Source: Fibrobacter sp. (GTDB lineage Bacteria; Fibrobacterota; Fibrobacteria; Fibrobacterales; Fibrobacteraceae). From it: a stretch of 64,000 nt of DNA. The position numbers and the translations under genes are program-made. This document shows positions 1 to 64,000 of the stretch, in pieces. The stretch lies in contig JAKSIH010000007.1 of assembly GCA_024398935.1 (NCBI GenBank), forward strand, positions 1 through 64,000, read 5' to 3'. Positions within the stretch are counted from its first letter, which is position 1; every line of letters starts with the position of its first letter. The notes beneath the pieces are model-generated. The model made no database searches, was not told where the DNA came from, and saw nothing but the letters and a program-made list of their open reading frames with translations.

Positions 1-390
1 GTAGAGAATCCCTGGACCGTTCGTCAATGGATCCTTCCAGGATGACTGTAGAGAAACCCTGAACTGTCCGTCATTGGATCCTTCCAGGATGACTGTAGAG
101 AATCCCTGGACTGTTCGTCAATGGATCCTTCCAGGATGACTGTAGAGAATCCCTGAACTGTTCGTCACTAGATCCTTCCAGGATGACTGTAGAGAATTCC
201 CTGGACCGTTCGTCAATGGATCCTTCCAGGATGACTGTAGAGAATCTCTGAACCGTTCGTCAATGGATCCTTCCAGGATGACTGTAGAAAATCCCTGGAC
301 CGTTCGTCAATGGATCCTTCCAGGATGACTGTAGAGAATCCCTGGACTGTTCGTCAATGGATCCTTCGCCCCTGCGGGGCTCAGGATGAC
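1..390. repeat. 47-bp tandem repeat array, eight copies
   Basis: Copies begin at 1, 48, 95, 142, 189, 237, 284 and 331. The period is 47 bp, once 48 because of an extra T near 206. Each unit carries gtagagaatccctgg, then cgttcgtcaatgg, then atccttccaggat, the last being a small hairpin ATCCT-tcc-AGGAT. Copies differ by a few substitutions and there are no unique spacers, so this is not a CRISPR. The array runs off the left edge of the window. From 366 to 470 it decays into single 'caggatgacg' pieces and a gCCCCtgcGGGGc hairpin, which is the usual dispersed intergenic repeat style here. No gene is visible in 1-509. Confidence 0.9.
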
Positions 391-509
391 GGAAAAACAG
401 GGTTCAGGATGACGATATGCGGGGTTCAGGATGACGGTGTGCGGAATCCTAGATGACGCAAAGTGAAGCACAGAATGACGCGACATCGCCCGGCTCAGGG
501 CCTACCGCA

Positions 510-2381
510 TTACTTTATCTGCATTCCCTTCAGGTCGAAGCGCTTGCCGCCCTTCTCAATGAAGACCTTCTGGCCTGCAACGCGGAGACGTACCTGGTTT
601 TCAGCAGGGTTTGCCGTGCGATTCACCATGGAAGGACGAATGGCCTCGGGAGTAACCACCGGGCTGTTTTCACCCTTTGCGACACCCGCGACAGCAAAGT
701 TCGGTGCCTTTCCTGCGTTGAGCGCCTCGATAGCGCCAGCCAGATAGGCAAGAGGAGCGTTCCAGTTGATGGCCACTTCGTTGGTTGCATAGCTACAGGT
801 ATTGTCGGTATAGGAGGTTGCAGCCTGACCGGTACGGTAATCCCTGCATTCCCAGGATTCAGAGCCGATATCTTCGCCACCGGGCTGGGGACCGCCCACC
901 AGCATGCCGGGCACCGGAGCGGAAACGCCGTCGGATGTACTGGGACGATGGTGAGGCTTCTTGGGAGACTTGGTTCCAAAACCGGTCATGAAAGACATGT
1001 TCAGGGGATTCTTGCCCAGCAGGTAGTCCAGGACCTTGCGGGCTGCATCATAATACTTCTGCTCGCCGGTAAGGTAGTAGGCGTGAAGAAGCCAGACACC
1101 CTGGTTTGCAGCCACGGCGTTAGATCCCCAGACAAAGTCCTCCTTCGCCATGACAACGCCAAAGCCCTTCTGGGAGCGCTTGACGAATTCGTCGGCAAGG
1201 CCCGTCAGGATGCTCTTGGCAGAAGCAGCGGAAGCACCCATTTCGGTTGTATGGGTTGCAATGCCGTAAACGGCAAGGCCAGTCACGTCACCCCAGTTGG
1301 GAACGCCAGCCTCGGAGACATTCTGCTTGTAGGAGGCATCCCCTGTGGAGATGAACAGTTCGGTACCCGCAAAGAGCTTTTCGTCGCCCAGGCTTCCGTC
1401 ACCATATTCACCAGTAGAAACATCACCCGGATTGCTAAAGGCCTTATTGGGATTCTGGGTTCCCCAGGCATAGGCCTTCTTTGCTGCTTCCAGGCACTTT
1501 GCCGCGTAGGTTGCGTCATAATCCTTATAGACGCGGTAGGCAGCGGCCATGACACCGGCAAAGTCAAACGTTGCGGCAGTTCCCTTGCCGATAACATAAA
1601 TCGGGTCCCTGTCATTTGCGGGCATCACATCGCCCGGGAAACCAAGAGAGGTCATCTTATGGAATACGCCACCATCGGTATCCTGCATGGTGAGCATCCA
1701 GTCCAGATTGTACTTGATTTCGGCAAGCAGATCCGGAAGGGTTCCCTCGGCGGGAATGTTCCACTTGAGAGTCTTGAAATAATCCGGATAGTGCTCGAAC
1801 AGGGAAATGAGGGTGTAAGTCGTAATGCCGGAGTTCACGATATAACGGCCGTAGTCACCGGCATCGTACCAGCCCTTGGAAGACTGGATGGATCCCGAAC
1901 CGGCGGAATTATGCTTCTGGACCGTAGTGTTGGTATGGCCTGCGGCACGCTTCCACTGGAGAGCATAGGATTCTTCCAGGGCCATGGACGCGCGCTGGTA
2001 GTAATACCACTTGAGGGCAGCCTTGGTCACGTCTTCGAAGGTCTTGTCGGAAACTTTAAGATCGTTGCGGACAACCTGGCCGCCCACCTTGATGGAATAG
2101 GTTCCCGGAACCTTAAGGTCGGAAAAATCCACCAGTTGGACTTGCTGATTGTAGGCGTCCCAGGAAGTAGCCGCCTTGGGAGTCGCCGTAAGGACGGTCT
2201 GTCCGTTGGCATCCGCGATTTCCACAGCCCCGTTACCGTCGGCCAGGGTAAATTCCTTGGCATCGTTGGCACGGTAACCGATCTGGTTGATATAGGCCGT
2301 GGCGCTAAATGCGGAGGAAGCGAAAGTCATTGCGGCAATCGCCAGGGGCGCAAACTGCTTAAGACCGAATTTTGTGAACAT
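510..2381 (-). CDS. Secreted GH9 endoglucanase
   Basis: Predicted to hydrolyse internal beta-1,4-glucan bonds of cellulose outside the cell. The 623-residue product has a signal peptide (about 1-26), an N-terminal Ig-like cellulase domain (about 27-112, starting AYINQIGYR), then the GH9 (alpha/alpha)6 barrel. Visible family signatures are WYDAGDYG (171-178, catalytic base Asp), HHRPSTSDG (477-485) and TNEVAINWNAPL with the acid Glu at 535. There is no CBM; the C-terminus ends in the short tail RFDLKGMQIK. The start is supported by AGGAG six bases upstream. The gene stands alone, lacks the palindromic operator of the xylanolytic genes and has only a weak TATATTA box at 2411-2417. Family assignment is secure; the exact substrate is inferred. 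Confidence 0.93.
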   Translation of the reverse strand: MFTKFGLKQFAPLAIAAMTFASSAFSATAYINQIGYRANDAKEFTLADGNGAVEIADANGQTVLTATPKAATSWDAYNQQVQLVDFSDLKVPGTYSIKVGGQVVRNDLKVSDKTFEDVTKAALKWYYYQRASMALEESYALQWKRAAGHTNTTVQKHNSAGSGSIQSSKGWYDAGDYGRYIVNSGITTYTLISLFEHYPDYFKTLKWNIPAEGTLPDLLAEIKYNLDWMLTMQDTDGGVFHKMTSLGFPGDVMPANDRDPIYVIGKGTAATFDFAGVMAAAYRVYKDYDATYAAKCLEAAKKAYAWGTQNPNKAFSNPGDVSTGEYGDGSLGDEKLFAGTELFISTGDASYKQNVSEAGVPNWGDVTGLAVYGIATHTTEMGASAASAKSILTGLADEFVKRSQKGFGVVMAKEDFVWGSNAVAANQGVWLLHAYYLTGEQKYYDAARKVLDYLLGKNPLNMSFMTGFGTKSPKKPHHRPSTSDGVSAPVPGMLVGGPQPGGEDIGSESWECRDYRTGQAATSYTDNTCSYATNEVAINWNAPLAYLAGAIEALNAGKAPNFAVAGVAKGENSPVVTPEAIRPSMVNRTANPAENQVRLRVAGQKVFIEKGGKRFDLKGMQIK

Positions 2382-2716
2382 AGGAACTCCTGAATAATTT
2401 TTTTCAAACTTAATATAAGCTCTGTGGGCAATTTTTCAAAACAAAAACACCTAGGATTCCGTTTACAAGTGTAACAAGTGTTCCCAAAGCGTGCTCTAGA
2501 TGAGAAAAAGGGCATCGCAGGTACGATGTCCTCAAGAAAAGGAAAAAATGAAGGTCCTCGCTTTCAAGGGAAACGCGAGGGGGAATGCTAGATCCTCGCT
2601 TTCGCGAGGATGACAGCAAGAGGGTGCGAGGATGACTGCGGGACGCAAGGGGGATTGCCAGATCCTCGCTTTCGCGAGGATGACTGCAAGAGGGTGCGAG
2701 GATGACTGCGGGATGA
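2382..2716. repeat. Intergenic region with 70-bp direct repeat and REP-like hairpins
   Basis: No gene is visible. Bases 2540-2716 hold two copies of a 70-bp unit containing the perfect hairpin TCCTCGC-tttc-GCGAGGA (from 2593 and 2663), each followed by agggtgcgaggatgactgcgg. The repeats run up to the dxr stop codon, so they will be part of its 3' end. Near 2463-2482 there is a direct repeat acaagtgta/acaagtgtt containing the palindrome TTACAAGTGTAA, upstream of the GH9 gene and possibly regulatory. Confidence 0.7.
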
Positions 2717-3862
2717 CTACTTCAGAAGGTCAAGAGTTAGGCGGCGGGCTTCGGCATCTGCTTCCAGCACCTGATCCAAGGTCAAGTGCCCCGTAAGGTT
2801 GGGAGCGCCGTTGATGATGGTTTCCACATGACGGGGAATGTCGGTGAACTTCAGTTTGCCATCCAGGAAGCGGTCAACGAGGACTTCGTTGGCAGCGTTC
2901 ATCATTGCAGGCACTACACCGCCGCGGCGGCCAGCTTCGAAAGCGAGGGCCAGGCAACGGAACTTGTTGAAGTCCGGTTCGAAGAAGGTGAGCTGACCGA
3001 GAGTGGGCAGGTCCAAGCGCTTGGTTTCGAGGGGCAGGCGTTCTGGCCAGGTGAGGGCCACCTGAATAGGAATGCGCATGTCGGGAGCGCCCAGCTGAGC
3101 CATCAAAGAACCGTCACGGAACTGCACCAGAGAGTGCACCATGGATTGCGGGTGAACCACCACCTTGATCTGTTCGTAAGGGATGTGGAACAGGAAGTGG
3201 GCTTCCAGAACTTCGAGGCCCTTGTTCATCATGGAAGCGGAATCGATGGTAATCTTACGGCCCATGCTCCATACCGGATGGTTGAGGGCGTCTGCCACGG
3301 TGATGTTTTCGAAACGTTCAATATCCCAGGTGCGGAAGGGGCCGCCGGAAGCGGTGATTTCCAGGCATTCCACTTCCTTGTTGGGGCGGTCTGCCAGGCA
3401 CTGGAAAATAGCGCTATGTTCAGAATCAATGGGAGTGATGAAAGCCTTGGGATTTTCAGCAAGCTTGTCCCAGATGACGGGGCCGGCCATGACCATGGTT
3501 TCCTTGTTGGCGAGAGCCACATGCTTGCCGTGTTCGATGGCGGTAATGGTGGGAAGGCAGCCAACGGCACCCATCAGGGCGTTAATGATGATGTCGGCCT
3601 TGGGGTCGGCGGCCAGTTCGCAAAGGCCTTCCATACCGGAGAGCACCGGCATGTTGAGCATGGCACTCAGTTCCTTGGCAGCTTCGGGCTTGAACATGCA
3701 GACACGTTCCACCTTGAACTTGCGGACAATTTCTGCAACCTTTTCAACGCTGGAATTTGCAGCCACAGCATAAATCTTGAACAAATCAGAATGCTGAAGG
3801 CAGACATCTACAGTAGAAGTTCCGATGGAACCAGTAGCACCGAGAAGAACGACATTTTTCAT
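2717..3862 (-). CDS. dxr: 1-deoxy-D-xylulose 5-phosphate reductoisomerase
   Basis: Catalyses the NADPH-dependent conversion of DXP to 2-C-methyl-D-erythritol 4-phosphate, the first committed step of the MEP isoprenoid pathway, in the cytoplasm. The 381-residue length is normal. Visible features are the N-terminal dinucleotide-binding GATGSIGTST (about 8-17), a metal/substrate-binding stretch around ITASGGPFR, and the SMGRKITIDSASMMNKGLE block typical of Dxr. In many bacteria dxr follows cdsA directly, but here galE sits between them. The start has no clear Shine-Dalgarno sequence because the upstream DNA has been taken over by ttagtgg repeats. Confidence 0.97.
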   Translation of the reverse strand: MKNVVLLGATGSIGTSTVDVCLQHSDLFKIYAVAANSSVEKVAEIVRKFKVERVCMFKPEAAKELSAMLNMPVLSGMEGLCELAADPKADIIINALMGAVGCLPTITAIEHGKHVALANKETMVMAGPVIWDKLAENPKAFITPIDSEHSAIFQCLADRPNKEVECLEITASGGPFRTWDIERFENITVADALNHPVWSMGRKITIDSASMMNKGLEVLEAHFLFHIPYEQIKVVVHPQSMVHSLVQFRDGSLMAQLGAPDMRIPIQVALTWPERLPLETKRLDLPTLGQLTFFEPDFNKFRCLALAFEAGRRGGVVPAMMNAANEVLVDRFLDGKLKFTDIPRHVETIINGAPNLTGHLTLDQVLEADAEARRLTLDLLK

Positions 3863-3866
3863 AATA

Positions 3867-3975
3867 ATTAGTGGTTAGTGGTTAGTGATTAGTGGTTAGT
3901 GGTTAGTGGTTAGTGACGCAGGAGATGTTCTTCACTAGCAACTCCTGTTTACTAGCCACTTTTTACTAACCACTT
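3867..3975. repeat. Short ttagtgg-type repeats between galE and dxr
   Basis: Seven or so tandem ttagtgg/ttagtga words fill 3867-3915. A looser inverted counterpart (actagcaactcc, actagccac, actaaccac) lies at 3932-3975. The same words recur at 8105-8190. No promoter box stands out. Confidence 0.75.
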
Positions 3976-3976
3976 C

Positions 3977-4987
3977 TTAATATCCCTCAGGGTTATTCTT
4001 CTGGAAGTTCCAGGAGTCGCGGCACATTTCCTCGATACCGTACTTCGCTTCCCAACCAAGTTCTGCCTTTGCCTTTGCAGGATTGCAATAGCAGGTGGCA
4101 ATGTCACCGGGACGACGGGGTTTGATGCTGTAGGGCACCTTCAAGTTATTAGCCTTTTCGAAAGCGTGAACCACATCCAGAACGGAGTAGCCATGGCCTG
4201 TACCCAAGTTGTAGATGGCAAGACCGCACTTGCGTTCAATAGCCTGCAGGGCACAAACATGGCCGGCAGCCAAATCACAAACGTGAATGTAGTCGCGAAC
4301 GCCGGTGCCATCGGGAGTATCGTAGTCGTTACCGAACACGCCCAGTTCCGCACGGCGACCCACTGCAGTCTGAGTGATGTAGGGCATCAGGTTGTTGGGA
4401 ATGCCGTTGGGATTTTCGCCGATGAGGCCACTCTGGTGGGCGCCAATGGGATTGAAGTAGCGGAGTAGCACCACGTTCCATTCAGGATCGGCCTTCTGCA
4501 AATCCATGAGAACTTCCTCCAGCATGGACTTGGTCTTGCCGTAGGGATTGGTGCACTGGCCCTTGGGGCATTCTTCCGTAATGGGAATGATAGCCGGGTC
4601 ACCGTAAACTGTGGCAGAAGAAGAGAAAATGAAATTCTTGCAGTTGTGCTTACGCATCACGTCCAGCAGAACGAATGTTGCGTTCATGTTGTTCTCGTAA
4701 TATTCCAGAGGCTTTGCCACAGATTCGCCCACAGCCTTGAGACCGGCAAAGTGGATGCAGGCGTCGATGGAATACTCGTCGAACACATCGTTCATTGCAA
4801 CGGCGTTACGGACATCCGCCTTTACAAAGGGAACCGGCTTACCGATAATCTGGGCAACTCGGCGCAGGGATTCTTCGCTGGAATTTGCAAGATTGTCCAC
4901 CACAACAACGGAATGGCCAGCCTTGTCCAGTTCGATGATGGTATGGCTACCGATATAGCCCGCACCGCCTGTAAGAAGAATATTCAT
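3977..4987 (-). CDS. galE: UDP-glucose 4-epimerase
   Basis: Interconverts UDP-glucose and UDP-galactose; serves galactose catabolism (Leloir pathway) and supplies UDP-galactose for surface polysaccharides. It is an extended SDR enzyme: GGAGYIGSH NAD-binding motif at 7-15, SSSATVYG near 122-129, and the catalytic Tyr149-x-x-x-Lys153 in NPYGKTK. I place the start at 4987 (MNILLTGG, 336 residues) because the ATG four codons upstream overlaps the GAGG ribosome-binding site that serves 4987. It lies between the cdsA terminator and dxr, so it probably has its own promoter and may be co-transcribed with dxr. Galactose from the nearby GH2, GH27 or GH95 enzymes could feed it, but that link is only inference. 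Confidence 0.96.
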   Translation of the reverse strand: MNILLTGGAGYIGSHTIIELDKAGHSVVVVDNLANSSEESLRRVAQIIGKPVPFVKADVRNAVAMNDVFDEYSIDACIHFAGLKAVGESVAKPLEYYENNMNATFVLLDVMRKHNCKNFIFSSSATVYGDPAIIPITEECPKGQCTNPYGKTKSMLEEVLMDLQKADPEWNVVLLRYFNPIGAHQSGLIGENPNGIPNNLMPYITQTAVGRRAELGVFGNDYDTPDGTGVRDYIHVCDLAAGHVCALQAIERKCGLAIYNLGTGHGYSVLDVVHAFEKANNLKVPYSIKPRRPGDIATCYCNPAKAKAELGWEAKYGIEEMCRDSWNFQKNNPEGY

Positions 4988-5021
4988 GGTAAACCTCAAT
5001 TATATCTGCCAAGAATTTAGA

Positions 5022-5052
5022 AAATAAAAAATCCCCGCCATAGCGGGGATTC
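5022..5052 (-). terminator. Rho-independent terminator after cdsA
   Basis: Perfect 9-bp stem AATCCCCGC / GCGGGGATT with a 4-base loop, followed on the minus strand by a T-rich run. It ends the pyrH-frr-uppS-cdsA transcript and separates it from galE. Confidence 0.9.
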
Positions 5053-5088
5053 CCTTATACTTGCGATTTGTTCCTGCGATGGGAAAAA

Positions 5089-5973
5089 TTAAGCAAACTT
5101 CTCCATGCAATCCAGGAGGATGTAAAGCATGGGCGCCGTCAGGTAGAAGGAGTCGCAACGGTCCAGGACGCCACCGTGGCCAACAAACAGGTTACCGGAA
5201 TCCTTGGTGCCACTCCAGCGCTTGAGGGCGCTCATCAGAAGGTCGCCAGCCTGACCGGAAATTGCAATGAGGAGCCCTAGGACGCAGCCCTTTACGATGT
5301 CTATCTGGACATTGAAGGCAGACAGTGCGGCAGTCTGGCTAGACCAGTAGGCCACCCAGGCCACCGTAGCCAAGGTGCCCGCCACAGAGCCTTCCCAAGT
5401 TTTCTTGGGGCTGATGCTGGGAGCGAAGAGATGTCGGCCGAAGGGCCCCTTGCCAGCGGCGAACTTTCCGAAGAAGTAGGCCACGGTATCACAGAGCCAC
5501 ATGGAGGTCATCACCAGAATAAAGGCATAGCAATGTTCCAAGCCCTGTCCGTTACCCATCATGAGAACGTTCATGCCGCCCCAGAGGCCAACATACAGGG
5601 GGGCAGCCAGATGAAGCACCAACCAGGGGAACAGATTTTCGATGTTGACCTTGGAATAGGCAACGCTGATATACCCGGCAAAAATGACCAGGCAAGCCAT
5701 GCCCACCACGCAAGGAACCGGCGAGGAAAGTCCAAAGAAGCCACCCTTGGACAGAGCCCATGCTAGAGTCAGGGCAACGGTCGCGATGAAGGAGAATACC
5801 CGCATGTCGGGACCCTGGTACATCTTGCGGACCATGGACGCCCATTCCCAGGCGCCAACGCCACCCAAAAAGCACATCAGGCCTATACGGGAAAAGTCGT
5901 TGAACCACAAAAGGCCAAACACAACGGGAATGGCGATAAAGGCTGTAATTAATCGCTGAGCTAAATTACTCAT
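5089..5973 (-). CDS. cdsA: Phosphatidate cytidylyltransferase
   Basis: Makes CDP-diacylglycerol from CTP and phosphatidic acid, the precursor of membrane phospholipids. The 294-residue product is hydrophobic with about seven or eight membrane segments. The family signature sits near the C-terminal half: SISPKKTWEGSVAG followed by the D-LLMSALKRWSGTKDSGNLFVGHGGVLDRCDS region with its conserved Lys, Asp and His. It overlaps the end of uppS by 8 bases and is preceded by AAGG six bases before ATG, consistent with translational coupling in one operon. Confidence 0.96.
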   Translation of the reverse strand: MSNLAQRLITAFIAIPVVFGLLWFNDFSRIGLMCFLGGVGAWEWASMVRKMYQGPDMRVFSFIATVALTLAWALSKGGFFGLSSPVPCVVGMACLVIFAGYISVAYSKVNIENLFPWLVLHLAAPLYVGLWGGMNVLMMGNGQGLEHCYAFILVMTSMWLCDTVAYFFGKFAAGKGPFGRHLFAPSISPKKTWEGSVAGTLATVAWVAYWSSQTAALSAFNVQIDIVKGCVLGLLIAISGQAGDLLMSALKRWSGTKDSGNLFVGHGGVLDRCDSFYLTAPMLYILLDCMEKFA

Positions 5974-6676
5974 GGAGGACCTTGCCGAAGCGGCGTTCGC
6001 GAGTGTTGAAGAACTCCACCGCTTTCATGAATTCTTCCTTGGTAAAGTCGGGCCAGAGAGTATCCGTTACATAGAACTCGCTGTAGGCGGCCTGCCAGAG
6101 AAGGTAGTTGGAAAGTCTGAATTCGCCACCGGTACGGATAATGAGATCCGGATCGGGAGCACCCTTCAGATAGAGATTTTTTGCAAAAAGGGTTTCATCG
6201 ATGTCATCGACATTCAGAGTCCCTGCGGACACCTGGGAAGCAATGGACTTGACCGCCTCCACGATTTCCTGGCGACCACCATAGGAAATGGCCAGGTTCA
6301 GCTGCATCCCGGTGTTATTTGCGGTAACATCGATTGCAGACTGAAGGCTTGCACGGGGCTTTTCCGGCAAGCGGTCCATATTGCCGATGACAGTCAGCTT
6401 CACATTCTTTTCCATCAGGTCGGGAATTTCCTTGACCACCATCTCGATGAGAAGGTTCATGAGGTAATTCACTTCCTTGGAAGGGCGTCCCCAGTTTTCG
6501 GAGCTGAACACATACAAAGTCATGTGTTCCAGCTTCAGGTTCACGCCCATTTCCACGGCATCGATAGTGGATTCGGTCCCCTTGCGATGGCCGAAGAAAC
6601 GTTCCAGGCCGCGGCTCTTGGCCCAGCGGCCGTTACCGTCCATGATGATTGCAATATGTCGGAGCTGATTTGCCAC
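5966..6676 (-). CDS. uppS: Undecaprenyl diphosphate synthase (isoprenyl transferase)
   Basis: Condenses isopentenyl diphosphate with farnesyl diphosphate to the C55 lipid carrier for cell-wall synthesis. The 236-residue product shows the cis-prenyltransferase motifs: HIAIIMDGNGRWAK near the N-terminus with the catalytic Asp, YVFSSENWGRP in the first half, and DLIIRTGGEFRLSNYLLWQAAYSEFY near 180-205. The start codon is GTG at 6676, chosen because it gives the family's usual N-terminus and has AAGGG seven bases upstream. It lies in the frr-uppS-cdsA operon. Confidence 0.96.
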   Translation of the reverse strand: MANQLRHIAIIMDGNGRWAKSRGLERFFGHRKGTESTIDAVEMGVNLKLEHMTLYVFSSENWGRPSKEVNYLMNLLIEMVVKEIPDLMEKNVKLTVIGNMDRLPEKPRASLQSAIDVTANNTGMQLNLAISYGGRQEIVEAVKSIASQVSAGTLNVDDIDETLFAKNLYLKGAPDPDLIIRTGGEFRLSNYLLWQAAYSEFYVTDTLWPDFTKEEFMKAVEFFNTRERRFGKVLHE

Positions 6677-6717
6677 GCTTTAACCCTTGATAATCCCGAT
6701 TGACAGCAAACTAAGGA

Positions 6718-7251
6718 CTAGACCTTAAGGATGTCGGCTTCCTTGGCGGCAAGGAGAGCGTCGATCTGAGCGATAGCCTTGTCGGTCGCCTTCTGGATTT
6801 CGTCCTGCTGCTTCTTGGCTTCGTCTTCGGGCATTTCCTTGTCCTTCTTGATGGCGTCGTTTGCATCGCGGCGGATGTTGCGGATGGCAACGCGGCCGTC
6901 TTCGGCATGCTTGCGGGCAATCTTAGCCAGTTCCTGACGACGTTCGGTAGTGAGGATCGGAAGAGAAACGCGGATAGAGTTACCATCCTTCATGGGAGTA
7001 AGGCCGATGTTTGCAGCATAGATGGCCTTTTCGATGAGATCCACGATGGTCTTTTCCCAAGGAGCGACGAGAAGCATGCGCGGTTCCGGAACGGAAACCT
7101 TGGCCACCTGGGAAATGGGAGTCGGGGTGCCGTAGTAGTCGATACGGATGTCATTGAGAATTGCGGGGGAAGCCTGACCTGCACGGATCTTGGAAAATTC
7201 ACGTTCGGTAGCTTCGATAGCCTTAGCCATTTTTTCAGAATAATCTGCCAT
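6718..7251 (-). CDS. frr: Ribosome recycling factor
   Basis: Works with EF-G to split post-termination ribosomes. The 177 residues begin MADYSEKMAKAIEATEREFSKIRAGQASPAIL and contain the family's PISQVAKVSVPEPRMLLVAPWEK and GLTPMKDGNSIRVSLPILTTERRQEL stretches, ending with the long charged helix. An AAAGG ribosome-binding site precedes the ATG. It sits between pyrH and uppS, the usual bacterial order. Confidence 0.97.
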   Translation of the reverse strand: MADYSEKMAKAIEATEREFSKIRAGQASPAILNDIRIDYYGTPTPISQVAKVSVPEPRMLLVAPWEKTIVDLIEKAIYAANIGLTPMKDGNSIRVSLPILTTERRQELAKIARKHAEDGRVAIRNIRRDANDAIKKDKEMPEDEAKKQQDEIQKATDKAIAQIDALLAAKEADILKV

Positions 7252-7364
7252 AATAAAACCTTTAATTGATTGATAATTGATAATTGACGATTGATAATTA
7301 TAAATAATCGCGGCAAAGCCGCCTGCCTAATAATTATCAATTATACATCATCAATCATCCATTG
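7252..7364. repeat. AT-rich ttgataattga repeats between frr and pyrH
   Basis: Repeated words ttgataattga / attgacgattgataatta at 7262-7305 and their inverted counterparts at 7328-7360 flank a GCGGC-aaa-GCCGC hairpin at 7310-7322. No U-run follows the hairpin, so it is a weak terminator at best. Confidence 0.6.
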
Positions 7365-8072
7365 TTAACAATGTACCAGTGTTCCTAAATTACCTTCGAC
7401 GGCGGCCTGAGTCAAGCAGCCCTTTTCCATCTTGAACACGAAAATGGGCATATTGTGTTCCATGCACAGGGCAACCGCAGCGGTGTCCATCACCTTAAGT
7501 CCGCGGGCGATCACTTCCTGGTAGGTAATGTCGTCGAAGCGGGTGGCGGTAGGATCCTTCATGGGGTCGGCGGAATAGATGCCGTCCACCTTGGTCACCT
7601 TCATGATCACGTCACATTCGCTCTCGATGGCGCGAAGGGCGGCGCAGCTGTCGGTGGTGAAGAACGGATTGCCGGTACCTGCGGAGAAAATCACCACGGA
7701 ACCGTTTGCGAGAAGTTCAATAGCACGGCGACGGTTGAAGAATTCGCAGATGGGTTCCATACGGATGGCGCTCATGACCACAGAGTTGATTCCCTGCTTG
7801 TCCAGTGCGTCCTGCATGGCAAGACCATTCATTACAGTACCGAGCATTCCCATGGCGTCACCCTGGGCACGGTTCATACCACCGGCACTGGCGCTTACGC
7901 CACGAATCATGTTGCCACCGCCAATGACCAGGGCTACACCTACACCTTTGCGAACTACGTCTGCAATTTCTGACGCCATCTCGTTCAGGATATCGTTGTC
8001 GATTCCGTGACCCTTGGCGCCTGCAAGAGCTTCTCCGCTCAACTTGAGCAAGACTCTATTAAACTTTGCCAT
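7365..8072 (-). CDS. pyrH: UMP kinase
   Basis: Phosphorylates UMP to UDP in pyrimidine nucleotide synthesis. The 235-residue amino-acid-kinase-fold protein starts MAKFNRVLLKLSGEALAG (phosphate-binding loop), and shows ALVIGGGNMIRG, the UMP-binding MDALDKQG-like region (MQDALDKQGINSVVMSAI), and SAGTGNPFFTTDSCAALRAIE typical of bacterial PyrH. GGAG lies seven bases before ATG. It is downstream of tsf, beyond a terminator. Confidence 0.97.
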   Translation of the reverse strand: MAKFNRVLLKLSGEALAGAKGHGIDNDILNEMASEIADVVRKGVGVALVIGGGNMIRGVSASAGGMNRAQGDAMGMLGTVMNGLAMQDALDKQGINSVVMSAIRMEPICEFFNRRRAIELLANGSVVIFSAGTGNPFFTTDSCAALRAIESECDVIMKVTKVDGIYSADPMKDPTATRFDDITYQEVIARGLKVMDTAAVALCMEHNMPIFVFKMEKGCLTQAAVEGNLGTLVHC

Positions 8073-8104
8073 AATTAAACTCCGTATTTGAACCCAATAT
8101 AGTA

Positions 8105-8190
8105 AAGTGATTAGTGATTAGTGGTTAGTAAACAGTGGTTAGTGGTTAGTAAACAGTGGTTGGTGGACAGTGGTTGGTGGTTAGTGGTAG
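8105..8190. repeat. ttagtgg / taaacagtggtt repeat block
   Basis: Tandem words gattagtggttagtaaacagtggttagtgg occur twice, followed by variants ggttggtggacagtggttggtgg. It is the same repeat type as at 3867-3915 and lies between pyrH and the tsf terminator. Confidence 0.75.
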
Positions 8191-8195
8191 GGGAA

Positions 8196-8228
8196 TAAAA
8201 AAGACCGCCCCGTGGGGACGGTCCTTTT
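8196..8228 (-). terminator. Terminator after tsf (bidirectional shape)
   Basis: Stem GACCGTCCC / GGGGCGGTC (9 bp with one G-T pair) around loop CAC at 8203-8223, with an A-run on one side and a T-run on the other, so it could stop transcription in both directions. Confidence 0.88.
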
Positions 8229-8308
8229 TCTAAAAGTGACCAGCAGTTAAAGCAGGAATAAAGACATCCGACGCAAGCGTCTACTATCTACTTCCTACTG
8301 TCTACTCG

Positions 8309-9205
8309 TTAGTTACCGCGTTCGAAGCGGATGAAGTTCACGATCTTCAGAGAAGAGAGACCAAGCTGCTTTGCAACGACTTCCTGGAGGTAGTCCTTGA
8401 CGTTGAGCTTCTTGGGGTTCTTTTCAGACATGAAGAATTCCTGGTCTTCGAGAACGATTTCCTTGAGGACCTTAGCAACGCGGCCGTCAAGCTGACGTTC
8501 AACGAATTCCGGCTTGGTCTGCTTGCCAGTAGCCTGAGCCTGAGCTTCGATCTGGGCGCGAGCGATTTCGCGTTCCTTTTCGATAGTTTCAGCAGGAACA
8601 TCGGAGTCCTTCAGAGCAACCGGAGCGAAAGCGGCAGCCTGCATGGCGATGTCCTTAGCAGCCTGCTTGAGAGCGGCTTCGTCAGCGGAACCTTCGTAGG
8701 AAAGTTCGGTGATGACGCCAATCTTGCCCTTCATGTGGCTGTAAATGCCGAACACGGAGTTTGCAGACTTCTTGATTTCAGCATACTTGCGGAAGTCGAT
8801 GTTTTCCTGGATCTTAACGAGAACATCCTGGAGAACGTCGTTGATCTTCTTGCCGTCGACGGTAGCAGCCTTCAGGTCTTCAACGGAAGCGATAGCCTGA
8901 GTTTCCACAGCCTTCACAGCCATAGCTGCGAGAGCGACGAAGTCGTCGTTGTTGGAAACCGGTTCGGTTTCGCAGGAAAGTTCGAAAGCGGCAGCCTTGT
9001 CAGCGGTTTCGACGAGGTAGATACGTCCTTCCTTGGCAGCCTTGTCTGCGCGCTTTGCAGCAACGGCAGCACCCTGCTTACGGAGGAGTTCGACAGCCTT
9101 GTCCAGATCACCGTCGGTTTCGGTCAGTGCCTTCTTGCACTGCATCATGCCAACGCCAGTCTTCTGACGCAGTTCATTAACGAGAGAAGCGGTAATAGTT
9201 GCCAT
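8309..9205 (-). CDS. tsf: Elongation factor Ts
   Basis: Exchanges GDP for GTP on EF-Tu. The 298-residue protein begins with the UBA-like domain and the family signature LRQKTGVGMMQCKKALTET (about 12-30), followed by two dimerisation subdomains. The FELSCETEPVSNNDDF segment (about 74-90) is the second conserved signature. Only two bases separate it from the rpsB stop codon, and its GAGG ribosome-binding site lies inside the end of rpsB. Confidence 0.98.
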   Translation of the reverse strand: MATITASLVNELRQKTGVGMMQCKKALTETDGDLDKAVELLRKQGAAVAAKRADKAAKEGRIYLVETADKAAAFELSCETEPVSNNDDFVALAAMAVKAVETQAIASVEDLKAATVDGKKINDVLQDVLVKIQENIDFRKYAEIKKSANSVFGIYSHMKGKIGVITELSYEGSADEAALKQAAKDIAMQAAAFAPVALKDSDVPAETIEKEREIARAQIEAQAQATGKQTKPEFVERQLDGRVAKVLKEIVLEDQEFFMSEKNPKKLNVKDYLQEVVAKQLGLSSLKIVNFIRFERGN

Positions 9206-9207
9206 GA

Positions 9208-9942
9208 TTACTTGTCCTCACCGTTATCAAACTTCTTGATTTCTTCCTTGGACTTCTTTTCGACAGAGCGAGGAGCAACGTTTGCAGCGATGTAGTCCAC
9301 GATGAGCTTCAGGGACTTGACGGCGTCGTCGTTTGCCGGAACCGGGTAGTCGACGAGGGTCGGATCAACGTTGGTATCGCAAATGCCGATGATAGGAATG
9401 TGAAGACGACGTGCTTCAGCAACGGCGATCTTTTCGTGAGCGAGGTCGGTCACGACCAGGAGGCCCGGAAGGTTCACCATTTCGCGGATGCCACCGAACA
9501 CTTCGAGGAGCTTGGCGCGTTCGCGAGTCTTGTCCAGAACTTCCTTCTTGGAGAGAGCCTGGAAAGTGCCGTCCTGTTCCATAGCGTCGATCTTGTCAAT
9601 CTTCTTGATGGACTTACGAACGGTCTGGAAGTTGGTCAGCATACCGCCCAACCAACGGTTGGTAACGGAGAACTGGTTGCAGGATGCAGCGGCATCGAGA
9701 ACGCACTGACGAGCGGTCGGCTTGGTACCAACGAAAAGAACGGTCTTGCCGGATTCGGAGATCTTCTTTGCGGCAGCGGCGGCAACTTCGAGGAGGTCGC
9801 GGGTCTTGGACAGGTTGAGAACGTAGATGCCGTTCTTTTCAGCCAAGATGTAGGGCTTCATCTTCGGATTCCAACGCTGAGTCTGGTGACCAAAGTGGGA
9901 ACCTGCAGCAAGCAGGTCTTCAACGGAAGGCAGATTTGCCAT
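9208..9942 (-). CDS. rpsB: 30S ribosomal protein S2
   Basis: Small-subunit ribosomal protein needed for assembly and mRNA binding. The 244 residues begin with SVEDLLAAGSHFGHQTQRWNPKMKPYIL and contain NRWLGGMLTNFQTVRKSI and PGLLVVTDLAHEKIAVAEARRLHIPIIGICDTNVDP, all diagnostic of S2. AGGA lies eight bases before ATG. It is first in the rpsB-tsf operon with a long leader. Confidence 0.98.
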   Translation of the reverse strand: MANLPSVEDLLAAGSHFGHQTQRWNPKMKPYILAEKNGIYVLNLSKTRDLLEVAAAAAKKISESGKTVLFVGTKPTARQCVLDAAASCNQFSVTNRWLGGMLTNFQTVRKSIKKIDKIDAMEQDGTFQALSKKEVLDKTRERAKLLEVFGGIREMVNLPGLLVVTDLAHEKIAVAEARRLHIPIIGICDTNVDPTLVDYPVPANDDAVKSLKLIVDYIAANVAPRSVEKKSKEEIKKFDNGEDK

Positions 9943-10095
9943 AATGTTATTCCTTTTTTTCGGTTGTTACTACCCGACATGTAATTAAACCGCAAAGCAA
10001 AATCCAGGTTTCTGTTTTTGCCACCGAAGCGGTTCTTACCTGCCGGTGATTGATTCACGCTCGGACGTAATTGTCCAAAGCTGGGGGCAAATTTA
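9943..10095 (-). promoter_or_regulatory. rpsB promoter and about 140-nt leader
   Basis: The minus strand carries TAAATTTGCC at 10086-10095, a good match to the Bacteroidota -7 consensus TAnnTTTG. The leader that follows contains an ACCG-ctt-CGGT hairpin and other complementary segments. Autoregulation of rpsB by S2 through its leader is known in proteobacteria; here it is only a possibility. Confidence 0.6.
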
Positions 10096-10096
10096 G

Positions 10097-10131
10097 AAAA
10101 AAGAGACCGGACCTCAAAGGAGGGTCGGTCC
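10097..10131 (-). terminator. Terminator after the pqqD-like gene
   Basis: Imperfect 11-bp stem GACCGGACCTC / GAGGGTCGGTC around loop AAAG, followed on the minus strand by TCTTTTTTC. It closes the tcdA operon and lies directly upstream of the rpsB -7 box. Confidence 0.85.
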
Positions 10132-10182
10132 AAAGAGAGGAAAAAACATCGGCTTTTTCCCAGATAAAAACGCAATTAGGGA

Positions 10183-10449
10183 CTATTCAATCACTTTTAC
10201 TTCCTGCCACTGGGCAACAATGGCGGAAACATCCGACCTTGCCTGGTCTTCGGAGACATCGTACTCCTGGCAAAGCCTTTCGGCCAGGCTATCCACGGTA
10301 AACTCACCCGCGGAGGCGACTTCCCACAGGAACGCCGCAGTGTCATTCAGGCACAGCAGGCGGCCAAAATCCAGGGCCCCGACGCCCTCGCCCATAATCA
10401 CCTTTTCGCCGCAAACATCCCGCAGGACAAAGCCTTTCTTAATTTTCAT
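10183..10449 (-). CDS. PqqD-like peptide chaperone (RiPP recognition element family)
   Basis: An 88-residue protein with the PqqD winged-helix pattern: an N-terminal beta strand pair (GFVLRDVCGEKVIMGEG), then LCLNDTAAFLWEVASAGEFTVDSLAERLCQEYDVSEDQARSDVSAIVAQW. Members of this family bind leader peptides of ribosomally made, modified peptides. It follows the S26-type peptidase gene by 12 bases and is the last gene before the terminator. No precursor peptide gene is visible beside it, so the substrate is unknown. Confidence 0.72.
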   Translation of the reverse strand: MKIKKGFVLRDVCGEKVIMGEGVGALDFGRLLCLNDTAAFLWEVASAGEFTVDSLAERLCQEYDVSEDQARSDVSAIVAQWQEVKVIE

Positions 10450-10461
10450 ATGCCACCCTTT

Positions 10462-10905
10462 CTATGCTCCATGAATTATAGAATAAATTTTCAGGAGATA
10501 CCTGCGGAAAGGGCGCAGCGCAACCCAAAGCCGCGAGGCGAAGCGACGGTACATCGAATAGAGGGGGCGCTTTCTGCCGGACGGACTAACCACATAGGTT
10601 GCAACCGCCTTCACGTCGGACACGGAACAGTATTCGCACAGGCTCAGGTTACCATCGCCCATCAGCGTCAGGCGGTCTCCCGAGCGTCTGAGAATCCTAT
10701 GAATCACATAGCGTTCCCCTTCCACGAAGGCAAGCACCACCTGTCCCACCGCAACTCTTACCGGTTTCTCAAGGACAAGGCTCTCGCGGCCGCCCTCCAC
10801 AAAGGGCCGCATGCTGCGTCCGTTCACCGGGAACGTCACGCTTACGCCGCTTTCCACCAGACGAATGGCCTCTGCAAGAATGATGTCATCGGGAATGTTC
10901 GCCAT
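10462..10905 (-). CDS. S24/S26-type serine peptidase-like protein
   Basis: A 147-residue protein related to signal peptidase I. GRSMRPF (29-35) holds the likely nucleophile Ser31, and YVIHRIL (66-72) supplies a His69 where bacterial enzymes use Lys, as in the ER/SipW-like Ser-His subgroup. MGDGNLS (82-88) matches the family's GDN box. There is a basic C-terminus but no clear membrane anchor. It overlaps the kinase-like gene by one base (TGATG), so translation is probably coupled. Small peptidases of this kind occur next to PqqD-like and HPr-kinase-like genes in some Bacteroidota clusters; a role in trimming or exporting a modified peptide is inference. Confidence 0.68.
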   Translation of the reverse strand: MANIPDDIILAEAIRLVESGVSVTFPVNGRSMRPFVEGGRESLVLEKPVRVAVGQVVLAFVEGERYVIHRILRRSGDRLTLMGDGNLSLCEYCSVSDVKAVATYVVSPSGRKRPLYSMYRRFASRLWVALRPFRRYLLKIYSIIHGA

Positions 10906-11783
10906 CAGAAGTTCCTGACACCCTCGTAACAGACTTCCGCCGCATTTTCATCGGGCAGGCATTCCAGGCGGAACATGGGAATTTCCTGGGCAAGGCGGTT
11001 TTCAGTGGCGTGAAGTCCATCGGCCAGGGAGCGGTTCCATCGCATTCCGGAAATGCTGTAAACCAAAGACAGGTAGGCCTCAATCCCGCGCAGGGGATAG
11101 ATTTTATTTCGGGCAGCCTGCCGCAGGTCCACGACGGCCCCGAGACGGGCTCGGGCATTCTTATAGCAGGGAGTCTTTCCGCTCCAGGGGGAACCGTAGA
11201 CCCAGGCGCCATCCTCTTCAAGGCGAACCACAGGATTGTCGTCGTTCAGGAGTTCCACATCCGAGAAGCGCTGCCGCCAGAGGCGGGCATGGGTGCTTTT
11301 CCCCGTGCCGCTTTTCCCGAGAAACATATACCCTACGCCATCGCGAACAACCACCGCGGAATGAAATAGGGCTGTCCCTTCCAGGGCCGTCGACAAGGCA
11401 AAGAATACCATGAGGCCGTTATTCAGCGCAAACCTCTGAAGGTCTACAGCCTGCTGCAAATACAGGGTTCCGTCACGGAAGCCTTCATTACAGACAAGGA
11501 CGCCCGCCTTTATGCCGGAGCAGTGGAACTCAAAGACCGACTGCCCGGACAGAGTCTTTCCGCAGATGATTTCCTGGGACTCCTCCACCTGGCGGGTTTC
11601 CTCCGCGTACTCGACATTTTCGGCCCGACATGCAACTTCCAGGGAAAAGGCGGGAACTCCCCCCGGCAAGGAAATTTCTTCAAAGGGGCGGTAGTTGTCC
11701 ATCAGCCAGAAAACATCGGCGGAGTCATCGGCCCGGACTTCAAAAACATGACCCGCGACATTGTAAAATCTGGATTGCAGCAT
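10905..11783 (-). CDS. HPr kinase-like ATP-binding protein
   Basis: A 292-residue protein. The Walker A motif GKSGTGKST is at 156-164, preceded by HSAVVV (His141) and followed by LLNDDNPVV (about 178-186), the layout of the HPr kinase/phosphorylase catalytic core. The N-terminal 120 residues do not look like HprK's regulatory domain. This shorter architecture occurs in peptide-modifying kinases such as those of lasso-peptide clusters. It begins 5 bases after the tcdA stop and is coupled to the next two genes. No HPr protein gene is nearby. The kinase fold is well supported; the substrate is unknown. Confidence 0.7.
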   Translation of the reverse strand: MLQSRFYNVAGHVFEVRADDSADVFWLMDNYRPFEEISLPGGVPAFSLEVACRAENVEYAEETRQVEESQEIICGKTLSGQSVFEFHCSGIKAGVLVCNEGFRDGTLYLQQAVDLQRFALNNGLMVFFALSTALEGTALFHSAVVVRDGVGYMFLGKSGTGKSTHARLWRQRFSDVELLNDDNPVVRLEEDGAWVYGSPWSGKTPCYKNARARLGAVVDLRQAARNKIYPLRGIEAYLSLVYSISGMRWNRSLADGLHATENRLAQEIPMFRLECLPDENAAEVCYEGVRNF

Positions 11784-11788
11784 TGAAC

Positions 11789-12541
11789 TTACCTGGAGGA
11801 TTTCTGGACAATGTCCTGTATGACAAGGCCCGCAATGGTAAACCCGAAAATGGCCACCGCATGAGCCATGGTACCGTTGTAGGCCACCTTGCGGAACTCC
11901 GCCGGAGCGCAGTCGTTCTCGGGAATGCCCCCGAGGTTTTTCAGCAGTTCCTCGCTATAGACGCACTTGATTTTTTTTGCGGGCTTGAGGTTCCGTTTCT
12001 TGAACTTGTCCCTGAGGGCTCGGGCCAGCGGGCAGCCTTTCACATCCCAGAATTCAGCCACACGGATTTTGGTGGGGTCCATCTTGAGGGCCGCCCCCAT
12101 GGAGGAAAACACCTTGGCCTTTGTGCGGGAGGCGTTCATCAGCAGCTGCATCTTGCTTTCCAGACTGTCAATGGCGTCGATAACGTAGTCGTAATTTCCA
12201 AGATGGAAACTGCCGCTTGTCTCTTCGCTGTAAAGTTCTGCACGGGCCTCGATCTGCGCGTCGGGATTGATTTCCAGCAGACGGTCCCGGAGGACATTCA
12301 CCTTTACCTGCCCTACAGTTTTTGTGGTGGCCATGAGCTGGCGGTTTATGTTCGTGACGCTTACGTTGTCGGAGTCCACCATTGTCAGGTGATGGATTCC
12401 GGAACGGACCAGGCTTTCGGCACACCAGCTTCCGACACCGCCCACGCCAAAGAGGATGACCCGCTTTTGCGTGATGGAGTCCATGGTCTCGTTTCCAACG
12501 AGGCGGATGGTACGGTTGAAAATGTCGGTGTTTGAAGCCAT
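11789..12541 (-). CDS. tcdA: tRNA threonylcarbamoyladenosine dehydratase (ThiF/E1-like)
   Basis: Uses ATP to cyclise the t6A base at tRNA position 37 to ct6A. The 250-residue ThiF-fold protein shows FGVGGVGSWCAESLVRSG (nucleotide-binding loop, about 31-48), DSDNVSVTNINRQL with the adenylation Arg (about 57-70), and YDYVIDAIDSL near the middle. A late KCVYSEE and C-terminal hydrophobic helix fit the TcdA/CsdL subfamily rather than MoeB or ThiF. It is the first gene of the operon containing the kinase-like, peptidase-like and PqqD-like genes; whether it has anything to do with them is unclear. Confidence 0.88.
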   Translation of the reverse strand: MASNTDIFNRTIRLVGNETMDSITQKRVILFGVGGVGSWCAESLVRSGIHHLTMVDSDNVSVTNINRQLMATTKTVGQVKVNVLRDRLLEINPDAQIEARAELYSEETSGSFHLGNYDYVIDAIDSLESKMQLLMNASRTKAKVFSSMGAALKMDPTKIRVAEFWDVKGCPLARALRDKFKKRNLKPAKKIKCVYSEELLKNLGGIPENDCAPAEFRKVAYNGTMAHAVAIFGFTIAGLVIQDIVQKSSR

Positions 12542-12661
12542 ACGCCTAATGATAGAAAAATGATAAGGGTGCCGACTCCGTTGAAGCGCCCCTCGGCGAG
12601 CTCGGGAACCTCGGGGAACTTGGGGAACCTAAAAAAAGAAAAGCCCCCGCCAGGCGAGGGT

Positions 12662-12695
12662 AAAAAAAAGGAGCACCCCAAAAGAGGGATGCTCC
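12662..12695 (-). terminator. Terminator after rpsI
   Basis: Stem GGAGCA-CCC / GGG-TGCTCC with an AAAAGA-type loop, followed on the minus strand by eight T. A further GC-rich hairpin with a T-rich flank sits at 12640-12661. Confidence 0.88.
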
Positions 12696-12714
12696 GTAAA
12701 GATCGAATGATCGA

Positions 12715-13119
12715 TTAGCGCTTGGAGAACTGGAAGTTCTTACGAGCCTTCTTACGGCCGAACTTCTTACGTTCAACGGCACGTGCGTCACGAGTCATCA
12801 AGCCTTCCTTCTTCAGAGCCGGCTTGTTTTCGGCGTCGTTAGCAACCAGGGCGCGAGCAATGCCGAGACGGACAGCGCCCATCTGGCCAGCGATGCCACC
12901 GCCACGAGCGGTAACTTCGACATCCCATTCTTCTGCGTTGCCGAGGATGGCGAACGGAAGGTTGGCGATCATGTTCTGCACTTCAGAGTGGAAGTAATCC
13001 TTAAAATCACGACCATTGATAGTGCGCTTGCCGGAACCCGGCTTCAGGATCACAGCGGCGATAGCGTTCTTACGGCGGCCAGTGCCACGGTAGATCTTCT
13101 TATTCTTTGCGGTAGCGAT
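12715..13119 (-). CDS. rpsI: 30S ribosomal protein S9, apparent AUC start
   Basis: S9 sits near the P site with its C-terminal Lys-Arg tail (FQFSKR) reaching the tRNA. The first conventional start in frame is a GTG at 13053, which gives only 112 residues and loses the conserved N-terminal block. Reading upstream in frame gives ATAKNKKIYRGTGRRKNAIA, the normal S9 N-terminus, with no ATG, GTG or TTG. The codon in the right place is ATC at 13119-13117, exactly 8 bases downstream of a perfect GGAGG (13128-13132). This gives 134 residues, the family's usual length. It lies 21 bases after rplM. Product identity is certain; the AUC start is inferred. Confidence 0.9.
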   Translation of the reverse strand: MATAKNKKIYRGTGRRKNAIAAVILKPGSGKRTINGRDFKDYFHSEVQNMIANLPFAILGNAEEWDVEVTARGGGIAGQMGAVRLGIARALVANDAENKPALKKEGLMTRDARAVERKKFGRKKARKNFQFSKR

Positions 13120-13140
13120 AGAGGTATCCTCCGTTCTAAA

Positions 13141-13569
13141 TTACAAGTCTACGACTTCGGGATTCTGTGCTGCGTGCGGATGTTCTGCACCGGCATAGAT
13201 TTTGAGTTTCTTGATCATCTTGTGACCGAGAGCGCTGTGCGGCAGCATGCCCCAGATGGCAGCTTCCAGCGGAGCGGTCGGGTGCTTAGCAAGAAGGTCT
13301 GCGAAGTTGATCCAGCGTTCACCGGAGATCATACCGGTGTGGTGGAAGTATTCCTTCTTCAGGTTCTTGTTGCCAGTCACTGCAACCTTTTCAGCATTGA
13401 TCACAACCACGAAATCGCCAGTGTCGACGTTCGGGGAGAAGATGGCCTTGTGCTTACCCATCAGGATGCGAGCAACTTCAGTTGCAACACGGCCCATGGG
13501 CTTGTTAGCGGCATCCACAAGCTTCCACTTGCGTTCTACCTTGCTCGGGTTTACTGTAATAGTCTTCAT
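13141..13569 (-). CDS. rplM: 50S ribosomal protein L13
   Basis: Early-assembly large-subunit protein. The 142 residues start MKTITVNPSKVERKWKLVDA and contain GRVATEVARILMGKHK, HTGMISGERWINFADLLAKHPTAPLEAAIWGMLPHSALG, all typical of L13. It is followed at once by rpsI, the usual pair. Confidence 0.98.
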   Translation of the reverse strand: MKTITVNPSKVERKWKLVDAANKPMGRVATEVARILMGKHKAIFSPNVDTGDFVVVINAEKVAVTGNKNLKKEYFHHTGMISGERWINFADLLAKHPTAPLEAAIWGMLPHSALGHKMIKKLKIYAGAEHPHAAQNPEVVDL

Positions 13570-13847
13570 GTAAATCCTTTAAGTTTCACAGTTATCAATT
13601 TTCAGGAGCGGGGTGCCCCTAGAATTGTGTCGGTAAATTTAGAAGAAACAGGAGGGGGTTGCAAGGGTGAAAAAAGTAATTTTTTTTAGAATTCCTTTTG
13701 TTTACTGGCTATTTTATTCTATCAATTATAATAATCATAATAATTATTATACAAATTTAGGATACCCTTGTCCTTTTTTCCACAAGAGACTCGGGGCATT
13801 TCTGCCACAGAATGAGTGTTTTTTTTTCGCCGTAGAATAACGAAAGC
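13570..13847. promoter_or_regulatory. rplM-rpsI promoter region and AT-rich spacer
   Basis: On the minus strand TAAATTTAC at 13633-13641 matches the -7 box, leaving a leader of about 60 bases. The leader contains a GGGGCACCCC-type hairpin and AAGGATTTAC before ATG. Bases 13684-13840 hold no gene; they are AT-rich with a ttataataatcataataattattata stretch of short inverted repeats at 13727-13752. Confidence 0.55.
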
Positions 13848-13881
13848 AAAAGGCCTCGAGGCGTCCGCCACGAGGTCTTTT
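13848..13881 (-). terminator. Terminator after first GH10 gene
   Basis: Stem AAAAGgCCTCG / CGAGGtCTTTT with an internal mismatch and loop agGCGTCCGCCa. The U-run is weak, but the position 45 bases after the stop codon fits. Confidence 0.7.
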
Positions 13882-13926
13882 GTTTGGTGTTTTGGATTAG
13901 GATCTCTTGGACCTTACGTCCGAAAA

Positions 13927-15852
13927 TTACTTAGCAACGCGGATGACCTGCATATTGCTGCCGTAACGGCTACGGATGATATACATGCCCTTGGACTTGA
14001 TGACATCGCTATCCTTAACGATCTGTACAGCCTGTTCCATGTTGTAGGCACTGAGGCGACCCACAAATTCACCCTGCATATCGTAGACATCGAAGTCGGA
14101 GGCGCGACCGTTGTTAAGCTGGAGGTTCTGGGCGATGCCGTCAGTACCCGGAATAGAAGGATCGACATCCGGGTTAGTCGGATCCACAACGGGGTTTTCC
14201 GGATCGGTAATCGGATCATCCTTCACGATAGGTTCCGGATCCTTTTCGCCCTTGGCAACGAAGGTCATGTAGTCGATGTCGAACCAGGCACCCGTAACGG
14301 TGAGGCGGAGGATATGCTTACCGGCGGTAAGGTTCACGTCGAAGTTCACCTTGTTGTAATCGTCATAGTTTTCTTCGCCGGCGGCGGCTGCAGGAACAGA
14401 AATCACTTCGGAAACGTTCTTGCCGTCCATGGAGAGCTGGAAGCTGGAGGTGTTACCTGCAGCGGCAACGGCTGCATAGACGGTGTAAGTACCGGTTGCC
14501 TTCACATCTACAGTGTATTCGTACCAGTTGCCTTCGTTGTTGTAACCCACGATATTGCCGGTAGCCTTCTTGTAGATGCTGACAGAAGTACCCTTACGGT
14601 AGTCGGAGTCGCCCTTGTTGGAGCTTTCTGCAGTGCTATAGGAGTCGTTGCCAGAGCCAATGCCCGGAATATCGAAGTCTTCGGCTTCAACCTTGCCCGG
14701 GATAGTCATGGACTTGAACGGAGTCTGCGGTTCAGGTTCGATAACGACACCAAACTGGGTGTTGTTCTGGCCCTTCTGGAGGTTCTGGGACATATACTGC
14801 TTGATCCAGGTCATGGATGCGCGGTCAGTAGTTCTACCATTGCTTTCGTTCATGAGACCAGTGTTCTGGACCCAGGTAGCGCCATTGATGTAACCCCAGA
14901 TGGTGATGCCTGCGACCCAGGGAGTTTCCCACATGAAGGGCAGCTGGTTCTTGAAGTCGTTGGCCTGCTTGGTATCGTCTGCTTCGCCGATATCGTATTC
15001 GGTAATGAACAGAGGAATGCCCACTGCATCGTGAACCTTTTTCATACGGGCTTCGAAGGTGGACTTATCCATTCCCTTCAGGTCATGAGCCTGCTGACCG
15101 TAGGCATCTACCGGAGCGCCATTCTTGATGATGGTCTTCACCAGCTCGATACCTTCGTCGATCTGCCAGGAAAGGGTGTTATAGTCGTTATAGATAAGAA
15201 CAGCCTTGGGCCAGCGTTCACGAGCCATCTTGAAGGCCGTGGTCACGAAGTCGTACTGGTGCTTACCGTTAACGATACGGTCGCCGCCAAGAGCATCGAT
15301 AATGTAGGAACCGCCGCAGCTGGGGTCATCGGTACCCACATGGTCATTGGTGGTAGCCGGCTTCGCATAGCCGGAGTGGTAGTTGGAACCGGCCCAGATA
15401 GCTTCGTTCACCACGTCGATGTATTCCAGGTTGGGGAACTGCTTTGCAACAGCGTCGAACCATTCGGTCAGGTACTTCTTGGTCTTTTCGACGGTAATGC
15501 CAGGATTCTTTGCAGTACAGAGGAAGTCGGGCTTCTGAGAACCCCAAATCAGGGCGTGGAACTTGAAGTGGCGTTCGCCCGGCTTTTCCATGGCCCACTT
15601 GTAACCGCTTTCGCACTTGTCGTAGTTGTCCCAGGCAAACTTGCTGTTGCCGTTTGCGTCTACGGAATGGATGGAGCCCCACTTACAGCCGTTTTCGGAA
15701 GTAAGCTGGTTCCAGTACTGGTTAAAGTCGGAGCGGATCTGGCCGCGGGTTGTGATATTGCCAAGGAACTTGGCGCCACCATCGGCAAGAGCTGCATGGC
15801 TTACGGTTGCGGCGGCAAGGCCAGCAATTGCGAGAGAGACAAACTTATTCAT
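13927..15852 (-). CDS. Secreted GH10 endo-xylanase with CBM6 and C-terminal tail
   Basis: Cuts internal beta-1,4 bonds of xylan. I place the start at 15852 (MNKFVSLAIAG, 641 residues, AAGGA six bases upstream); the open frame extends further but without a signal peptide. Order: signal peptide 1-23; GH10 barrel about 25-360 with HALIWGSQ, acid/base Glu150 in DVVNEAIW and nucleophile Glu285 in FITEYD; CBM6 about 385-525 (subtype with EAEDFDIPGIG and NYDDYNKV); Asp-Pro-rich linker; tail about 575-641 ending GMYIIRSRYGSNMQVIRVAK. A paralogue lies directly upstream. F. succinogenes S85 is known to carry a comparable cluster of GH10 xylanases with CBM6 and a Fibrobacter paralogous module. Confidence 0.95.
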   Translation of the reverse strand: MNKFVSLAIAGLAAATVSHAALADGGAKFLGNITTRGQIRSDFNQYWNQLTSENGCKWGSIHSVDANGNSKFAWDNYDKCESGYKWAMEKPGERHFKFHALIWGSQKPDFLCTAKNPGITVEKTKKYLTEWFDAVAKQFPNLEYIDVVNEAIWAGSNYHSGYAKPATTNDHVGTDDPSCGGSYIIDALGGDRIVNGKHQYDFVTTAFKMARERWPKAVLIYNDYNTLSWQIDEGIELVKTIIKNGAPVDAYGQQAHDLKGMDKSTFEARMKKVHDAVGIPLFITEYDIGEADDTKQANDFKNQLPFMWETPWVAGITIWGYINGATWVQNTGLMNESNGRTTDRASMTWIKQYMSQNLQKGQNNTQFGVVIEPEPQTPFKSMTIPGKVEAEDFDIPGIGSGNDSYSTAESSNKGDSDYRKGTSVSIYKKATGNIVGYNNEGNWYEYTVDVKATGTYTVYAAVAAAGNTSSFQLSMDGKNVSEVISVPAAAAGEENYDDYNKVNFDVNLTAGKHILRLTVTGAWFDIDYMTFVAKGEKDPEPIVKDDPITDPENPVVDPTNPDVDPSIPGTDGIAQNLQLNNGRASDFDVYDMQGEFVGRLSAYNMEQAVQIVKDSDVIKSKGMYIIRSRYGSNMQVIRVAK

Positions 15853-15889
15853 AGCACATCCTTTGGGCACATGCCCCATACTTACATCT

Positions 15890-15957
15890 CTAAATGTATC
15901 TTCTGAAAACCATCTACAGACTAGGGGAAGAACAACTTCTCGTGGACATTTTATCCA
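15890..15957 (-). promoter_or_regulatory. Operator TGGACATTTTATCCA (15943-15957) plus -7 box TACATTTAG (15890-15898)
   Basis: Palindrome centre is 52 bp upstream of the first base of the -7 box; all the others in the window are at 51. Serves the first GH10 gene. Confidence 0.8.
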
Positions 15958-16032
15958 TGGGGCAATCCCGGCAAAAACAGCATTTTCACACAAAAAACAC
16001 CAATTTCAGAGTTTCAATGAAAATTGTAGTCC

Positions 16033-16071
16033 AAAAAAAGCAACACCCCGGTGCATTTGCATCGGGGCGTT
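16033..16071 (-). terminator. Terminator after second GH10 gene
   Basis: Stem AACaCCCCG / CGGGGcGTT at 16042-16071 with a 12-base loop, followed on the minus strand by GCTTTTTTT. Confidence 0.85.
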
Positions 16072-16096
16072 GTTTGGTGTTTTGGATTAGGATACT

Positions 16097-18028
16097 TTAC
16101 TTAGCGATGGTGAAGGTGTGCATCTGCTTGGTCATCCTGTTACGGATGTAGTACATACCATTGGCAAAGTTTACATCGCTATTCTTGACCGTTTCGATAG
16201 CCTGGGTAAAGCTGTAACCACCGAGGCGACCCATGAAGGTTCCCTGCATGTCGAAGATGTCGAAGTCCTGACGGGTTGCATATTCGAACTGGAGGCTCTG
16301 ACCAATGGCATCGGGACCCGGATTGGTGGGATCGGTAATCACAGGATTCTGAGGATCGGTAACAGTCGGGTTAGACGGATCGGTAACGGTCGGGTTAGAC
16401 GGGTCGGTTACAACCGGATCTTCCTTGATGATGGGGTTCGGATCAGCTTCGCCCTTCACAACAAAGTTCATGTAGTCGATGTCGAACCAGGCGCCTGTTA
16501 CGGAGAGGCGCATGATATGCTTGCCTGCGGTGAGGTTCATGTCTACAGCGACCTTGTTGAAGTCATCGTAGTTCTCTTCGCCGGAAGCAGCTGCCGGAAC
16601 AGAGATCACGTCGGTAACGTTCTTGCCATCGATGGACAGCTGGAAGCTGGAGGTAGAACCAGCGGCGGCAACTGCGGCGTACATGGTGTAGGTACCGGTA
16701 GCCGCAACGTTCACGGTGTATTCCAGCCAGTCGCCTTCGGCATTGTAGCCCACGATGATGCGGTTGTTGCTCTTGGCATACAGGTCGACGCCTTCGCCCT
16801 TACGGTAGTCGGAATCGCCATGGTTTTCGGAGTCGTCGCTATAGGAGTCATTGCCGGAGCCGATGCCCGGAATGTCGAAGTTTTCGGCTTCGATGGTACC
16901 AGGAATTGCCCAGGGCTTGCCGCCGTAAGGTTCCTGAGGAACAGGGTCAGCCACAATGCCAGTGGCAAGACCGGTAGTGTTCACACCCTTGTTGGACTTA
17001 AGATATTCCTTCATCCAAGTCAGAGCCGGACGATCCTGACCGTTTCTGACCAGGCCGGAGCAACCGCTAGCCTGACCATTACAGTCGAGCCAAGTACGGC
17101 CATAGATGTAACCCCAGATGGTGATACCAGCAACATGCGGGTCTTCCATCCAGTACTTGAACTGTTCCTGATAGCACTGCTTCTGAATGCCGTCATCGGT
17201 AGACGGAACATCGTATTCAGAAATAAGAATCGGGAAGTTGTTGGTCTTGCTATGGATTTTTTCCATAGTGGACTTAAAGGTGTTGTAGTTAAGGCAGTTG
17301 CCACCGCCGCCGGTGCCATTGTAGCCACCACCAGTGCTCATCAAGTCGTGAGCCTGAAGGCCGTATGCGTCAACCGGTGCGCCATTCTTACGGATGGTGT
17401 TAATCAGGTCGATACCCTGGTCCACGTTCCACTGGATGGTGTTATAGTCGTTATAGATCAAGATTGCCTTGGGCCAGCGTTCGCGAGCCATCTTGAAAGC
17501 GGTAGTCAAGAACTGGTAATCGCCGTTGTTGTCGCCACCCAGAGCCTGAATAATCTTTGTCTTGGTATAGTTGGAATGATACTGGCCGTTGCCGGTACGG
17601 ATAGCTTCGTTGGCAACGTCGATCATTTCGATATCGGGGTAATGAGCCTTGACAGCATCGAACCAAGCGGTAATAGCCTTCTTGGTATCGTCAACACTCA
17701 GGCTTTCCAGCCAGCCAGGATACTGAGAACCCCAGAGGAGAGCGTGGAACTTGAAGTGACCACCGTTATTCTTTGCCCAGTTGTAGGCGGCATCGCAGCC
17801 AGCCCAGTTATACTTACCGCGCTGGCCTTCGATAGAACCCCACTTACAGCCGTTTTCGGCAGTGGCCTGGTTCCAGAGCTTAGTAAATTCGTCGTTAGCG
17901 CCGGGAGCGGTGTTAGACTGGGTAATGTTACCCACGAACTTTGCAGCGCCATCGGCAATGCCGGGACCTGCATAGGAGATCGATGCAGCTGCCAGACCGG
18001 CGAGTGCGAGAGAGAGAATCTTATTCAT
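16097..18028 (-). CDS. Secreted GH10 endo-xylanase with CBM6 and C-terminal tail
   Basis: Paralogue of the neighbouring GH10 enzyme with the same plan. Start at 18028 (MNKILSLALAG, 643 residues, AAGGA eight bases upstream); an ATG three codons earlier is also possible. Signal peptide 1-20; GH10 about 25-355 with acid/base Glu141 in DVANEAIR and nucleophile Glu271 in LISEYDVP; a Gly-rich loop GGGYNGTGGGGNC near 233-244 is specific to this copy. CBM6 about 385-530. The linker has three exact DPSNP/DPQNP-type repeats (TVTDPSNP). Tail ends GMYYIRNRMTKQMHTFTIAK. Confidence 0.95.
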   Translation of the reverse strand: MNKILSLALAGLAAASISYAGPGIADGAAKFVGNITQSNTAPGANDEFTKLWNQATAENGCKWGSIEGQRGKYNWAGCDAAYNWAKNNGGHFKFHALLWGSQYPGWLESLSVDDTKKAITAWFDAVKAHYPDIEMIDVANEAIRTGNGQYHSNYTKTKIIQALGGDNNGDYQFLTTAFKMARERWPKAILIYNDYNTIQWNVDQGIDLINTIRKNGAPVDAYGLQAHDLMSTGGGYNGTGGGGNCLNYNTFKSTMEKIHSKTNNFPILISEYDVPSTDDGIQKQCYQEQFKYWMEDPHVAGITIWGYIYGRTWLDCNGQASGCSGLVRNGQDRPALTWMKEYLKSNKGVNTTGLATGIVADPVPQEPYGGKPWAIPGTIEAENFDIPGIGSGNDSYSDDSENHGDSDYRKGEGVDLYAKSNNRIIVGYNAEGDWLEYTVNVAATGTYTMYAAVAAAGSTSSFQLSIDGKNVTDVISVPAAASGEENYDDFNKVAVDMNLTAGKHIMRLSVTGAWFDIDYMNFVVKGEADPNPIIKEDPVVTDPSNPTVTDPSNPTVTDPQNPVITDPTNPGPDAIGQSLQFEYATRQDFDIFDMQGTFMGRLGGYSFTQAIETVKNSDVNFANGMYYIRNRMTKQMHTFTIAK

Positions 18029-18067
18029 AATCCACATCCTTTTTTGGGGTGTTTCCCATTCACCTCT

Positions 18068-18134
18068 CATAAACTATCTCTTCCAGATAGGAATATTTCA
18101 CGGGCGGGTAATCTTTCTATGGATAAAATGTCCA
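18068..18134 (-). promoter_or_regulatory. Operator TGGATAAAATGTCCA (18120-18134) plus -7 box TAGTTTATG (18068-18076)
   Basis: Centre-to-box distance 51 bp. The -7 box is the least typical of the set. Serves the second GH10 gene. Confidence 0.75.
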
Positions 18135-18411
18135 TAAGAAAAACAACAGAGCCTAAAACATGGCGAAATTTCGTCAAAAAAGGCATTTTCGAAATTTAGG
18201 TCCTTTGACATTTTTTACAACAGGCCCCTTGGCTTGCAAGAGGGAATAGGACTCCACAACAGAAAACGCTCATGTGACGGCGCTCACACGGGCATTCCGA
18301 AAAGGCAAAATAACATTAACAATACTTCGTTCACCCCATGTCTTAAATTATCTTGCATTCTGTGTTGGGTTTTTGCGATGTTTGGTCAACGCAAAAAAAG
18401 GAGATAGATCA
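18135..18411 (+). promoter_or_regulatory. CE1 promoter region with CRP-like palindrome
   Basis: TGTGACGGCGCTCACA at 18273-18288 is a perfect TGTGA-N6-TCACA, the CRP consensus. A TATCTTG -7-like box lies at 18349-18355, and AAGGAG lies 8 bases before the ATG at 18412. The TKGAYA-type operator is absent here. No gene is seen in 18135-18411. Confidence 0.55.
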
Positions 18412-19884
18412 ATGAGATTGCCTCATTTTATGGGCATGGCCGCTTTTGCCATGCTTTCTTCCGTGGCTTTTGGCTGGACAATTTCTGGAAAAGTGGTGAC
18501 AGAAGCGGGTCAAGGACTTCCCGGTGTAGCCATCAGTTCATTCAACTATGCAGGAATCGGTACCCAGTCCGATGCGACCGGAGCATTTTCCCTGAGCAAC
18601 GAGACAGATGCGTTGCCCGAAACTGTTCAAAAAAGTAATCTTTCTGTCCAGAAGGTAGGGAACTTTCTGAACATTATGAACCAGAGCGGGAAGAAAATTA
18701 AGGTAAACCTACTGGACGCCCTGGGAAAAGTCGCCTATCAGCAAGAGTTCAACGGCAAGAACATGCAGATTGACATGAGCAAGTTCAGCCAGAACTTCAT
18801 GATCCTTCGCGTAACCTCTGCAGGAGCCAGCGAAAACTACATCATCAGCAAGAAAGGTGTCGCAAGGAACGCTCTCAAGAAGGAAGGCGCCCCCATGGCA
18901 AGCCTGATGTTTGCCAAGGAAGGCTACGCAAACACGCCTTACCAAATGTCCGCAGAAGTGGAAACCGGCGTGGTAGTTATTATGAAGGAAGCGTCTGAAC
19001 AGCCCCTGTCCAGCTCCGGTGTCCTGCCGGTCAGCAGCTCCAGCGAGTCCCCGGTTTTCAGCAGTTCCAGCCAGCAGCTTATAGTGAGCTGCGTAGGCAA
19101 GACCTACCAGGCTGGCGACCACCGAATGAGCGTGAACGTAGACGGAAAAAACCGCACCTTCATTATGCACGTACCCAGCACCTACCAGGGTGACAAGGCG
19201 GTGCCCCTGGTGGTGGACTACCACCCAGTCATGGGTTCCGGCCAGGGACAGCTTAACGATACCAAGTACAAGCCCCTGACCGACCTGGAAGGGGTGATTT
19301 CCCTGTACCCCGACGGAACCAAGTCCGCAAACCCCTCCAAGATGGGCCCGGGCTGGAACGTAGGCCCCTGCTGTTCCGACGATGACGACGTGAAATTCTC
19401 CCGCGAGATGATCAAGATGGTGGAAGAAAAGGTATGCATCGACACCAAGCGGGTCTACGCCGCAGGATTTTCCATGGGCGGTGGCATGAGCAATCATGTG
19501 GCCTGCAACATGTCCGACATTTATGCAGCGGTTGCACCGGCCGCTATGGACTTGAACACCACCAACAGCGCCACCTGCAACCCCGTGCGTCCCATCTCCA
19601 TCATCATGTTCCGCGGAACTGCTGATAACGTCTGCCGTTATGGCGGTGGAGACAGCGGTTTCAATGACGGTCTGAATTTCCTGGGTGCAGAAAAGAACTT
19701 CAAGTTCTGGGCAGAAAAGAACGGTTGCACCGGCTCCCCCACCACCAACAAGGACGGCTGCCAGGAATATTCCAACTGCAAGGACGGCACCAAGGTGGTT
19801 CTCTGCACCAAGCAGGGAGGCGGTCATGAACAGGGCGATGGAAATATCGGCTGGCCCTTCCTGAAGAGCTTCACCATGCCGTAA
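18412..19884 (+). CDS. Secreted CE1 esterase (feruloyl esterase-like)
   Basis: Likely releases ferulic acid or other acyl groups from xylan side chains. The start at 18412 (MRLPHFMGMAAFAM, 490 residues) has a strong ribosome-binding site and gives a signal peptide (1-21). Order: carboxypeptidase-regulatory-like beta domain (about 22-75), a segment resembling the cluster's C-terminal tail but internal (about 80-150), a Ser-rich linker (about 199-222), then the alpha/beta hydrolase with nucleophile Ser354 in AGFSMGGGMS, Asp in FRGTADNVC and a late His in GGGHEQG. Many Cys residues suggest disulfides. No CBM6. It is one of only two plus-strand genes here. The LpqC/PHB-depolymerase-like group covers both feruloyl and acetyl esterases. 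Confidence 0.85.
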   Translation: MRLPHFMGMAAFAMLSSVAFGWTISGKVVTEAGQGLPGVAISSFNYAGIGTQSDATGAFSLSNETDALPETVQKSNLSVQKVGNFLNIMNQSGKKIKVNLLDALGKVAYQQEFNGKNMQIDMSKFSQNFMILRVTSAGASENYIISKKGVARNALKKEGAPMASLMFAKEGYANTPYQMSAEVETGVVVIMKEASEQPLSSSGVLPVSSSSESPVFSSSSQQLIVSCVGKTYQAGDHRMSVNVDGKNRTFIMHVPSTYQGDKAVPLVVDYHPVMGSGQGQLNDTKYKPLTDLEGVISLYPDGTKSANPSKMGPGWNVGPCCSDDDDVKFSREMIKMVEEKVCIDTKRVYAAGFSMGGGMSNHVACNMSDIYAAVAPAAMDLNTTNSATCNPVRPISIIMFRGTADNVCRYGGGDSGFNDGLNFLGAEKNFKFWAEKNGCTGSPTTNKDGCQEYSNCKDGTKVVLCTKQGGGHEQGDGNIGWPFLKSFTMP

Positions 19885-19914
19885 CGCAATTTATTACAGA
19901 CGACATCTAACAGA

Positions 19915-19948
19915 AACGGTTCTTGTTCCACAAGTGCCGTTTTTTTAT
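19915..19948 (+). terminator. Terminator after CE1 gene
   Basis: Stem AACGG / CCGTT with an inner CTTGT / ACAAG stem, followed by TTTTTTTATTTTT. It ends 20 bases before the next start codon. Confidence 0.85.
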
Positions 19949-19967
19949 TTTTCTTGCAGGGTTATTT

Positions 19968-21749
19968 ATGAAATACACAAATATCAAGCAGTATCCTTCC
20001 CAGATTTCCAGTGCATTCAAACGATTCCCGGTGGCGATGTTTTTTGCCCTGGTGTGGTTTATTTTAGTCATTGTCGAATACCATGTGAAAATTGATTTCT
20101 GTGACAGATTCTTTTGCACCTATCCGTTTCTAGGCCTAGTGCTATCCGTCACCCTGGAGCTGGTTCGTGAAAAAAGGGGCTCGCTAAAGCTTTTACCTAA
20201 CATTCTAAGTCACCTCATTTTAGCAGGTGTTGTCATTTGGCTGCTCTATAACGAAAAAAATCAAACGAGCAATCAGTTTTTTATCACGTTTACATTGTTG
20301 TCATCGATTATATGTGCAAGCCAATTCCTAGTACCATTTTTCCGGAAAAAGGACGACATCCCCCTTTGGAGTTTCGCCGGGAAATGCATAAAGGCGTTCC
20401 TCTTTTCGGGAATTATCACAGCGGTTCTGATTGTAACTATGAGTTTGCTTATTCTGGGTATCAGGACTCTGTTTGATTTAAAATTCGTTGACGATACAAT
20501 GTTTATTTATGCCGGGGCACTATGTGTTTGCATTGTCGGGCCCATGCTTTTTCTTGCCGGATGTCCCTACATCCAGGAAGAATCCCGGACACCCCCTCCC
20601 CTAACGAAACTGGTTTCAGGAACGGTCCATTTCGTCTTTACTCCCGTATTTGCGCTGTACCTTCTGGTCCTGTACATCTACCTGCTTAAGATTGTCGTCA
20701 CCTGGACTCTCCCTCATGGAATGGTCTCCTATCTGGTATCCATATCCATGGCAATCGCCCTTGGAATTTGTGGATTTGTATTTCCGGCAACTTACCAGGA
20801 AGAAAAGAAGTTCGACAAGGTTTTCCTGAAACTCACGCCAATTCTGATGACTCCCCTACTCATTTTAATGGGCATCGGAATCATCCGCAGATTTAACGAC
20901 TATGGAATGACGGTTAGCCGAATCCAGCTTTTAGCGCTGTTCATCTGGTTTATTGCAGTTACCGCCATCCTGCTGATCAAGAAAATCCAGCGGAAAATCT
21001 GGTGGACCATCGCCAGTTTTTGCGGAATATTTCTGGTCGTTACCGTCGGCCCCCTTAATGCGTATAGCGTTACGGAATCTTACCTGACGAACCAGCTGGA
21101 AAAAGACCTTATCCAAATGGGCTACAGCAATTTTCCCCTAGACGATGAAGCCGCAAAGGAAGTCAAAAGCAAGATGCTGAGCAAGGATTCTTCCATGTGG
21201 AAGAAGTTCACCGAGAGGACTTTCTATCTCCATAAAGAATTCGGAGAAAAAGCAGTGGCTCCCTACTTCAGCTTTAGAAATCCGGAGAAAAATTTAATGG
21301 AGGTCACTTCTTCTGCGATAGAAAGAAGAGAATCGCCTGCTGTAGTAGAGAGCAGAAAGTCTCCTGCCATAGAGAAGAGAATTTTTTATATGAAAGCCGC
21401 CCGCTATTCCCTGGAGCAGGTGGAAATCCCTAAAGACAGAAAACACTTACAGCTTGTATCCCTATCCAGCAAGAATCAACCCACCTGTAGAGTCAACAGC
21501 GATTCCATTTTCGTGACGTATGCCGCCTCCGACACAATAACCTTAGACATCGCCCTTGCAAAGGACGAACTGCAGAGCGGTAGCAAAGAGGAAGCCCCAG
21601 AACATCTTAAGGAAAATTGGGACAAACCACTTGTCACTCACGAATTTAAAAAGGAAAATTACACATTTATGTTGACAGGCTACCAATTCAACATCAAGGG
21701 TGACAAATTTGGAACATGCTACATCTACGGATTCCTATTCCTGAATTAA
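19968..21749 (+). CDS. DUF4153-like multi-pass membrane protein
   Basis: Function unknown. The 593-residue product (start 19968, CAGGG six bases upstream) has about 10-11 hydrophobic segments in residues 20-390, beginning FKRFPVAMFFALVWFILVIV in the style of DUF4153 proteins, followed by a soluble C-terminal part of about 200 residues with no recognised domain. Within that part a short imperfect repeat (ERRESPAVVESRKSPAIEKR) looks like a small internal duplication. It lies between two carbohydrate enzymes but has no operator and no signal of co-regulation. The DUF4153 call is from the N-terminal pattern only. Confidence 0.65.
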   Translation: MKYTNIKQYPSQISSAFKRFPVAMFFALVWFILVIVEYHVKIDFCDRFFCTYPFLGLVLSVTLELVREKRGSLKLLPNILSHLILAGVVIWLLYNEKNQTSNQFFITFTLLSSIICASQFLVPFFRKKDDIPLWSFAGKCIKAFLFSGIITAVLIVTMSLLILGIRTLFDLKFVDDTMFIYAGALCVCIVGPMLFLAGCPYIQEESRTPPPLTKLVSGTVHFVFTPVFALYLLVLYIYLLKIVVTWTLPHGMVSYLVSISMAIALGICGFVFPATYQEEKKFDKVFLKLTPILMTPLLILMGIGIIRRFNDYGMTVSRIQLLALFIWFIAVTAILLIKKIQRKIWWTIASFCGIFLVVTVGPLNAYSVTESYLTNQLEKDLIQMGYSNFPLDDEAAKEVKSKMLSKDSSMWKKFTERTFYLHKEFGEKAVAPYFSFRNPEKNLMEVTSSAIERRESPAVVESRKSPAIEKRIFYMKAARYSLEQVEIPKDRKHLQLVSLSSKNQPTCRVNSDSIFVTYAASDTITLDIALAKDELQSGSKEEAPEHLKENWDKPLVTHEFKKENYTFMLTGYQFNIKGDKFGTCYIYGFLFLN

Positions 21750-21772
21750 AACCTTCTGAAAATTTTCACAAA

Positions 21773-21810
21773 AAAAACATCCCGAGCGTTACCGCCCGGG
21801 ATGTTTTTTT
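21773..21810. terminator. Bidirectional terminator between DUF4153 and GH95 genes
   Basis: Stem AACATCCCG / CGGGATGTT with A-run on the left and T-run on the right; it lies between convergent genes and can serve both. Confidence 0.9.
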
Positions 21811-21893
21811 GGGATGTGTAGAATTTAATATGCAGCCCATTTCGGGAGGTTGCTGCGCAACGCAGGACTTTTCGGGAGGGGGACTGCGCGGAA

Positions 21894-24893
21894 CTAGTAG
21901 GCGGAGAGCCGTAGGGTTTTCTGGCGGGAACCGCTGCGGACCACCGCGATGTAGTTCCCCTGCGGGAGGTTGCCCGCAATGCCGAATTCCACCAGAGAGG
22001 AAGTACCGCCGAAGCCGCGGGAAACGGCCACCTGACGGCCATCCATATCCAGGAGACGAACCGTAAAGCTTTCGCCGGCGGGAGCCTTGACCATCAGGGC
22101 AATGCTTGCGCGGGACATGGGCATGCGGGAAACTTCCAGAGAATTGAGGCTTTGAGCTGCAACGGAAATGCCGTCGGGAGCAACTGGATCCAAGGAGAAG
22201 TTGTCCACATTCATCAGGAAGCCAGTCCCGTTGAAGGTGAAGCGCAAGGTTTGCTCACCTGCGGGAAGTTCCAGTTCCGTTTCTTCTTCGTACCAGTCGT
22301 TCCAGCCCTTAGTCTTTTCGGGATTCACCGTGATGGTTCCAAGTTTTCTGCCGTTTGCATCCGTCACTGTCATCGTCCCTTTTTCTTCGGAACCGGAAGC
22401 CAAACGCACCTTTAGAGTATATTTGCCTGTAGTGGGCGCCTTCACGAAATACTCGGTCCAATCGCCGTCTTCGATCCAGCCGATGTTGGGTTCGCCAGAT
22501 TCGTCCGGTTCGATGACCACGCCATCCATGGCCACGTAATCTTCCGCTTCAATTTTTGCAGGAAGAGTCACAGCTTCGAAAGGTTCATTGGTCAATTTCA
22601 AGTTACCATCGAATTCGTACTTACCGCCAGCCATAGTGGTGGTACTGATCAAGTTGCCATTGTATTCAATATTCAGGTTATCCTTGTTAGTGGCGCTCAA
22701 ACCCAGATAGGTCAGCTTGCCGTTGTTCCACGCCAGGGAATCCACGGTAACGCCGCCGCGGGCCTTGAGGCCAGCCACAGAACCGCTGGACCATTTGGAA
22801 GGCAGCGCAGGCAGAATGCGAATTTTTCCGCCTTGACTCTGGATGAACATTTCATTAATGCCAGAAACAGCGCCGAAATTTCCATCGATCTGGAAAGGCG
22901 GATGGGCATCAAAAAGATTGTTGTAAGTACGGTCCGGAGTAAGCAGGTTGCGAACCAGCTTGTAGGCGTGATCGCCGTCTTGCAAACGGGCCCACAGGTT
23001 GATTTTCCAGGCCAGGGACCAGCCCGTGGCATTGTCGCCACGCTGGGTCAACGTGGTCTTTGCCGCTTCTGCAAATTCCGGAGTGCCGTCTACAGAAATC
23101 TGGGCGCTGGGGAACATTCCATATAGGTGGGAAACATGGCGATGATCGCTACGAGGATCATCCCAGTCTTCGAACCATTCCATCAGCTGCTTGTACTTAC
23201 CGATCTGATTGGGCGGCAAGCGCTTTACCGCATTTTCAAATTCGGCACGAAGGTCTTCGTCGACACCAAGAATCTTGGATGCCTCGATGGCATTATTGAA
23301 GGCGTCGCGGGCAATCTGGATGTCCATGGTTGGGCCAAAGCAGACGTTGTATTTGCCGTGGGTATTTTCCGGAGAGTCGCTGGGAGCCGTCACCAGATAC
23401 TTGTGGCCGCTGACAGGTTCTTCCACCATGGTGGAGAGGTAAAATTCTGCGGCGCCCTTCATGGTAGAGTAGGCGTCCTTCAGGAACTGCTTATCACCGG
23501 TAAAGAGGTAATGTTCCCACAGGTGGGTGCTGAGCCAACCCGCGCCAGAAGGCCATACACCCCAGGAGCCGTCCACCGGTCCTGTACGGTTCCATAGGTC
23601 GGTATTGTGATGAACCACCCAGCCCTTGTCGGTGCCCCAGATGGTCTTTGCTGTCTTTGAACCTTGAGTGACCAGGGACTTGATCTTGTCGAACAGCGGC
23701 ACACCGCATTCCTGAAGGTTGGCGGATTCCACCATCCAGTAGTTCATTTCAAGATTGATGTTGGTGGTATATTTGCTACCCCAGGAAGGATTCATTTCGT
23801 TGTTCCAGATGCCCTGAAGGTTGGCGGGCTGGCCGCCCTTGCGGGAGCTGGAAATCATGAGGTAGCGACCAAACTGATAATACAGTTCTACGAAGGAAGG
23901 GTCGTCGGTGGTGTTGAAATTCTTGACGCGGCTGGAGGTAATGTCGCCGGCGTTGGACGCAGGCGTACCCAGGTTCAGGCGCACGCGATTGTACAGTTCC
24001 TGATAGTCCTTCAGGTGGGCGGATTTCAGCTGGTCATAAGTCTTCTTGCTGGCGGCATCGATGGCGGCTGCAGCGCGTTCGCCGGCGTTTGCGGAAACAT
24101 TATCGAAAGAGACAAAGTTTGTGCCTGTATTCAGGATGATGTAGGCGGAGTTTGCGCCTTCCACCTTGACGGAATTGTAACCTGCAGAAACCTTACCGCC
24201 GTCGGCCTTTATCACAAAGCGGGTCTGGAACTTGATGGAATTGATGGTGGCATCCAGCGTCAAGCCATCGGAACCTACATTCTTAATACTCTTGTTGGTA
24301 TGAGGCGTTGTGAGGGATGCGCTAAAGTTCACCTTGCCGCTTGCGTCTGCGGAAATCCGAATGACGATGACATTGTCAGGATAGTTTGCAAAATATTCGC
24401 GGGTATACTTGACGCCGCCAGAGGTATAAGTGGTCTTTGCGATGGCAGTTTCCAAATCCAGTTCACGGCGGTAATCTGTACCCGTGTGGCCAAAATCAAG
24501 AACCAAGTCGCCTACAGGCTGGAACTTTGCAATATCGTAAGTAGAAAGTTGGCCTGTCAGCTGTTCGGCACGATCGTAGTTGCCCGAGAAAAGAGAACTG
24601 CGGATTTCCGCCATCTTGGAATAGCCATTGGAAACATTATTGCTGCCGGGGCCGCTGTTCCAGACAGTGCCTTCGTTCAGGTTGATTACATCCTTGCTGA
24701 CACCGCCATAGACCATGCCACCCATATAGCCGTTACCGATAGGCAATGCATTAGTAAAAGTGGTACCGGCATCGCTATTGTACCACAGAACATGAGAAGT
24801 TTCAGGCGCAGCGGTTGCCGGGGCAACAAAAGCGGGAATGGCGAGAGTTGCAAAACTCAAACCCAAGCCGAACAGCAAATTTCTAGAAAACAT
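21894..24893 (-). CDS. Secreted GH95 alpha-L-fucosidase/alpha-L-galactosidase with CBM6
   Basis: Likely removes terminal alpha-1,2-linked L-fucose or L-galactose from hemicellulose side chains. Start at 24893 (MFSRNLLFG, GAGG five bases upstream) gives 999 residues; the open frame starts 12 codons earlier without a signal peptide. Signal peptide to about 28; GH95 N-terminal beta domain begins WYNSDAGTTFTNALPIGNG; (alpha/alpha)6 barrel region contains TTNINLEMNYWMVESANL and THLWEHYLFTGDKQFL. CBM6/35-like domain at about 790-918 (KIEAEDYVAMDG), tail ending NYIAVVRSGSRQKTLRLSAY. The choice between fucose and L-galactose cannot be made by eye. Confidence 0.9.
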   Translation of the reverse strand: MFSRNLLFGLGLSFATLAIPAFVAPATAAPETSHVLWYNSDAGTTFTNALPIGNGYMGGMVYGGVSKDVINLNEGTVWNSGPGSNNVSNGYSKMAEIRSSLFSGNYDRAEQLTGQLSTYDIAKFQPVGDLVLDFGHTGTDYRRELDLETAIAKTTYTSGGVKYTREYFANYPDNVIVIRISADASGKVNFSASLTTPHTNKSIKNVGSDGLTLDATINSIKFQTRFVIKADGGKVSAGYNSVKVEGANSAYIILNTGTNFVSFDNVSANAGERAAAAIDAASKKTYDQLKSAHLKDYQELYNRVRLNLGTPASNAGDITSSRVKNFNTTDDPSFVELYYQFGRYLMISSSRKGGQPANLQGIWNNEMNPSWGSKYTTNINLEMNYWMVESANLQECGVPLFDKIKSLVTQGSKTAKTIWGTDKGWVVHHNTDLWNRTGPVDGSWGVWPSGAGWLSTHLWEHYLFTGDKQFLKDAYSTMKGAAEFYLSTMVEEPVSGHKYLVTAPSDSPENTHGKYNVCFGPTMDIQIARDAFNNAIEASKILGVDEDLRAEFENAVKRLPPNQIGKYKQLMEWFEDWDDPRSDHRHVSHLYGMFPSAQISVDGTPEFAEAAKTTLTQRGDNATGWSLAWKINLWARLQDGDHAYKLVRNLLTPDRTYNNLFDAHPPFQIDGNFGAVSGINEMFIQSQGGKIRILPALPSKWSSGSVAGLKARGGVTVDSLAWNNGKLTYLGLSATNKDNLNIEYNGNLISTTTMAGGKYEFDGNLKLTNEPFEAVTLPAKIEAEDYVAMDGVVIEPDESGEPNIGWIEDGDWTEYFVKAPTTGKYTLKVRLASGSEEKGTMTVTDANGRKLGTITVNPEKTKGWNDWYEEETELELPAGEQTLRFTFNGTGFLMNVDNFSLDPVAPDGISVAAQSLNSLEVSRMPMSRASIALMVKAPAGESFTVRLLDMDGRQVAVSRGFGGTSSLVEFGIAGNLPQGNYIAVVRSGSRQKTLRLSAY

Positions 24894-24930
24894 AATGACC
24901 TCTCCAGCCCTACATGTACATTTTTTCAAT

Positions 24931-24998
24931 CTTAAAGATACCCCCTCAAGCGTCTGTTTTCAACATGTCCGGAAAAACATCTATGGACAGTTTATCAA
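24931..24998 (-). promoter_or_regulatory. Operator TGGACAGTTTATCAA (24984-24998) plus -7 box TATCTTTAAG (24931-24940)
   Basis: Centre-to-box distance 51 bp. Serves the GH95 gene. Confidence 0.82.
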
Positions 24999-25017
24999 AG
25001 ACTCTCCCCCCCCCCAA

Positions 25018-25055
25018 CAAAAAACACCTCGGAATTTCTTCCGAGATGCCTTTTT
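25018..25055 (-). terminator. Terminator after GH2 gene
   Basis: Perfect stem CTCGGAA / TTCCGAG at 25028-25045, followed on the minus strand by a T-run. Confidence 0.88.
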
Positions 25056-25093
25056 AGGATGTGTAGTTTTTTTATGCAGGCTAGGCCTGCAAG

Positions 25094-29014
<3,921 letters not shown>

Positions 29015-29027
29015 TTACCAACCAATA

Positions 29028-29094
29028 GGAAAAATACCCCTTTTGGGGCGGAAAAAAAATATCCGTAGAGAAAATCCCATGGACAGTTTGTCCA
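29028..29094 (-). promoter_or_regulatory. Operator TGGACAGTTTGTCCA (29080-29094) plus -7 box TATTTTTCC (29028-29036)
   Basis: A perfect palindrome TGGACA-GTT-TGTCCA; distance 51 bp. Serves the GH2 gene. Confidence 0.82.
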
Positions 29095-29145
29095 AAAGTA
29101 TCCATCATGGACTAGGTTTTACCAGCGCTCTCGAACAAGCTCTGA

Positions 29146-29175
29146 AAACAAAAAAATCCCCGCCGGAGCAGGGAT
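29146..29175 (-). terminator. Terminator after GH43 gene
   Basis: Stem ATCCCTGC / GCGGGGAT (one G-T pair) with loop TCCG on the minus strand, then TTTTTTTGTTTT. Confidence 0.85.
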
Positions 29176-29210
29176 ATTTTAACAATCTGGAACTATGTTC
29201 CTGGAAAGGT

Positions 29211-31373
29211 CTAGCGATTCACCTTTACGGTCTGAAGCTTATGGCTATCGGTACCGCGAACGATGTACACGCCCTTGTCGAAACCAGCAGCAGAGAGGCT
29301 TGCCTTGACATTACCGTCAATGAGATCCACTCGGCCCAGGCGCTTACCGTTGAGGCTAAAGACTTCGCAGGAAGTATCCACAGCCTTCACAAGGTTGACA
29401 TTCATGCCAATGGCATCGGGACCAGGATTTTCGGGATCCTTCGGGTCCGTTTCACCTTCGCCAGGAAGCGGTTCGTCATCATCGGCGCCCTTGCCTGCTA
29501 CAAAGTTGAAGTAGTCCACGTCAAACCAGTCGCCAGTTGCGGTGAAGCGCAGGATGTGCTTACCTGCAGGAAGCGTGACATCGGCGCTGACCTTGTTATA
29601 GTCATCGTAGTTGTCCTCGCCTTCGGCAGCCTTAGGCACTTCCACATCGCCGGTAATGTCCTCGCCATCGATGGACAGCTTGAACTTGGAGCCGCCTGCA
29701 GAAGCTACCGCTGCAAACATGGTGTAGTCACCGGCCTTGGCAATATCTACGGTGTATTCCAGCCATTCGCCTTCCTGGACATAGCCAAGAACCACGCGGT
29801 CATTGGATTTCTTGTAAAGGTCAACTGCGGGAGCGTCGTCCTTACGGAAGTCGCTGTCGCCGTGATTTTCGGCATCCTTGTCGCTGAAGGACTGGTTTCC
29901 GCGGCCAACGCCCGGCTTGTCAAATTCTTCGGCCTGGATCTTGCCCGGAATGGCGGCAGCCTTGCCGGAGAACGGTTCCTGGGGAACAGCCTGCTTTGTG
30001 CTCTCGAAGTACCAGTAGTCAAACTTGAAGTTGCCGGACTTGAACACGAAATAAAGGTCGCCCACGCCCTCGGCGCCTGTTACAGGGAAAGAATTTTCCT
30101 GCCAATCAGAACTTGCAGGAACATTGATGGTAGACATCAGCGGGCCCGTTGCAGAACCGGAATGAAGTTCGATTACGCCGGAAGCACCCTTGGTGCAAAC
30201 CACGATGTTATCGGCACCGTCGCTCATGTCCACGGAGCGGACCTTGGTCCAGGAACCCGCATTCATGTTGGTGAGGAATACGGTCTTGTCCTCGGCATCC
30301 ACATTCTTGATAATGGTGTAACCGCCGGTCTTATCCACGGTGATGCCTTCGATCCAGGCCTTGGTCTCGGCTTCCACGCGGGTATACGGATCAAGATTCT
30401 TGATAGGCTTGGTCACGCCATCGTCCGTCATGCGGATGGTAGGAATGGTTCCGTCGGCACCCCAGGTAAATTCTTCCACGGCGGAAGTACGGGAATAGCC
30501 GCCTGCGCTGGGAACGCGACGCTGGTTATGATAGAAGAAGAAGCTGCGGCCTTTAAAGTCCACAATGCCGGAATGAACCGTAAAGGCAGAACCTTTTTCA
30601 GCGCTGGGCATAATGACACCCTTGTATTCCCACGGACCGGTAGGAGAATCACTCCAGGAGTAGTCAATGGATTCCGGAATGCCGCCGGCAGCGTAAATCA
30701 TGTAATACTTCTTGCCGCGTTTGTGAATCCACGGACCTTCAGTGTACTTGCCGTTAAAGGAAGCCATGTCGGTGACCCTTTCCTTACCGTCACATTCAAT
30801 CATGTTGTCCTTAAGAGGGCAGTAGTAAAGCTTGGGGTTACCCCAGTAGAGGTAAGCCTGACCGTCATCGTCAATCCATACGGTAGGGTCGATGTAGTCC
30901 CAGTTGGGGCCAGCCAAGTGTTTGCCATTCAAGGCATCCTTGAAGGGGCCTTCCTTATAATCGGAAACTGCTACATTAATGGCGCGGCCACCGCGGGTAG
31001 ATTCTACGGTTACGTAATAGTAATACTTGAACTTACCGCTAGCATCCTTACGACGGATAACCTGTGCGGCCCAGTCGCCGTTTTTCTTGGCGCTGCCGTT
31101 AAAGTCGCTGGCTTCAAGAATCAAGGTGTTCATATCGGTCCAGTTCACCATATCGGTGGTGCAGGAAACACGCCAGCCGTGCATGGTAAAGAAGGAACCG
31201 CCTTCGTCGTTACCGCTGTAAGAACAGAGGGTATCGCCAAACACGACCGGAGCCGGGTCCGGAGAATAATAAGTCTGGATAAACGGATTATCAGCCATGG
31301 CCGAGGGCACCAAACCCAGGCCGAACAGGCCAAATGCGGCCGGGGCAATCCACTTCTTGAAGCTCTTTTTCAT
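29211..31373 (-). CDS. Secreted GH43 enzyme (arabinofuranosidase/xylosidase type) with two CBM6
   Basis: Likely removes arabinose from arabinoxylan or acts as a xylosidase. 720 residues: signal peptide 1-28; five-bladed propeller about 30-330 with general base Asp39 (YSPDPAPV), Asp162 (YIDPTVW) and acid Glu212 (YTEGPWI); a first CBM6-like sandwich about 345-475 (RVEAETKAWIEG ... DYWYFES), as in arabinoxylan arabinofuranohydrolases; a second CBM6 about 490-640 (QAEEFDKPGVG); tail ending GVYIVRGTDSHKLQTVKVNR. F. succinogenes S85 has a characterised modular GH43 arabinofuranosidase; this or the copy at 61570 could be its counterpart. Confidence 0.9.
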   Translation of the reverse strand: MKKSFKKWIAPAAFGLFGLGLVPSAMADNPFIQTYYSPDPAPVVFGDTLCSYSGNDEGGSFFTMHGWRVSCTTDMVNWTDMNTLILEASDFNGSAKKNGDWAAQVIRRKDASGKFKYYYYVTVESTRGGRAINVAVSDYKEGPFKDALNGKHLAGPNWDYIDPTVWIDDDGQAYLYWGNPKLYYCPLKDNMIECDGKERVTDMASFNGKYTEGPWIHKRGKKYYMIYAAGGIPESIDYSWSDSPTGPWEYKGVIMPSAEKGSAFTVHSGIVDFKGRSFFFYHNQRRVPSAGGYSRTSAVEEFTWGADGTIPTIRMTDDGVTKPIKNLDPYTRVEAETKAWIEGITVDKTGGYTIIKNVDAEDKTVFLTNMNAGSWTKVRSVDMSDGADNIVVCTKGASGVIELHSGSATGPLMSTINVPASSDWQENSFPVTGAEGVGDLYFVFKSGNFKFDYWYFESTKQAVPQEPFSGKAAAIPGKIQAEEFDKPGVGRGNQSFSDKDAENHGDSDFRKDDAPAVDLYKKSNDRVVLGYVQEGEWLEYTVDIAKAGDYTMFAAVASAGGSKFKLSIDGEDITGDVEVPKAAEGEDNYDDYNKVSADVTLPAGKHILRFTATGDWFDVDYFNFVAGKGADDDEPLPGEGETDPKDPENPGPDAIGMNVNLVKAVDTSCEVFSLNGKRLGRVDLIDGNVKASLSAAGFDKGVYIVRGTDSHKLQTVKVNR

Positions 31374-31403
31374 ACAAAACCAACCCTTTTACAAGTTACA
31401 AGA

Positions 31404-31470
31404 TGAAAAATATGTTTCGGCAGGTCTTTTTTCACTACCCAAAAAAGAATTCCCATTGACAAGTTGTCAA
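31404..31470 (-). promoter_or_regulatory. Operator TTGACAAGTTGTCAA (31456-31470) plus -7 box TATTTTTCA (31404-31412)
   Basis: Perfect palindrome, distance 51 bp. Serves the GH43 gene at 29211. The operator is the core of a longer inverted repeat (31452-31476). Confidence 0.82.
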
Positions 31471-31476
31471 TGGGAG
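31441..31476 (-). terminator. Terminator of the beta-helix gene, built on the operator palindrome
   Basis: Ten bases after the stop codon at 31486 the minus strand has TCCCATTGACAA-c-TTGTCAATGGGA followed by ATTCTTTTTT. The same bases contain the operator of the next gene, so one inverted repeat appears to serve two roles. Confidence 0.7.
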
Positions 31477-31485
31477 GAAGTTTTT

Positions 31486-34134
31486 TTAGCGAACATTCAT
31501 TCTGAAGGCGGAACCGTTGGGGGTCTTCACCATGTAAATACCGGCGTCCATAACACGGCTGCGAACCATGTCGCGGGCCTCGCGGGCGGATGTGGCATTC
31601 ACATAACCCATCAGGCGACCCTGGGAATTGTAGATCCTGTAGGCGCCCACATTGGAAACATCCAGATTCAGGTTGTAGCCTCCGCGAATTCCGTCGGGAT
31701 CAGGAGTATCCAACTCCGCTTCGGTGAGGGCAAACTGAATCCAGTCCAGATTGCCATAAGCGCCTGTCATCATGACGCGAAGAACGTGTTCGCCCTTGGC
31801 CAATTTCTCGGTCTTGCCATTGATTTCGGTATAGGTATCCCAGTCTTCGCCCTTGGGGATAGAGATGGTATCGCTTACAGCCTTGCCATCCAGGAAGAGC
31901 TGGAATCCGGCAACATCCAGACCGCTGGCCACGTTGGCGCGGAAGACGTATTCGCTTTCGAGAATCACGTTGACGGTGTATTCCATCCATTCGCCGGCTT
32001 CGGTATAGCCGATAGCATAGCCCTTGCAGTCTTCCGTAGCGGCAGAATCTGCACAACCGAGGCCAACTACGTCCACACCGTCTTCGCGGTAGGCGCCACC
32101 CTGGTTTGCAGCATCCTTATCGCTGTAAGAAACTGCCTGACCGCCTTCGTCGTAGTCTTCAAACTGCAGACGGCCGGGAATGCTATGAACCACATCGTTG
32201 AAAGGAGCCTGAGGAACAATGTTGGAGAAATCTGCCACAGGAATTTCCTTGATGTTACGGATGTACTGGAAATCCTTCTCGATGCCTGCATTATTCACAA
32301 CGTCGGCGCTGTAGTAGTCGTTTGTCTGCTGCAGCGTATTGGTACCAGCCTGATTCTGGCCCACACCACTCGGAGAATTCTTGAACACGTTTTCCTTCAC
32401 GGTAAAGCCGCTGGAGCCTTCGTCCAGATAGATGGGCACATTCCAGTAATCCGCCCACTTGGAAGTTCCATTGTCGTGAATGTAGTTGTGCTGAATTTCG
32501 CTGCCGGTACCCTGGTTAGACAAAGTGTAGATCGGACCAGAGTCACACAGCAAGCGAGCAATGTGGTGGATGTTATTCCAGTTAATGTGGTTGTTGGTCA
32601 TGGCTGTCTCCTTCTTTGTCCAGCCAAAACCAACAGAAATTCCAGAATAATAAGTGTAGGAAACTTCGTTATGTTCAATCACCACATAGCGGGGATAGCC
32701 AGCGCCAATACCTACGGCCCCCTGATGCTCGTTGGTCACGTTTGTCACCAGGTTGTTCTTGATGGTATCGCGAGTGCTAATTTCGTCCTTGTCGGAAGGG
32801 TTGTAGCCTTCGTGAATTTCGCTGAGGGAGTCGGGAGCAAACTTGCCCAGCATAATGCCTGCGGCACCCACTTCAAAGAAGGCGTTGCCCTGAATCAAGT
32901 CGTCATTTGTACCAGATACAAAGTCAAGGCCCGTAGCTGCAATCTGGGAGAAGACGCAACCCTGCACCAAGAAATGGTGGGCATTTTCTACACGGAAGGC
33001 GGCATCGGGACGCCACAGCAAATACTTATTACTGTTCAGCTTTTCCCAGTTTCCGCGCCCCGGATCCGGCAAGACATCCACATTGAAGTTGGCTGCCTGC
33101 AAATCCAGGAAACCTTCTTCGCTGGGGCGGGTATAGTTGGAGTGGGCGAAGGTCAAACCTTCGAAAGCCATGTAGCCCACCTTGGTCTTGGTATCCTTAC
33201 CCAGGACATTGAACAGCGTGTTCACGCGGGGCGCCACCACATTGGCGGTACCCATGTTCTCACCCTTGCGTGCCTTATAGTAAAGCACATGTTCCTTTTC
33301 GTCCAGATACCATTCCCCTTCCGCATCAATGAGGTCATAGGAGTTTTCCAGATAGAAGGCCTGCTGCTTGGGCGGATTGCTCATGAAGGCGGTGCCCAGC
33401 ATGGGGTAAGCGCGATGGAACAGCTTGGTACGTTCAGGATCCTTGGGAATAAGCTTTGCGGTGCCGCCGTTCACCTGGGCCTTTTCAAGACGCAGGATAT
33501 TTTCGGACCAGGCGATCATCAAGTGGATTTCCACATCCTCGATGTTCTTGATATTCTTGATGTAATCCGCAGACACATCGAAGGCGCGACCCGTAGAGTC
33601 CACCTTGGTGAGACGCACAAAGTCATGGTCAAAACCGCCGACGCCCTTGTCGTTTGCCGCAATCACGTTGGGGAAACAAGCGCGAACAGCCTTCTGGTTG
33701 TTCACATAAAGCTGACGGAAACGACCCTCAACGCCCTCGGCCTTCCAGATGTTATTGGCCTCGTCGTGAAGGGTCCAGCCCGTAATGGGCATGCCACCGG
33801 TAATCAGCGGGTGCTCCCCTTCGTAAGCCTTGTAGCGAACATAATGACCGTTCTTGCCGCCGTCGCGTTCATCAAAGTTAATGGTATTGGTTACCTGGTA
33901 GGTGCCTTCGCGAAGAATCACCTCGATGTCGCCGGTCATGGAGCCGTTAATGGCGCGCACCGCCTTTTGGGCGGCACCAATTGTTTTAAAGGGAGCTTCC
34001 TTGGTACCCTTGGCAGCATCGCTACCATCGGGAGCTACATAAAATGTCGCCTGAGTTGCAGCCTGGGCAAAACCCGCTAGGCCAAAAGCAGCGGCACAGG
34101 TCATAGCCTTATGAACAAACCTCTTCAAAACCAT
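31486..34134 (-). CDS. Secreted right-handed beta-helix enzyme (GH141-like) with CBM6
   Basis: Probable glycan-active enzyme; family uncertain. 882 residues: signal peptide 1-26; start of the helix ATFYVAPDGSDAAKGTKEAPFKTIGAAQKAVR, then many short beta-helix repeats with AVRACFPN, NHINWNNIHHIARLLCDSGPIYTLSNQGTG and HNYIHDNG, to about 670. This pattern resembles GH141 (fucosidase/xylanase family) and related parallel beta-helix proteins. CBM6 of the second subtype about 675-815 (QFEDYDEGGQAVSYSDKDA), with a small Cys-containing insertion; tail ending GIYMVKTPNGSAFRMNVR. GAGAGG precedes the ATG. A lyase is the main alternative. Confidence 0.75.
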   Translation of the reverse strand: MVLKRFVHKAMTCAAAFGLAGFAQAATQATFYVAPDGSDAAKGTKEAPFKTIGAAQKAVRAINGSMTGDIEVILREGTYQVTNTINFDERDGGKNGHYVRYKAYEGEHPLITGGMPITGWTLHDEANNIWKAEGVEGRFRQLYVNNQKAVRACFPNVIAANDKGVGGFDHDFVRLTKVDSTGRAFDVSADYIKNIKNIEDVEIHLMIAWSENILRLEKAQVNGGTAKLIPKDPERTKLFHRAYPMLGTAFMSNPPKQQAFYLENSYDLIDAEGEWYLDEKEHVLYYKARKGENMGTANVVAPRVNTLFNVLGKDTKTKVGYMAFEGLTFAHSNYTRPSEEGFLDLQAANFNVDVLPDPGRGNWEKLNSNKYLLWRPDAAFRVENAHHFLVQGCVFSQIAATGLDFVSGTNDDLIQGNAFFEVGAAGIMLGKFAPDSLSEIHEGYNPSDKDEISTRDTIKNNLVTNVTNEHQGAVGIGAGYPRYVVIEHNEVSYTYYSGISVGFGWTKKETAMTNNHINWNNIHHIARLLCDSGPIYTLSNQGTGSEIQHNYIHDNGTSKWADYWNVPIYLDEGSSGFTVKENVFKNSPSGVGQNQAGTNTLQQTNDYYSADVVNNAGIEKDFQYIRNIKEIPVADFSNIVPQAPFNDVVHSIPGRLQFEDYDEGGQAVSYSDKDAANQGGAYREDGVDVVGLGCADSAATEDCKGYAIGYTEAGEWMEYTVNVILESEYVFRANVASGLDVAGFQLFLDGKAVSDTISIPKGEDWDTYTEINGKTEKLAKGEHVLRVMMTGAYGNLDWIQFALTEAELDTPDPDGIRGGYNLNLDVSNVGAYRIYNSQGRLMGYVNATSAREARDMVRSRVMDAGIYMVKTPNGSAFRMNVR

Positions 34135-34182
34135 ATTTCCTCTCTATGAGCGACCACAAACAAAATTCGCTCTTCAACCAAT

Positions 34183-34249
34183 CTAAAGATATCTTTCCGG
34201 CAGGCAAAATGAAATAGTACCTGAAAACATCCCATGGACAAGTTGTCAA
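34183..34249 (-). promoter_or_regulatory. Operator TGGACAAGTTGTCAA (34235-34249) plus -7 box TATCTTTAG (34183-34191)
   Basis: Distance 51 bp. The extended repeat CCCATGGACAAGTTGTCAATGGG lies about 100 bases downstream of the AAA-ATPase stop codon and could also act as its terminator hairpin. Serves the beta-helix gene. Confidence 0.82.
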
Positions 34250-34353
34250 TGGGTTTTCGGAATGCCAAACAAGAACTGTCGTTCTTATATATAATCCACT
34301 GCGGAACGGAGACGGCATCAGAGTCGGCAACATGTATGTCACCGAGTCAACAA

Positions 34354-35943
34354 CTATAGGATTTTCCACTGGCCCAAGGTGCGCTTTTCGGCATCAAAGG
34401 CAACACCTATCTTGAACAACTTTTTCGGAGTGCCATCTGCGGCCTTGGTCACGGTATAGGGCACCAAGTAGCCCTTGTCGTCGATTTGCTTGAGGGCATC
34501 GTCTGCGGAGCCATTTGCATCGAGCTTGAATTCAAAAACATAGACAGCGTCGGCGGTTTCTACGACGGCATCGGCGCGGCCTGCGGCAGTACGTTCCTCG
34601 CAACGGACAAGATAAGGAGTCGCAATGCGGAAAATCAGATAGAAAATCGTTCTATAATGAAGTTCGTTCTGCTTCTCAGCATCGTAGGGAATGCTCGCCA
34701 TGAACGCACGCATTTCTGTAAGCGCAGTTTCAATGTCACGAGCCTTCATCGCCGTCACAAAGTTGTCCAGGAATTCCGAAGTGTCATCATCGTTCCTGGA
34801 TGTATAGGCGCATGCCAAAAGATTTAGCAGGCCCTCACGAACTTCGTCATTTGGAAATTGCAAGCGGAATGGTCTAATTGCACCTTTATCAAACCCCTTG
34901 ATAGTCAAATATCCACTCTGGTAAAGAACTGGAATTGGCGTATCGGCAGTTTCCGTGGGAGAGTCAAAAGTTCGTTGTGCAACAAAAAAGCCACGGTCAT
35001 ATTCTTCGGGACTCATCTTATAACGAGCCATAGCCTTCACAAGCATAGTCGGCGTGCCGGAGGCAAACCAGTAATTTGCGAAATTCTGTTTACCTAAAGA
35101 GTTTATCAAGCTGAACGGATTGTAAATGTCCGGAGAATTTGCGCTAAAATGGTAGCCGTCATACTGGCGCTGTAAAGCCGCGACTGCCTCGTCGTAGGTC
35201 ATTTTCTGCTTGTCGGCCAGCGCCTGGATTTCGGGCTGCATCTGGGAGAGCAATTCTTCCTTGGTGATGCCGCAGATGGCAGCGTACTCGTCATCCATGG
35301 TAATGACATTCAGATTATTCAATTCGCTAAAGATGCTGAGCTGGCTAAACTTGCTGATGCCCGTGAGGAACACAAAGCGGAGAATGCCGCCAAGGGCCTT
35401 GAGGGGTGCGTAAAAGTCTCGCATTGTATTGCGAACCTTTTCAAGAAGTTCCGCATTATGCATAGCCTCTAGCACGGGCGCATCGTATTCGTCAATGAGC
35501 ACTACAACCTGTTCAGAAGTTTGCTCATTGGCTGCACGGATCAACGCAGAAAGACGACTTCCCCATGCCTGGTTTGTCTTGTCGTTTTTGATTCCGTAAC
35601 ATTTTTCATAAGGCGCAAAGATATCGTTCATGTTGGAAGCAAAGATATCTGCATCCAATTTTTTCACAGTGCTCATGTCCAGCCGGATGACCGGATACTT
35701 TTTCCACTCGGCCTCCAGGCGTTCCATGGCAAGGCCAGTGAACAGTTCCTTGCGGCCTTCGAAATAATATTGCAGAGTGCTGATTAAAAGGGATTTTCCA
35801 AAACGGCGCGGACGGCTGAGGAAATAGTACTTGCTTGTATGAGTCAACTTGTAAACAAGGTCCGTCTTGTCCACATAAAAGAAGCCTTCGTTGCGAATGC
35901 TCGCAAAGTCCTGGATGCCGATGGGGAAATTCTTTAATGCCAT
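34354..35943 (-). CDS. AAA-ATPase-like protein with PD-(D/E)xK domain
   Basis: 529 residues of the widespread Bacteroidota/Fibrobacter family combining an AAA-ATPase-like domain with a nuclease-like C-terminus. N-terminus FPIGIQDFASIRNEGFFYVDKT is typical; Walker A RPRRFGKSL is at 44-52, VVLIDEYDAPV supplies Walker B (about 150-160). The C-terminus has GRADAVVETADAVYVFEFKL with Asp458, Glu471 and Lys473 as the PD-(D/E)xK core. Biological role unknown; mobile-element or defence roles are only guesses. There is no Shine-Dalgarno sequence, and a TATATTTAA box at 35947-35955 lies so close to the ATG that the mRNA may be leaderless. It follows the DGR reverse transcriptase but is probably a separate unit. 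Confidence 0.85.
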   Translation of the reverse strand: MALKNFPIGIQDFASIRNEGFFYVDKTDLVYKLTHTSKYYFLSRPRRFGKSLLISTLQYYFEGRKELFTGLAMERLEAEWKKYPVIRLDMSTVKKLDADIFASNMNDIFAPYEKCYGIKNDKTNQAWGSRLSALIRAANEQTSEQVVVLIDEYDAPVLEAMHNAELLEKVRNTMRDFYAPLKALGGILRFVFLTGISKFSQLSIFSELNNLNVITMDDEYAAICGITKEELLSQMQPEIQALADKQKMTYDEAVAALQRQYDGYHFSANSPDIYNPFSLINSLGKQNFANYWFASGTPTMLVKAMARYKMSPEEYDRGFFVAQRTFDSPTETADTPIPVLYQSGYLTIKGFDKGAIRPFRLQFPNDEVREGLLNLLACAYTSRNDDDTSEFLDNFVTAMKARDIETALTEMRAFMASIPYDAEKQNELHYRTIFYLIFRIATPYLVRCEERTAAGRADAVVETADAVYVFEFKLDANGSADDALKQIDDKGYLVPYTVTKAADGTPKKLFKIGVAFDAEKRTLGQWKIL

Positions 35944-36013
35944 ATTTTAAATATAACAAAAGGCGAGTGCAGCGACCGCCGAGTTTACTCGAGCGGGCAT
36001 TGCCGAGCCGTAC

Positions 36014-36041
36014 TATATGCGCGCGTAGCACGCCATATAAC
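36014..36041. repeat. Imperfect inverted repeat after the reverse transcriptase gene
   Basis: TATATGcGCGC ... GCACGcCATATA forms an imperfect stem about 15-40 bases beyond the RT stop codon. It may close the DGR transcript; there is no strong U-run. Near 35976-35990 there is also a gccgagtttactcgagc hairpin. Confidence 0.45.
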
Positions 36042-36055
36042 AAGAGACGAGGACT

Positions 36056-37195
36056 TTAGCTACACAAGTGTTTCGTTTTTTGTTGCAACAGATTAAACGA
36101 ATTGAAATGTCCTAGCAAACCGCAGTAGCTGATGACACGGTTCTTTTGGCGCCAAGCAGGCTGCCACGGACACTTAAGACAGCGCTTAAAACTTTTAACA
36201 AGTCGGCGACTCGGATAGATTCGCCAAGGCAAAATGAACGCACCCAAAAAAGAAAAACCGTGCTGAACATTTTGCAAATACACCTTATTGGGGTGCAATT
36301 GCAACGACAGATTTTTCTCCAAATAGTTGCGAATTTTTTCTGTCGCATCCAGGAGAATCTTTTTATCCCGATGGACAAGCACCATGTCATCTACATAGCG
36401 TCCATAGCAGTGTATCCGCAAGTCGCGCTTTACAAACTGATCCAAAGGATTGAGATAGACATTCCCAAAAAGCTGGCTTGTCAAATTCCCGATAGGGAGT
36501 CCACAATTGTCTTGGGTATAACGCAACGACTTATTCCTGGGCAAGTCAGACCACATATCTTCAGAACTTCTGAAAACGGCATCTTTTAACGGATCATTGT
36601 ATATAAATGTCTTCAGAAGGAACACACACAAATCCTTGTCTGGAACTTCCTTCCAATGAGTGCGGTAAAGCCCTTCTATGCATAATCTATATAAGACATC
36701 CCGATCTATCGACATGAAAAAGCCACTGATATCCAGCCGCAATACATAACAGGGATACGTGAAATTACGGCTTTCGCTCTTGATAAAACGAGCAGCCCGC
36801 TTGATTCCAAAAAGAGTTCCCTTGCCTTTACGACAGCTATAACTATCGTAAATAAATTGTCGGTCAAAAACCGGATAAATCCAGTTATAGAGCAGGTGAT
36901 GAACAACTCTATCTCTAAAGTTTGCAGCGATAATTTCTCGTTTAACAGGCTTTGTACTGATAAAGCACACGGACGGTTTCAATTTATATGTACGGTTTTC
37001 TAACTCATGTGCTAGTTCAACTAAATTTTCATCTAGGTTGCACTCAAATTCCAGCTGATTTACCGTATTACGCTTGTGCCGTCTAGCATCATAGTAAGCC
37101 TGTACTAATTGCGAATAAAATAAAGGAGTCCTGGAGGCAACGCACAGAGAACCCGTTGTTCTTGTTGTTGTTGTTGAGGTTCGCATTGCTCGCAT
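36056..37195 (-). CDS. DGR-type reverse transcriptase
   Basis: Copies the template repeat RNA with errors at adenines and so rewrites the variable repeat. The 379-residue frame shows LRLDISGFF (Asp155), GLPIGNLTSQ (232-241; the SQ form typical of DGR enzymes instead of QGxxxSP) and YVDD (267-270). The conserved N-terminal block PLFYSQLVQAYYDARRHKRN starts about residue 24, followed by FRDRVVHHLLYN and IYDSYSCRKGKGT. No ATG, GTG or TTG in frame lies between the end of the template repeat (37128) and this block, so the start must be inside the template repeat (ATG at 37195 or 37186) or at a rare codon. Last gene of the DGR operon. Confidence 0.93.
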   Translation of the reverse strand: MRAMRTSTTTTRTTGSLCVASRTPLFYSQLVQAYYDARRHKRNTVNQLEFECNLDENLVELAHELENRTYKLKPSVCFISTKPVKREIIAANFRDRVVHHLLYNWIYPVFDRQFIYDSYSCRKGKGTLFGIKRAARFIKSESRNFTYPCYVLRLDISGFFMSIDRDVLYRLCIEGLYRTHWKEVPDKDLCVFLLKTFIYNDPLKDAVFRSSEDMWSDLPRNKSLRYTQDNCGLPIGNLTSQLFGNVYLNPLDQFVKRDLRIHCYGRYVDDMVLVHRDKKILLDATEKIRNYLEKNLSLQLHPNKVYLQNVQHGFSFLGAFILPWRIYPSRRLVKSFKRCLKCPWQPAWRQKNRVISYCGLLGHFNSFNLLQQKTKHLCS

Positions 37196-37308
37196 TCATG
37201 TTCCAGTTGTTGGCGTTACTAGCATTGTTCTCAGTAGCACTCCAGAAGTTAGCGTTGGAGCCAACATTGTTGAAGCCGCCATTGTAGTTGCCAGCAGGGA
37301 GCGCAGTA
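37128..37308 (-). repeat. DGR template repeat (TR), 181 bp
   Basis: Non-coding in the VR frame sense: if translated it would contain 21 Asn codons (AAC/AAT) in 60, including NNNNKNN, and ends GFSVRCLQD. It is identical in length to the variable repeat at 38365-38545, with 22 differences, 21 of them at adenines of the TR coding-sense strand. The first 29 bp (plus strand) are identical in both. It lies between the accessory gene and the reverse transcriptase, the same order as in the Bordetella phage system. Confidence 0.96.
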
Positions 37309-37419
37309 CGCCCCGATGGAAATGACAGCAGCCGCTGCATAGTGATTCGACAGGTTTCCAGACATTTTTAATGCAGGATGAGCCACCGAATCGTTTTGTT
37401 TACTCTATCAAGGCACAAG

Positions 37420-38241
37420 TTACCCTGGGGCGAGTGGGCTGCTGGACTCCTGGGCGGCATCACCGGCGACCCTTGAGTCACTGGACTGTAGCCTAAGAGT
37501 TTTCTTGACTGTCAAAAGTTTATCGCTGATATAAAACCACTGCTCCTTGGAAATCTGCTTTAGATCCATGAGCAGACGAAGAATCTCAGATATTTGTATA
37601 AACTGTTTTTTCGAGAACTCCTTGTCAAAGTTTTCTAAGCCATGTTGGCACAAGTCCAGATGATGATACAAATCCAGGCAGGCATTTCGGATGCGCTCGA
37701 CAATACTTACACGAAGACTTCTTGAAATTTCGGAGGTGCGGCCCACGATATAGCGGGTGCATTCATAAAATTCCTTGGTGGCGAACATCATCTGTGCAGG
37801 CTTTATATCGCAAGAGTGGGAAGGCTTTTGATTTGGCAAAGCGGGTGGTTCAAGCCCCGAATTTTTTTGTTCCGACGGAACGGAATCCTCCACCGCAGAT
37901 TTTTCCGCATGAGCCTTGAACTTTTCCCGTTTCCAGAGGTCATAATCCGAATAGACCAGGAAGCCCGTAATGACAAAATGATTGTCGTCCACCTTGGTGA
38001 AGTTCATCTTCTTTTGTTGGGCCATGGTCTGGATTTGCGGTAACGAGCTGTTCGGAAAACCTAGATACAGCATTTCGGCATTGATTTTCTTTACATACTT
38101 GCAATGGACTTCGTATTCAAAGAAATGCCTGGAAAAATGGAACGCAGACCTATTGTAGGCATGCATAAAACCACCTGCACGCAGAAGGTGAATTTCAGCG
38201 TGGTTGGTTTGTTCCATTTTTTGGATTTCCAGGGAATTCAT
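37420..38241 (-). CDS. DGR accessory protein: MutS-domain-I-like plus Avd-like helical bundle
   Basis: 273 residues, not a plain Avd. Residues about 13-95 (HAEIHLLRAGGFMHAYNRSAF ... LGFPNSSLPQIQTMAQQKKMNFTKVDD) align by eye with the mismatch-binding domain I of MutS (HPEILLFYRMGDFYELF ... AGIPYHAVENYLAKLVNQG). A charged, proline-rich linker (about 105-145) leads to about 110 helix-forming residues (FYECTRYIVGRTSEISRSLR ... QWFYISDKLLTVKKTLRLQ) that look like the four-helix Avd protein which partners DGR reverse transcriptases. MutS-like and Avd proteins are both known DGR accessories; here they appear fused. A second start at Met9 is possible. It sits between VR and TR. Confidence 0.75.
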   Translation of the reverse strand: MNSLEIQKMEQTNHAEIHLLRAGGFMHAYNRSAFHFSRHFFEYEVHCKYVKKINAEMLYLGFPNSSLPQIQTMAQQKKMNFTKVDDNHFVITGFLVYSDYDLWKREKFKAHAEKSAVEDSVPSEQKNSGLEPPALPNQKPSHSCDIKPAQMMFATKEFYECTRYIVGRTSEISRSLRVSIVERIRNACLDLYHHLDLCQHGLENFDKEFSKKQFIQISEILRLLMDLKQISKEQWFYISDKLLTVKKTLRLQSSDSRVAGDAAQESSSPLAPG

Positions 38242-38280
38242 TTACTATTCGTCTAGCTCATTTTTTCAAAAATTTTCGGG

Positions 38281-38355
38281 CCGCCGCTTCGCGGCGGGTT
38301 GGTCGCGGGGGCGCTTCGCAGCCCCGCGGAATTGGATTGGGGCCCCGCCCCCAAT
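38281..38355. repeat. Three GC-rich hairpins just 3' of the variable repeat
   Basis: Reading away from VR: ATTGGGG/CCCCAAT (38336-38355, 10 bp beyond the end of VR), CGCGGGGGCG/CGC..CCCCGCG (38304-38328) and the perfect CCGCCGC-ttc-GCGGCGG (38281-38297). Hairpins or cruciforms a few bases after VR are known to help retrohoming in DGRs. They could also end the transcript of the target gene, but none has a clear U-run. Confidence 0.7.
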
Positions 38356-41300
38356 TCAATTCAGGTCCTGGAGGCAACGCACAGAGAACCCGTAGTACTT
38401 GATGTAGTAGTTGAGGCTCGCATAGCTCGCATACATGTACCAGCTGTAGGCGTAACTAGCAACGTTCTCAGTAGCACTCCAGACGTTAGCGTCGGAGCCA
38501 ACATTGCCGAAGCCGCCACCGTAGAGGCCAGCAGGGAGCGCAGTAAAGCCACTTGCATTGGTAGCGTTAGGCCAACCCGGATTGCCGATTGCCTGCTGGG
38601 CCGCGTAGCCACCAGATTTTGAACCCATTGTACGCCACTCATCATTGGTTGGAATGTGCCAGCCCTCGGGGCAAATGCCTCGATGGACGCTCTGAATCAT
38701 TCCCGCAGGAACACTGGTAGACTGATACGTCTTGTTGATGTCCATGGCGGCCGTCCAGGTATAGTAGCGGCCCATGGTTTCGCAATTTTCCGGCTTATGG
38801 TTGTAACACCAGGAGTTTCCCTTTAGGTTCAAGGTTGCAACAGAGTCCGCGTACTGCAGATTTTCGGCCATCCAGACCTGGGTTCCGATGGTCACCTTCT
38901 TGTACCAGCGGCCATCGCGAGCATCCTGGAAGGAATCCAGCTTAGGCAGAGTCTTTTCCAGGTGGGCCTTCCAGTTTTCAAGGGTATATTCTTCCCAGCT
39001 GGCACGGTGCCAGCCCTTTTCGGTACAGAGCCAGTCAATCGTATTGGCAACCACACCATTAACAGCGATGGTATCCACATCGAACATTACATTGCCGGGG
39101 TTCTCCCTGTCGCACTTGGTCTTGGCGTTTTCAGCACTGATCTTTGTCTTGACCCAGGCATTGGAAGCGCAGCCATATACCACTTTGTCAAATGTGGCGA
39201 AAGTTCCTTCGGTGGACTGGGTACAGGCATTGCACACGCCATCCAGATAACAAGCCTCATATTCAGCCTGTGTAGCTTTGCGCCACTGGTTAGCGTCACA
39301 CACATAATACCAGGTATCGGCAGTTCCTGGAATTACGGAACCATCGTTGTCCGCGTTGCAGGTTAGCTTGTATGTATTTTTCTGGACATCGTCGCTTATC
39401 AGGTTCCACTTGTTACTCTTGCACATGTAGTAGTTGCCATTCTTGGCGTACTTCATCTCGCCCTTAGCTTCCACCGCCTTTGTGCAACCATTCAAGCCCA
39501 AAGTGCAATCCGTACTTTGACCAGTACGCCAGCCGTTGTAGGCAGGGGCGGTATCATAGACATAGCAGACATTCGTATTTACGGAACCCCACTGGGCAAA
39601 TCCGTCGTCACCTTCGGTAAGGTTTGCGATATCCACCACGGCGCTGCTGATCTGTTCCCACCTGCGGGTTTTCTCCTGGCACTGGTAATAGCCGGAGCTG
39701 TCAGCACCTGTGTATTTCACAATCTTTTCGTAGGAAATTTCGGTGCAGCCTCCATAAACGGATTCCGGCTTAGATGCAAAACGCCATCCGGCCTTATGGT
39801 CAGCAGTGTACTTGCCGAGTCCGTCGTAGATGTATACCTTCCCCGTCACCTGTCCGTTCATCGTCTTGCCATCAGTCCCTGCTTTCCACTTGTAGGCATC
39901 CTTTTCGAAGTCAGTGGCGATGCGCCATTCATTTTCTCCGTTTGCATTTTCTGCGCAGATAAAGCGGACCTTTGTCTTGGTTGTGTCGGTGTATGTCTTT
40001 GCGTAATATTTGCTATTGGCGTTAGCGACAAAGGAAATTGTTCCAGCCTTAGTCGCTTCGCATGTTCCAAGCTTCAATTCTTCCACCCAGAAATTTCTGA
40101 TGTAGGGTTCGAACTTCGGAACCATGGAACCAAGTTTCCAATCGGCAACGTATTTGCGAATGCTGTCAAGACGATAGCTAGTGTCGGCAGCCATGGCCCA
40201 GTCAGCGATATCCGTCTTTGTTGCAGCATCTTCCCACACGCCTTCCTTTTCCATGGCGGTGGAGACGCGGGTCAAGAGTTCCGTCAGCTGGGAAACGCTG
40301 CGGTCCCCCTGGAACAAAATAGAGAATGCAAGCAAAGCGCCGTCTTCATCGCTGGAGCCAGCGATGCTCAGATCTTCGGAGTTACTGAAGTTGGAATTGT
40401 CAATGTGAAGAATGTCGAAGATTTCCTGCTGGGCCTTTTTCTTGGCTTTCTTGACAGTATAACCTTCCTTGGTCACCAGATAATAGACGCGTTCGTATTC
40501 CAAGTGAGTCAGCAAGTTGATGTTCACGATATCGCGACCGGTGACATCGGTAATGCCGAACAGAGTCAACGGAGAATTGGAATTTTCGCCGGTGACTTCG
40601 TTACGATAGTAACCGTTGGCTTCCAGCATCACGTACTGGGAGACCAACATACGAGCCGTGATACGGAACTCGCCCTTGTCATTCAAGATTTTTCCATCGA
40701 AATTGTTACCGGTCTGGGTCAGGCTGCGGCCATCGCGAAGTTCCTTCACCAGCACCTTGGACCCGCTGAGGAACGGTCCCTTTTGGGACGCCCCCTTTAC
40801 CGAATCAAGAGAAACGGCAACCTGTTCGGAGTCGAGGACAATTTCCTCGCCACCAATCAGCGAACCGTCCTCCCCTAGTTTCATCACAACAGACTTGTCG
40901 CCACAGGTAATAGTCAGCGCACCATTTTCGTTGGCTACAGTACAACCGGCACCATCTTGACCATTTTCACCAGGTTTGCCTGTTTCACCAGCATCGCCCT
41001 TAGCACCGTCAACGCCATTCAGCACAACGCCGATGGAATCGCCGTTACAGATGATCTTGATGCCGCTATCATCCTTCAACTTTTCCGTTGTGCAGGCAAA
41101 GTCCCCACCCACGAAAACGGTATCATGGCCAGTCATAAAGACCGTATCTTTTTTCGATACAAAAATTGTATCTGCGGCCCCCGAACCCGCGCTTCCCATG
41201 GTCGCATACCACTTGCCATCGGAACAATAACGGATCGTCCCATCATCCTTAACGATGATTTGTTCACCTTCGTTATCGGAGGTACACTTGGGCAGGTCCT

Positions 41301-41427
41301 CGACGGAGGAAACTACATCCCGGCCGGTCTGGTTGATTTGGGTAACATCGTCGCCACAGGCGATGAGTCCAGTGAGGGAACACACTGCGCCGAGGGTTCC
41401 GAAAATTTTAATCATTTTGTTGGTCAT
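38356..41427 (-). CDS. DGR target: surface lipoprotein with collagen-like stretch, repeats and variable FISUMP domain
   Basis: 1023 residues. Lipoprotein signal with lipobox LIAC (Cys24); a collagen-like run of eight Gly-x-y triplets (138-161, GVDGAKGDAGETGKPGENGQ); a helical middle region (about 200-450); then at least six modules of the pattern Y/W-x-C-x(4-6)-W-x(2)-A spaced over about 460-870 (YYQCQEKTRRWEQIS, YMCKSNKWNLIS, YYVCDANQWRKATQAEYE); and a C-terminal FISUMP domain (about 880-1023: WMAENLQY, CPEGWHIPTNDEW). The last 60 codons before LN-stop are the variable repeat. Start 41427 has GGGAG upstream and lies 3 bases after the previous gene. Likely displayed on the cell surface to bind a ligand. 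Confidence 0.93.
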   Translation of the reverse strand: MTNKMIKIFGTLGAVCSLTGLIACGDDVTQINQTGRDVVSSVEDLPKCTSDNEGEQIIVKDDGTIRYCSDGKWYATMGSAGSGAADTIFVSKKDTVFMTGHDTVFVGGDFACTTEKLKDDSGIKIICNGDSIGVVLNGVDGAKGDAGETGKPGENGQDGAGCTVANENGALTITCGDKSVVMKLGEDGSLIGGEEIVLDSEQVAVSLDSVKGASQKGPFLSGSKVLVKELRDGRSLTQTGNNFDGKILNDKGEFRITARMLVSQYVMLEANGYYRNEVTGENSNSPLTLFGITDVTGRDIVNINLLTHLEYERVYYLVTKEGYTVKKAKKKAQQEIFDILHIDNSNFSNSEDLSIAGSSDEDGALLAFSILFQGDRSVSQLTELLTRVSTAMEKEGVWEDAATKTDIADWAMAADTSYRLDSIRKYVADWKLGSMVPKFEPYIRNFWVEELKLGTCEATKAGTISFVANANSKYYAKTYTDTTKTKVRFICAENANGENEWRIATDFEKDAYKWKAGTDGKTMNGQVTGKVYIYDGLGKYTADHKAGWRFASKPESVYGGCTEISYEKIVKYTGADSSGYYQCQEKTRRWEQISSAVVDIANLTEGDDGFAQWGSVNTNVCYVYDTAPAYNGWRTGQSTDCTLGLNGCTKAVEAKGEMKYAKNGNYYMCKSNKWNLISDDVQKNTYKLTCNADNDGSVIPGTADTWYYVCDANQWRKATQAEYEACYLDGVCNACTQSTEGTFATFDKVVYGCASNAWVKTKISAENAKTKCDRENPGNVMFDVDTIAVNGVVANTIDWLCTEKGWHRASWEEYTLENWKAHLEKTLPKLDSFQDARDGRWYKKVTIGTQVWMAENLQYADSVATLNLKGNSWCYNHKPENCETMGRYYTWTAAMDINKTYQSTSVPAGMIQSVHRGICPEGWHIPTNDEWRTMGSKSGGYAAQQAIGNPGWPNATNASGFTALPAGLYGGGFGNVGSDANVWSATENVASYAYSWYMYASYASLNYYIKYYGFSVRCLQDLN
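38365..38545 (-). repeat. DGR variable repeat (VR), 181 bp
   Basis: Covers residues 962-1021 of the target. Against TR, 17 of 21 Asn codons are changed (ten to Tyr; the rest to Gly, Ser, Val, Leu, Ile, Asp), plus one Phe to Val change at a non-adenine. The last 28 bases in coding sense are invariant and form the IMH-like end. Confidence 0.96.
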
Positions 41428-41430
41428 ATT

Positions 41431-42438
41431 TTACTCCCTTACGCAGCGGACAGAGGCGTAGTAAATTTCATCAAGTTCTTCGTTGTTGAACCATTCGTCG
41501 GAATTGCCGGACAGTTTCAAGACATATCTGAATTCCATGCTGGATTCCTCGGAGGTCCACCAGTAGCCGAGTTTTCCAGTCATTGCACAGTCGGCATCTT
41601 CATCGCAATAGCCTGCGGGAAGGCCGTTGAACTTAGCCTTGTTGGAACCGTTTCCCGGCTCGCCGCTCCAGCCATTCTCGGACTTGAGCCAGCTGCCAGC
41701 CAGTTCGGAGGTTGCCTTTTTCAGGTAGTCGTGAAGATTGTCCAGGTCGGTCTTTGTGGGCAAGCGCCAGCCATCGGGGCAGACTTCCTTAGCACCAGCA
41801 AAGTTGTACATCAGGCCGTAGGTGGCACAGTCAGGATCATCGCTCAGGGAACAGGCGTAGTTCTTTTCGGGAATGGCATCCTTGTAGCGCAGGTTTTCCG
41901 CAGTCCAGCAGAGCTTACCGATTTTGACGGTTTCGTATTCCACACCGCCGCGGGTCATCGTGGAATCGCCACAGGGGAAGCCCGCTGCGCTGGAACTGGA
42001 TTCTTCGGCGGGCTCGAGGACCTTGGAGGAGGAACTGCCGGGATTATCAACCGCGGAGCTGCCTGCGGATTCGACCTTCTGCGAAGAGCTGGACGGATTG
42101 ACGATTACCACATAGGTGGTGTCTTTTTTGCTGCTACTGGATTCCTCGCTACCGCTCGGAATGACGGAGGAGGAAGAATTGCCGGACCCCTCGACGGGTT
42201 CGGAGGAGGAACTACTGGATTCAATGCTTGCGGTGGCGTCCTGCATCAGGTCGATGTCGTAGTTGTCATAGACGGAACAGGAGGCGAGCAGGAGAGTGGC
42301 CACGGAGAGGACCGCTAGATTCCCGGTCAAGCCGGGAATGACGCGGGAGAAAGCGGCCATGGAATGAACTCCTAGATTCTTCGCTTCGCTCAGAATGACG
42401 CGGGGAAGGGCGCTCAGAATGACATTTAGAAACTTCAT
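41431..42438 (-). CDS. FISUMP-domain lipoprotein
   Basis: 335 residues if started at 42438 (GGAGGAG upstream). The lipobox LLLASC puts the lipidated Cys at 54, too far for a normal signal peptide; an internal ATG at 42360 with AGGAG eight bases upstream gives a normal 27-residue one, so that may be the real start. The sequence between the two starts consists of dispersed repeat motifs. After the Cys comes a Ser-rich low-complexity linker (about 70-155), then a FISUMP domain (KIGKLCWTAENLRYKD, CPDGWRLPTKTDLDNL, WWTSEESS, YASVRCVRE). No similarity to the TR, so not a DGR target. Same operon as the DGR target; role unknown. Confidence 0.82.
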   Translation of the reverse strand: MKFLNVILSALPRVILSEAKNLGVHSMAAFSRVIPGLTGNLAVLSVATLLLASCSVYDNYDIDLMQDATASIESSSSSSEPVEGSGNSSSSVIPSGSEESSSSKKDTTYVVIVNPSSSSQKVESAGSSAVDNPGSSSSKVLEPAEESSSSAAGFPCGDSTMTRGGVEYETVKIGKLCWTAENLRYKDAIPEKNYACSLSDDPDCATYGLMYNFAGAKEVCPDGWRLPTKTDLDNLHDYLKKATSELAGSWLKSENGWSGEPGNGSNKAKFNGLPAGYCDEDADCAMTGKLGYWWTSEESSMEFRYVLKLSGNSDEWFNNEELDEIYYASVRCVRE

Positions 42439-42453
42439 AATTATCTCCTCCCC

Positions 42454-44007
42454 TTACAGGTTCCAGAACAGCGTGACATAGCCGCCGTTGCCGAGGTTTG
42501 TAATCACATCAAAGCCGGCTTCCACGCCGAACATTCCGAAGCTGTAGAACACGCCTGTCTTGAACTGCATCCATTCCTCGGAATCCTTTTCCGGGATGGC
42601 GATGACCGCGGTCTCGCGAAGACCGAAGTCCAGGTAGCCCAATTCCAGCTGGGCCACAGGCGCAAAATAGACGCGCTGCAGACCGTCGCCAAGACCTGCG
42701 CCCACATAGACACCTGCGCCAAAGGCCACATGGAATTCTGCCTGGTCGCCAAAACCCACGCGCAGGCGGGCCGCCGCAATCAGGTCCGGCAGAATCATCA
42801 GCTGGTCTTCTTCAAGAGCAAAAGCTTTGTAGTTCTTGTCGCTGAAGGGCGCAAACGCAGCGGACACACCCACCCAGGAAGAGAAATGAACACCGCGACG
42901 GTTCTCGACAGCGGATGCAGCCTCCGCAGCCTTGGCGGCCTGTTCCGCGGCATAGACGCTATCCAGCGCGGCCTCGTCCTCCTCGGGACCAAAATCCACG
43001 CCATCGTTGTTGCCCTGGTTTTCCCAGATCCAGCGGCCATTCAGACGGGCGGACTTTTCGGCGAACTGCACGGAGCCCTTGAACTTCTGGGGTTCGCCGC
43101 GCTTGATGACCACAGGCTCGCCGGCGACCTTCACGGCCTCCTTCTCGAAACGAATCTGCACCGGGCTTTCACTTGCGGGGCCAGCACTGACGCGGGCGTG
43201 GAACAGCTTGACGCCATTCAGGTAGTAGGCGCTGCGCACCGGCTTCGCGATATCCATGAAGACCGTAGGCGCGTTGACATCCGCAGTGTCGGTTTTATAG
43301 ACGGCCAGGGATCCATTGCCGGCAAGGTCCGCATTTAAACTTTCAAGACGCTCCAGGAAGTAGGGAGCAAAGCCCTCGCCGTCCTGACGCACCACCATCT
43401 CGCGGCAGGTCTCGCCCCACTTCTGGGCAATTTCAAAAGAATGCCTGCGATGGTTGGGTTCGTACTGCAGGGTAAAATCATAGTTGGCCTGGAAGCCCTC
43501 GCTGAGAGGTTCCAGGAACACGCCGCCCTCCAGATTCAGGAACTGGTCCTTGCTCTGGGCGAAACTGTAGAGAGCATCCACGCAGGCGTTGATCTGCAGC
43601 TTGCGATCCTCAAGACCGCGGGCCGTCTCCATATGGCCCAGCCGCACCTCGCCGGTGACCTTCATGTACTGTTCCTCGAAGGCGGGCAACTCAACCCGGT
43701 AGAAAGTCCAGCACTCGTCATCCATCACGTCATTGATACTGATGGAGGAACAGCGGTCGTTCATGGCAGTAATGCGGTTGGTCCGCTCCAGCAGGGAATC
43801 AAGCCCCTCGTTCTTGCCCTCCACGGAGGCCTTCAACTTTTCCAGATCCGCCTGACGCTGGTGAAAAATCGCCGGATCCTGCACGAAGATGGACGCGGAC
43901 TGGGGCGCAGCCTCGCCTGCAGATTCAGCGACAATTTCGTTCGCGGACTGAGCGGAAGCTGTCCCTAACATTAAACCTAGAGTTATAAAAAATCTTTTCT
44001 TCATCAT
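42454..44007 (-). CDS. Exported protein with outer-membrane beta-barrel-like C-terminus
   Basis: Function not recognised. 517 residues from the ATG at 44007 (a second ATG follows at once). Signal peptide about 1-21 (ends ASAQS). Residues 40-330 are helix-rich and charged with several Cys; about 360-375 is an Ala/Glu helix; the last 135 residues (VHFSSWVGVSAAFAPFS ... GYVTLFWNL) alternate in hydrophobicity and end in a Phe-Trp-x-Leu terminus, as in outer-membrane barrels. It is the first gene of a tight series (15 and 3 bases) leading into the DGR target, so it may help place or anchor the two lipoproteins. Confidence 0.65.
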   Translation of the reverse strand: MMKKRFFITLGLMLGTASAQSANEIVAESAGEAAPQSASIFVQDPAIFHQRQADLEKLKASVEGKNEGLDSLLERTNRITAMNDRCSSISINDVMDDECWTFYRVELPAFEEQYMKVTGEVRLGHMETARGLEDRKLQINACVDALYSFAQSKDQFLNLEGGVFLEPLSEGFQANYDFTLQYEPNHRRHSFEIAQKWGETCREMVVRQDGEGFAPYFLERLESLNADLAGNGSLAVYKTDTADVNAPTVFMDIAKPVRSAYYLNGVKLFHARVSAGPASESPVQIRFEKEAVKVAGEPVVIKRGEPQKFKGSVQFAEKSARLNGRWIWENQGNNDGVDFGPEEDEAALDSVYAAEQAAKAAEAASAVENRRGVHFSSWVGVSAAFAPFSDKNYKAFALEEDQLMILPDLIAAARLRVGFGDQAEFHVAFGAGVYVGAGLGDGLQRVYFAPVAQLELGYLDFGLRETAVIAIPEKDSEEWMQFKTGVFYSFGMFGVEAGFDVITNLGNGGYVTLFWNL

Positions 44008-44376
44008 ACGTATTTCTCTTGTTTCAAAACGCAAAAAAGACCACGCCAGAATATGACGCAGTCCACAGAAAGCATCGCCGAATTTGCGACACGGTTAAAG
44101 TTTACGAATTTTCTTAAAGATTTTGCCCATCCAGGGAGCCGATTACAAACAAACTCGCTAGCCCTCCCCTGCACACATTAGCACTAGTTAGATGTGGCAA
44201 TACAGAAAAATATATATAACCAGCAACGCCAGTCATATATCCATACACCAGTTTTGAGCAAAATTTTCTCACTCTGGTAAATATACCTTAATTTGTAAAA
44301 ATTCGTTTATCCTACTTCGTTTTACAAATCGGAATGTGACGAGGCTTATACACTCTACGTATTTTTTTGAGTTTTT
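44008..44376. other. AT-rich gap upstream of the DGR operon
   Basis: No gene or RNA gene recognised. It should hold the promoter of the gene starting at 44007, but no convincing TAnnTTTG box stands out; a GTAAACTTTAAC stretch at about 44095-44106 (minus strand) is the best candidate. Two copies of the word TTTACAAAT/ATTTGTAAA lie at 44293-44300 and 44323-44330 in opposite orientation. The xylanolytic operator is absent. Confidence 0.5.
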
Positions 44377-44412
44377 GAAAAAAGACCAGCGATTTCTCGC
44401 TGGCCTTTTTTT
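44377..44412 (-). terminator. Terminator after GH5 gene
   Basis: Stem GACCAGCG / CGCTGGCC-type (core CCAGCG/CGCTGG) with loop ATTTCT, T-runs on both sides. Confidence 0.88.
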
Positions 44413-44433
44413 GGATGTGTGTATGAGATTCTT

Positions 44434-46263
44434 TTATTTCAAGTTCACAATCGTTGCGGCACCCTTTGCAGGTTTTGCAATGAACATGCCGTCGGTCTTT
44501 ACCAGCTGGCGAGTACGGGCAGCCAATTCAAAAGCGTTGCTGCGAACCGTTCCTAAAAGCTTTCCGCTCATGGAGAATACGCGATAATTCTGGACGATGT
44601 CGCGGTTCAATTCCAGAGTCCGGCCAATTGCATCGCAGTCGTCGCAAGGACCAACGGGAACCGGATCAACTTCTTCCTTTCCTTCGATGGGAGCATCGTC
44701 TTTACCGTCCTTACCCTTCACGAAGTTGATGTAGTCGATGTCCATCCAGCTGCCGGTCACCGTGAAGCGCAGTACATGTTCACCGGCTTCAAGCGTAACA
44801 TTGGCGGAAACCTTGTTGTAGTCGTCGTAATTGTCTTCGCCAGCAGTAGCCTGGGGAACCTTGATGGTATCGGTAATGTCCTTGCCATCCATGGAGAGCT
44901 TGAAGCTGGAGGTGTTGTTTGCAGACGCCACCGCGGCAAACATGGTGTAATCACCGTCTTCTGCAACATTCACCGTATATTCCAGCCATTCACCTTCTGC
45001 ATTGTAGCCCACGATAACGCGGTCATTGGATTTCTTGTACAGGTCAACGCCGGTATCCTTGCGGTAGTCGGAATCGCCGTGATTTTCCTTGTCGCTATCC
45101 TTATAGGAATCGTTACCGTTGCCAATGCCCGGAATGTCAAAATCTTCTGCCTCGATTTTACCCGGAATTGCCCAGGCCTTGCCTGCGACAGCAACACCAG
45201 ACGCATCATAACCGCCGAAGGGTTCCTGAGGAACAGGCTTCACTTCAACAGTATCGGTCCAGGAATACTGCATGCGGTCTACACCGGACTGGTTCACAAT
45301 ATTCAAGGTGGTGTTGGCACCTTCCCCAGAACGAGTCACCATGCTGTACCAGTCTCCATCGCGGAGGCCCACCCAGTAGAAGCTACCCATCTTCCATTGA
45401 CGCAGCTGTTCGGACATGCCGCGAATGTAGGCCATGAAGTAGTTGGTGGGATTGGGATCGTTGTAATCCATGATCTCGTAATGAACGCCGTTCTTGTCGC
45501 CAGGGCCCATAGCGCCACCCCATTCGGTTGCCACGGTGCGATCGGCGTACTTGCCCACCTTGCCCTTGAAACTGTTCATCCAGCCCTGTTCGGTAGTAAT
45601 ACTCATGTTCCAGAAGGTGTATTCGTGCACTGCGAAAAGGCAACCGTCAAAGCGGGAATCGTCGGCGATTTCGGGCACATTCCATGCGAGACCAGTACCA
45701 TCCAGCAAAATATGGTCACGAGGTACATCCGGATAGCGCTTCAGCCAATCCGCGTACAGATTGCGGAGCTGATCCTTGGTGTACATGTGGGGTTCGTTGA
45801 AAATTTCGAAATAGGCATTGGGATTGTCACCGTATTCCTTGATGACGGTATCCCACATTTTCCACCAGTCATCCATGTTCTTGGGGCCGGCGGGCTGTGC
45901 AGGGCCCCAGTAGCCAACGAGCATACGACCGTGAGCCAGAATACCGTCGATAATGCCCTTATAGGAACTCCAGGCCTTTAAAGCCGTAGGTTCGTTAATA
46001 GGAATACGCAGGCTGTTGATGCCCAGTTTTTCTACGAACTGGCTCATGACGCGGTCGGACAGCGCGTAGGCGGCCTGATAGTCCTCAGTGCCGGTCATGC
46101 CAGAAAGTTTCAGCACGTCAGACACGAAGTTGTCCCGCTTGTCGGCCCAGTTGGTACCGCGGAACTGATTTGTAACAGCGAAAGATTGTGTAGCAAAGCC
46201 TGCGATAAAGGCTGCAACGGCCACGGCAGAAACCGAGCCTTTAAAACTCTTTAACATTCCCAT
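44434..46263 (-). CDS. Secreted GH5 glycanase with CBM6
   Basis: Clan GH-A endo-acting enzyme (xylanase, mannanase or glucanase; subfamily not resolved by eye). Start at 46263 (MGMLKSFKGS, AGAGG six bases upstream), 609 residues; the open frame extends 20 codons further without a signal. Signal peptide to about 29; barrel about 30-360 with LRIPIN, acid/base Glu157 in EIFNEPH, His213 in VHEYTFW and nucleophile Glu247 in VATEWGG. CBM6 first subtype about 385-525; tail ends GMFIAKPAKGAATIVNLK. Confidence 0.9.
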   Translation of the reverse strand: MGMLKSFKGSVSAVAVAAFIAGFATQSFAVTNQFRGTNWADKRDNFVSDVLKLSGMTGTEDYQAAYALSDRVMSQFVEKLGINSLRIPINEPTALKAWSSYKGIIDGILAHGRMLVGYWGPAQPAGPKNMDDWWKMWDTVIKEYGDNPNAYFEIFNEPHMYTKDQLRNLYADWLKRYPDVPRDHILLDGTGLAWNVPEIADDSRFDGCLFAVHEYTFWNMSITTEQGWMNSFKGKVGKYADRTVATEWGGAMGPGDKNGVHYEIMDYNDPNPTNYFMAYIRGMSEQLRQWKMGSFYWVGLRDGDWYSMVTRSGEGANTTLNIVNQSGVDRMQYSWTDTVEVKPVPQEPFGGYDASGVAVAGKAWAIPGKIEAEDFDIPGIGNGNDSYKDSDKENHGDSDYRKDTGVDLYKKSNDRVIVGYNAEGEWLEYTVNVAEDGDYTMFAAVASANNTSSFKLSMDGKDITDTIKVPQATAGEDNYDDYNKVSANVTLEAGEHVLRFTVTGSWMDIDYINFVKGKDGKDDAPIEGKEEVDPVPVGPCDDCDAIGRTLELNRDIVQNYRVFSMSGKLLGTVRSNAFELAARTRQLVKTDGMFIAKPAKGAATIVNLK

Positions 46264-46333
46264 ATTTTCCTCTCTTTTGACGCGCAACCACCACGAAGCG
46301 CATCGGGTTGCCAACCACAACAACCGTACAAGG

Positions 46334-46400
46334 AGAAAGATACCTCAAAAAGAAAGGCAAATACACCCTCCCGAGAAATCTTTTATGGATGTTTTGTCAA
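46334..46400 (-). promoter_or_regulatory. Operator TGGATGTTTTGTCAA (46386-46400) plus -7 box TATCTTTCT (46334-46342)
   Basis: The most divergent left half-site of the series; distance 51 bp. Serves the GH5 gene. Confidence 0.78.
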
Positions 46401-46421
46401 CGAGCAAAAAGAATTCGTCAT

Positions 46422-46457
46422 AAAAAAAGGCATTTCTGTCAACCAGACAGAAACGCC
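46422..46457 (-). terminator. Terminator after GH27 gene
   Basis: Stem GGCaTTTCTGTC / GACAGAAAcGCC with loop AACCA; T-run on the minus strand. Confidence 0.88.
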
Positions 46458-46485
46458 CTTCTTTTGGCGAGAAATTTTCTAGAAC

Positions 46486-48492
46486 TTACTTCACTTGGAC
46501 GCTTGTCATTTTTCCGCCGTTCACGCCGCGGACCATATAGACGCCCTTGGCAAAGCCAGCATTCTTGAGAGCTTCAGTCATGTTGTTACCCACGACATCT
46601 ACGCGACCCAGGAGTTTACCGGTAGCGCCAAATACGTTATAGCTTTCGCTAGCCTTGACGAGTCCAGTAACCTTGGCAATTGCCTTCGGATCCTCAGGAT
46701 CTTTAGGATTTTCCTCACATTCAATGTTACTGCCGGTGAAATCCATACAGATCGGATCGGCCGGAGTTTCACCCTTATCTTCCTTACCTTCGATGGGAGC
46801 GTCGTCCTTTGCATTTTCACCAGCAACAAAGTTGATATAGTCGATATCCATCCAGTCGCCAGTGACCGTAAAGCGAAGGATATGTTCACCCTTGGTCAGG
46901 TTCACGTTGGCTTTCACCTTATTGTAGTCATCGTAGTTTTCTTCACCTTCGGCAGCCTTGGGAACAAGGATTTCTTCGGTGATGTCCTTACCGTCCATGG
47001 ACAGCTTGAAGCTGGAAGTGGAACCTGCGGCAGCAACGGCGGCATACATGGTGTAAGTGCCGGTTTCAGCGACGTTCACGGTGTATTCCAGCCATTCGCC
47101 GGCCTGGTTGTAACCCACGATGACGCCAGTTGCCTTCTTGTAGAGGTCCACACCGGTGCCCGGGCGAAGATCGCTATCACCGTGGTTTTCAGAATCCATT
47201 TCGTTGAAGGAAGCGTTACCTGCGCCAGTGCCCGGAATGTCGAAGTTTTCCATCTCGATCTTGCCAGGAATGGCAGCGGCCTTACCGCCAAAGGGTTCAC
47301 GAGGAACAGGCTTTACAACAAGGCGTAGCAACACAGAACCGTGAGCAGGAACTTCTGCCGAAACACTAGATCTGGGACCAAGATCCTTCTTCTGCCAGGC
47401 ATCACGGACTTCCACCTCGCCCTCTACGCCAATATCCTTAAAGTTGACTTCGATAGTCTGGGTAGAGGTATTGTCATTCAGGAGGGCTACAGCGAGGTCA
47501 CCATTGCGCAAGGGCTTGGTCCAGACCTGCTTGCCGTTCACATTGGAAATGCGATGGCCCTGAACGCCCAGGGAGTCCTGGTTAATGGCAATCATATCCT
47601 TGTTCAGGTAAAGATCCTTCACCTGGTCGCTCATCTTGCGGACATCGGAACTGATCATGATAGGAGCCGCCATAATGGACCACATGGTCATCTGGGACTT
47701 CTGTTCTTCATAAGTCAGGTTTCTGTTATCCACTTCCAGCATGTCCGGGTCATTCCAGTTACCCGGCTTTGCAATCTTCCAGTACTTGTCATTGGCATCG
47801 ATAATTTCGTAAACGCCGCGGTACCAGGAGGTAGATCTCCATTCGGGGCCAATATCGAAAGTGGTACGCCACAGATGGGCGATTTTCGGCATCCAGTCCT
47901 TATATTCCCAGGCGCAAATGCTGAACACGATGTCGCGGCCGGAATTGCGGAGAGCCTTACTCATGCGGGTGTAATCCGCTTCCTGGTTGGAGCCGGGAGC
48001 CGGGTCGCAGTTATCGTACTTCAGGTAGTCAACGCCCCATTCGGCAAACTTCTTGGCATCCTGTTCTTCGTGCATGTAGGAGCCGTTTTCGCTTACCCAG
48101 TTGCTGTTGTAATGATGGCAGGTACGTTTACCGCGGTCGCCATACACGCCGAATTTGAGGCCTTTCTTATGGATGTAATCGGCCAGGGCCTTCATGCCGC
48201 TGGGGAAAGTCTTGGGATGGTTCTGGAGGTCGCCATTGGCATCGCGCTTGGTGTCCATCCAGTTATCGTCCAGATTCAGGTAGATATAGCCAGCATCGCG
48301 AAGGCCCGAAGAAACCATGGCATCGGCAACTTCCTTGATTTGGTTTTCGTTGATGTTTTCGTGGAATACGTTCCAGCTGTTCCAGCCCAGAGGGGGCGTA
48401 AGCACCAAACTATCGGGGTGGGCATTTGCAGAAGCAGCAAAAGCCAAAGTTGCCATAGCGGCAATGCCTAAAGTCTTTTTCAATCCGAACAT
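46486..48492 (-). CDS. Secreted GH27 alpha-galactosidase (or beta-L-arabinopyranosidase) with CBM6
   Basis: Removes terminal alpha-galactose, or the stereochemically similar beta-L-arabinopyranose. Start at 48492 (MFGLKKTLG, AGGAG seven bases upstream), 668 residues; signal peptide to about 24. GH27 barrel opens LTPPLGWNSWN; nucleophile Asp160 in LKYDNC, acid/base candidate Asp213 in TTFDIGPEW, then NDPDMLEVDN. C-terminal beta domain to about 395, CBM6 about 400-550, tail ends GVYMVRGVNGGKMTSVQVK. Confidence 0.93.
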   Translation of the reverse strand: MFGLKKTLGIAAMATLAFAASANAHPDSLVLTPPLGWNSWNVFHENINENQIKEVADAMVSSGLRDAGYIYLNLDDNWMDTKRDANGDLQNHPKTFPSGMKALADYIHKKGLKFGVYGDRGKRTCHHYNSNWVSENGSYMHEEQDAKKFAEWGVDYLKYDNCDPAPGSNQEADYTRMSKALRNSGRDIVFSICAWEYKDWMPKIAHLWRTTFDIGPEWRSTSWYRGVYEIIDANDKYWKIAKPGNWNDPDMLEVDNRNLTYEEQKSQMTMWSIMAAPIMISSDVRKMSDQVKDLYLNKDMIAINQDSLGVQGHRISNVNGKQVWTKPLRNGDLAVALLNDNTSTQTIEVNFKDIGVEGEVEVRDAWQKKDLGPRSSVSAEVPAHGSVLLRLVVKPVPREPFGGKAAAIPGKIEMENFDIPGTGAGNASFNEMDSENHGDSDLRPGTGVDLYKKATGVIVGYNQAGEWLEYTVNVAETGTYTMYAAVAAAGSTSSFKLSMDGKDITEEILVPKAAEGEENYDDYNKVKANVNLTKGEHILRFTVTGDWMDIDYINFVAGENAKDDAPIEGKEDKGETPADPICMDFTGSNIECEENPKDPEDPKAIAKVTGLVKASESYNVFGATGKLLGRVDVVGNNMTEALKNAGFAKGVYMVRGVNGGKMTSVQVK

Positions 48493-48520
48493 TTTTTCAC
48501 TCCTAAAAAATTTTTCCAAT

Positions 48521-48588
48521 CATAAAATTACCTGCAAAAGCGCAAAAAAGGCGTGGCAAAGCCACACCTTTCATGGACATTTTGTCAA
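48521..48588 (-). promoter_or_regulatory. Operator TGGACATTTTGTCAA (48574-48588) plus -7 box TAATTTTAT (48522-48530)
   Basis: Distance 51 bp. The operator begins 3 bases beyond the CE1 stop codon, and the CE1 terminator sits between operator and -7 box. Serves the GH27 gene. Confidence 0.82.
48544..48568 (-). terminator. Terminator after CE1 gene, inside the GH27 promoter
   Basis: Stem GGcGTGGC / GCCACaCC (plus strand) with loop AAA; six T follow on the minus strand. Confidence 0.8.
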
Positions 48589-48591
48589 AGG

Positions 48592-50136
48592 TTACTTCTT
48601 GACATGAACCATCTTGATGGCATTTCCGGTACGAATCATATAGACACCCGCCTTTTCAGGAATTTTCGTTCCCAGGAATGCGCCGGACAGGCTATAGACC
48701 TTATAATTTCTGACAGCAGCCCCGTCCAGGACAATTCCAGAATGAATCGCATCGGGAGTATCGTCGCACTTTTCAGCAGCAGCGCCACACTTATCCGAAT
48801 CGTCAGCAGGATGTTCGATAGGTTCCGGGTCGGCCTCGCCCTTTGCCACAAAGGTCATGTAGTCGATGTCAAACCAGGCGCCTGTTACTGTGAGGCGAAG
48901 GATATGCTGTCCCTTGGACAGTTTTACGTCAAAACTGACCTTGTTGTAGTCGTCATAATTGTCTTCGCCAGCCTTAGCTGCAGGAACAGAAATCTTTTCA
49001 GAGATTTCCTTACCATCCATGGAAAGCTGGAAACTGGAAGTATTGTTAGCAGATGCAACGGCTGCATAGACCGTATATTCGCCATCGGCCTCCACATCAA
49101 CGGTGTATTCGTACCAGTTGCCTTCCGCATTGTAGCCAATAATGTTGCCGGTTGCCTTCTTGTAGATGCTGACGGGAGTATCCTTACGGTAATCGGAATC
49201 GCCCTTGTTTTCAGAAGTTCCCACACTATAAGACTGGTTTGTAGAGCCATCAGCATTTCGGCCTACACCGGGAATATCAAAATCTTCGGCCTCAACCTTA
49301 CCAGGAATAGCAATGGCTCTGCCATTGAAAGGTTTCTGCGGTTCCGGTTCCACGGCATCAGCAGGACCGTCCAGAGTGTAATTCTTGATGAAATTCCAGA
49401 TGGACTTGCTGGTATGAACCACAGCCTCGTCGTTGGAATGCCAATGGCCCTTGCCACCCAAGGTCACAAGCTTGACGCTGACGCCGCCATCGCAGGGGCC
49501 CCACATTTCAGACTTGGAATTGGCGGGGAAAGTCTGGGTTTCGGAGGGATTTGCAGGGCAATTAAACTGATTCTTGTAGGCGTTGATGTGGGTCATCACG
49601 TTGTTATAGGTAACCACATCGTCGCTGGTGCCATGATGGTGAATAATAGGCACAGGGCGCTGAGCCTTGCCCGGGCCGCCCATCATGTAACCGGAAACCG
49701 GAGCGAAAGCCGCAATCTTGTCGGCAATTTTACCCATGGCGTAATAGGTAAACATGCCGCCCATGCTAAAGCCGGACAGATACACACGGGAAAGGTCAAT
49801 CTGGTAGCGCTTGGACATCTCGTCGATAATGTCCTTCATCAGGTTGATATCCTTGTCGCCGCCAAGATCCCAGCCCTTGTTGATGCCATTGGGATAAACC
49901 ACCACAAAGCGGGCGGTATCGGCAATATCTTCCCAGCGGGCCTGACTACTCTGGTAGCCGGCATCCTGATTCATGCCGTGGCAGGAAATCAACAGCGGTT
50001 TGTTCTTTTCGATGTTTGCAGGTGCATAAACATAAATGGAGCGACCGTTCAAAGTTTCGGCCTTTGCGTTACCTGCAAAAGATTCCGTTGCGCCAGCCAG
50101 CGCCAACACGGCGGAAAAGAGAAGTTCCTTTTTCAT
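48592..50136 (-). CDS. Secreted CE1 esterase (feruloyl/acetylxylan esterase-like) with CBM6
   Basis: Removes acyl groups from xylan. 514 residues: signal peptide to about 21; alpha/beta hydrolase about 25-265 with oxyanion region ISCHGMNQD, nucleophile Ser124 in SGFSMGGM, Asp in HHGTSDDVV and His in GGKGHWH. CBM6 first subtype about 280-435 (KVEAEDFDIPGVG), tail ends GVYMIRTGNAIKMVHVKK. Unlike the plus-strand CE1 it has the shared operator and CBM6, so the two differ in regulation and architecture. Confidence 0.87.
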   Translation of the reverse strand: MKKELLFSAVLALAGATESFAGNAKAETLNGRSIYVYAPANIEKNKPLLISCHGMNQDAGYQSSQARWEDIADTARFVVVYPNGINKGWDLGGDKDINLMKDIIDEMSKRYQIDLSRVYLSGFSMGGMFTYYAMGKIADKIAAFAPVSGYMMGGPGKAQRPVPIIHHHGTSDDVVTYNNVMTHINAYKNQFNCPANPSETQTFPANSKSEMWGPCDGGVSVKLVTLGGKGHWHSNDEAVVHTSKSIWNFIKNYTLDGPADAVEPEPQKPFNGRAIAIPGKVEAEDFDIPGVGRNADGSTNQSYSVGTSENKGDSDYRKDTPVSIYKKATGNIIGYNAEGNWYEYTVDVEADGEYTVYAAVASANNTSSFQLSMDGKEISEKISVPAAKAGEDNYDDYNKVSFDVKLSKGQHILRLTVTGAWFDIDYMTFVAKGEADPEPIEHPADDSDKCGAAAEKCDDTPDAIHSGIVLDGAAVRNYKVYSLSGAFLGTKIPEKAGVYMIRTGNAIKMVHVKK

Positions 50137-50192
50137 TTGTAACCCATACGCCCTTTTTTGACACCATTATCAAAAAACAAGGCTCACCATTC

Positions 50193-50259
50193 TATAAATT
50201 ACATGAAAAAAGGGGCCATATTACAGGAGAAGGAGCAATTGCCGTGGACAGTTTATCCA
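50193..50259 (-). promoter_or_regulatory. Operator TGGACAGTTTATCCA (50245-50259) plus -7 box TAATTTATA (50193-50201)
   Basis: Distance 51 bp. Serves the CE1 gene at 48592. Confidence 0.82.
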
Positions 50260-50289
50260 AAAAGATGAAAGTGCAAAGAAAGAATCTCA

Positions 50290-50331
50290 AATAAAACAAA
50301 AGAACCTATGGGCGGGCCTCCCATAAGTTCT
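50290..50331 (-). terminator. Terminator after GH43 gene
   Basis: Stem AGAACctATGGG / CCCATaaGTTCT at 50301-50331, followed on the minus strand by TTTTGTTTTATTT. Confidence 0.82.
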
Positions 50332-50367
50332 TTATCAAGCTAAAAACGTGATTGTGTTTTGAAATAA

Positions 50368-52737
50368 TTACTTCATCACGCTAATCTTGTGCATCAGGCC
50401 GCCGCGAGTGGGCTTCACGATATAAACACCGCTCTGCTTCACGAATTCGCGAACTACGGTTGTCAAGTCGGCAGCAACGCTGCTTACAACACCCAGCTGA
50501 TTGCCATTCAAATCAAACACGCGGTAGTCCTGCACACCAGCCACATTCAGATGGATCTTGCCCAGAGCATCCTTACAGGAGCTATCACCCGTGGGGCATT
50601 CTTCCACCGGATTTTCAGGAACGTCAGGTTCTTCTTCATCCACAATGGGTTCCGGGTCGGTTGCATCCTTACCCTTCACGAAGGTGATGTAGTCAATATC
50701 CAGCCAGGAACCGACCACGGTAAATCGCAGCACATGTTCGCCAGCGGGCAAAGTGACATTGGCAGAAACCTTGTTGTAGTCATCGTAGTTTTCTTCGCCA
50801 GCCTTGGCTGCGGGAACCGCGATAGTCTCGGTAATGTCCTTGCCATCCAGGGAGAACTTGAAGCTAGAGGTAGAGCCTGCGGCGGCAACTGCGGCAAACA
50901 GGGTGTAGTCGCCAGCTTCCTTCACGTTCACAGTGTATTCCAGCCATTCGCCTTCTGCATTGTAGCCAACGATAACGCGGTCATTGGACTTCTTGTACAG
51001 ATCCACGCCGGTTTCCTTACGGTAGTCGGAGTCGCCATGATTTTCGGAATCGGTATCATAGTAGGATGCGCCATCCCTACCCTTGCCCGGATCGTCAAAG
51101 TCTTCCATCTGGATTTTGCCCGGAATAGCCCACGGAGTCTGGGTTGCGTTATGGGCAGTCTGGGGAACCGGTTCGATAGCGCCTTCCAGGTAGATTTCAT
51201 CGTTATAGTCGTTACCCACCTTGAACCAGTCGAATGCGGCGGTACCGCCGGCAGTCTTCTTTGCAAAGTTGAACAGGCCGAAACGATAGCCTACGAACAT
51301 GCCCAAAGTATAAGGCAGCTTCAGTTCGTTACCGATCTTTGTCCAATCCTTTTCATTGAGGCTATAGTAGAAATTTGCACGGTCTCTGGTAAAGTCAAAG
51401 TCAATGCGGAAATAAGCCTCGTTACCGTTAATAGGAACGCTCTTCAGCTTATATTCACGTTCGTAGTAAACCACTTCGAAGCTGTTGCCGTTCTTTTCGA
51501 GAGCCACAAAGCCCAGGGAGTCTGCAAGGGCAACGAGACCGGCGACGTCACCATCCTTCATGTCCTTACCATTCACGAGAGTACGGCCAGAGCACTTGGG
51601 ACCATAGGTACGCTGAGTCAAGGTGTTCTTTGCAGTGTAAAGCTTGCCATCCACACGGCCAGTGGTAATCTTCAGCTTGCCGTCGGAAAGAGCCCACTTG
51701 CTGTTGTCGGGATTGTGGTTCCACTGCCATTCCAGGGGAAGTTCCGGACCGTCGAAGTCATCAGAAGTGACCATGCCATAGCCCGGATCCACAGCATTTT
51801 CCAAATTCAAGGTAGCGGGAGCCTTGCCGCCCACAACCGTAGGCCAGCCATCCTTCCATTCCACTTCCATCAGGTACGGAATACGGCCAATGCCACCGCT
51901 GTCGCGGAACAGGTAGCCATACCACTTGCCGCCTTCGGTCTGGAAAATACTACCCTGGGCGACACCGTTATTCTGCAGGAAAATCTTACCGGAGTAGCCG
52001 CCCATCAGGTTCTTGGAGCGGAAAACCAGTTCTGTACGGCAGGGGCCAAACCAGCTAATGCCAAACAGGTAATATTCACCGTTGACCTTTTCCATGTGGG
52101 CGCCTTCCAGAGCCACAATGTAGCTGCTGGTTCCAGAAGTCTGGTTTCGCAGAGATTCATTTACCAGCACGGTAGAGCCGCCATCGGGGCCGGAAAGGTC
52201 GGATTTCAGTTTCACAATACTCAGCTGGCCGCCACCGTAAATCACGTAGGCCTTGTCGTCGTCATCGAAGAAGATGCTAGGATCATGATAGAAAGGCAGC
52301 AACTTTTCGGTAAAGGGGCCGTTTTCGATATCGTCCGTGATATAAAGGTGGGTCTTGTTGGTGGTATAGGACGGTGTGAGGATATACCACTTGCCCTTAT
52401 GGTAACGGATGGCGGAAGCCCAGGAACCCTTACCGTAGGCGTTCTTGCCACCGTTCAAGTTCATGTTGTCGTTATTGGTCAGGGTCTCGTAAGCGTAATT
52501 GACGGTACGCCAGTTGGCAAGATCCGTAGACTTCATGATAGGTACACCCGGTGCGTAATGCATGGTGGTACTTACCATGTAGTAATTGTCCCCCTCGCCC
52601 TTTGCAATGCAAAGGTCCGGAACATCGGAATAAATCCACGGATTAGAAACGGTTGCGGCGACAGCGGAACTTGCAAAAACAGACCCAACCAGGGCGGTAG
52701 CTGTCAAAACCTTTTTAAATGCACTAAAGCATCCCAT
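50368..52737 (-). CDS. Secreted GH43 beta-xylosidase-type enzyme with DUF1349-like domain and CBM6
   Basis: 789 residues: signal peptide 1-28; GH43 propeller about 30-325 with Asp41 (SDVPDLCI), Asp151 (FYHDPSIFFDDDD) and acid Glu210 (ALEGAHMEKVNGEYYL); a beta-sandwich about 340-530 (LPLEWQWNHNPDNSKW ... FGLFNFAKKTAGGTAAFDWF) of the type attached to beta-xylosidases; CBM6 about 545-690 (QMEDFDDPGKG); tail ends GVYIVKPTRGGLMHKISVMK. The extra sandwich domain favours a xylosidase or arabinofuranosidase acting from the non-reducing end. Confidence 0.9.
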   Translation of the reverse strand: MGCFSAFKKVLTATALVGSVFASSAVAATVSNPWIYSDVPDLCIAKGEGDNYYMVSTTMHYAPGVPIMKSTDLANWRTVNYAYETLTNNDNMNLNGGKNAYGKGSWASAIRYHKGKWYILTPSYTTNKTHLYITDDIENGPFTEKLLPFYHDPSIFFDDDDKAYVIYGGGQLSIVKLKSDLSGPDGGSTVLVNESLRNQTSGTSSYIVALEGAHMEKVNGEYYLFGISWFGPCRTELVFRSKNLMGGYSGKIFLQNNGVAQGSIFQTEGGKWYGYLFRDSGGIGRIPYLMEVEWKDGWPTVVGGKAPATLNLENAVDPGYGMVTSDDFDGPELPLEWQWNHNPDNSKWALSDGKLKITTGRVDGKLYTAKNTLTQRTYGPKCSGRTLVNGKDMKDGDVAGLVALADSLGFVALEKNGNSFEVVYYEREYKLKSVPINGNEAYFRIDFDFTRDRANFYYSLNEKDWTKIGNELKLPYTLGMFVGYRFGLFNFAKKTAGGTAAFDWFKVGNDYNDEIYLEGAIEPVPQTAHNATQTPWAIPGKIQMEDFDDPGKGRDGASYYDTDSENHGDSDYRKETGVDLYKKSNDRVIVGYNAEGEWLEYTVNVKEAGDYTLFAAVAAAGSTSSFKFSLDGKDITETIAVPAAKAGEENYDDYNKVSANVTLPAGEHVLRFTVVGSWLDIDYITFVKGKDATDPEPIVDEEEPDVPENPVEECPTGDSSCKDALGKIHLNVAGVQDYRVFDLNGNQLGVVSSVAADLTTVVREFVKQSGVYIVKPTRGGLMHKISVMK

Positions 52738-52782
52738 AAGAACTCCTTATTCACAGGGCACACCTACCCCATATTTTCTATC

Positions 52783-52849
52783 CTAAAGATACCTTCAAAA
52801 AAAAATGACATTCTATCAACGAAATGAGGTTTCATTGATAAAATGTCAA
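52783..52849 (-). promoter_or_regulatory. Double operator (52835-52849 and 52805-52819) plus -7 box TATCTTTAG (52783-52791)
   Basis: The main site TTGATAAAATGTCAA is 51 bp from the -7 box. A second, weaker match ATGACATTCTATCAA lies 30 bp closer to the promoter, on the same face of the helix and near the -35 position. Serves the GH43 gene at 50368. Confidence 0.78.
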
Positions 52850-52879
52850 CGGGGTTGGTTTGGTTGTTGTGATTGGTTT

Positions 52880-54874
52880 TTACTTGGAAATGCTCATTTT
52901 AAGCATTTTTCCAAACTTTTGAGGCTTCAGCAGGTAGATTCCGGAACGGTTCACCAAGTTCATGGTCTTGCCGCGAAGCTCCTGCATGCCCACGCCAGAA
53001 ATCCGGCCCAGCATATTTCCCTGGAGGTCGAATACCTGATATTCTACGGGACCCGCCACCTGGAATTGCATCTGGACGAAATCCGGAGTCGTATCCTTGG
53101 GAGTTTCGGGAACGGTATCCTTAGGTTCTTCCACCTTGGAAGCGTCCACGAACTTGATCCAGTCCATGTTGATGTAGCTCTTGGTAATCTCCATCTTCAG
53201 GACATGTTCACCCTTGGTAAGGCTTGCGGTGCCCAGCTCGATTTCCTTATAGACATCGAAGGAGGAATCAATCTTTGCCACTTCGATATCTTCCAGAATC
53301 TGCTTTTCGTCTACATAGAGCTTGAAGCCAGCGGTTTCCATGGCGGTTGCCACATTGGCGCTCAGCTTATATTCGCCATCAGCTTCCACATTGAAGGTGT
53401 ATTCGGTCCATTCACCTGCAATGGTATAACCCAGAGCGTAGCCGTTACCAGCAGTTACAACATCCACGCCGTCTTCGCGGTAGTTCTTGCCCTGGTTATC
53501 GTAATCCGTATCGTGGAAGGACTTGCCTTCGCCGCCCACATCGTAGTTTTCGAACTCGATCTTGCCTGGAACCGCTGCGGCCTTTTCGCCATAGGGTGCC
53601 TGGGGAATCACCGGAGTGATATAGATGCGATAGGCATAGAACACATTCTTGATATTGATGGGGACGGTAATGGCGCCATTTACCACTTCGTATTCCTTAG
53701 TGGATTCTGGAGTGGTAGAGGGAACAGCCTTGTCCTTGTCTTCCCAGGTCACGTATTCCACATCCACATTCACCTTGCCGCCGAAGGCAGCGGGAATCTT
53801 GTCAATCTTCACGGAAACATCGCCCAGAGTGTTGCCACCCACTACGACGCTTGCCACCTTCTTCTTGGTATCTACGGCTGCGAAACCATCCACGCCATCG
53901 CTACGGTCGTTAGGCGGAACCACCTTTGCCATGTAGCCGGACATGTCGCCGTACCACTTGTACAGATGCCAGCCGCCGCCATGCTGATTCTGGGCGGTGA
54001 GAAGGCTTCCCAGACGGCCAGGCAGGTTGGTGAACCACCAGGAAATCATGGCGCTTTCCACACCATGGCGTTCAAACTTTGCAATGAAGGGAACAGAAAC
54101 GCCAGGGCATCCTTCCAGAGTATGAGTGTCGGAAGAATATTCGTTAATGCTAATGGCGCGGGGCTTTACATTATACTTCTTTTCAAGATTGCGGTAATGT
54201 TCGATGGAACCCACCAAACCCTCGGAACCCCACTGATGCCAGCTAATCACATCGGGCATGCAGTTGTTGGCAGAACAGTACTTCACGAATTCTTCCATGC
54301 GGTTGCCGTTATACCAGGAGTAGGACGGGCCCACAATGCGTTCAGACGGGTCGTTCTGACGGATGTAATCGTAAGTCTTCTTCCACAGGCCGGAATTGAA
54401 ATCGATAGTCGTACTTTTCCAGGTACCATCCGGTTCGTTCCAGATTTCATAGCCGTCGAAATTCTGTACCGCGGAAGCCTTCTTGTCCTTGATGACGGAG
54501 CCCACTTCGGAAAGCCAGTGGTTCATATCCTTAAAGGCATAGGGCCAGCCCGGAAGAACATCGGCCAGACGGATCTGCACTTTACCTGTGGTGTTCTTAA
54601 TGCGGGGAGACACCAGGAAGGCGCCGCCGATAGGCTGCTGACGGCCCTGACCGCTACGGGCGGGAGCCAGGAAAACATTGGGCTTCAGGGGAGCCACTTC
54701 GGCATCGATGTTGGTGGGATAAGTTTCAGTCAGGCCATAGAGAGAGCCTGTTGCCACGTGGGTCACCGGACGAATGCTATCGCCCAGGCTCACACTGAGA
54801 GAGGTGGCTGCAAAAATACTGCCGGGCAGGACCATGGCAGCAATCAGAGAAGCGGCAAAACCCTTTTTAAACAT
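52880..54874 (-). CDS. Secreted clan GH-A glycosidase of unassigned family, with CBM6
   Basis: 664 residues: signal peptide 1-22; catalytic part about 25-400 in which GYEIWNEPDG (acid/base Glu147) and ISINEYSSD (nucleophile Glu245) have the strand-4/strand-7 Asn-Glu and Glu layout of clan GH-A. Other blocks, THVATGSLYGLTE, ARSGQGRQQPIGG, RLADVLPGWPYAF and WWFTNLPGRLGSLL, do not fit GH5, GH10 or GH30 here; GH39-like is the nearest guess. CBM6 second subtype about 445-585, tail ends GIYLLKPQKFGKMLKMSISK. The substrate is unknown, but context and operator suggest xylan or its side chains. Confidence 0.75.
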   Translation of the reverse strand: MFKKGFAASLIAAMVLPGSIFAATSLSVSLGDSIRPVTHVATGSLYGLTETYPTNIDAEVAPLKPNVFLAPARSGQGRQQPIGGAFLVSPRIKNTTGKVQIRLADVLPGWPYAFKDMNHWLSEVGSVIKDKKASAVQNFDGYEIWNEPDGTWKSTTIDFNSGLWKKTYDYIRQNDPSERIVGPSYSWYNGNRMEEFVKYCSANNCMPDVISWHQWGSEGLVGSIEHYRNLEKKYNVKPRAISINEYSSDTHTLEGCPGVSVPFIAKFERHGVESAMISWWFTNLPGRLGSLLTAQNQHGGGWHLYKWYGDMSGYMAKVVPPNDRSDGVDGFAAVDTKKKVASVVVGGNTLGDVSVKIDKIPAAFGGKVNVDVEYVTWEDKDKAVPSTTPESTKEYEVVNGAITVPINIKNVFYAYRIYITPVIPQAPYGEKAAAVPGKIEFENYDVGGEGKSFHDTDYDNQGKNYREDGVDVVTAGNGYALGYTIAGEWTEYTFNVEADGEYKLSANVATAMETAGFKLYVDEKQILEDIEVAKIDSSFDVYKEIELGTASLTKGEHVLKMEITKSYINMDWIKFVDASKVEEPKDTVPETPKDTTPDFVQMQFQVAGPVEYQVFDLQGNMLGRISGVGMQELRGKTMNLVNRSGIYLLKPQKFGKMLKMSISK

Positions 54875-54923
54875 CCTTCAATCCTTTGCGACACGGATCT
54901 ACACACATCCCATCGTCGCATAA

Positions 54924-54990
54924 ATAAAATTACCTTCAAAAAGGGAACTTCTTTCGCCGCCCTAGTCAATTGCCGTGGACAAATAATCCA
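54924..54990 (-). promoter_or_regulatory. Operator TGGACAAATAATCCA (54976-54990) plus -7 box TAATTTTAT (54924-54932)
   Basis: Distance 51 bp. Serves the clan GH-A gene at 52880. Confidence 0.8.
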
Positions 54991-55172
54991 AGAAACCCCA
55001 AAAATTTACTAATTAAAAGTCCACATTTTATCTTTTACATACATTTCAAACAAAGAATTTCAAGAAAAATACAAAAATCCGCGCCTACAATTTTCAAAAA
55101 TAAAAGTCCACATTTTTAGTCTTTTTCCGCATTGTCGACCCGCGCGTCGGGAAAATCAGCCCCAGTTCCCCA
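54991..55172. other. AT-rich intergenic region with 16-bp direct repeat
   Basis: TAAAAGTCCACATTTT occurs at 55014-55029 and again at 55101-55116. A CGAC-ccgcgc-GTCG hairpin lies at 55136-55149. No gene is seen. Confidence 0.5.
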
Positions 55173-55204
55173 GAAAAAAAAGAAGCCCGGCAAGAACCGG
55201 ACTT
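55173..55204 (-). terminator. Terminator after the 27-residue ORF
   Basis: Stem AAGcCCGG / CCGGaCTT with loop CAAGAA; eight T follow on the minus strand. Confidence 0.85.
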
Positions 55205-55230
55205 CCTAGAACCCTAAATTTCCCTACAGA

Positions 55231-55314
55231 CTAGCCGTAAATCAGCCCCAAGGCAATCGCGAGAACGAAGAATACCGCGATTTGCTTGACAATAACCATT
55301 TCATGACGATCCAT
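55231..55314 (-). CDS. Small membrane peptide, 27 residues
   Basis: The reading frame starts MDRHEMVIVKQ and continues with one hydrophobic segment (IAVFFVLAIALGLIYG). GAGGAG lies seven bases before the ATG. It starts 14 bases after the CE6 stop codon and ends before a good terminator, so it is probably the second gene of that transcript. Too short for family assignment; a single-pass inner-membrane peptide is the simplest reading. Confidence 0.6.
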   Translation of the reverse strand: MDRHEMVIVKQIAVFFVLAIALGLIYG

Positions 55315-55328
55315 AGAGATTCTCCTCT

Positions 55329-56993
55329 TTACTTTGCGTTACGGACAATAAAGTTCTTGACGCCGGGAATACGCACCAGGTAGACGCCCTGCTTCTGGGC
55401 AGTAGCCTTGCTTACGCGGTTTCCACGCATATCGAAGTACTGGGCTTTTTCGAGATTCAGCGCAGCGCCTACAGACAGAGTCCGGCCAACAGCATCCGAG
55501 CAGCCTTCGCAAGGAACGGGGTCAATCACCGGGTCTGTTACCACAGGATCCTTTTCCGGATCCACGCCGGTCTGTCCAGAAACCTTCTTGAACTCCACAT
55601 AGTCAATGTCGATCCAGGAGTTGGTGATTTCAAGCTTCAGTTCGTGTTCGCCAGCCTTGAGGGTAGCCTTGCCGCCGCTTACTGTGGTAAATTCGCCAAA
55701 GCCCTTACCCTCGTTAACGAGGTCCTCGCCAATCTTCTTATCGTCGATGTAGAGAGCAAAGCTGCCGGTGCCATTGTCGCCAGCCACCAGAGCGGAAATC
55801 TCATAGTCACCATCTTCAGCGACCTTCACGGAATACTTCATCCAGTCGCCCTTCTCGCAGTAACCCACCACCATACCCATATTGGGCTGGTAAATATCTA
55901 CGTCATCCTTACGGAGGATTCCGCCTTCGTTACCCTTGTTGTTATCGTGATAGGCAACTTCGGCACCGCCCTTGTTATAGTTTTCAGCCTGGACCTTGCC
56001 CGGGATTTCAATGACATCCACGTAGGGACCGTATTCTTCAGGAGGTTCATCGGGAACTACGGAGTTTTCCGGATTCACAAGGTCCACTGCCGGAGCGTTA
56101 GGGTCGATGGTCTTGTCGATAAGCTTCAGCATTTCAGAAGCGTAACGCTTGCCCAGTTCAATGACACCTTCGCGACCAAAGTGGTAGGGGTCCTTGCCAT
56201 TACCCTTCAGGCCCTTGGAGGATGCCAGGCCGAACTTCTTGAAGTTGTTCTTGAGCATGGCGATGCCCGGATTCTTGCTGGAGCAGCAGGCGCCAGATTC
56301 CTGGAGCATTTCGCCTGCAACAAAGGGAACATCATTCTCGTTCAGGCCGAGAGCGTCGATGACGTCCTTGTAGGTCTTGTAAACGGTTCTGCGCCAGTTG
56401 TCGTCAACGCCGTCAGATTCGCCCTGATGGAAAATGAAGCCCTTGATGACGCCCACCTGCTGAGCCTTCTTGGCAAGTTCCACGATACGTCCCGGAGGAT
56501 TGTTGTCGTAATCCTTGGGCCAGCCCCAGGACATAATGTCCTTGCCGTCGCCTTTGAAGTAAGATTCGTACTGGTCCTTGTCGAAGGCGCGGATACTTAC
56601 GGCACCGATGGCCACCGGAATAATACCCACGGTCACACCCGGAAGGGAATCCACCATGGCGCGGCCAAAGTAGTCCGCCGGAGAGAGCTGCTCAAAAGCA
56701 TGGAACATGGGGGGAATTGCCGGATACCACTCGCCCATCTTGATGGACTGATTGGTTTGGCCCTTACGGCTGCTTGCATTTGCCGTATGGGAGGCAAGCA
56801 TCAGGAAATTCTTAGGATTGGTCGCCTGGTCTACAGAGGGAACGATTTCGCCGTTACCCGCCATATTGGACTGACCGTAAGCGATATAAATATGAAAATT
56901 CGGGTTCGGAGCGGCACTTGCACTTGCCGCAAATAAGGAAAGGCCAAATGTCATGGAAGCTACAGCGTAGCCCAACTTCTTCAACACACCCAT
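55329..56993 (-). CDS. Secreted CE6 acetylxylan esterase with CBM6
   Basis: Removes acetyl groups from xylan. 554 residues: signal peptide to about 28; SGNH-like CE6 domain about 30-300 with nucleophile Ser42 in YGQSNMAGNG, FHQGESDGVDDNW (block III-like) and the late His in PYHFGREGV. CBM6 second subtype about 325-470 (QAENYNKGGAEVAYHDNN), tail ends GVYLVRIPGVKNFIVRNAK. Adjacent to a second CE6 gene; a tandem CE6 pair working with a GH10 xylanase is known from F. succinogenes S85 (Axe6A/Axe6B). Confidence 0.92.
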   Translation of the reverse strand: MGVLKKLGYAVASMTFGLSLFAASASAAPNPNFHIYIAYGQSNMAGNGEIVPSVDQATNPKNFLMLASHTANASSRKGQTNQSIKMGEWYPAIPPMFHAFEQLSPADYFGRAMVDSLPGVTVGIIPVAIGAVSIRAFDKDQYESYFKGDGKDIMSWGWPKDYDNNPPGRIVELAKKAQQVGVIKGFIFHQGESDGVDDNWRRTVYKTYKDVIDALGLNENDVPFVAGEMLQESGACCSSKNPGIAMLKNNFKKFGLASSKGLKGNGKDPYHFGREGVIELGKRYASEMLKLIDKTIDPNAPAVDLVNPENSVVPDEPPEEYGPYVDVIEIPGKVQAENYNKGGAEVAYHDNNKGNEGGILRKDDVDIYQPNMGMVVGYCEKGDWMKYSVKVAEDGDYEISALVAGDNGTGSFALYIDDKKIGEDLVNEGKGFGEFTTVSGGKATLKAGEHELKLEITNSWIDIDYVEFKKVSGQTGVDPEKDPVVTDPVIDPVPCEGCSDAVGRTLSVGAALNLEKAQYFDMRGNRVSKATAQKQGVYLVRIPGVKNFIVRNAK

Positions 56994-57019
56994 TAGATAC
57001 TCCTTGAGGTTCTACAAAC

Positions 57020-57086
57020 CTAAAGATATCCCCTTTTAGGGTGAAAATTGACAGCCCGGGGCGAGAACTCATGGACAATATATCAA
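57020..57086 (-). promoter_or_regulatory. Operator TGGACAATATATCAA (57072-57086) plus -7 box TATCTTTAG (57020-57028)
   Basis: Distance 51 bp. Serves the CE6 gene at 55329 and the small peptide. Confidence 0.82.
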
Positions 57087-57090
57087 CAGC

Positions 57091-57119
57091 AAAAAGGGCA
57101 AAAACCGAAGTTTTTGCCC
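57091..57119 (-). terminator. Terminator after second CE6 gene
   Basis: Perfect 10-bp stem GGGCAAAAAC / GTTTTTGCCC with loop CGAA; TTTTT follows on the minus strand. Confidence 0.9.
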
Positions 57120-57146
57120 AAATTCCGCAGTTTTACCACAAACCGT

Positions 57147-58769
57147 CTACTTTTCGTTACGCACCACGAATGTTTTTGCCCCCGGAATGCGAACAAGGAA
57201 GGCGCCCTGCTTCTGGGCAGATGCCTTGCTAATGCGATTGCCGGCCATATCGAAATACTGGGCATTATCCATGTTCAACGCATCGGATATCCTGAGACTA
57301 TTTCCAATGGCGTCTGGATTTTCAGAACTACTGGATTCCGGCGTCGGCTCCGTAGAGGAAGATGATTCCACCGGGGCATCCACTTTCTTGAATTCCACAT
57401 AGTCGATGTTCACCCAATCTACTTCAATCTGTATTTTCAGATCGTAGTCACCGGCCTTCAGGGTCACCTTGCCGCCGCTAATATCTTCGTAGGTATCGTA
57501 GTCGGGCCCCTTCTTGGAAACCATGGTCTCGCCAATCTTGTCATCACCCAAGTAGACAGAGATGGCGCCGGTTCCGTTGTCGCCAGCCAGGCGGCCAATC
57601 ACTTCGTATTCGCCATCAGCTTCCACATGAACGGAATACTTCAGCCATTCGCCCTTCTGGCAATAACCTACAGCCATGCCCATACCAGCCTTATAGATAT
57701 CCACGCCGTCACCGCGGTATTCATCGCCCTGGTTCTTGCTATCCATATCGGAATAGGCAACGCCCTGACCGCCCTTGTTGTAATCTTCGGCCTGGACCTT
57801 GCCAGGAATCTTGAACACCTCGCCATAGGGGCCATATTCTTCGGGCTTTTCGCTACCTGCAGAACCGCCACCATACAGAGGAACACTTACAGAGGGCGCG
57901 CTTGGGTCAACAGTCTTGTCAATCAGTTTCAGCATTTCGGTGGCATAGCGCTTACCCATTTCGACATAACCGTCATGGTCAAAGTGCAGGCGGTCGCTCT
58001 GCATGCCCGTCCCCTGGGATTTGGCAACGCCGAACTTTGCAAAATACTTGGAGAGGCCGTTTACGCGGGTGCTCATGCCGTGACAGGCGCCATTGTAAAC
58101 CATCTCACCGGCGACAAAGGGCAATTCCTCCTTAATGCCCAGGTCGTTACGCATGTCGTTATAAGTTTTCTGGACAATCTGCTCCCAGTTACCCATGCCG
58201 CCATCAGTTTCTCCCTGATGGAAAATGAAGCCCTTGATGACACCCACTTCCTGGGCCTTCTTGGCCAGATTGATGATGGCCGCGTAGTCATTGCCCTGGG
58301 AATCGTAATCCTTCGCCCAGTTGGCAAGCCAGCTTTCGGAAGAATTCACATAGCTCTGCCACTGAGCCTTATCAAACAGCTTGATGGAGGCGCCACCCAC
58401 AGCCACGGGAATAATACCGATGGTCACATTGGGCATTTCCTTAGCCATGGTCTTTCCGAAGTAGTCTGCCACAGAAAGGCCTTCCTGGCAATGGAACATA
58501 GGGGGAACCGCCTTGGCCCACTGGCCCTTGGCAAGCTTGATGCTGGTGCCGCCCTTACGGGAACCGCAGTCAATGCCCGAAAGCATGACGAAATTATCCA
58601 CCGGATCCTGGTCGCCAGTCTGAATAGGACCTGCGCCAGCCATATTGCTCTGTCCGTAGGCGATATAAATGTGGAAATTGGGATTGGGGGCCGCTTCGGC
58701 AGTCGTCGCCAGCATGGAAAGCCCAAAAACGCAACAAGCCGCGCCGGCAAACTTGCGGAACAAATTCAT
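57147..58769 (-). CDS. Secreted CE6 acetylxylan esterase with CBM6 (second copy)
   Basis: Paralogue of the neighbouring esterase. 540 residues: signal peptide to about 27; CE6 domain about 30-300 with Ser41 in YGQSNMAGAG, FHQGETDGGMGNW and His in RLHFDHDGYVEMG; CBM6 second subtype about 320-460; Ser-rich linker (ESSSSTEPTPESSSSE); tail ends GAFLVRIPGAKTFVVRNEK. It is the only CBM6 gene without the palindromic operator. Confidence 0.92.
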   Translation of the reverse strand: MNLFRKFAGAACCVFGLSMLATTAEAAPNPNFHIYIAYGQSNMAGAGPIQTGDQDPVDNFVMLSGIDCGSRKGGTSIKLAKGQWAKAVPPMFHCQEGLSVADYFGKTMAKEMPNVTIGIIPVAVGGASIKLFDKAQWQSYVNSSESWLANWAKDYDSQGNDYAAIINLAKKAQEVGVIKGFIFHQGETDGGMGNWEQIVQKTYNDMRNDLGIKEELPFVAGEMVYNGACHGMSTRVNGLSKYFAKFGVAKSQGTGMQSDRLHFDHDGYVEMGKRYATEMLKLIDKTVDPSAPSVSVPLYGGGSAGSEKPEEYGPYGEVFKIPGKVQAEDYNKGGQGVAYSDMDSKNQGDEYRGDGVDIYKAGMGMAVGYCQKGEWLKYSVHVEADGEYEVIGRLAGDNGTGAISVYLGDDKIGETMVSKKGPDYDTYEDISGGKVTLKAGDYDLKIQIEVDWVNIDYVEFKKVDAPVESSSSTEPTPESSSSENPDAIGNSLRISDALNMDNAQYFDMAGNRISKASAQKQGAFLVRIPGAKTFVVRNEK

Positions 58770-58920
58770 ACAACACTCCTCTTTTTACCCAAACACCGCC
58801 TTAAATATACTTTAATATTAAACTAAAATCACAATTCTTACACACCTATCTTTTAATTGCAAAAACACACTGCAGAAAAAAAAGAAAAGCCCCAAAAAAA
58901 TTCAACGCCCTCTAGTGCAT
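58770..58920 (-). promoter_or_regulatory. Promoter of second CE6 gene, no operator
   Basis: TATATTTAAG at 58800-58809 fits the -7 box. At the place where the operator should be centred (about 58860) the sequence is TTAATTGCAAAAACA, which does not match. Confidence 0.6.
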
Positions 58921-58953
58921 AAAAAAGGAACACCCCGATTGCTCGGGGCGTCC
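58921..58953 (-). terminator. Terminator after GH30 gene
   Basis: Stem CCCCGA / TCGGGG extended by GGA/TCC with small mismatches; TTTTTT follows on the minus strand. Confidence 0.87.
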
Positions 58954-59011
58954 TTTGGTATTTGGTGTTTTGGTTTGGGACTTTTTACCGCATGGGTAGC
59001 GCCTGGAGCAA

Positions 59012-61192
59012 CTACTTTACGGAAACTTTTTTCATCAGACCGTTAGCGGACTTGACAATGTACACACCGGCATCCTTGACCAGGTTTGCAGTAGCCTTCT
59101 TCAAATCCTGGGGCATTGCCAGAACCTTACCCAGGAACTGACCGTTCAAGCTAAATACTTCGTAATCCTGAGCCTGGGCCATTTCGAAGTGAACATCGCG
59201 AATTGCATCGGGATCCTTGTCAGTTGCAACGGGATCCTTGTCAGTATTGGGATTTTCCGGATCAGTTACTGCAGGATCTTCAGGATCCACAACCGGTTCC
59301 GGGTCGGTAGCATTCTTACCCTCGACAAAGGTGAAGTAATCCACATCCATCCAGTCGCCTGTGACCAGGAACTTCATCACATGCTTACCAGCGGTGAGGG
59401 AGACATTCACCTGGACCTTGCCGAATTCCTCGAAGTCGCCTTCAGTTGCGGTTACAGTCTTCGGAACTACGATAGTATCGGAGAAAGCCTTATTGTCCAT
59501 GAACATCTGGAAGCTTGCGGTACCGTTGCTGGAAGCCACATAGGCAAACATGGTGTAGTCGCCCGCCTTCTTTACATCCACGGTGTATTCCAGCCATTCG
59601 CCAGCCTGGTTGTAACCGATAACCTTGCCGAACTTCTTTTCGTAGATGTCAACGCCAGTATCCTTACGGTAGTCGCTGTTGCCGTGATTTTCGGGATCGT
59701 TGTCATTGTAGGCAATATTGCTGTTGCCGTTTTCGTCCTTGCCGGAGCCGGAAACATCAAAGTCTTCCGCTTCAATCTTACCCGGAATTGCCCAGGCCTT
59801 GCCGCCGAAAGGTTCCTGAGGAACAACAACCTGGGGGCCAACGCCAACCAAGGTCACGATACAGTCCTTATTGGTAGCGCCGGATTCCATCTTGATGGTC
59901 ACGGAACCATTCTTTGCTTCCACCTCGCCTTCGTACTTGGCGTTTTTAGCCTCGGAAGTAGTGTACACATGGAAGGACTGGATGGTAGAATTGGGAACAT
60001 TCACCGTAACGGTCTTGCCATTCTTGTAGTCGCGGTTTACGAGAACCACCGTAGTGGTATCGCCATCGGCACTCTTATAGGCAGATGCGTAAACATGAGT
60101 TTCGGGATTTGCTGTAGCGCCAACGCGGATTGCACCGGGGCGAACAAAGCGGGCAAACTGAGAAAGAATGTAGCCGCGCTTGGAAATCTTACCGATTTCG
60201 CCGGAAGGAATCTGCAACTTGTTGCCGAAATCCTTTTCCATAATCAGGCCGTAGCAACGACGGATGTACCACCAGGTGTACTGGCTGAAGTTACCCACAA
60301 CCATGGCACGGTGAATTTCGTAACCCACGTCCATTGCACGGACAGTGTCCACCTTGTAGGCATTAGCCTGGTCACCGGTACCCATCACGGTACGCCAGTA
60401 GTTACCGCTGCCCTGGCTTTCGGTGTAGTGTTCGGTCATCCAGCGCTCCACCTTCTTCTGGTCAGCCAGAGAGTAGGCAAACCAGGAGTCAGCAGTCTTT
60501 GCATCGCTAGCATAAAAATGAGCGCCAAGAATATCCCAGTTCTTAAGGGCGTTGGCATCGTTCAAGACATTGTCGTAAAGCTTCTTCTGGTAGGCAAAGG
60601 ATTCGGTGGAAATCACCTTGGTTCCATGCTTACGCATCTGACCGGCATAGTTCTTGGTGAAGTTGTAAATTTCATCTACAGACCAGCAAGCCCATTCAGA
60701 GCACCAGTCCGGTTCGTTACTGATGGAAAGGCCATACAGGGGAACGCCCTGGCCCTTCATGTATTCAGCAAAGCTGTTCAGGTGATCCACATAATTCTGG
60801 TAGTTGCTTGCGGCAATATGCTGGTTACCACCTGCGTACTGGGAAGTCCAGGGGGTCGCGTAAAGGATAAAATCATCACCAGCGTATTTCTTGGCCCACT
60901 TGGCAGCCTGGACTTCCTTACCGAAGTCATTCTTGTTGCCATTTACCGGAATACGGAGGGTGTTAAGGCCCAAGGTTCCGTCGCCCGTGCCGAAAGCGAT
61001 CTTTGCATCGGCTTCAGAGAGGCCTGCACCGCCCTGCCATGTATTGTGGACCATGCCACCGAAACCGCGAATCACCTGATGTTCTTCGCTCAGGTTGACA
61101 TTAACTGTAGAAGCGTTTGCAAGGCCAAACAGACCTGCGACAAGGCTTGCGCCCAATGCGATGCGGCTAAAGCCGTTCTTTAAATTCTTCAT
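59012..61192 (-). CDS. Secreted GH30 glucuronoxylanase-type enzyme with CBM6
   Basis: Predicted to cut xylan next to methylglucuronic acid side chains. Start at 61192 (MKNLKNGFSR, 726 residues); the ATG three codons earlier overlaps the GGGA ribosome-binding site. Signal peptide to about 27; opens with HQVIRGFGGM; acid/base Glu160 in SISNEPDW, nucleophile Glu254 in WMTEHYTE. WWYIRRCYGLI (307-317) matches the Arg/Tyr motif by which GH30 subfamily 8 enzymes hold the glucuronate. Beta side-domain to about 460, CBM6 about 470-620, DPENP-type linker, tail ends GVYIVKSANGLMKKVSVK. Confidence 0.93.
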   Translation of the reverse strand: MKNLKNGFSRIALGASLVAGLFGLANASTVNVNLSEEHQVIRGFGGMVHNTWQGGAGLSEADAKIAFGTGDGTLGLNTLRIPVNGNKNDFGKEVQAAKWAKKYAGDDFILYATPWTSQYAGGNQHIAASNYQNYVDHLNSFAEYMKGQGVPLYGLSISNEPDWCSEWACWSVDEIYNFTKNYAGQMRKHGTKVISTESFAYQKKLYDNVLNDANALKNWDILGAHFYASDAKTADSWFAYSLADQKKVERWMTEHYTESQGSGNYWRTVMGTGDQANAYKVDTVRAMDVGYEIHRAMVVGNFSQYTWWYIRRCYGLIMEKDFGNKLQIPSGEIGKISKRGYILSQFARFVRPGAIRVGATANPETHVYASAYKSADGDTTTVVLVNRDYKNGKTVTVNVPNSTIQSFHVYTTSEAKNAKYEGEVEAKNGSVTIKMESGATNKDCIVTLVGVGPQVVVPQEPFGGKAWAIPGKIEAEDFDVSGSGKDENGNSNIAYNDNDPENHGNSDYRKDTGVDIYEKKFGKVIGYNQAGEWLEYTVDVKKAGDYTMFAYVASSNGTASFQMFMDNKAFSDTIVVPKTVTATEGDFEEFGKVQVNVSLTAGKHVMKFLVTGDWMDVDYFTFVEGKNATDPEPVVDPEDPAVTDPENPNTDKDPVATDKDPDAIRDVHFEMAQAQDYEVFSLNGQFLGKVLAMPQDLKKATANLVKDAGVYIVKSANGLMKKVSVK

Positions 61193-61230
61193 AATGCACA
61201 TCCCATTTTACGGTAAACCAACCCGTTAAT

Positions 61231-61297
61231 CTAAAGATATCTTCCTATACTCCAATCAGAAATACTCCAAAAGCAAATCCCGTGGATAATTTATCAA
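61231..61297 (-). promoter_or_regulatory. Operator TGGATAATTTATCAA (61283-61297) plus -7 box TATCTTTAG (61231-61239)
   Basis: Distance 51 bp. Serves the GH30 gene. A run of twelve C/ten A follows the operator on the plus strand. Confidence 0.82.
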
Positions 61298-61310
61298 CGC
61301 CCCCCCCCCC

Positions 61311-61343
61311 AAAAAAAAGAGAACCTCCCGGGTTCCCGGGAGG
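61311..61343 (-). terminator. Terminator of the orphan operator-controlled transcript
   Basis: Stem CCTCCCGG / CCGGGAGG with loop GTTC, followed on the minus strand by TTCTCTTTTTTTT. It lies about 55 bases beyond the -7 box of the orphan promoter. Confidence 0.85.
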
Positions 61344-61399
61344 CTTCTGTTTGGATGTGTTTATGGAGATCGTTGGGCAATGTTTCAGCCCTACATTTA

Positions 61400-61465
61400 C
61401 AAATGTACCCCTTTTTTCAGCGGTTAATACAAGCAATTTCATCATTTTTATGGACAATCTGTCCA
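61400..61465 (-). promoter_or_regulatory. Orphan operator TGGACAATCTGTCCA (61451-61465) plus -7 box TACATTTG (61400-61407)
   Basis: A perfect palindrome (extended ATGGACA-atc-TGTCCAT) and a perfect -7 consensus at exactly 51 bp, but no gene follows: only about 50-85 bases to the terminator at 61311-61343. Confidence 0.75.
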
Positions 61466-61498
61466 TGGGCCCATCGCAAAAATCCCCCGCAAACAAAC

Positions 61499-61538
61499 CA
61501 AAAAAAACAGAAACATCCCAGGAAAAATCCCAGGATGC
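61499..61538 (-). terminator. Probable terminator after last GH43 gene
   Basis: Weak stem CATCC / GGATG (61514-61537) enclosing two direct copies of cccagga; TTTCTGTTTTTTTT follows on the minus strand. Confidence 0.5.
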
Positions 61539-61569
61539 TTCCGATGTCTTATGCTTGGAATTTCAAGAA

Positions 61570-63897
61570 CTAGCGAATGGAACGAACCTTGGAAACCATG
61601 CCCGTCGCGCGGTTACGGATCAGGCAAACGCCCTGGCCCTTTGCAGCGGAGGTCTTCTGCCACAAGGCAGATGCTTCAGCCATGTTCCTTGCCTTGACGC
61701 TTTCGAGCTTGTTACCCTTCAGGTCGAAAACATCGAACTGCATCATGGCAGGAGCGTGCAGCACAACCTTCTGGCCGGCAATAGCGTCGGGAAGGGAATC
61801 GCTAGGTGTGGGATCCTTCGGGTCAACCACGGGATTTTCAGGATCTTCAGAACCTTCAGGGTCCTTCACGATGGGATCCGGGTCCTTTTCGCCCTTGTTC
61901 ACGAAGTTGATGTAGTCGATGTCCATCCAGTCGCCTGTGACGGTAAAGCGAAGGACATGTTCGCCCTTGGTAAGCTTCACGTCGGCACTTACCTTGTTGT
62001 AGTCATCGTAATTCTCTTCGCCAGCGGATGCTGCGGGAACCGCGATTTCCTCGGTAATGTCCTTGCCGTCCATAGAGAGCTGGAAACTGGAAGTGTTATT
62101 TGCGGAAGCAACAGCGGCAAACAGGGTGTAGTCACCGTCAGCGGCAACATTCACAGTGTATTCCAGCCATTCGCCCTTCTGGTTGTAACCTACGACAACG
62201 CGGTTGTTGGACTTCTTGTACAGATCCACGCCGGTATCCTTGCGGTAATCGCTGTCACCGTGGTTTTCTGCATCGTTATCGCTATAGGAAGCGTATTCAT
62301 CGCCGCGGCCAGTGCCCGGAATGTCGAAGTCTTCCATCTGGATGGTGCCAGGAATTGCCCACGGCTTGTTTCCTTCATTGAAGGCCTTCTGCGGTTCCGG
62401 AGGAGTCTTGCCGCTACCTTCGAAGCCCCAGCCCTTGATAGCCATGGTGGAGTCCTGAGAACCCTTGAACACCAGGAACAGCTGCTCCACAATGCCGGAG
62501 AGGCCATCTACATCGCAGGAAGTTTCTGCGAAGGTGTTCTTGGAACCGGTCTTCTTGAGGGTACAGGAGCCAGCCAAGGTACCCGTTGCAGAGCCCTTGC
62601 GGATTTCAATCTTGTTGTTGTCGGCAGTGCTTGCCGCTTCTACGGTGAAGCCCGTTGCACCCTTGCCGAAATCTACACCGGAAACACGAATCCAGGATTC
62701 GCTACGGCTAGCCAGCGGCAGCAGGAGGCTACCGGAAACCTTGCCCGGAGCATAGAGAGAACGGCTACGGACACCCTTCTGCTTGGAGCTGGTGAGAGCC
62801 GGATACCAATCGTAGGGGTCGAAATTTTCAATCTGCTTCGGGCCATCGTTAGTGCAGACCACCTGCTTGATGGTACCGTCGGCGTTGTAGAACATTTCGT
62901 CTACGGAAACGCTACGATGATATCCCGGATCCGGATTGGGTTTACCGTCATCGGCAGGAATGATTTCCAAACCATCGTGGCCCTTGGCAATACGACGGTC
63001 ATGATAAACTACATAGGAATGGCCCTTGAATTCGGCAATACCGTGATGGTTGTTGTTGCCGTTGATGCTCTTGCCATTCATGCTGGGGTCACCAAGGATA
63101 GTTCCCTTCCAGGTAAAGGGGCCCATGGGGCTAGAGCCCATACCATAGTCGATGGTAGGTGCGCCCTGCTGCCAGCCAGTACTGTAGGAGAAGTAGTAAG
63201 TGCCCTTGTGCTTATGGATGTAGGAAGCTTCCAGCATCTTACGAGTAGAAAGGCCATTCACCTTCACATGAGCGCCAGTCCCCACCGGAGCAGTCTTTGC
63301 ATCGTTCAGCTTCACAACGTCGAAGTTGTCGGTATTGGGACGGCTAGTGCTTTCGCCGCCACCCCAGGTAACATAGGTGGTACCGTCGTCATCGATAAAA
63401 ATACCCGGGTCAAAGCACCAGGCTACACCATCGCAGCCAATAAGGCCGTTTCGACCGCCCACAAGCTTATCGCTGCCATTGCCTACCGCATTGGACCAGG
63501 GGCCGGCCATGCTGTCGGCCTTGATGTAACCGATACCGCCGCCACCGCCATCGGGGAACACGATATAAAGCTTACCCGTCTTGGGGTCAGCCGCAATGCC
63601 TGCAGCCCAAATATCGTTGATACCGCTTACCTGACGAGCGTCATAGATAATACCGAAGTCCGTCCAGTTCTGCATATCCTTAGAACGGAAACCGTAAAGA
63701 GCCTTGATATTGTAGCCAGTTGCGTTATATGCAGCCGGATCGTCAGAGTCCGTGATGATATAGAAGTATTCATCATCGGCAGCAGCACCCGGGTCAGCCA
63801 GGTAATGATAGGTGGAAATCGGATTGTAGGCCAAGGCGCTTGCACCCAATCCAAAGGCAGCCGTAAGAGTCAGAGCTCTCCTAAAAACCTTTTTCAT
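61570..63897 (-). CDS. Secreted GH43 enzyme (arabinofuranosidase type) with beta-sandwich and CBM6
   Basis: 775 residues: signal peptide to about 23; GH43 propeller about 25-345 with Asp35 (YLADPGAAADDE), Asp163 (CFDPGIFIDDDG) and Glu223 (MLEASYIHKHKGTYYF); beta-sandwich about 390-505 (ESWIRVSGVDFGKGATGFTVEA, Cys pair) of CBM6-like type; CBM6 first subtype about 525-680 (QMEDFDIPGTG); tail about 715-775 ending GVCLIRNRATGMVSKVRSIR. This domain order (GH43, sandwich, CBM6, Fibrobacter tail) resembles the characterised F. succinogenes arabinofuranosidase, but activity cannot be fixed by eye. Confidence 0.9.
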   Translation of the reverse strand: MKKVFRRALTLTAAFGLGASALAYNPISTYHYLADPGAAADDEYFYIITDSDDPAAYNATGYNIKALYGFRSKDMQNWTDFGIIYDARQVSGINDIWAAGIAADPKTGKLYIVFPDGGGGGIGYIKADSMAGPWSNAVGNGSDKLVGGRNGLIGCDGVAWCFDPGIFIDDDGTTYVTWGGGESTSRPNTDNFDVVKLNDAKTAPVGTGAHVKVNGLSTRKMLEASYIHKHKGTYYFSYSTGWQQGAPTIDYGMGSSPMGPFTWKGTILGDPSMNGKSINGNNNHHGIAEFKGHSYVVYHDRRIAKGHDGLEIIPADDGKPNPDPGYHRSVSVDEMFYNADGTIKQVVCTNDGPKQIENFDPYDWYPALTSSKQKGVRSRSLYAPGKVSGSLLLPLASRSESWIRVSGVDFGKGATGFTVEAASTADNNKIEIRKGSATGTLAGSCTLKKTGSKNTFAETSCDVDGLSGIVEQLFLVFKGSQDSTMAIKGWGFEGSGKTPPEPQKAFNEGNKPWAIPGTIQMEDFDIPGTGRGDEYASYSDNDAENHGDSDYRKDTGVDLYKKSNNRVVVGYNQKGEWLEYTVNVAADGDYTLFAAVASANNTSSFQLSMDGKDITEEIAVPAASAGEENYDDYNKVSADVKLTKGEHVLRFTVTGDWMDIDYINFVNKGEKDPDPIVKDPEGSEDPENPVVDPKDPTPSDSLPDAIAGQKVVLHAPAMMQFDVFDLKGNKLESVKARNMAEASALWQKTSAAKGQGVCLIRNRATGMVSKVRSIR

Positions 63898-63942
63898 ACA
63901 TCACTCCATACATAAATTCCGCACCGTGCGGAACTAACCATT

Positions 63943-64000
63943 CTAAATGTATGTCCATTCCAACCTAAAATATTACGCGTAAAAGCAATCCTTATGGACA
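63943..64000 (-). promoter_or_regulatory. Operator half TGGACA (63995-64000, cut by window end) plus -7 box TACATTTAG (63943-63951)
   Basis: If complete, the palindrome would be centred at 64002, 51 bp from the -7 box, as in the others. Serves the GH43 gene at 61570. Confidence 0.65.

Follow-up and report, generated by a model that had tools for sequence, protein, structure and literature searches.

Bacterial initiation at codons outside ATG, GTG and TTG is regarded as very rare. The classic case is infC, encoding IF3, which starts with AUU in Escherichia coli and many other bacteria and is autoregulated through IF3 discrimination. In Myxococcus xanthus, dsg/infC starts with AUC. AUC and AUU are discriminated by IF3, and AUG, GUG and UUG are not (PMC4611024). 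Translational coupling by the unfolding of structure over a downstream start site is a known mechanism in other gene pairs (PMC12548453). E. coli regulates rplM and rpsI together by translational control exerted at rplM (PMC10931766).

Here, we describe the rpsI gene of a gut bacterium, Fibrobacter sp. (assembly GCA_024398935.1), located in a stretch of 64,000 nucleotides of contig JAKSIH010000007.1 (hereafter the window). Like infC, rpsI is a translation-apparatus gene with an IF3-discriminated non-NTG start behind a good Shine-Dalgarno sequence. Distinct from infC, it encodes S9 rather than IF3, its start codon lies within a predicted hairpin, and its regulation is one that we infer; infC itself starts here with TTG (17 of 18 genomes) or ATG (1 of 18). 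M. xanthus dsg/infC shares AUC itself as the start of a translation gene, but it is another gene, and rpsI has kept its AUC across much of a class of bacteria. Coupled ribosomal-protein pairs described by the RNA-unfolding model (PMC12548453) likewise have genes a few tens of nucleotides apart. Their downstream start lies in an inhibitory hairpin, of a kind that is predicted for rpsI; the downstream start is AUC/AUU in rpsI, and the coupling is putative. Autogenous control by uL13 in E. coli concerns the same rplM-rpsI operon, with both genes controlled translationally (PMC10931766, PMC6736130). The operator there is the structured rplM 5'UTR, whereas the unusual element here lies at the rpsI start and has no Rfam match. 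At the level of sequence and predicted structure, rpsI resembles infC-type starts by codon and hairpin-gated coupled pairs by geometry. No earlier report of an AUC or AUU rpsI start was found in a literature search that left many subscription papers outside.

The rpsI start site in the window and in relatives

The genome has one copy of rpsI, which lies in the rplM-rpsI operon on the minus strand of the window. The features are as follows.

12662..12695, minus strand: terminator-like hairpin and T run closing the operon; inverted repeat GGAGCATCCC / GGGGTGCTCC, then the T run, as read from the sequence
12715..13119, minus strand: rpsI (ribosomal protein S9), 134 codons from ATC plus TAA, ending in the conserved tail FQFSKR
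13051..13053, minus strand: GTG, the first in-frame NTG of rpsI; the start assigned by a gene caller limited to ATG/GTG/TTG, with a truncated 112-aa product
13110..13133, minus strand: predicted hairpin CGGAGGAUA[CCUC]UAUC-g-CU-a-CCG, 9 pairs, which would occlude the rpsI Shine-Dalgarno sequence and start codon; local MFE -6.4 kcal/mol
13117..13119, minus strand: rpsI start codon ATC (AUC); ATC/ATT conserved at the site, aligned with the ATG of ATG-start relatives and followed by coding evolution in codons 2-22
13121..13124, minus strand: loop of the predicted hairpin, positions -5..-2 (CCUC), its variable part, with 17 parsimony changes
13128..13132, minus strand: rpsI Shine-Dalgarno sequence GGAGG; across 54 ATC/ATT rows of the family, positions -14..-6 show a single parsimony change
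13141..13569, minus strand: rplM (ribosomal protein L13), the first gene of the operon; 142-aa ORF with ATG start and TAA stop

The minus-strand order is TTG TAA (rplM stop, 13143-13141), TTTAGAAC, GGAGG, ATACCTCT, and ATC (13119-13117). The sequence from the rplM TAA to the rpsI ATC is TTTAGAACGGAGGATACCTCT; 21 nt separate the rplM stop from the rpsI start codon, and the spacer between GGAGG and ATC is exactly 8 nt. No ATG, GTG, or TTG occurs in the rpsI frame between the rplM stop and the GTG at 13053-13051. ATC is the only possible in-frame start and is preceded by a properly spaced Shine-Dalgarno sequence. These coordinates, the 8-base spacing after GGAGG and the lack of an earlier NTG codon had been given correctly in a preliminary description of this DNA, which proposed the AUC start. 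Translation from the ATC at 13119 yields IATAKNKKIYRGTGRRKNAIAAV..., the S9 N-terminus, and the codons after ATC are GCT ACC GCA AAG AAT AAG AAG ATC TAC CGT GGC ACT GGC CGC CGT AAG. A start at GTG 13053 would delete IATAKNKKIYRGTGRRKNAIAA, the conserved S9 N-terminus; S9 coding conservation reaches 22 codons upstream of this GTG. Upstream of the operon, a large minus-strand ORF (window 13927-15993) resembles a secreted, xylanase-like glycoside hydrolase that carries a carbohydrate-binding module.

Genome contigs were scanned under protein guidance, which yielded 79 rpsI loci, in which the start codon was read upstream of the conserved YRGTGRRK motif. The set was enlarged by genus, phylum and family searches and by targeted stretches, and duplicates were removed. 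Among 90 distinct rplM-rpsI sequences (rows) of the class Fibrobacteria, the rpsI start was ATC in 59, ATT in 6, ATG in 25, and ATA in none. The AUH start is conserved among relatives (ATC/ATT in 65/90 rows), which bears out the proposed AUC start. Most Fibrobacter assemblies carry ATC, and cultured F. intestinalis ATCC 43854 and its kin carry ATT. ATG was found in one Fibrobacter clade, in Fibrimonadales and in the order-mate family f2. In the class-level family f4, whose S9 is ~60% identical, eight rows have ATC/ATT and two have ATG. The expectation that relatives would share the codon held for the nearest relatives of the window (L102-L104) and for its 38-row sub-clade, all ATC except L211, but not for the 25 ATG rows, which include the clade of the near-complete Fibrobacter genomes G045/G046. 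On the rplM+rpsI tree, the AUH/NTG state of the start switches at least six times, a count that does not distinguish gain from loss, and AUC/AUU persists across at least two families.

Two further observations were made in these searches. In the other classes of the phylum (L226-L233, eight rows), rpsI starts with TTG in seven rows and GTG in one; a tendency towards rpsI starts other than ATG may run through the whole phylum. In a Fibrobacter assembly of 8% contamination, the rpsI match is in two pieces with an in-frame TGA (G072:C22:20474-20868), which is probably an assembly fault.

In rpsI codons 2-22, the 110 inferred changes were split 11/7/92 over codon positions 1/2/3; the predominance of third-position changes indicates that the stretch from ATC to GTG is protein-coding. 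The ATC aligns with the ATG of ATG lineages (MAT and IAT at the equal position), and no conserved alternative in-frame start was found among relatives. The third base of the start codon underwent 8 changes; 42 conserved four-fold sites averaged 14.7. The conserved codon shows that most Fibrobacteria would start rpsI at AUC and some genera at AUU, and it strongly supports initiation at AUC in the window.

We regard it as extremely improbable that the ATC is a sequencing error, that initiation occurs elsewhere (GTG 13053, ACG or another codon), or that S9 arises by readthrough or frameshift from rplM. In favour of these readings stands the rplM TAA of the window, which shares the rpsI frame. However, the distance from rplM stop to rpsI start varies from 12 to 31 nt in ATC/ATT rows and the stop is found in all three frames relative to rpsI; S9 is therefore not a readthrough or frameshift product. 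Another start is opposed by S9 coding conservation, which begins at the codon after ATC. The one-base sequencing error offered as an alternative in the preliminary description is ruled out by conservation of the codon across genera and families, in tens of assemblies including one cultured isolate.

Start codons elsewhere in the genome

A self-trained hexamer model was applied to 2.57 of the 2.92 Mb of the assembly (88%), with 1964 gene calls. A gene counted as a candidate if its coding signal extended upstream beyond all NTG codons as far as an ATC/ATT that had a strong Shine-Dalgarno sequence at good spacing. Such a scan detects a start only when at least the next six codons contain no NTG, and it misses starts with an NTG shortly downstream. 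Within this scope, rpsI was the only convincing case. By our reading, the other listed candidates are antisense shadows, contig edges or ambiguous. Two good-coding ORFs, G000:C28 (stop 11428, +) and G000:C34 (stop 85943, -), are NTG-free over their first 18-21 codons and have no clear Shine-Dalgarno sequence; they are possibly frameshifts or unusual starts. The ribosomal genes in the S10/spc cluster have ATG starts. Neither they nor the 2.57 Mb scan gave any sign that AUH starts are common across the genome. The rpsI leader motif had a single exact match in the genome, rpsI itself.

infC was read in the window genome (G000:C37:16295; L081/L235) and in rows L236-L258. Its start was TTG in 17 of the 18 Fibrobacteria genomes read and ATG in one (L251). 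The classic AUU gene is therefore not AUU in these bacteria and the usual IF3 feedback start is missing, so feedback through an AUU infC was rejected. A special AUC-reading initiator tRNA is improbable: the 88% of the assembly that was covered holds only a normal initiator (anticodon CAU, GGG/CCC stem). A second initiator keeps a small probability, because tRNA-Ile(GAU) lies outside that part.

A predicted hairpin over the Shine-Dalgarno sequence and start codon

The arms and loop of the predicted hairpin read GAUA[NNNN]UAUC, where UAUC holds the start codon, and the stem goes on as AG/CU and CGG/CCG. The start region is under marked constraint: in the 54 ATC/ATT rows of the family, positions -12..-6 (GAGGATA), -1 (T) and -14 are unchanged, -13 changed once, and -5..-2 changed 17 times. 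Were these 17 changes spread evenly over -8..-1, all would miss the four paired positions with a probability of (1/2)^17, ~8e-6, a figure that ignores site-specific needs and was calculated after the structure had been seen. On local folding, most of the family's ATC/ATT rows are predicted to form the 9-pair hairpin (-3.6 to -6.7 kcal/mol). None of its ATG rows are, the energy being near 0 in the largest ATG clade, and GAUA is gone in three separate ATG lineages of Fibrobacter and close kin (the L208 clade, L211, and L050). The ATT rows retain the start-codon pair as G-U, and G-U variants occur in just two of the hairpin pairs. The rpsI site of the window was less accessible than that of 95.6% of 568 control genes of its own genome (4.4th percentile).

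The covariation check found no compensatory double changes, and the hairpin is not proven by covariation. Longer contexts of the window gained no stability over shuffled sequences (z -0.03 and -0.11), and a different fold was obtained with the 61-nt context. No Rfam family matched at gathering score in 12500-14000, and there is thus no known ribosomal leader near the operon. Family f4 keeps ATC/ATT as the start even though its hairpin is weak or missing; therefore, the hairpin does not explain the codon everywhere. Together, AUC/AUU in most relatives and, in the family of the window, the predicted hairpin suggest that S9 production has long been under a deliberate brake. The preliminary description is extended by the predicted hairpin itself and its loss where the start in the family is ATG, by the age of the trait as seen in its distribution, and by the TTG start of infC.

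Possible control of S9 synthesis

We give about even credence to a double brake, in which AUC and the hairpin would restrain rpsI until relieved by ribosomes finishing rplM, so that S9 is made in step with L13. The ordinary initiator tRNA would start rpsI at AUC (AUU in some genera), and the first Met of S9 is probably removed because Ala or Thr comes next. The Shine-Dalgarno sequence is strong, but with a start codon of the IF3-discriminated class and, in the family of the window, the predicted pairing of both elements, free 30S entry at rpsI would be held low. Ribosomes ending rplM 12-31 nt upstream would unfold the hairpin, and rpsI would be begun by them or by a 30S at the exposed GGAGG. 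S9 synthesis would thus be tied to L13 synthesis and to whatever control acts on rplM. The stop-start spacing is longer than ideal for termination-reinitiation, which speaks against coupling. With AUC in the IF3-discriminated class (PMC4611024), rpsI output may be kept low or IF3-sensitive, as the preliminary description had supposed.

S9 reaches the initiator tRNA in the P site through its C-terminal tail. An autogenous, infC-like fidelity circuit can be imagined, in which S9-poor 30S or low IF3 activity alters initiation at AUC and hence S9 output, and we judge it rather improbable. AUC and AUU do belong to the IF3-discriminated class (PMC4611024), the SKR tail is present in 89/90 rows, and family f4 keeps AUC/AUU without a strong hairpin. 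In yeast, mutations of uS9 reduce initiation at UUG more strongly than at AUG, in line with an effect of the uS9 tail on start selection (PMC6344880), but the lowered non-AUG initiation would imply positive rather than negative feedback; the bacterial work on the tail is that of Arora 2013, as cited in PMC6344880 and PMC7949028. Several ATG lineages would also be without the circuit. The more specific proposal that the rpsI AUC is a sensor of 30S quality, with the S9 tail and IF3 setting AUC acceptance and initiation fidelity governing S9 synthesis, is more doubtful still. If true, infC would have a counterpart, another autogenous circuit acting through a start codon, in bacteria that have lost AUU from infC itself.

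That S9 or another factor binds the hairpin as an RNA operator, with AUC/AUU forced by pairing of the third base with the last G of GGAGG, is unlikely, even though invariant arms around a variable loop and the absence of the hairpin from ATG lineages of the family fit it. Non-ATG Fibrobacteria rows have only C or U at the third base, never ATA, and the ATT rows of the family keep the G-U pair. However, rows L216-L218 of f4 hold ATC without a GAU partner, and the lack of compensatory changes and of an Rfam family above gathering score in 12500-14000 also argues against an operator. Historical drift supposes that GGAGG and coupling are strong enough to tolerate a non-AUG rpsI start with no regulatory role. 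The repeated AUC/AUU versus ATG switches, the several ATG lineages, and the TTG or GTG starts in the other classes of the phylum are what drift would leave behind. Drift is nevertheless a poor prospect given the persistence in at least two families, third-base change below the four-fold-site mean, the lack of a second convincing AUH-start gene in the 88% of the genome read, and the joint loss of AUH codon and hairpin.

Gene callers limited to NTG would shorten S9 by 22 residues in AUC/AUU genomes. The association with the predicted hairpin makes the reason for AUC/AUU testable. That an essential ribosomal protein gene keeps AUC/AUU through much of a class indicates that non-canonical starts can be stable features of gene design.

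Follow-up and report, generated by a model that had tools for sequence, protein, structure and literature searches.

The DNA analysed, a stretch of 64,000 nucleotides referred to here as the window, is included in contig C67 of a 2.92-Mb assembly that is 82.6% complete and whose nearest relatives are Fibrobacter genomes, many of them from the rumen or from horse faeces. On the minus strand, genes for CBM6-bearing enzymes form a cluster. According to Pfam these include GH43, GH30-like, SASA acetyl-esterase-like and alpha-galactosidase enzymes, among others; a GH39-like match was weak. The enzyme families suggest that the cluster is a xylan regulon.

Two of these genes, both on the minus strand like all the features that lie between them, flank the interval of interest. 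The upstream neighbour (61570..63897) has GH43 and CBM6 domains in Pfam, belongs to the paralogue class designated y below, and was the sister of the G011 gene in a quick tree of catalytic domains. It is followed by its terminator, T1 (61508..61543). The downstream neighbour (59012..61201) is a GH30-like gene with CBM6 above the Pfam cut-off and Glyco_hydro_30C slightly under its own. This gene has its own promoter: the operator-promoter pattern places a separate operator, TTGATAAATTATCCA, at 61283..61297 and a -7-like element, TATCTTT, at 61233..61239.

Between T1 and the GH30 operator lies a second set of signals. The operator TGGACAGATTGTCCA (61451..61465) is a perfect palindrome that agrees with TGGACA-N3-TGTCCA at 12/12 arm positions. 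A -7-like promoter element, TACATTTG (61400..61407), stands 43 nt from it and is followed by a hairpin of the form GGGC-N9-GCCC (61375..61391), which we read as the leader hairpin of a lost gene, by a G-poor 3' element, GATCTCCATAAACACATCC (61353..61371), and by a strong terminator with its T tract, T2 (61311..61345; stem, 61345-61322). The original prediction of an orphan operator-promoter that runs into a terminator with no gene between them was confirmed. It had also described some 50 to 60 bases lacking a start codon with a ribosome-binding site; there are 54 bases from TACATTTG to the terminator stem, and their sole ATG, in AAATGTAG, has no ribosome-binding site and is directly followed by a stop codon. 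No coding fossil was found when the interval was read. On the plus strand just past T2 (61300-61320), homopolymers of about 11 C and 8 A adjoin one another and are a possible source of assembly error.

Operator-promoter family of the cluster

With up to three mismatches allowed, the operator word matched the window 20 times, compared to a mean of 1.79 in 100 shuffled sequences. The gap from operator to -7-like element was 43 nt at 15 of the 16 intergenic cluster operators that have such an element and 44 nt at the other, a count that omits operator-like sites (9 to 10 matches) within coding regions or without an element at this spacing. In the loci fetched from relatives, a search that permitted these two gaps alone found 43 nt at 197 of 223 sites and 44 nt at 26. 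A strict composite pattern had 43 matches in five genomes versus none for a reversed control; nine were in the window genome, all of them on C67. One operator pair, in G031, was missed by the operator matrix and recovered with the consensus. We take the element, TAnnTTTG, to resemble the Bacteroidetes promoter element.

An enzyme-gene start codon lies within 200 nt downstream of 15 of the 16 cluster operator-promoters, and the exception is the one at 61465. That site has the 12/12 palindrome and TAnnTTT at 43 nt but no start codon within 200 nt. By its sequence and spacing, the orphan promoter belongs to the regulon family. It had been called the best palindrome of all, and it is indeed perfect, but it is tied with an equally perfect site at 29094. 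Similarly, the promoter element was placed exactly 51 bp away; the fixed spacing stands, but the gap measured from the operator end is 43 nt, and 51 is approximately the distance from the operator centre to the element.

The 43-nt (or 44-nt) gap is constant across the genus, in the cluster at 13000-67000 as well as in relatives, which suggests an activator that contacts RNA polymerase in a rigid geometry. The exact spacing also provides a sharp rule for identifying members of the regulon.

Elsewhere in the cluster, a 27-codon open reading frame, MDRHEMVIVKQIAVFFVLAIALGLIYG, with a ribosome-binding-like sequence, AGAGGAGA, lies directly after the SASA esterase gene (55231-55314, minus strand). 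Similar peptides were present in L111 and in L115 (12996), where the reading frame stands behind its own operator-promoter. The frame probably encodes a conserved small membrane protein of the regulon. The 3' flank of the SASA esterase gene was the best-conserved flank in a comparison of L083 with L110 (53/60).

The 3' element and the GH43 genes of relatives

The bases before T2 had been likened to the 3' ends of neighbouring enzyme genes, and this was borne out: ACACATCC plus a hairpin follows three other genes of the window (44419, 25063 and 21818) and GH43 genes of relatives. Among genes of xylan loci, ACACATCC was found in 21 of 174 3' flanks, versus 0/55 control genes. The G-poor element was found in 32 of 167 cluster-gene 3' flanks, compared to a mean of 3.28 in shuffled sequences, whereas the 55 control genes from the same genome had none. 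Such an element, poor in G and rich in A and C, separates the stop codon from the terminator in about one-fifth of xylan-locus genes (for example, 44419, 25063, 21818 and 61359).

The element together with T2 aligned with the sequence right after the GH43 stop codon in G011 (85% over 59 nt; E value, 1.35e-8), and positions 61400-61312 aligned with the DNA after the GH43 stop codon in G040 (74% over 88 nt; E value, 3.64e-8) and in G033, G035, G034 and G030 (E values, 3.7e-5 to 7.3e-4). These alignments identify the 3' end of the window unit as orthologous to GH43 3' flanks. The orphan operator-promoter piece matched operators alone in the fetched loci and resembled no particular gene's promoter; T1 had no clear homologue there, with short partial matches at most (E ≤ 0.05). 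Thus, what the window genome has in addition to G011 and G040 is T1, the operator and the promoter, situated between the GH43 stop codon and the usual 3' end.

Upstream of the GH30 orthologue, relatives have GH43 genes of three main classes, which by catalytic-domain comparison with the window gene are 81 to 95% (y), about 60 to 65% (z) and about 40 to 45% (x) alike and agree with the quick tree, although the assignment of some long rows is unsure. Their order was x-y-z, z-y, y-z, x-z, x-y, z alone or y alone. Tandem GH43 genes have been gained and lost in this slot across the genus, and a third GH43 gene often occupies the exact position of the window unit. A look in relatives for an extra CBM6 gene at this place had been suggested. 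Many relatives do have one, in the form of two or three tandem GH43 genes, but G011, G040 and G037, the three closest with shared gene order, do not: in these genomes y, with one operator, immediately precedes GH30. Either a gene was cleanly lost there or one was gained only here, and because the closest relatives lack the extra gene, the identity of a lost gene is not fixed.

Both x (64151-66442) and y are present in the window genome. The third GH43-CBM6 gene, z, was considered as the gene lost from this spot and was dropped as a candidate. It is found on another contig (C75:53990-56086) with its own operator, beside tRNA-Leu(gag), and it adjoins the tRNA-Leu gene in G011 and G040 as well, so a recent loss of z from here is unsupported; in G033 and others the relative of z adjoins GH30. 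The tails of y and z show exchange: in the GH43 gene of L034 (G033; 5129-7387), a z-class catalytic domain is joined to a C-terminal tail of the y type, which is what recombination between tandem paralogues would produce.

Hollow units elsewhere in the genus

The fetched loci were scanned for further regulon promoters without a gene, here called hollow units. Of the distinct operator-promoter sites, 259 had sufficient downstream sequence, and 17 of these were flagged by a terminator within 210 nt: nine without a gene, seven before ordinary genes, and one (L115 at 12885) before a tiny open reading frame. The nine gene-less sites were the window unit and those in G031, L074/L048, L082/L056, L083, L100, L115 (at 4179), L259 (G011) and L262 (G033). 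Seven more gene-less units (L084, L085, L086, L087, L110, L118 and L121) were missed by the scan and found by synteny or operator search. The resulting 16 units, a number that is not a rate because the loci were fetched non-randomly, around the GH30 gene and operators, represent six contexts. Besides the window, these are a unit before GH30 in G031, one between x and z in L115, one before a glycosidase-like gene in G033, one on contig C24 of G011 with the type of 3' element that follows window genes 13927 and 16097, and the units of a Fibrobacter succinogenes-like clade, in the slot between z and the next gene. The units outside the window share its anatomy and appear to be independent in origin.

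In L112, L109 and L119 the clade slot holds a complete GH43 gene, w (38.9 to 41.5% to y), with the same operator and the same 3' element; w is partial at contig ends in L101 and L105. L121 retains both ends of the GH43 coding sequence with the middle gone (N-terminal, TVFGHGCVALVLADTPLSNYHY versus TVFGLGFAAPVLADNPLSSYHY; C-terminal, GHKKFMVSSAR versus GRKKFMVSSAR), L118 retains the last GH43 codons, and in L083 and L110 the signal-peptide region at the N-terminus persists in decayed form, next to a similar junction. The exact w element was found in 18 of 80 genomes, six with the reading frame and 12 with a hollow unit in which the operator lies 109 to 199 nt upstream and TAAATT is at +43. Since the search was for the exact element, its invariance in these 18 genomes is by construction, and the claim of invariance rests on the units found by synteny or operator.

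One such comparison is that of L083 with L110, which share the fossil. Their operators (15/15) and 3' elements (20/20) are identical, versus 28/43 in the 43-nt spacer, 55/91 in the fossil, and 0.65 and 0.63 at 4-fold sites of z and GH30, respectively. If neutral sites are 0.65 alike, 35/35 identity has a chance of about 3e-7 by our own arithmetic, with the borders of the 20-nt element set after the alignment had been seen. Over three such pairs, live x, y and z genes had 3' flanks that were 0.18 to 0.75 alike and operators that, where read, were 15/15; the hollow unit has thus kept its operator no less well than a working gene does. In nine hollow units, the 3' hairpins consisted of 100% standard pairs, 6 of 19 pairs had changed on both sides, although some of these changes may predate gene loss, and none of 500 shuffles reached this result. 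Identity of operator and element amid neutral divergence suggests selection on a unit without an open reading frame, and argues that the clade unit is still transcribed and kept. This argument would be weaker if an intact gene had been lost recently and independently; for L083 and L110, the shared fossil speaks against such losses. The unit under apparent selection in the clade is different from the window unit.

Remnant and small-RNA readings of the window unit

The promoter and terminator of the window unit look intact and are compatible with the short RNA of 80 to 90 nt that had been proposed. The orphan promoter should still fire under inducing conditions and yield an RNA of about 80 to 85 nt ending at T2; with an inferred start, the predicted transcript has about 84 nt (61312..61395, minus strand). 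However, intact signals reveal little about function, because a recent scar would look alike. The 84-nt strand folds with -29.2 kcal/mol (z, -4.27), mostly by way of the terminator. The leaders of 15 gene-bearing units of the cluster also fold better than their shuffles (mean, -6.13 versus -4.68; 0/100). No Rfam match up to an E value of 1 was detected in 56000-64000. Neither the duplex energy with regulon leaders (38 of 200 shuffles as good) nor the number of complementary 7-mers (206 of 1,000 shuffles) exceeded expectation. An antisense RNA, or 5'-3' pairing, was considered because ACACATCC is the exact complement of GGATGTGT, which stands before several start codons, and was unsupported by both tests; GGATGTG was present in 2 of 174 called 5' flanks, with start calls that place some copies within the gene. 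No rRNA was found in the incomplete assembly when the anti-Shine-Dalgarno end of the 16S rRNA was sought.

The window unit is most likely the remnant of an enzyme unit that has been lost, probably a tandem GH43-CBM6 gene. Synteny favours the other half of the earlier proposal, a promoter and terminator left after deletion of an enzyme gene, and so do the orthology of the 3' element with its terminator and the parallel cases in relatives, where hollow units contain gene fossils. The unit has the geometry of the regulon, and the gene is absent at this site alone; in six relatives, T2 and the element match what follows the GH43 stop codon; and a third GH43 gene is frequent in the slot, with hollow units in five other contexts. 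A tandem GH43-type unit would have been deleted between its 5' leader hairpin and its 3' untranslated element, which left the operator, the promoter, the leader hairpin, the 3' element and the terminator in place. The promoter would still respond to the regulator of the regulon, and a short leader-terminator RNA would be released and degraded. In the window genome this RNA is most probably a by-product; the unit may have been retained for an RNA function, a possibility for which the succinogenes-like clade offers more support than the window does. The absence of a coding fossil from the window, and a promoter stretch that resembles no particular gene's beyond the operator, count against a remnant.

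A promoter-terminator module that was inserted or gene converted where no gene had ever been would suit the absence of both gene and module from G011, G040 and G037, the nearest genomes on the gene tree. Such an event is quite improbable, however: the genome itself offers no source for the T1-operator-promoter stretch, the parallel units of relatives carry gene fossils, and several relatives have a GH43 gene in the slot. The unit lies shortly before GH30 and shares its strand, which raises the idea of an attenuator or second promoter of that gene, with transcription from the orphan promoter halted at T2 unless there is read-through. This can hardly be expected, since GH30 is served by an operator-promoter of its own with the standard spacing, the sole one in G011, G040 and others, in which T2 simply follows the GH43 stop codon. 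Alternatively, the unit could encode a small RNA with a function in the xylan regulon, regardless of how it arose: this RNA would comprise the 5' hairpin, the single-stranded G-poor element and the terminator, would be produced along with the enzymes, and would act through pairing or through titration of an RNA-binding factor. The sRNA-like fold and the enrichment of the element after cluster genes are in keeping with such an RNA, as are the clade units, which keep operator, element and fully paired hairpins while neutral parts and the 3' flanks of live genes diverge more. For the window unit it nevertheless seems unlikely: a search of 79 other genomes of the genus found only pieces of the unit, with no orthologue and no sign of conservation of the RNA, and the pairing and Rfam searches gave nothing in its favor.

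The remnant reading may be extended, tentatively and with considerable doubt, to the genus: dead genes of the xylan cluster might repeatedly be hollowed into units without open reading frames and kept as small RNAs coupled to the regulon, perhaps as sponges that sequester a factor recognising the G-poor element of live enzyme mRNAs. The window unit would then be young, and the succinogenes-like unit old and under purifying selection.

Comparison with known systems

Bacterial small RNAs derived from 3' untranslated regions or pseudogenes consist of a hairpin, an open stretch and an intrinsic terminator. The window unit resembles them in this anatomy; membership is not claimed. If selection keeps such units, they would be small RNAs born from dead enzyme genes with their regulation already in place.

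The xylan cluster of Fibrobacter succinogenes S85 includes GH43-CBM6 genes (Fisuc_1762 to 1764) and CE6 genes (1766 and 1767) (PMC3079729), and the accessible part of that description points to the same enzyme families in a comparable order, with no mention of the operator, the 3' element or hollow units. Hollow units were likewise not recognised in the accessible parts of the Fibrobacter literature on operators and promoters or on small and noncoding RNA, including PMC3079729 and PMC6204037, and no dedicated small-RNA study was found in the literature searched for this phylum.

A further parallel is with the scars that gene decay leaves as pseudogenes, in which, as here, the coding sequence is gone and the signals remain; L121 even retains fossil ends. 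If the units are scars only, they document how rapidly tandem enzyme genes turn over and caution that no gene need follow even a perfect promoter of the regulon. Unlike such scars, several hollow units of independent origin were cut right at either end of the coding region, and the ends of the unit look preserved by selection in one clade, so that remnants of this kind may have become small RNAs.
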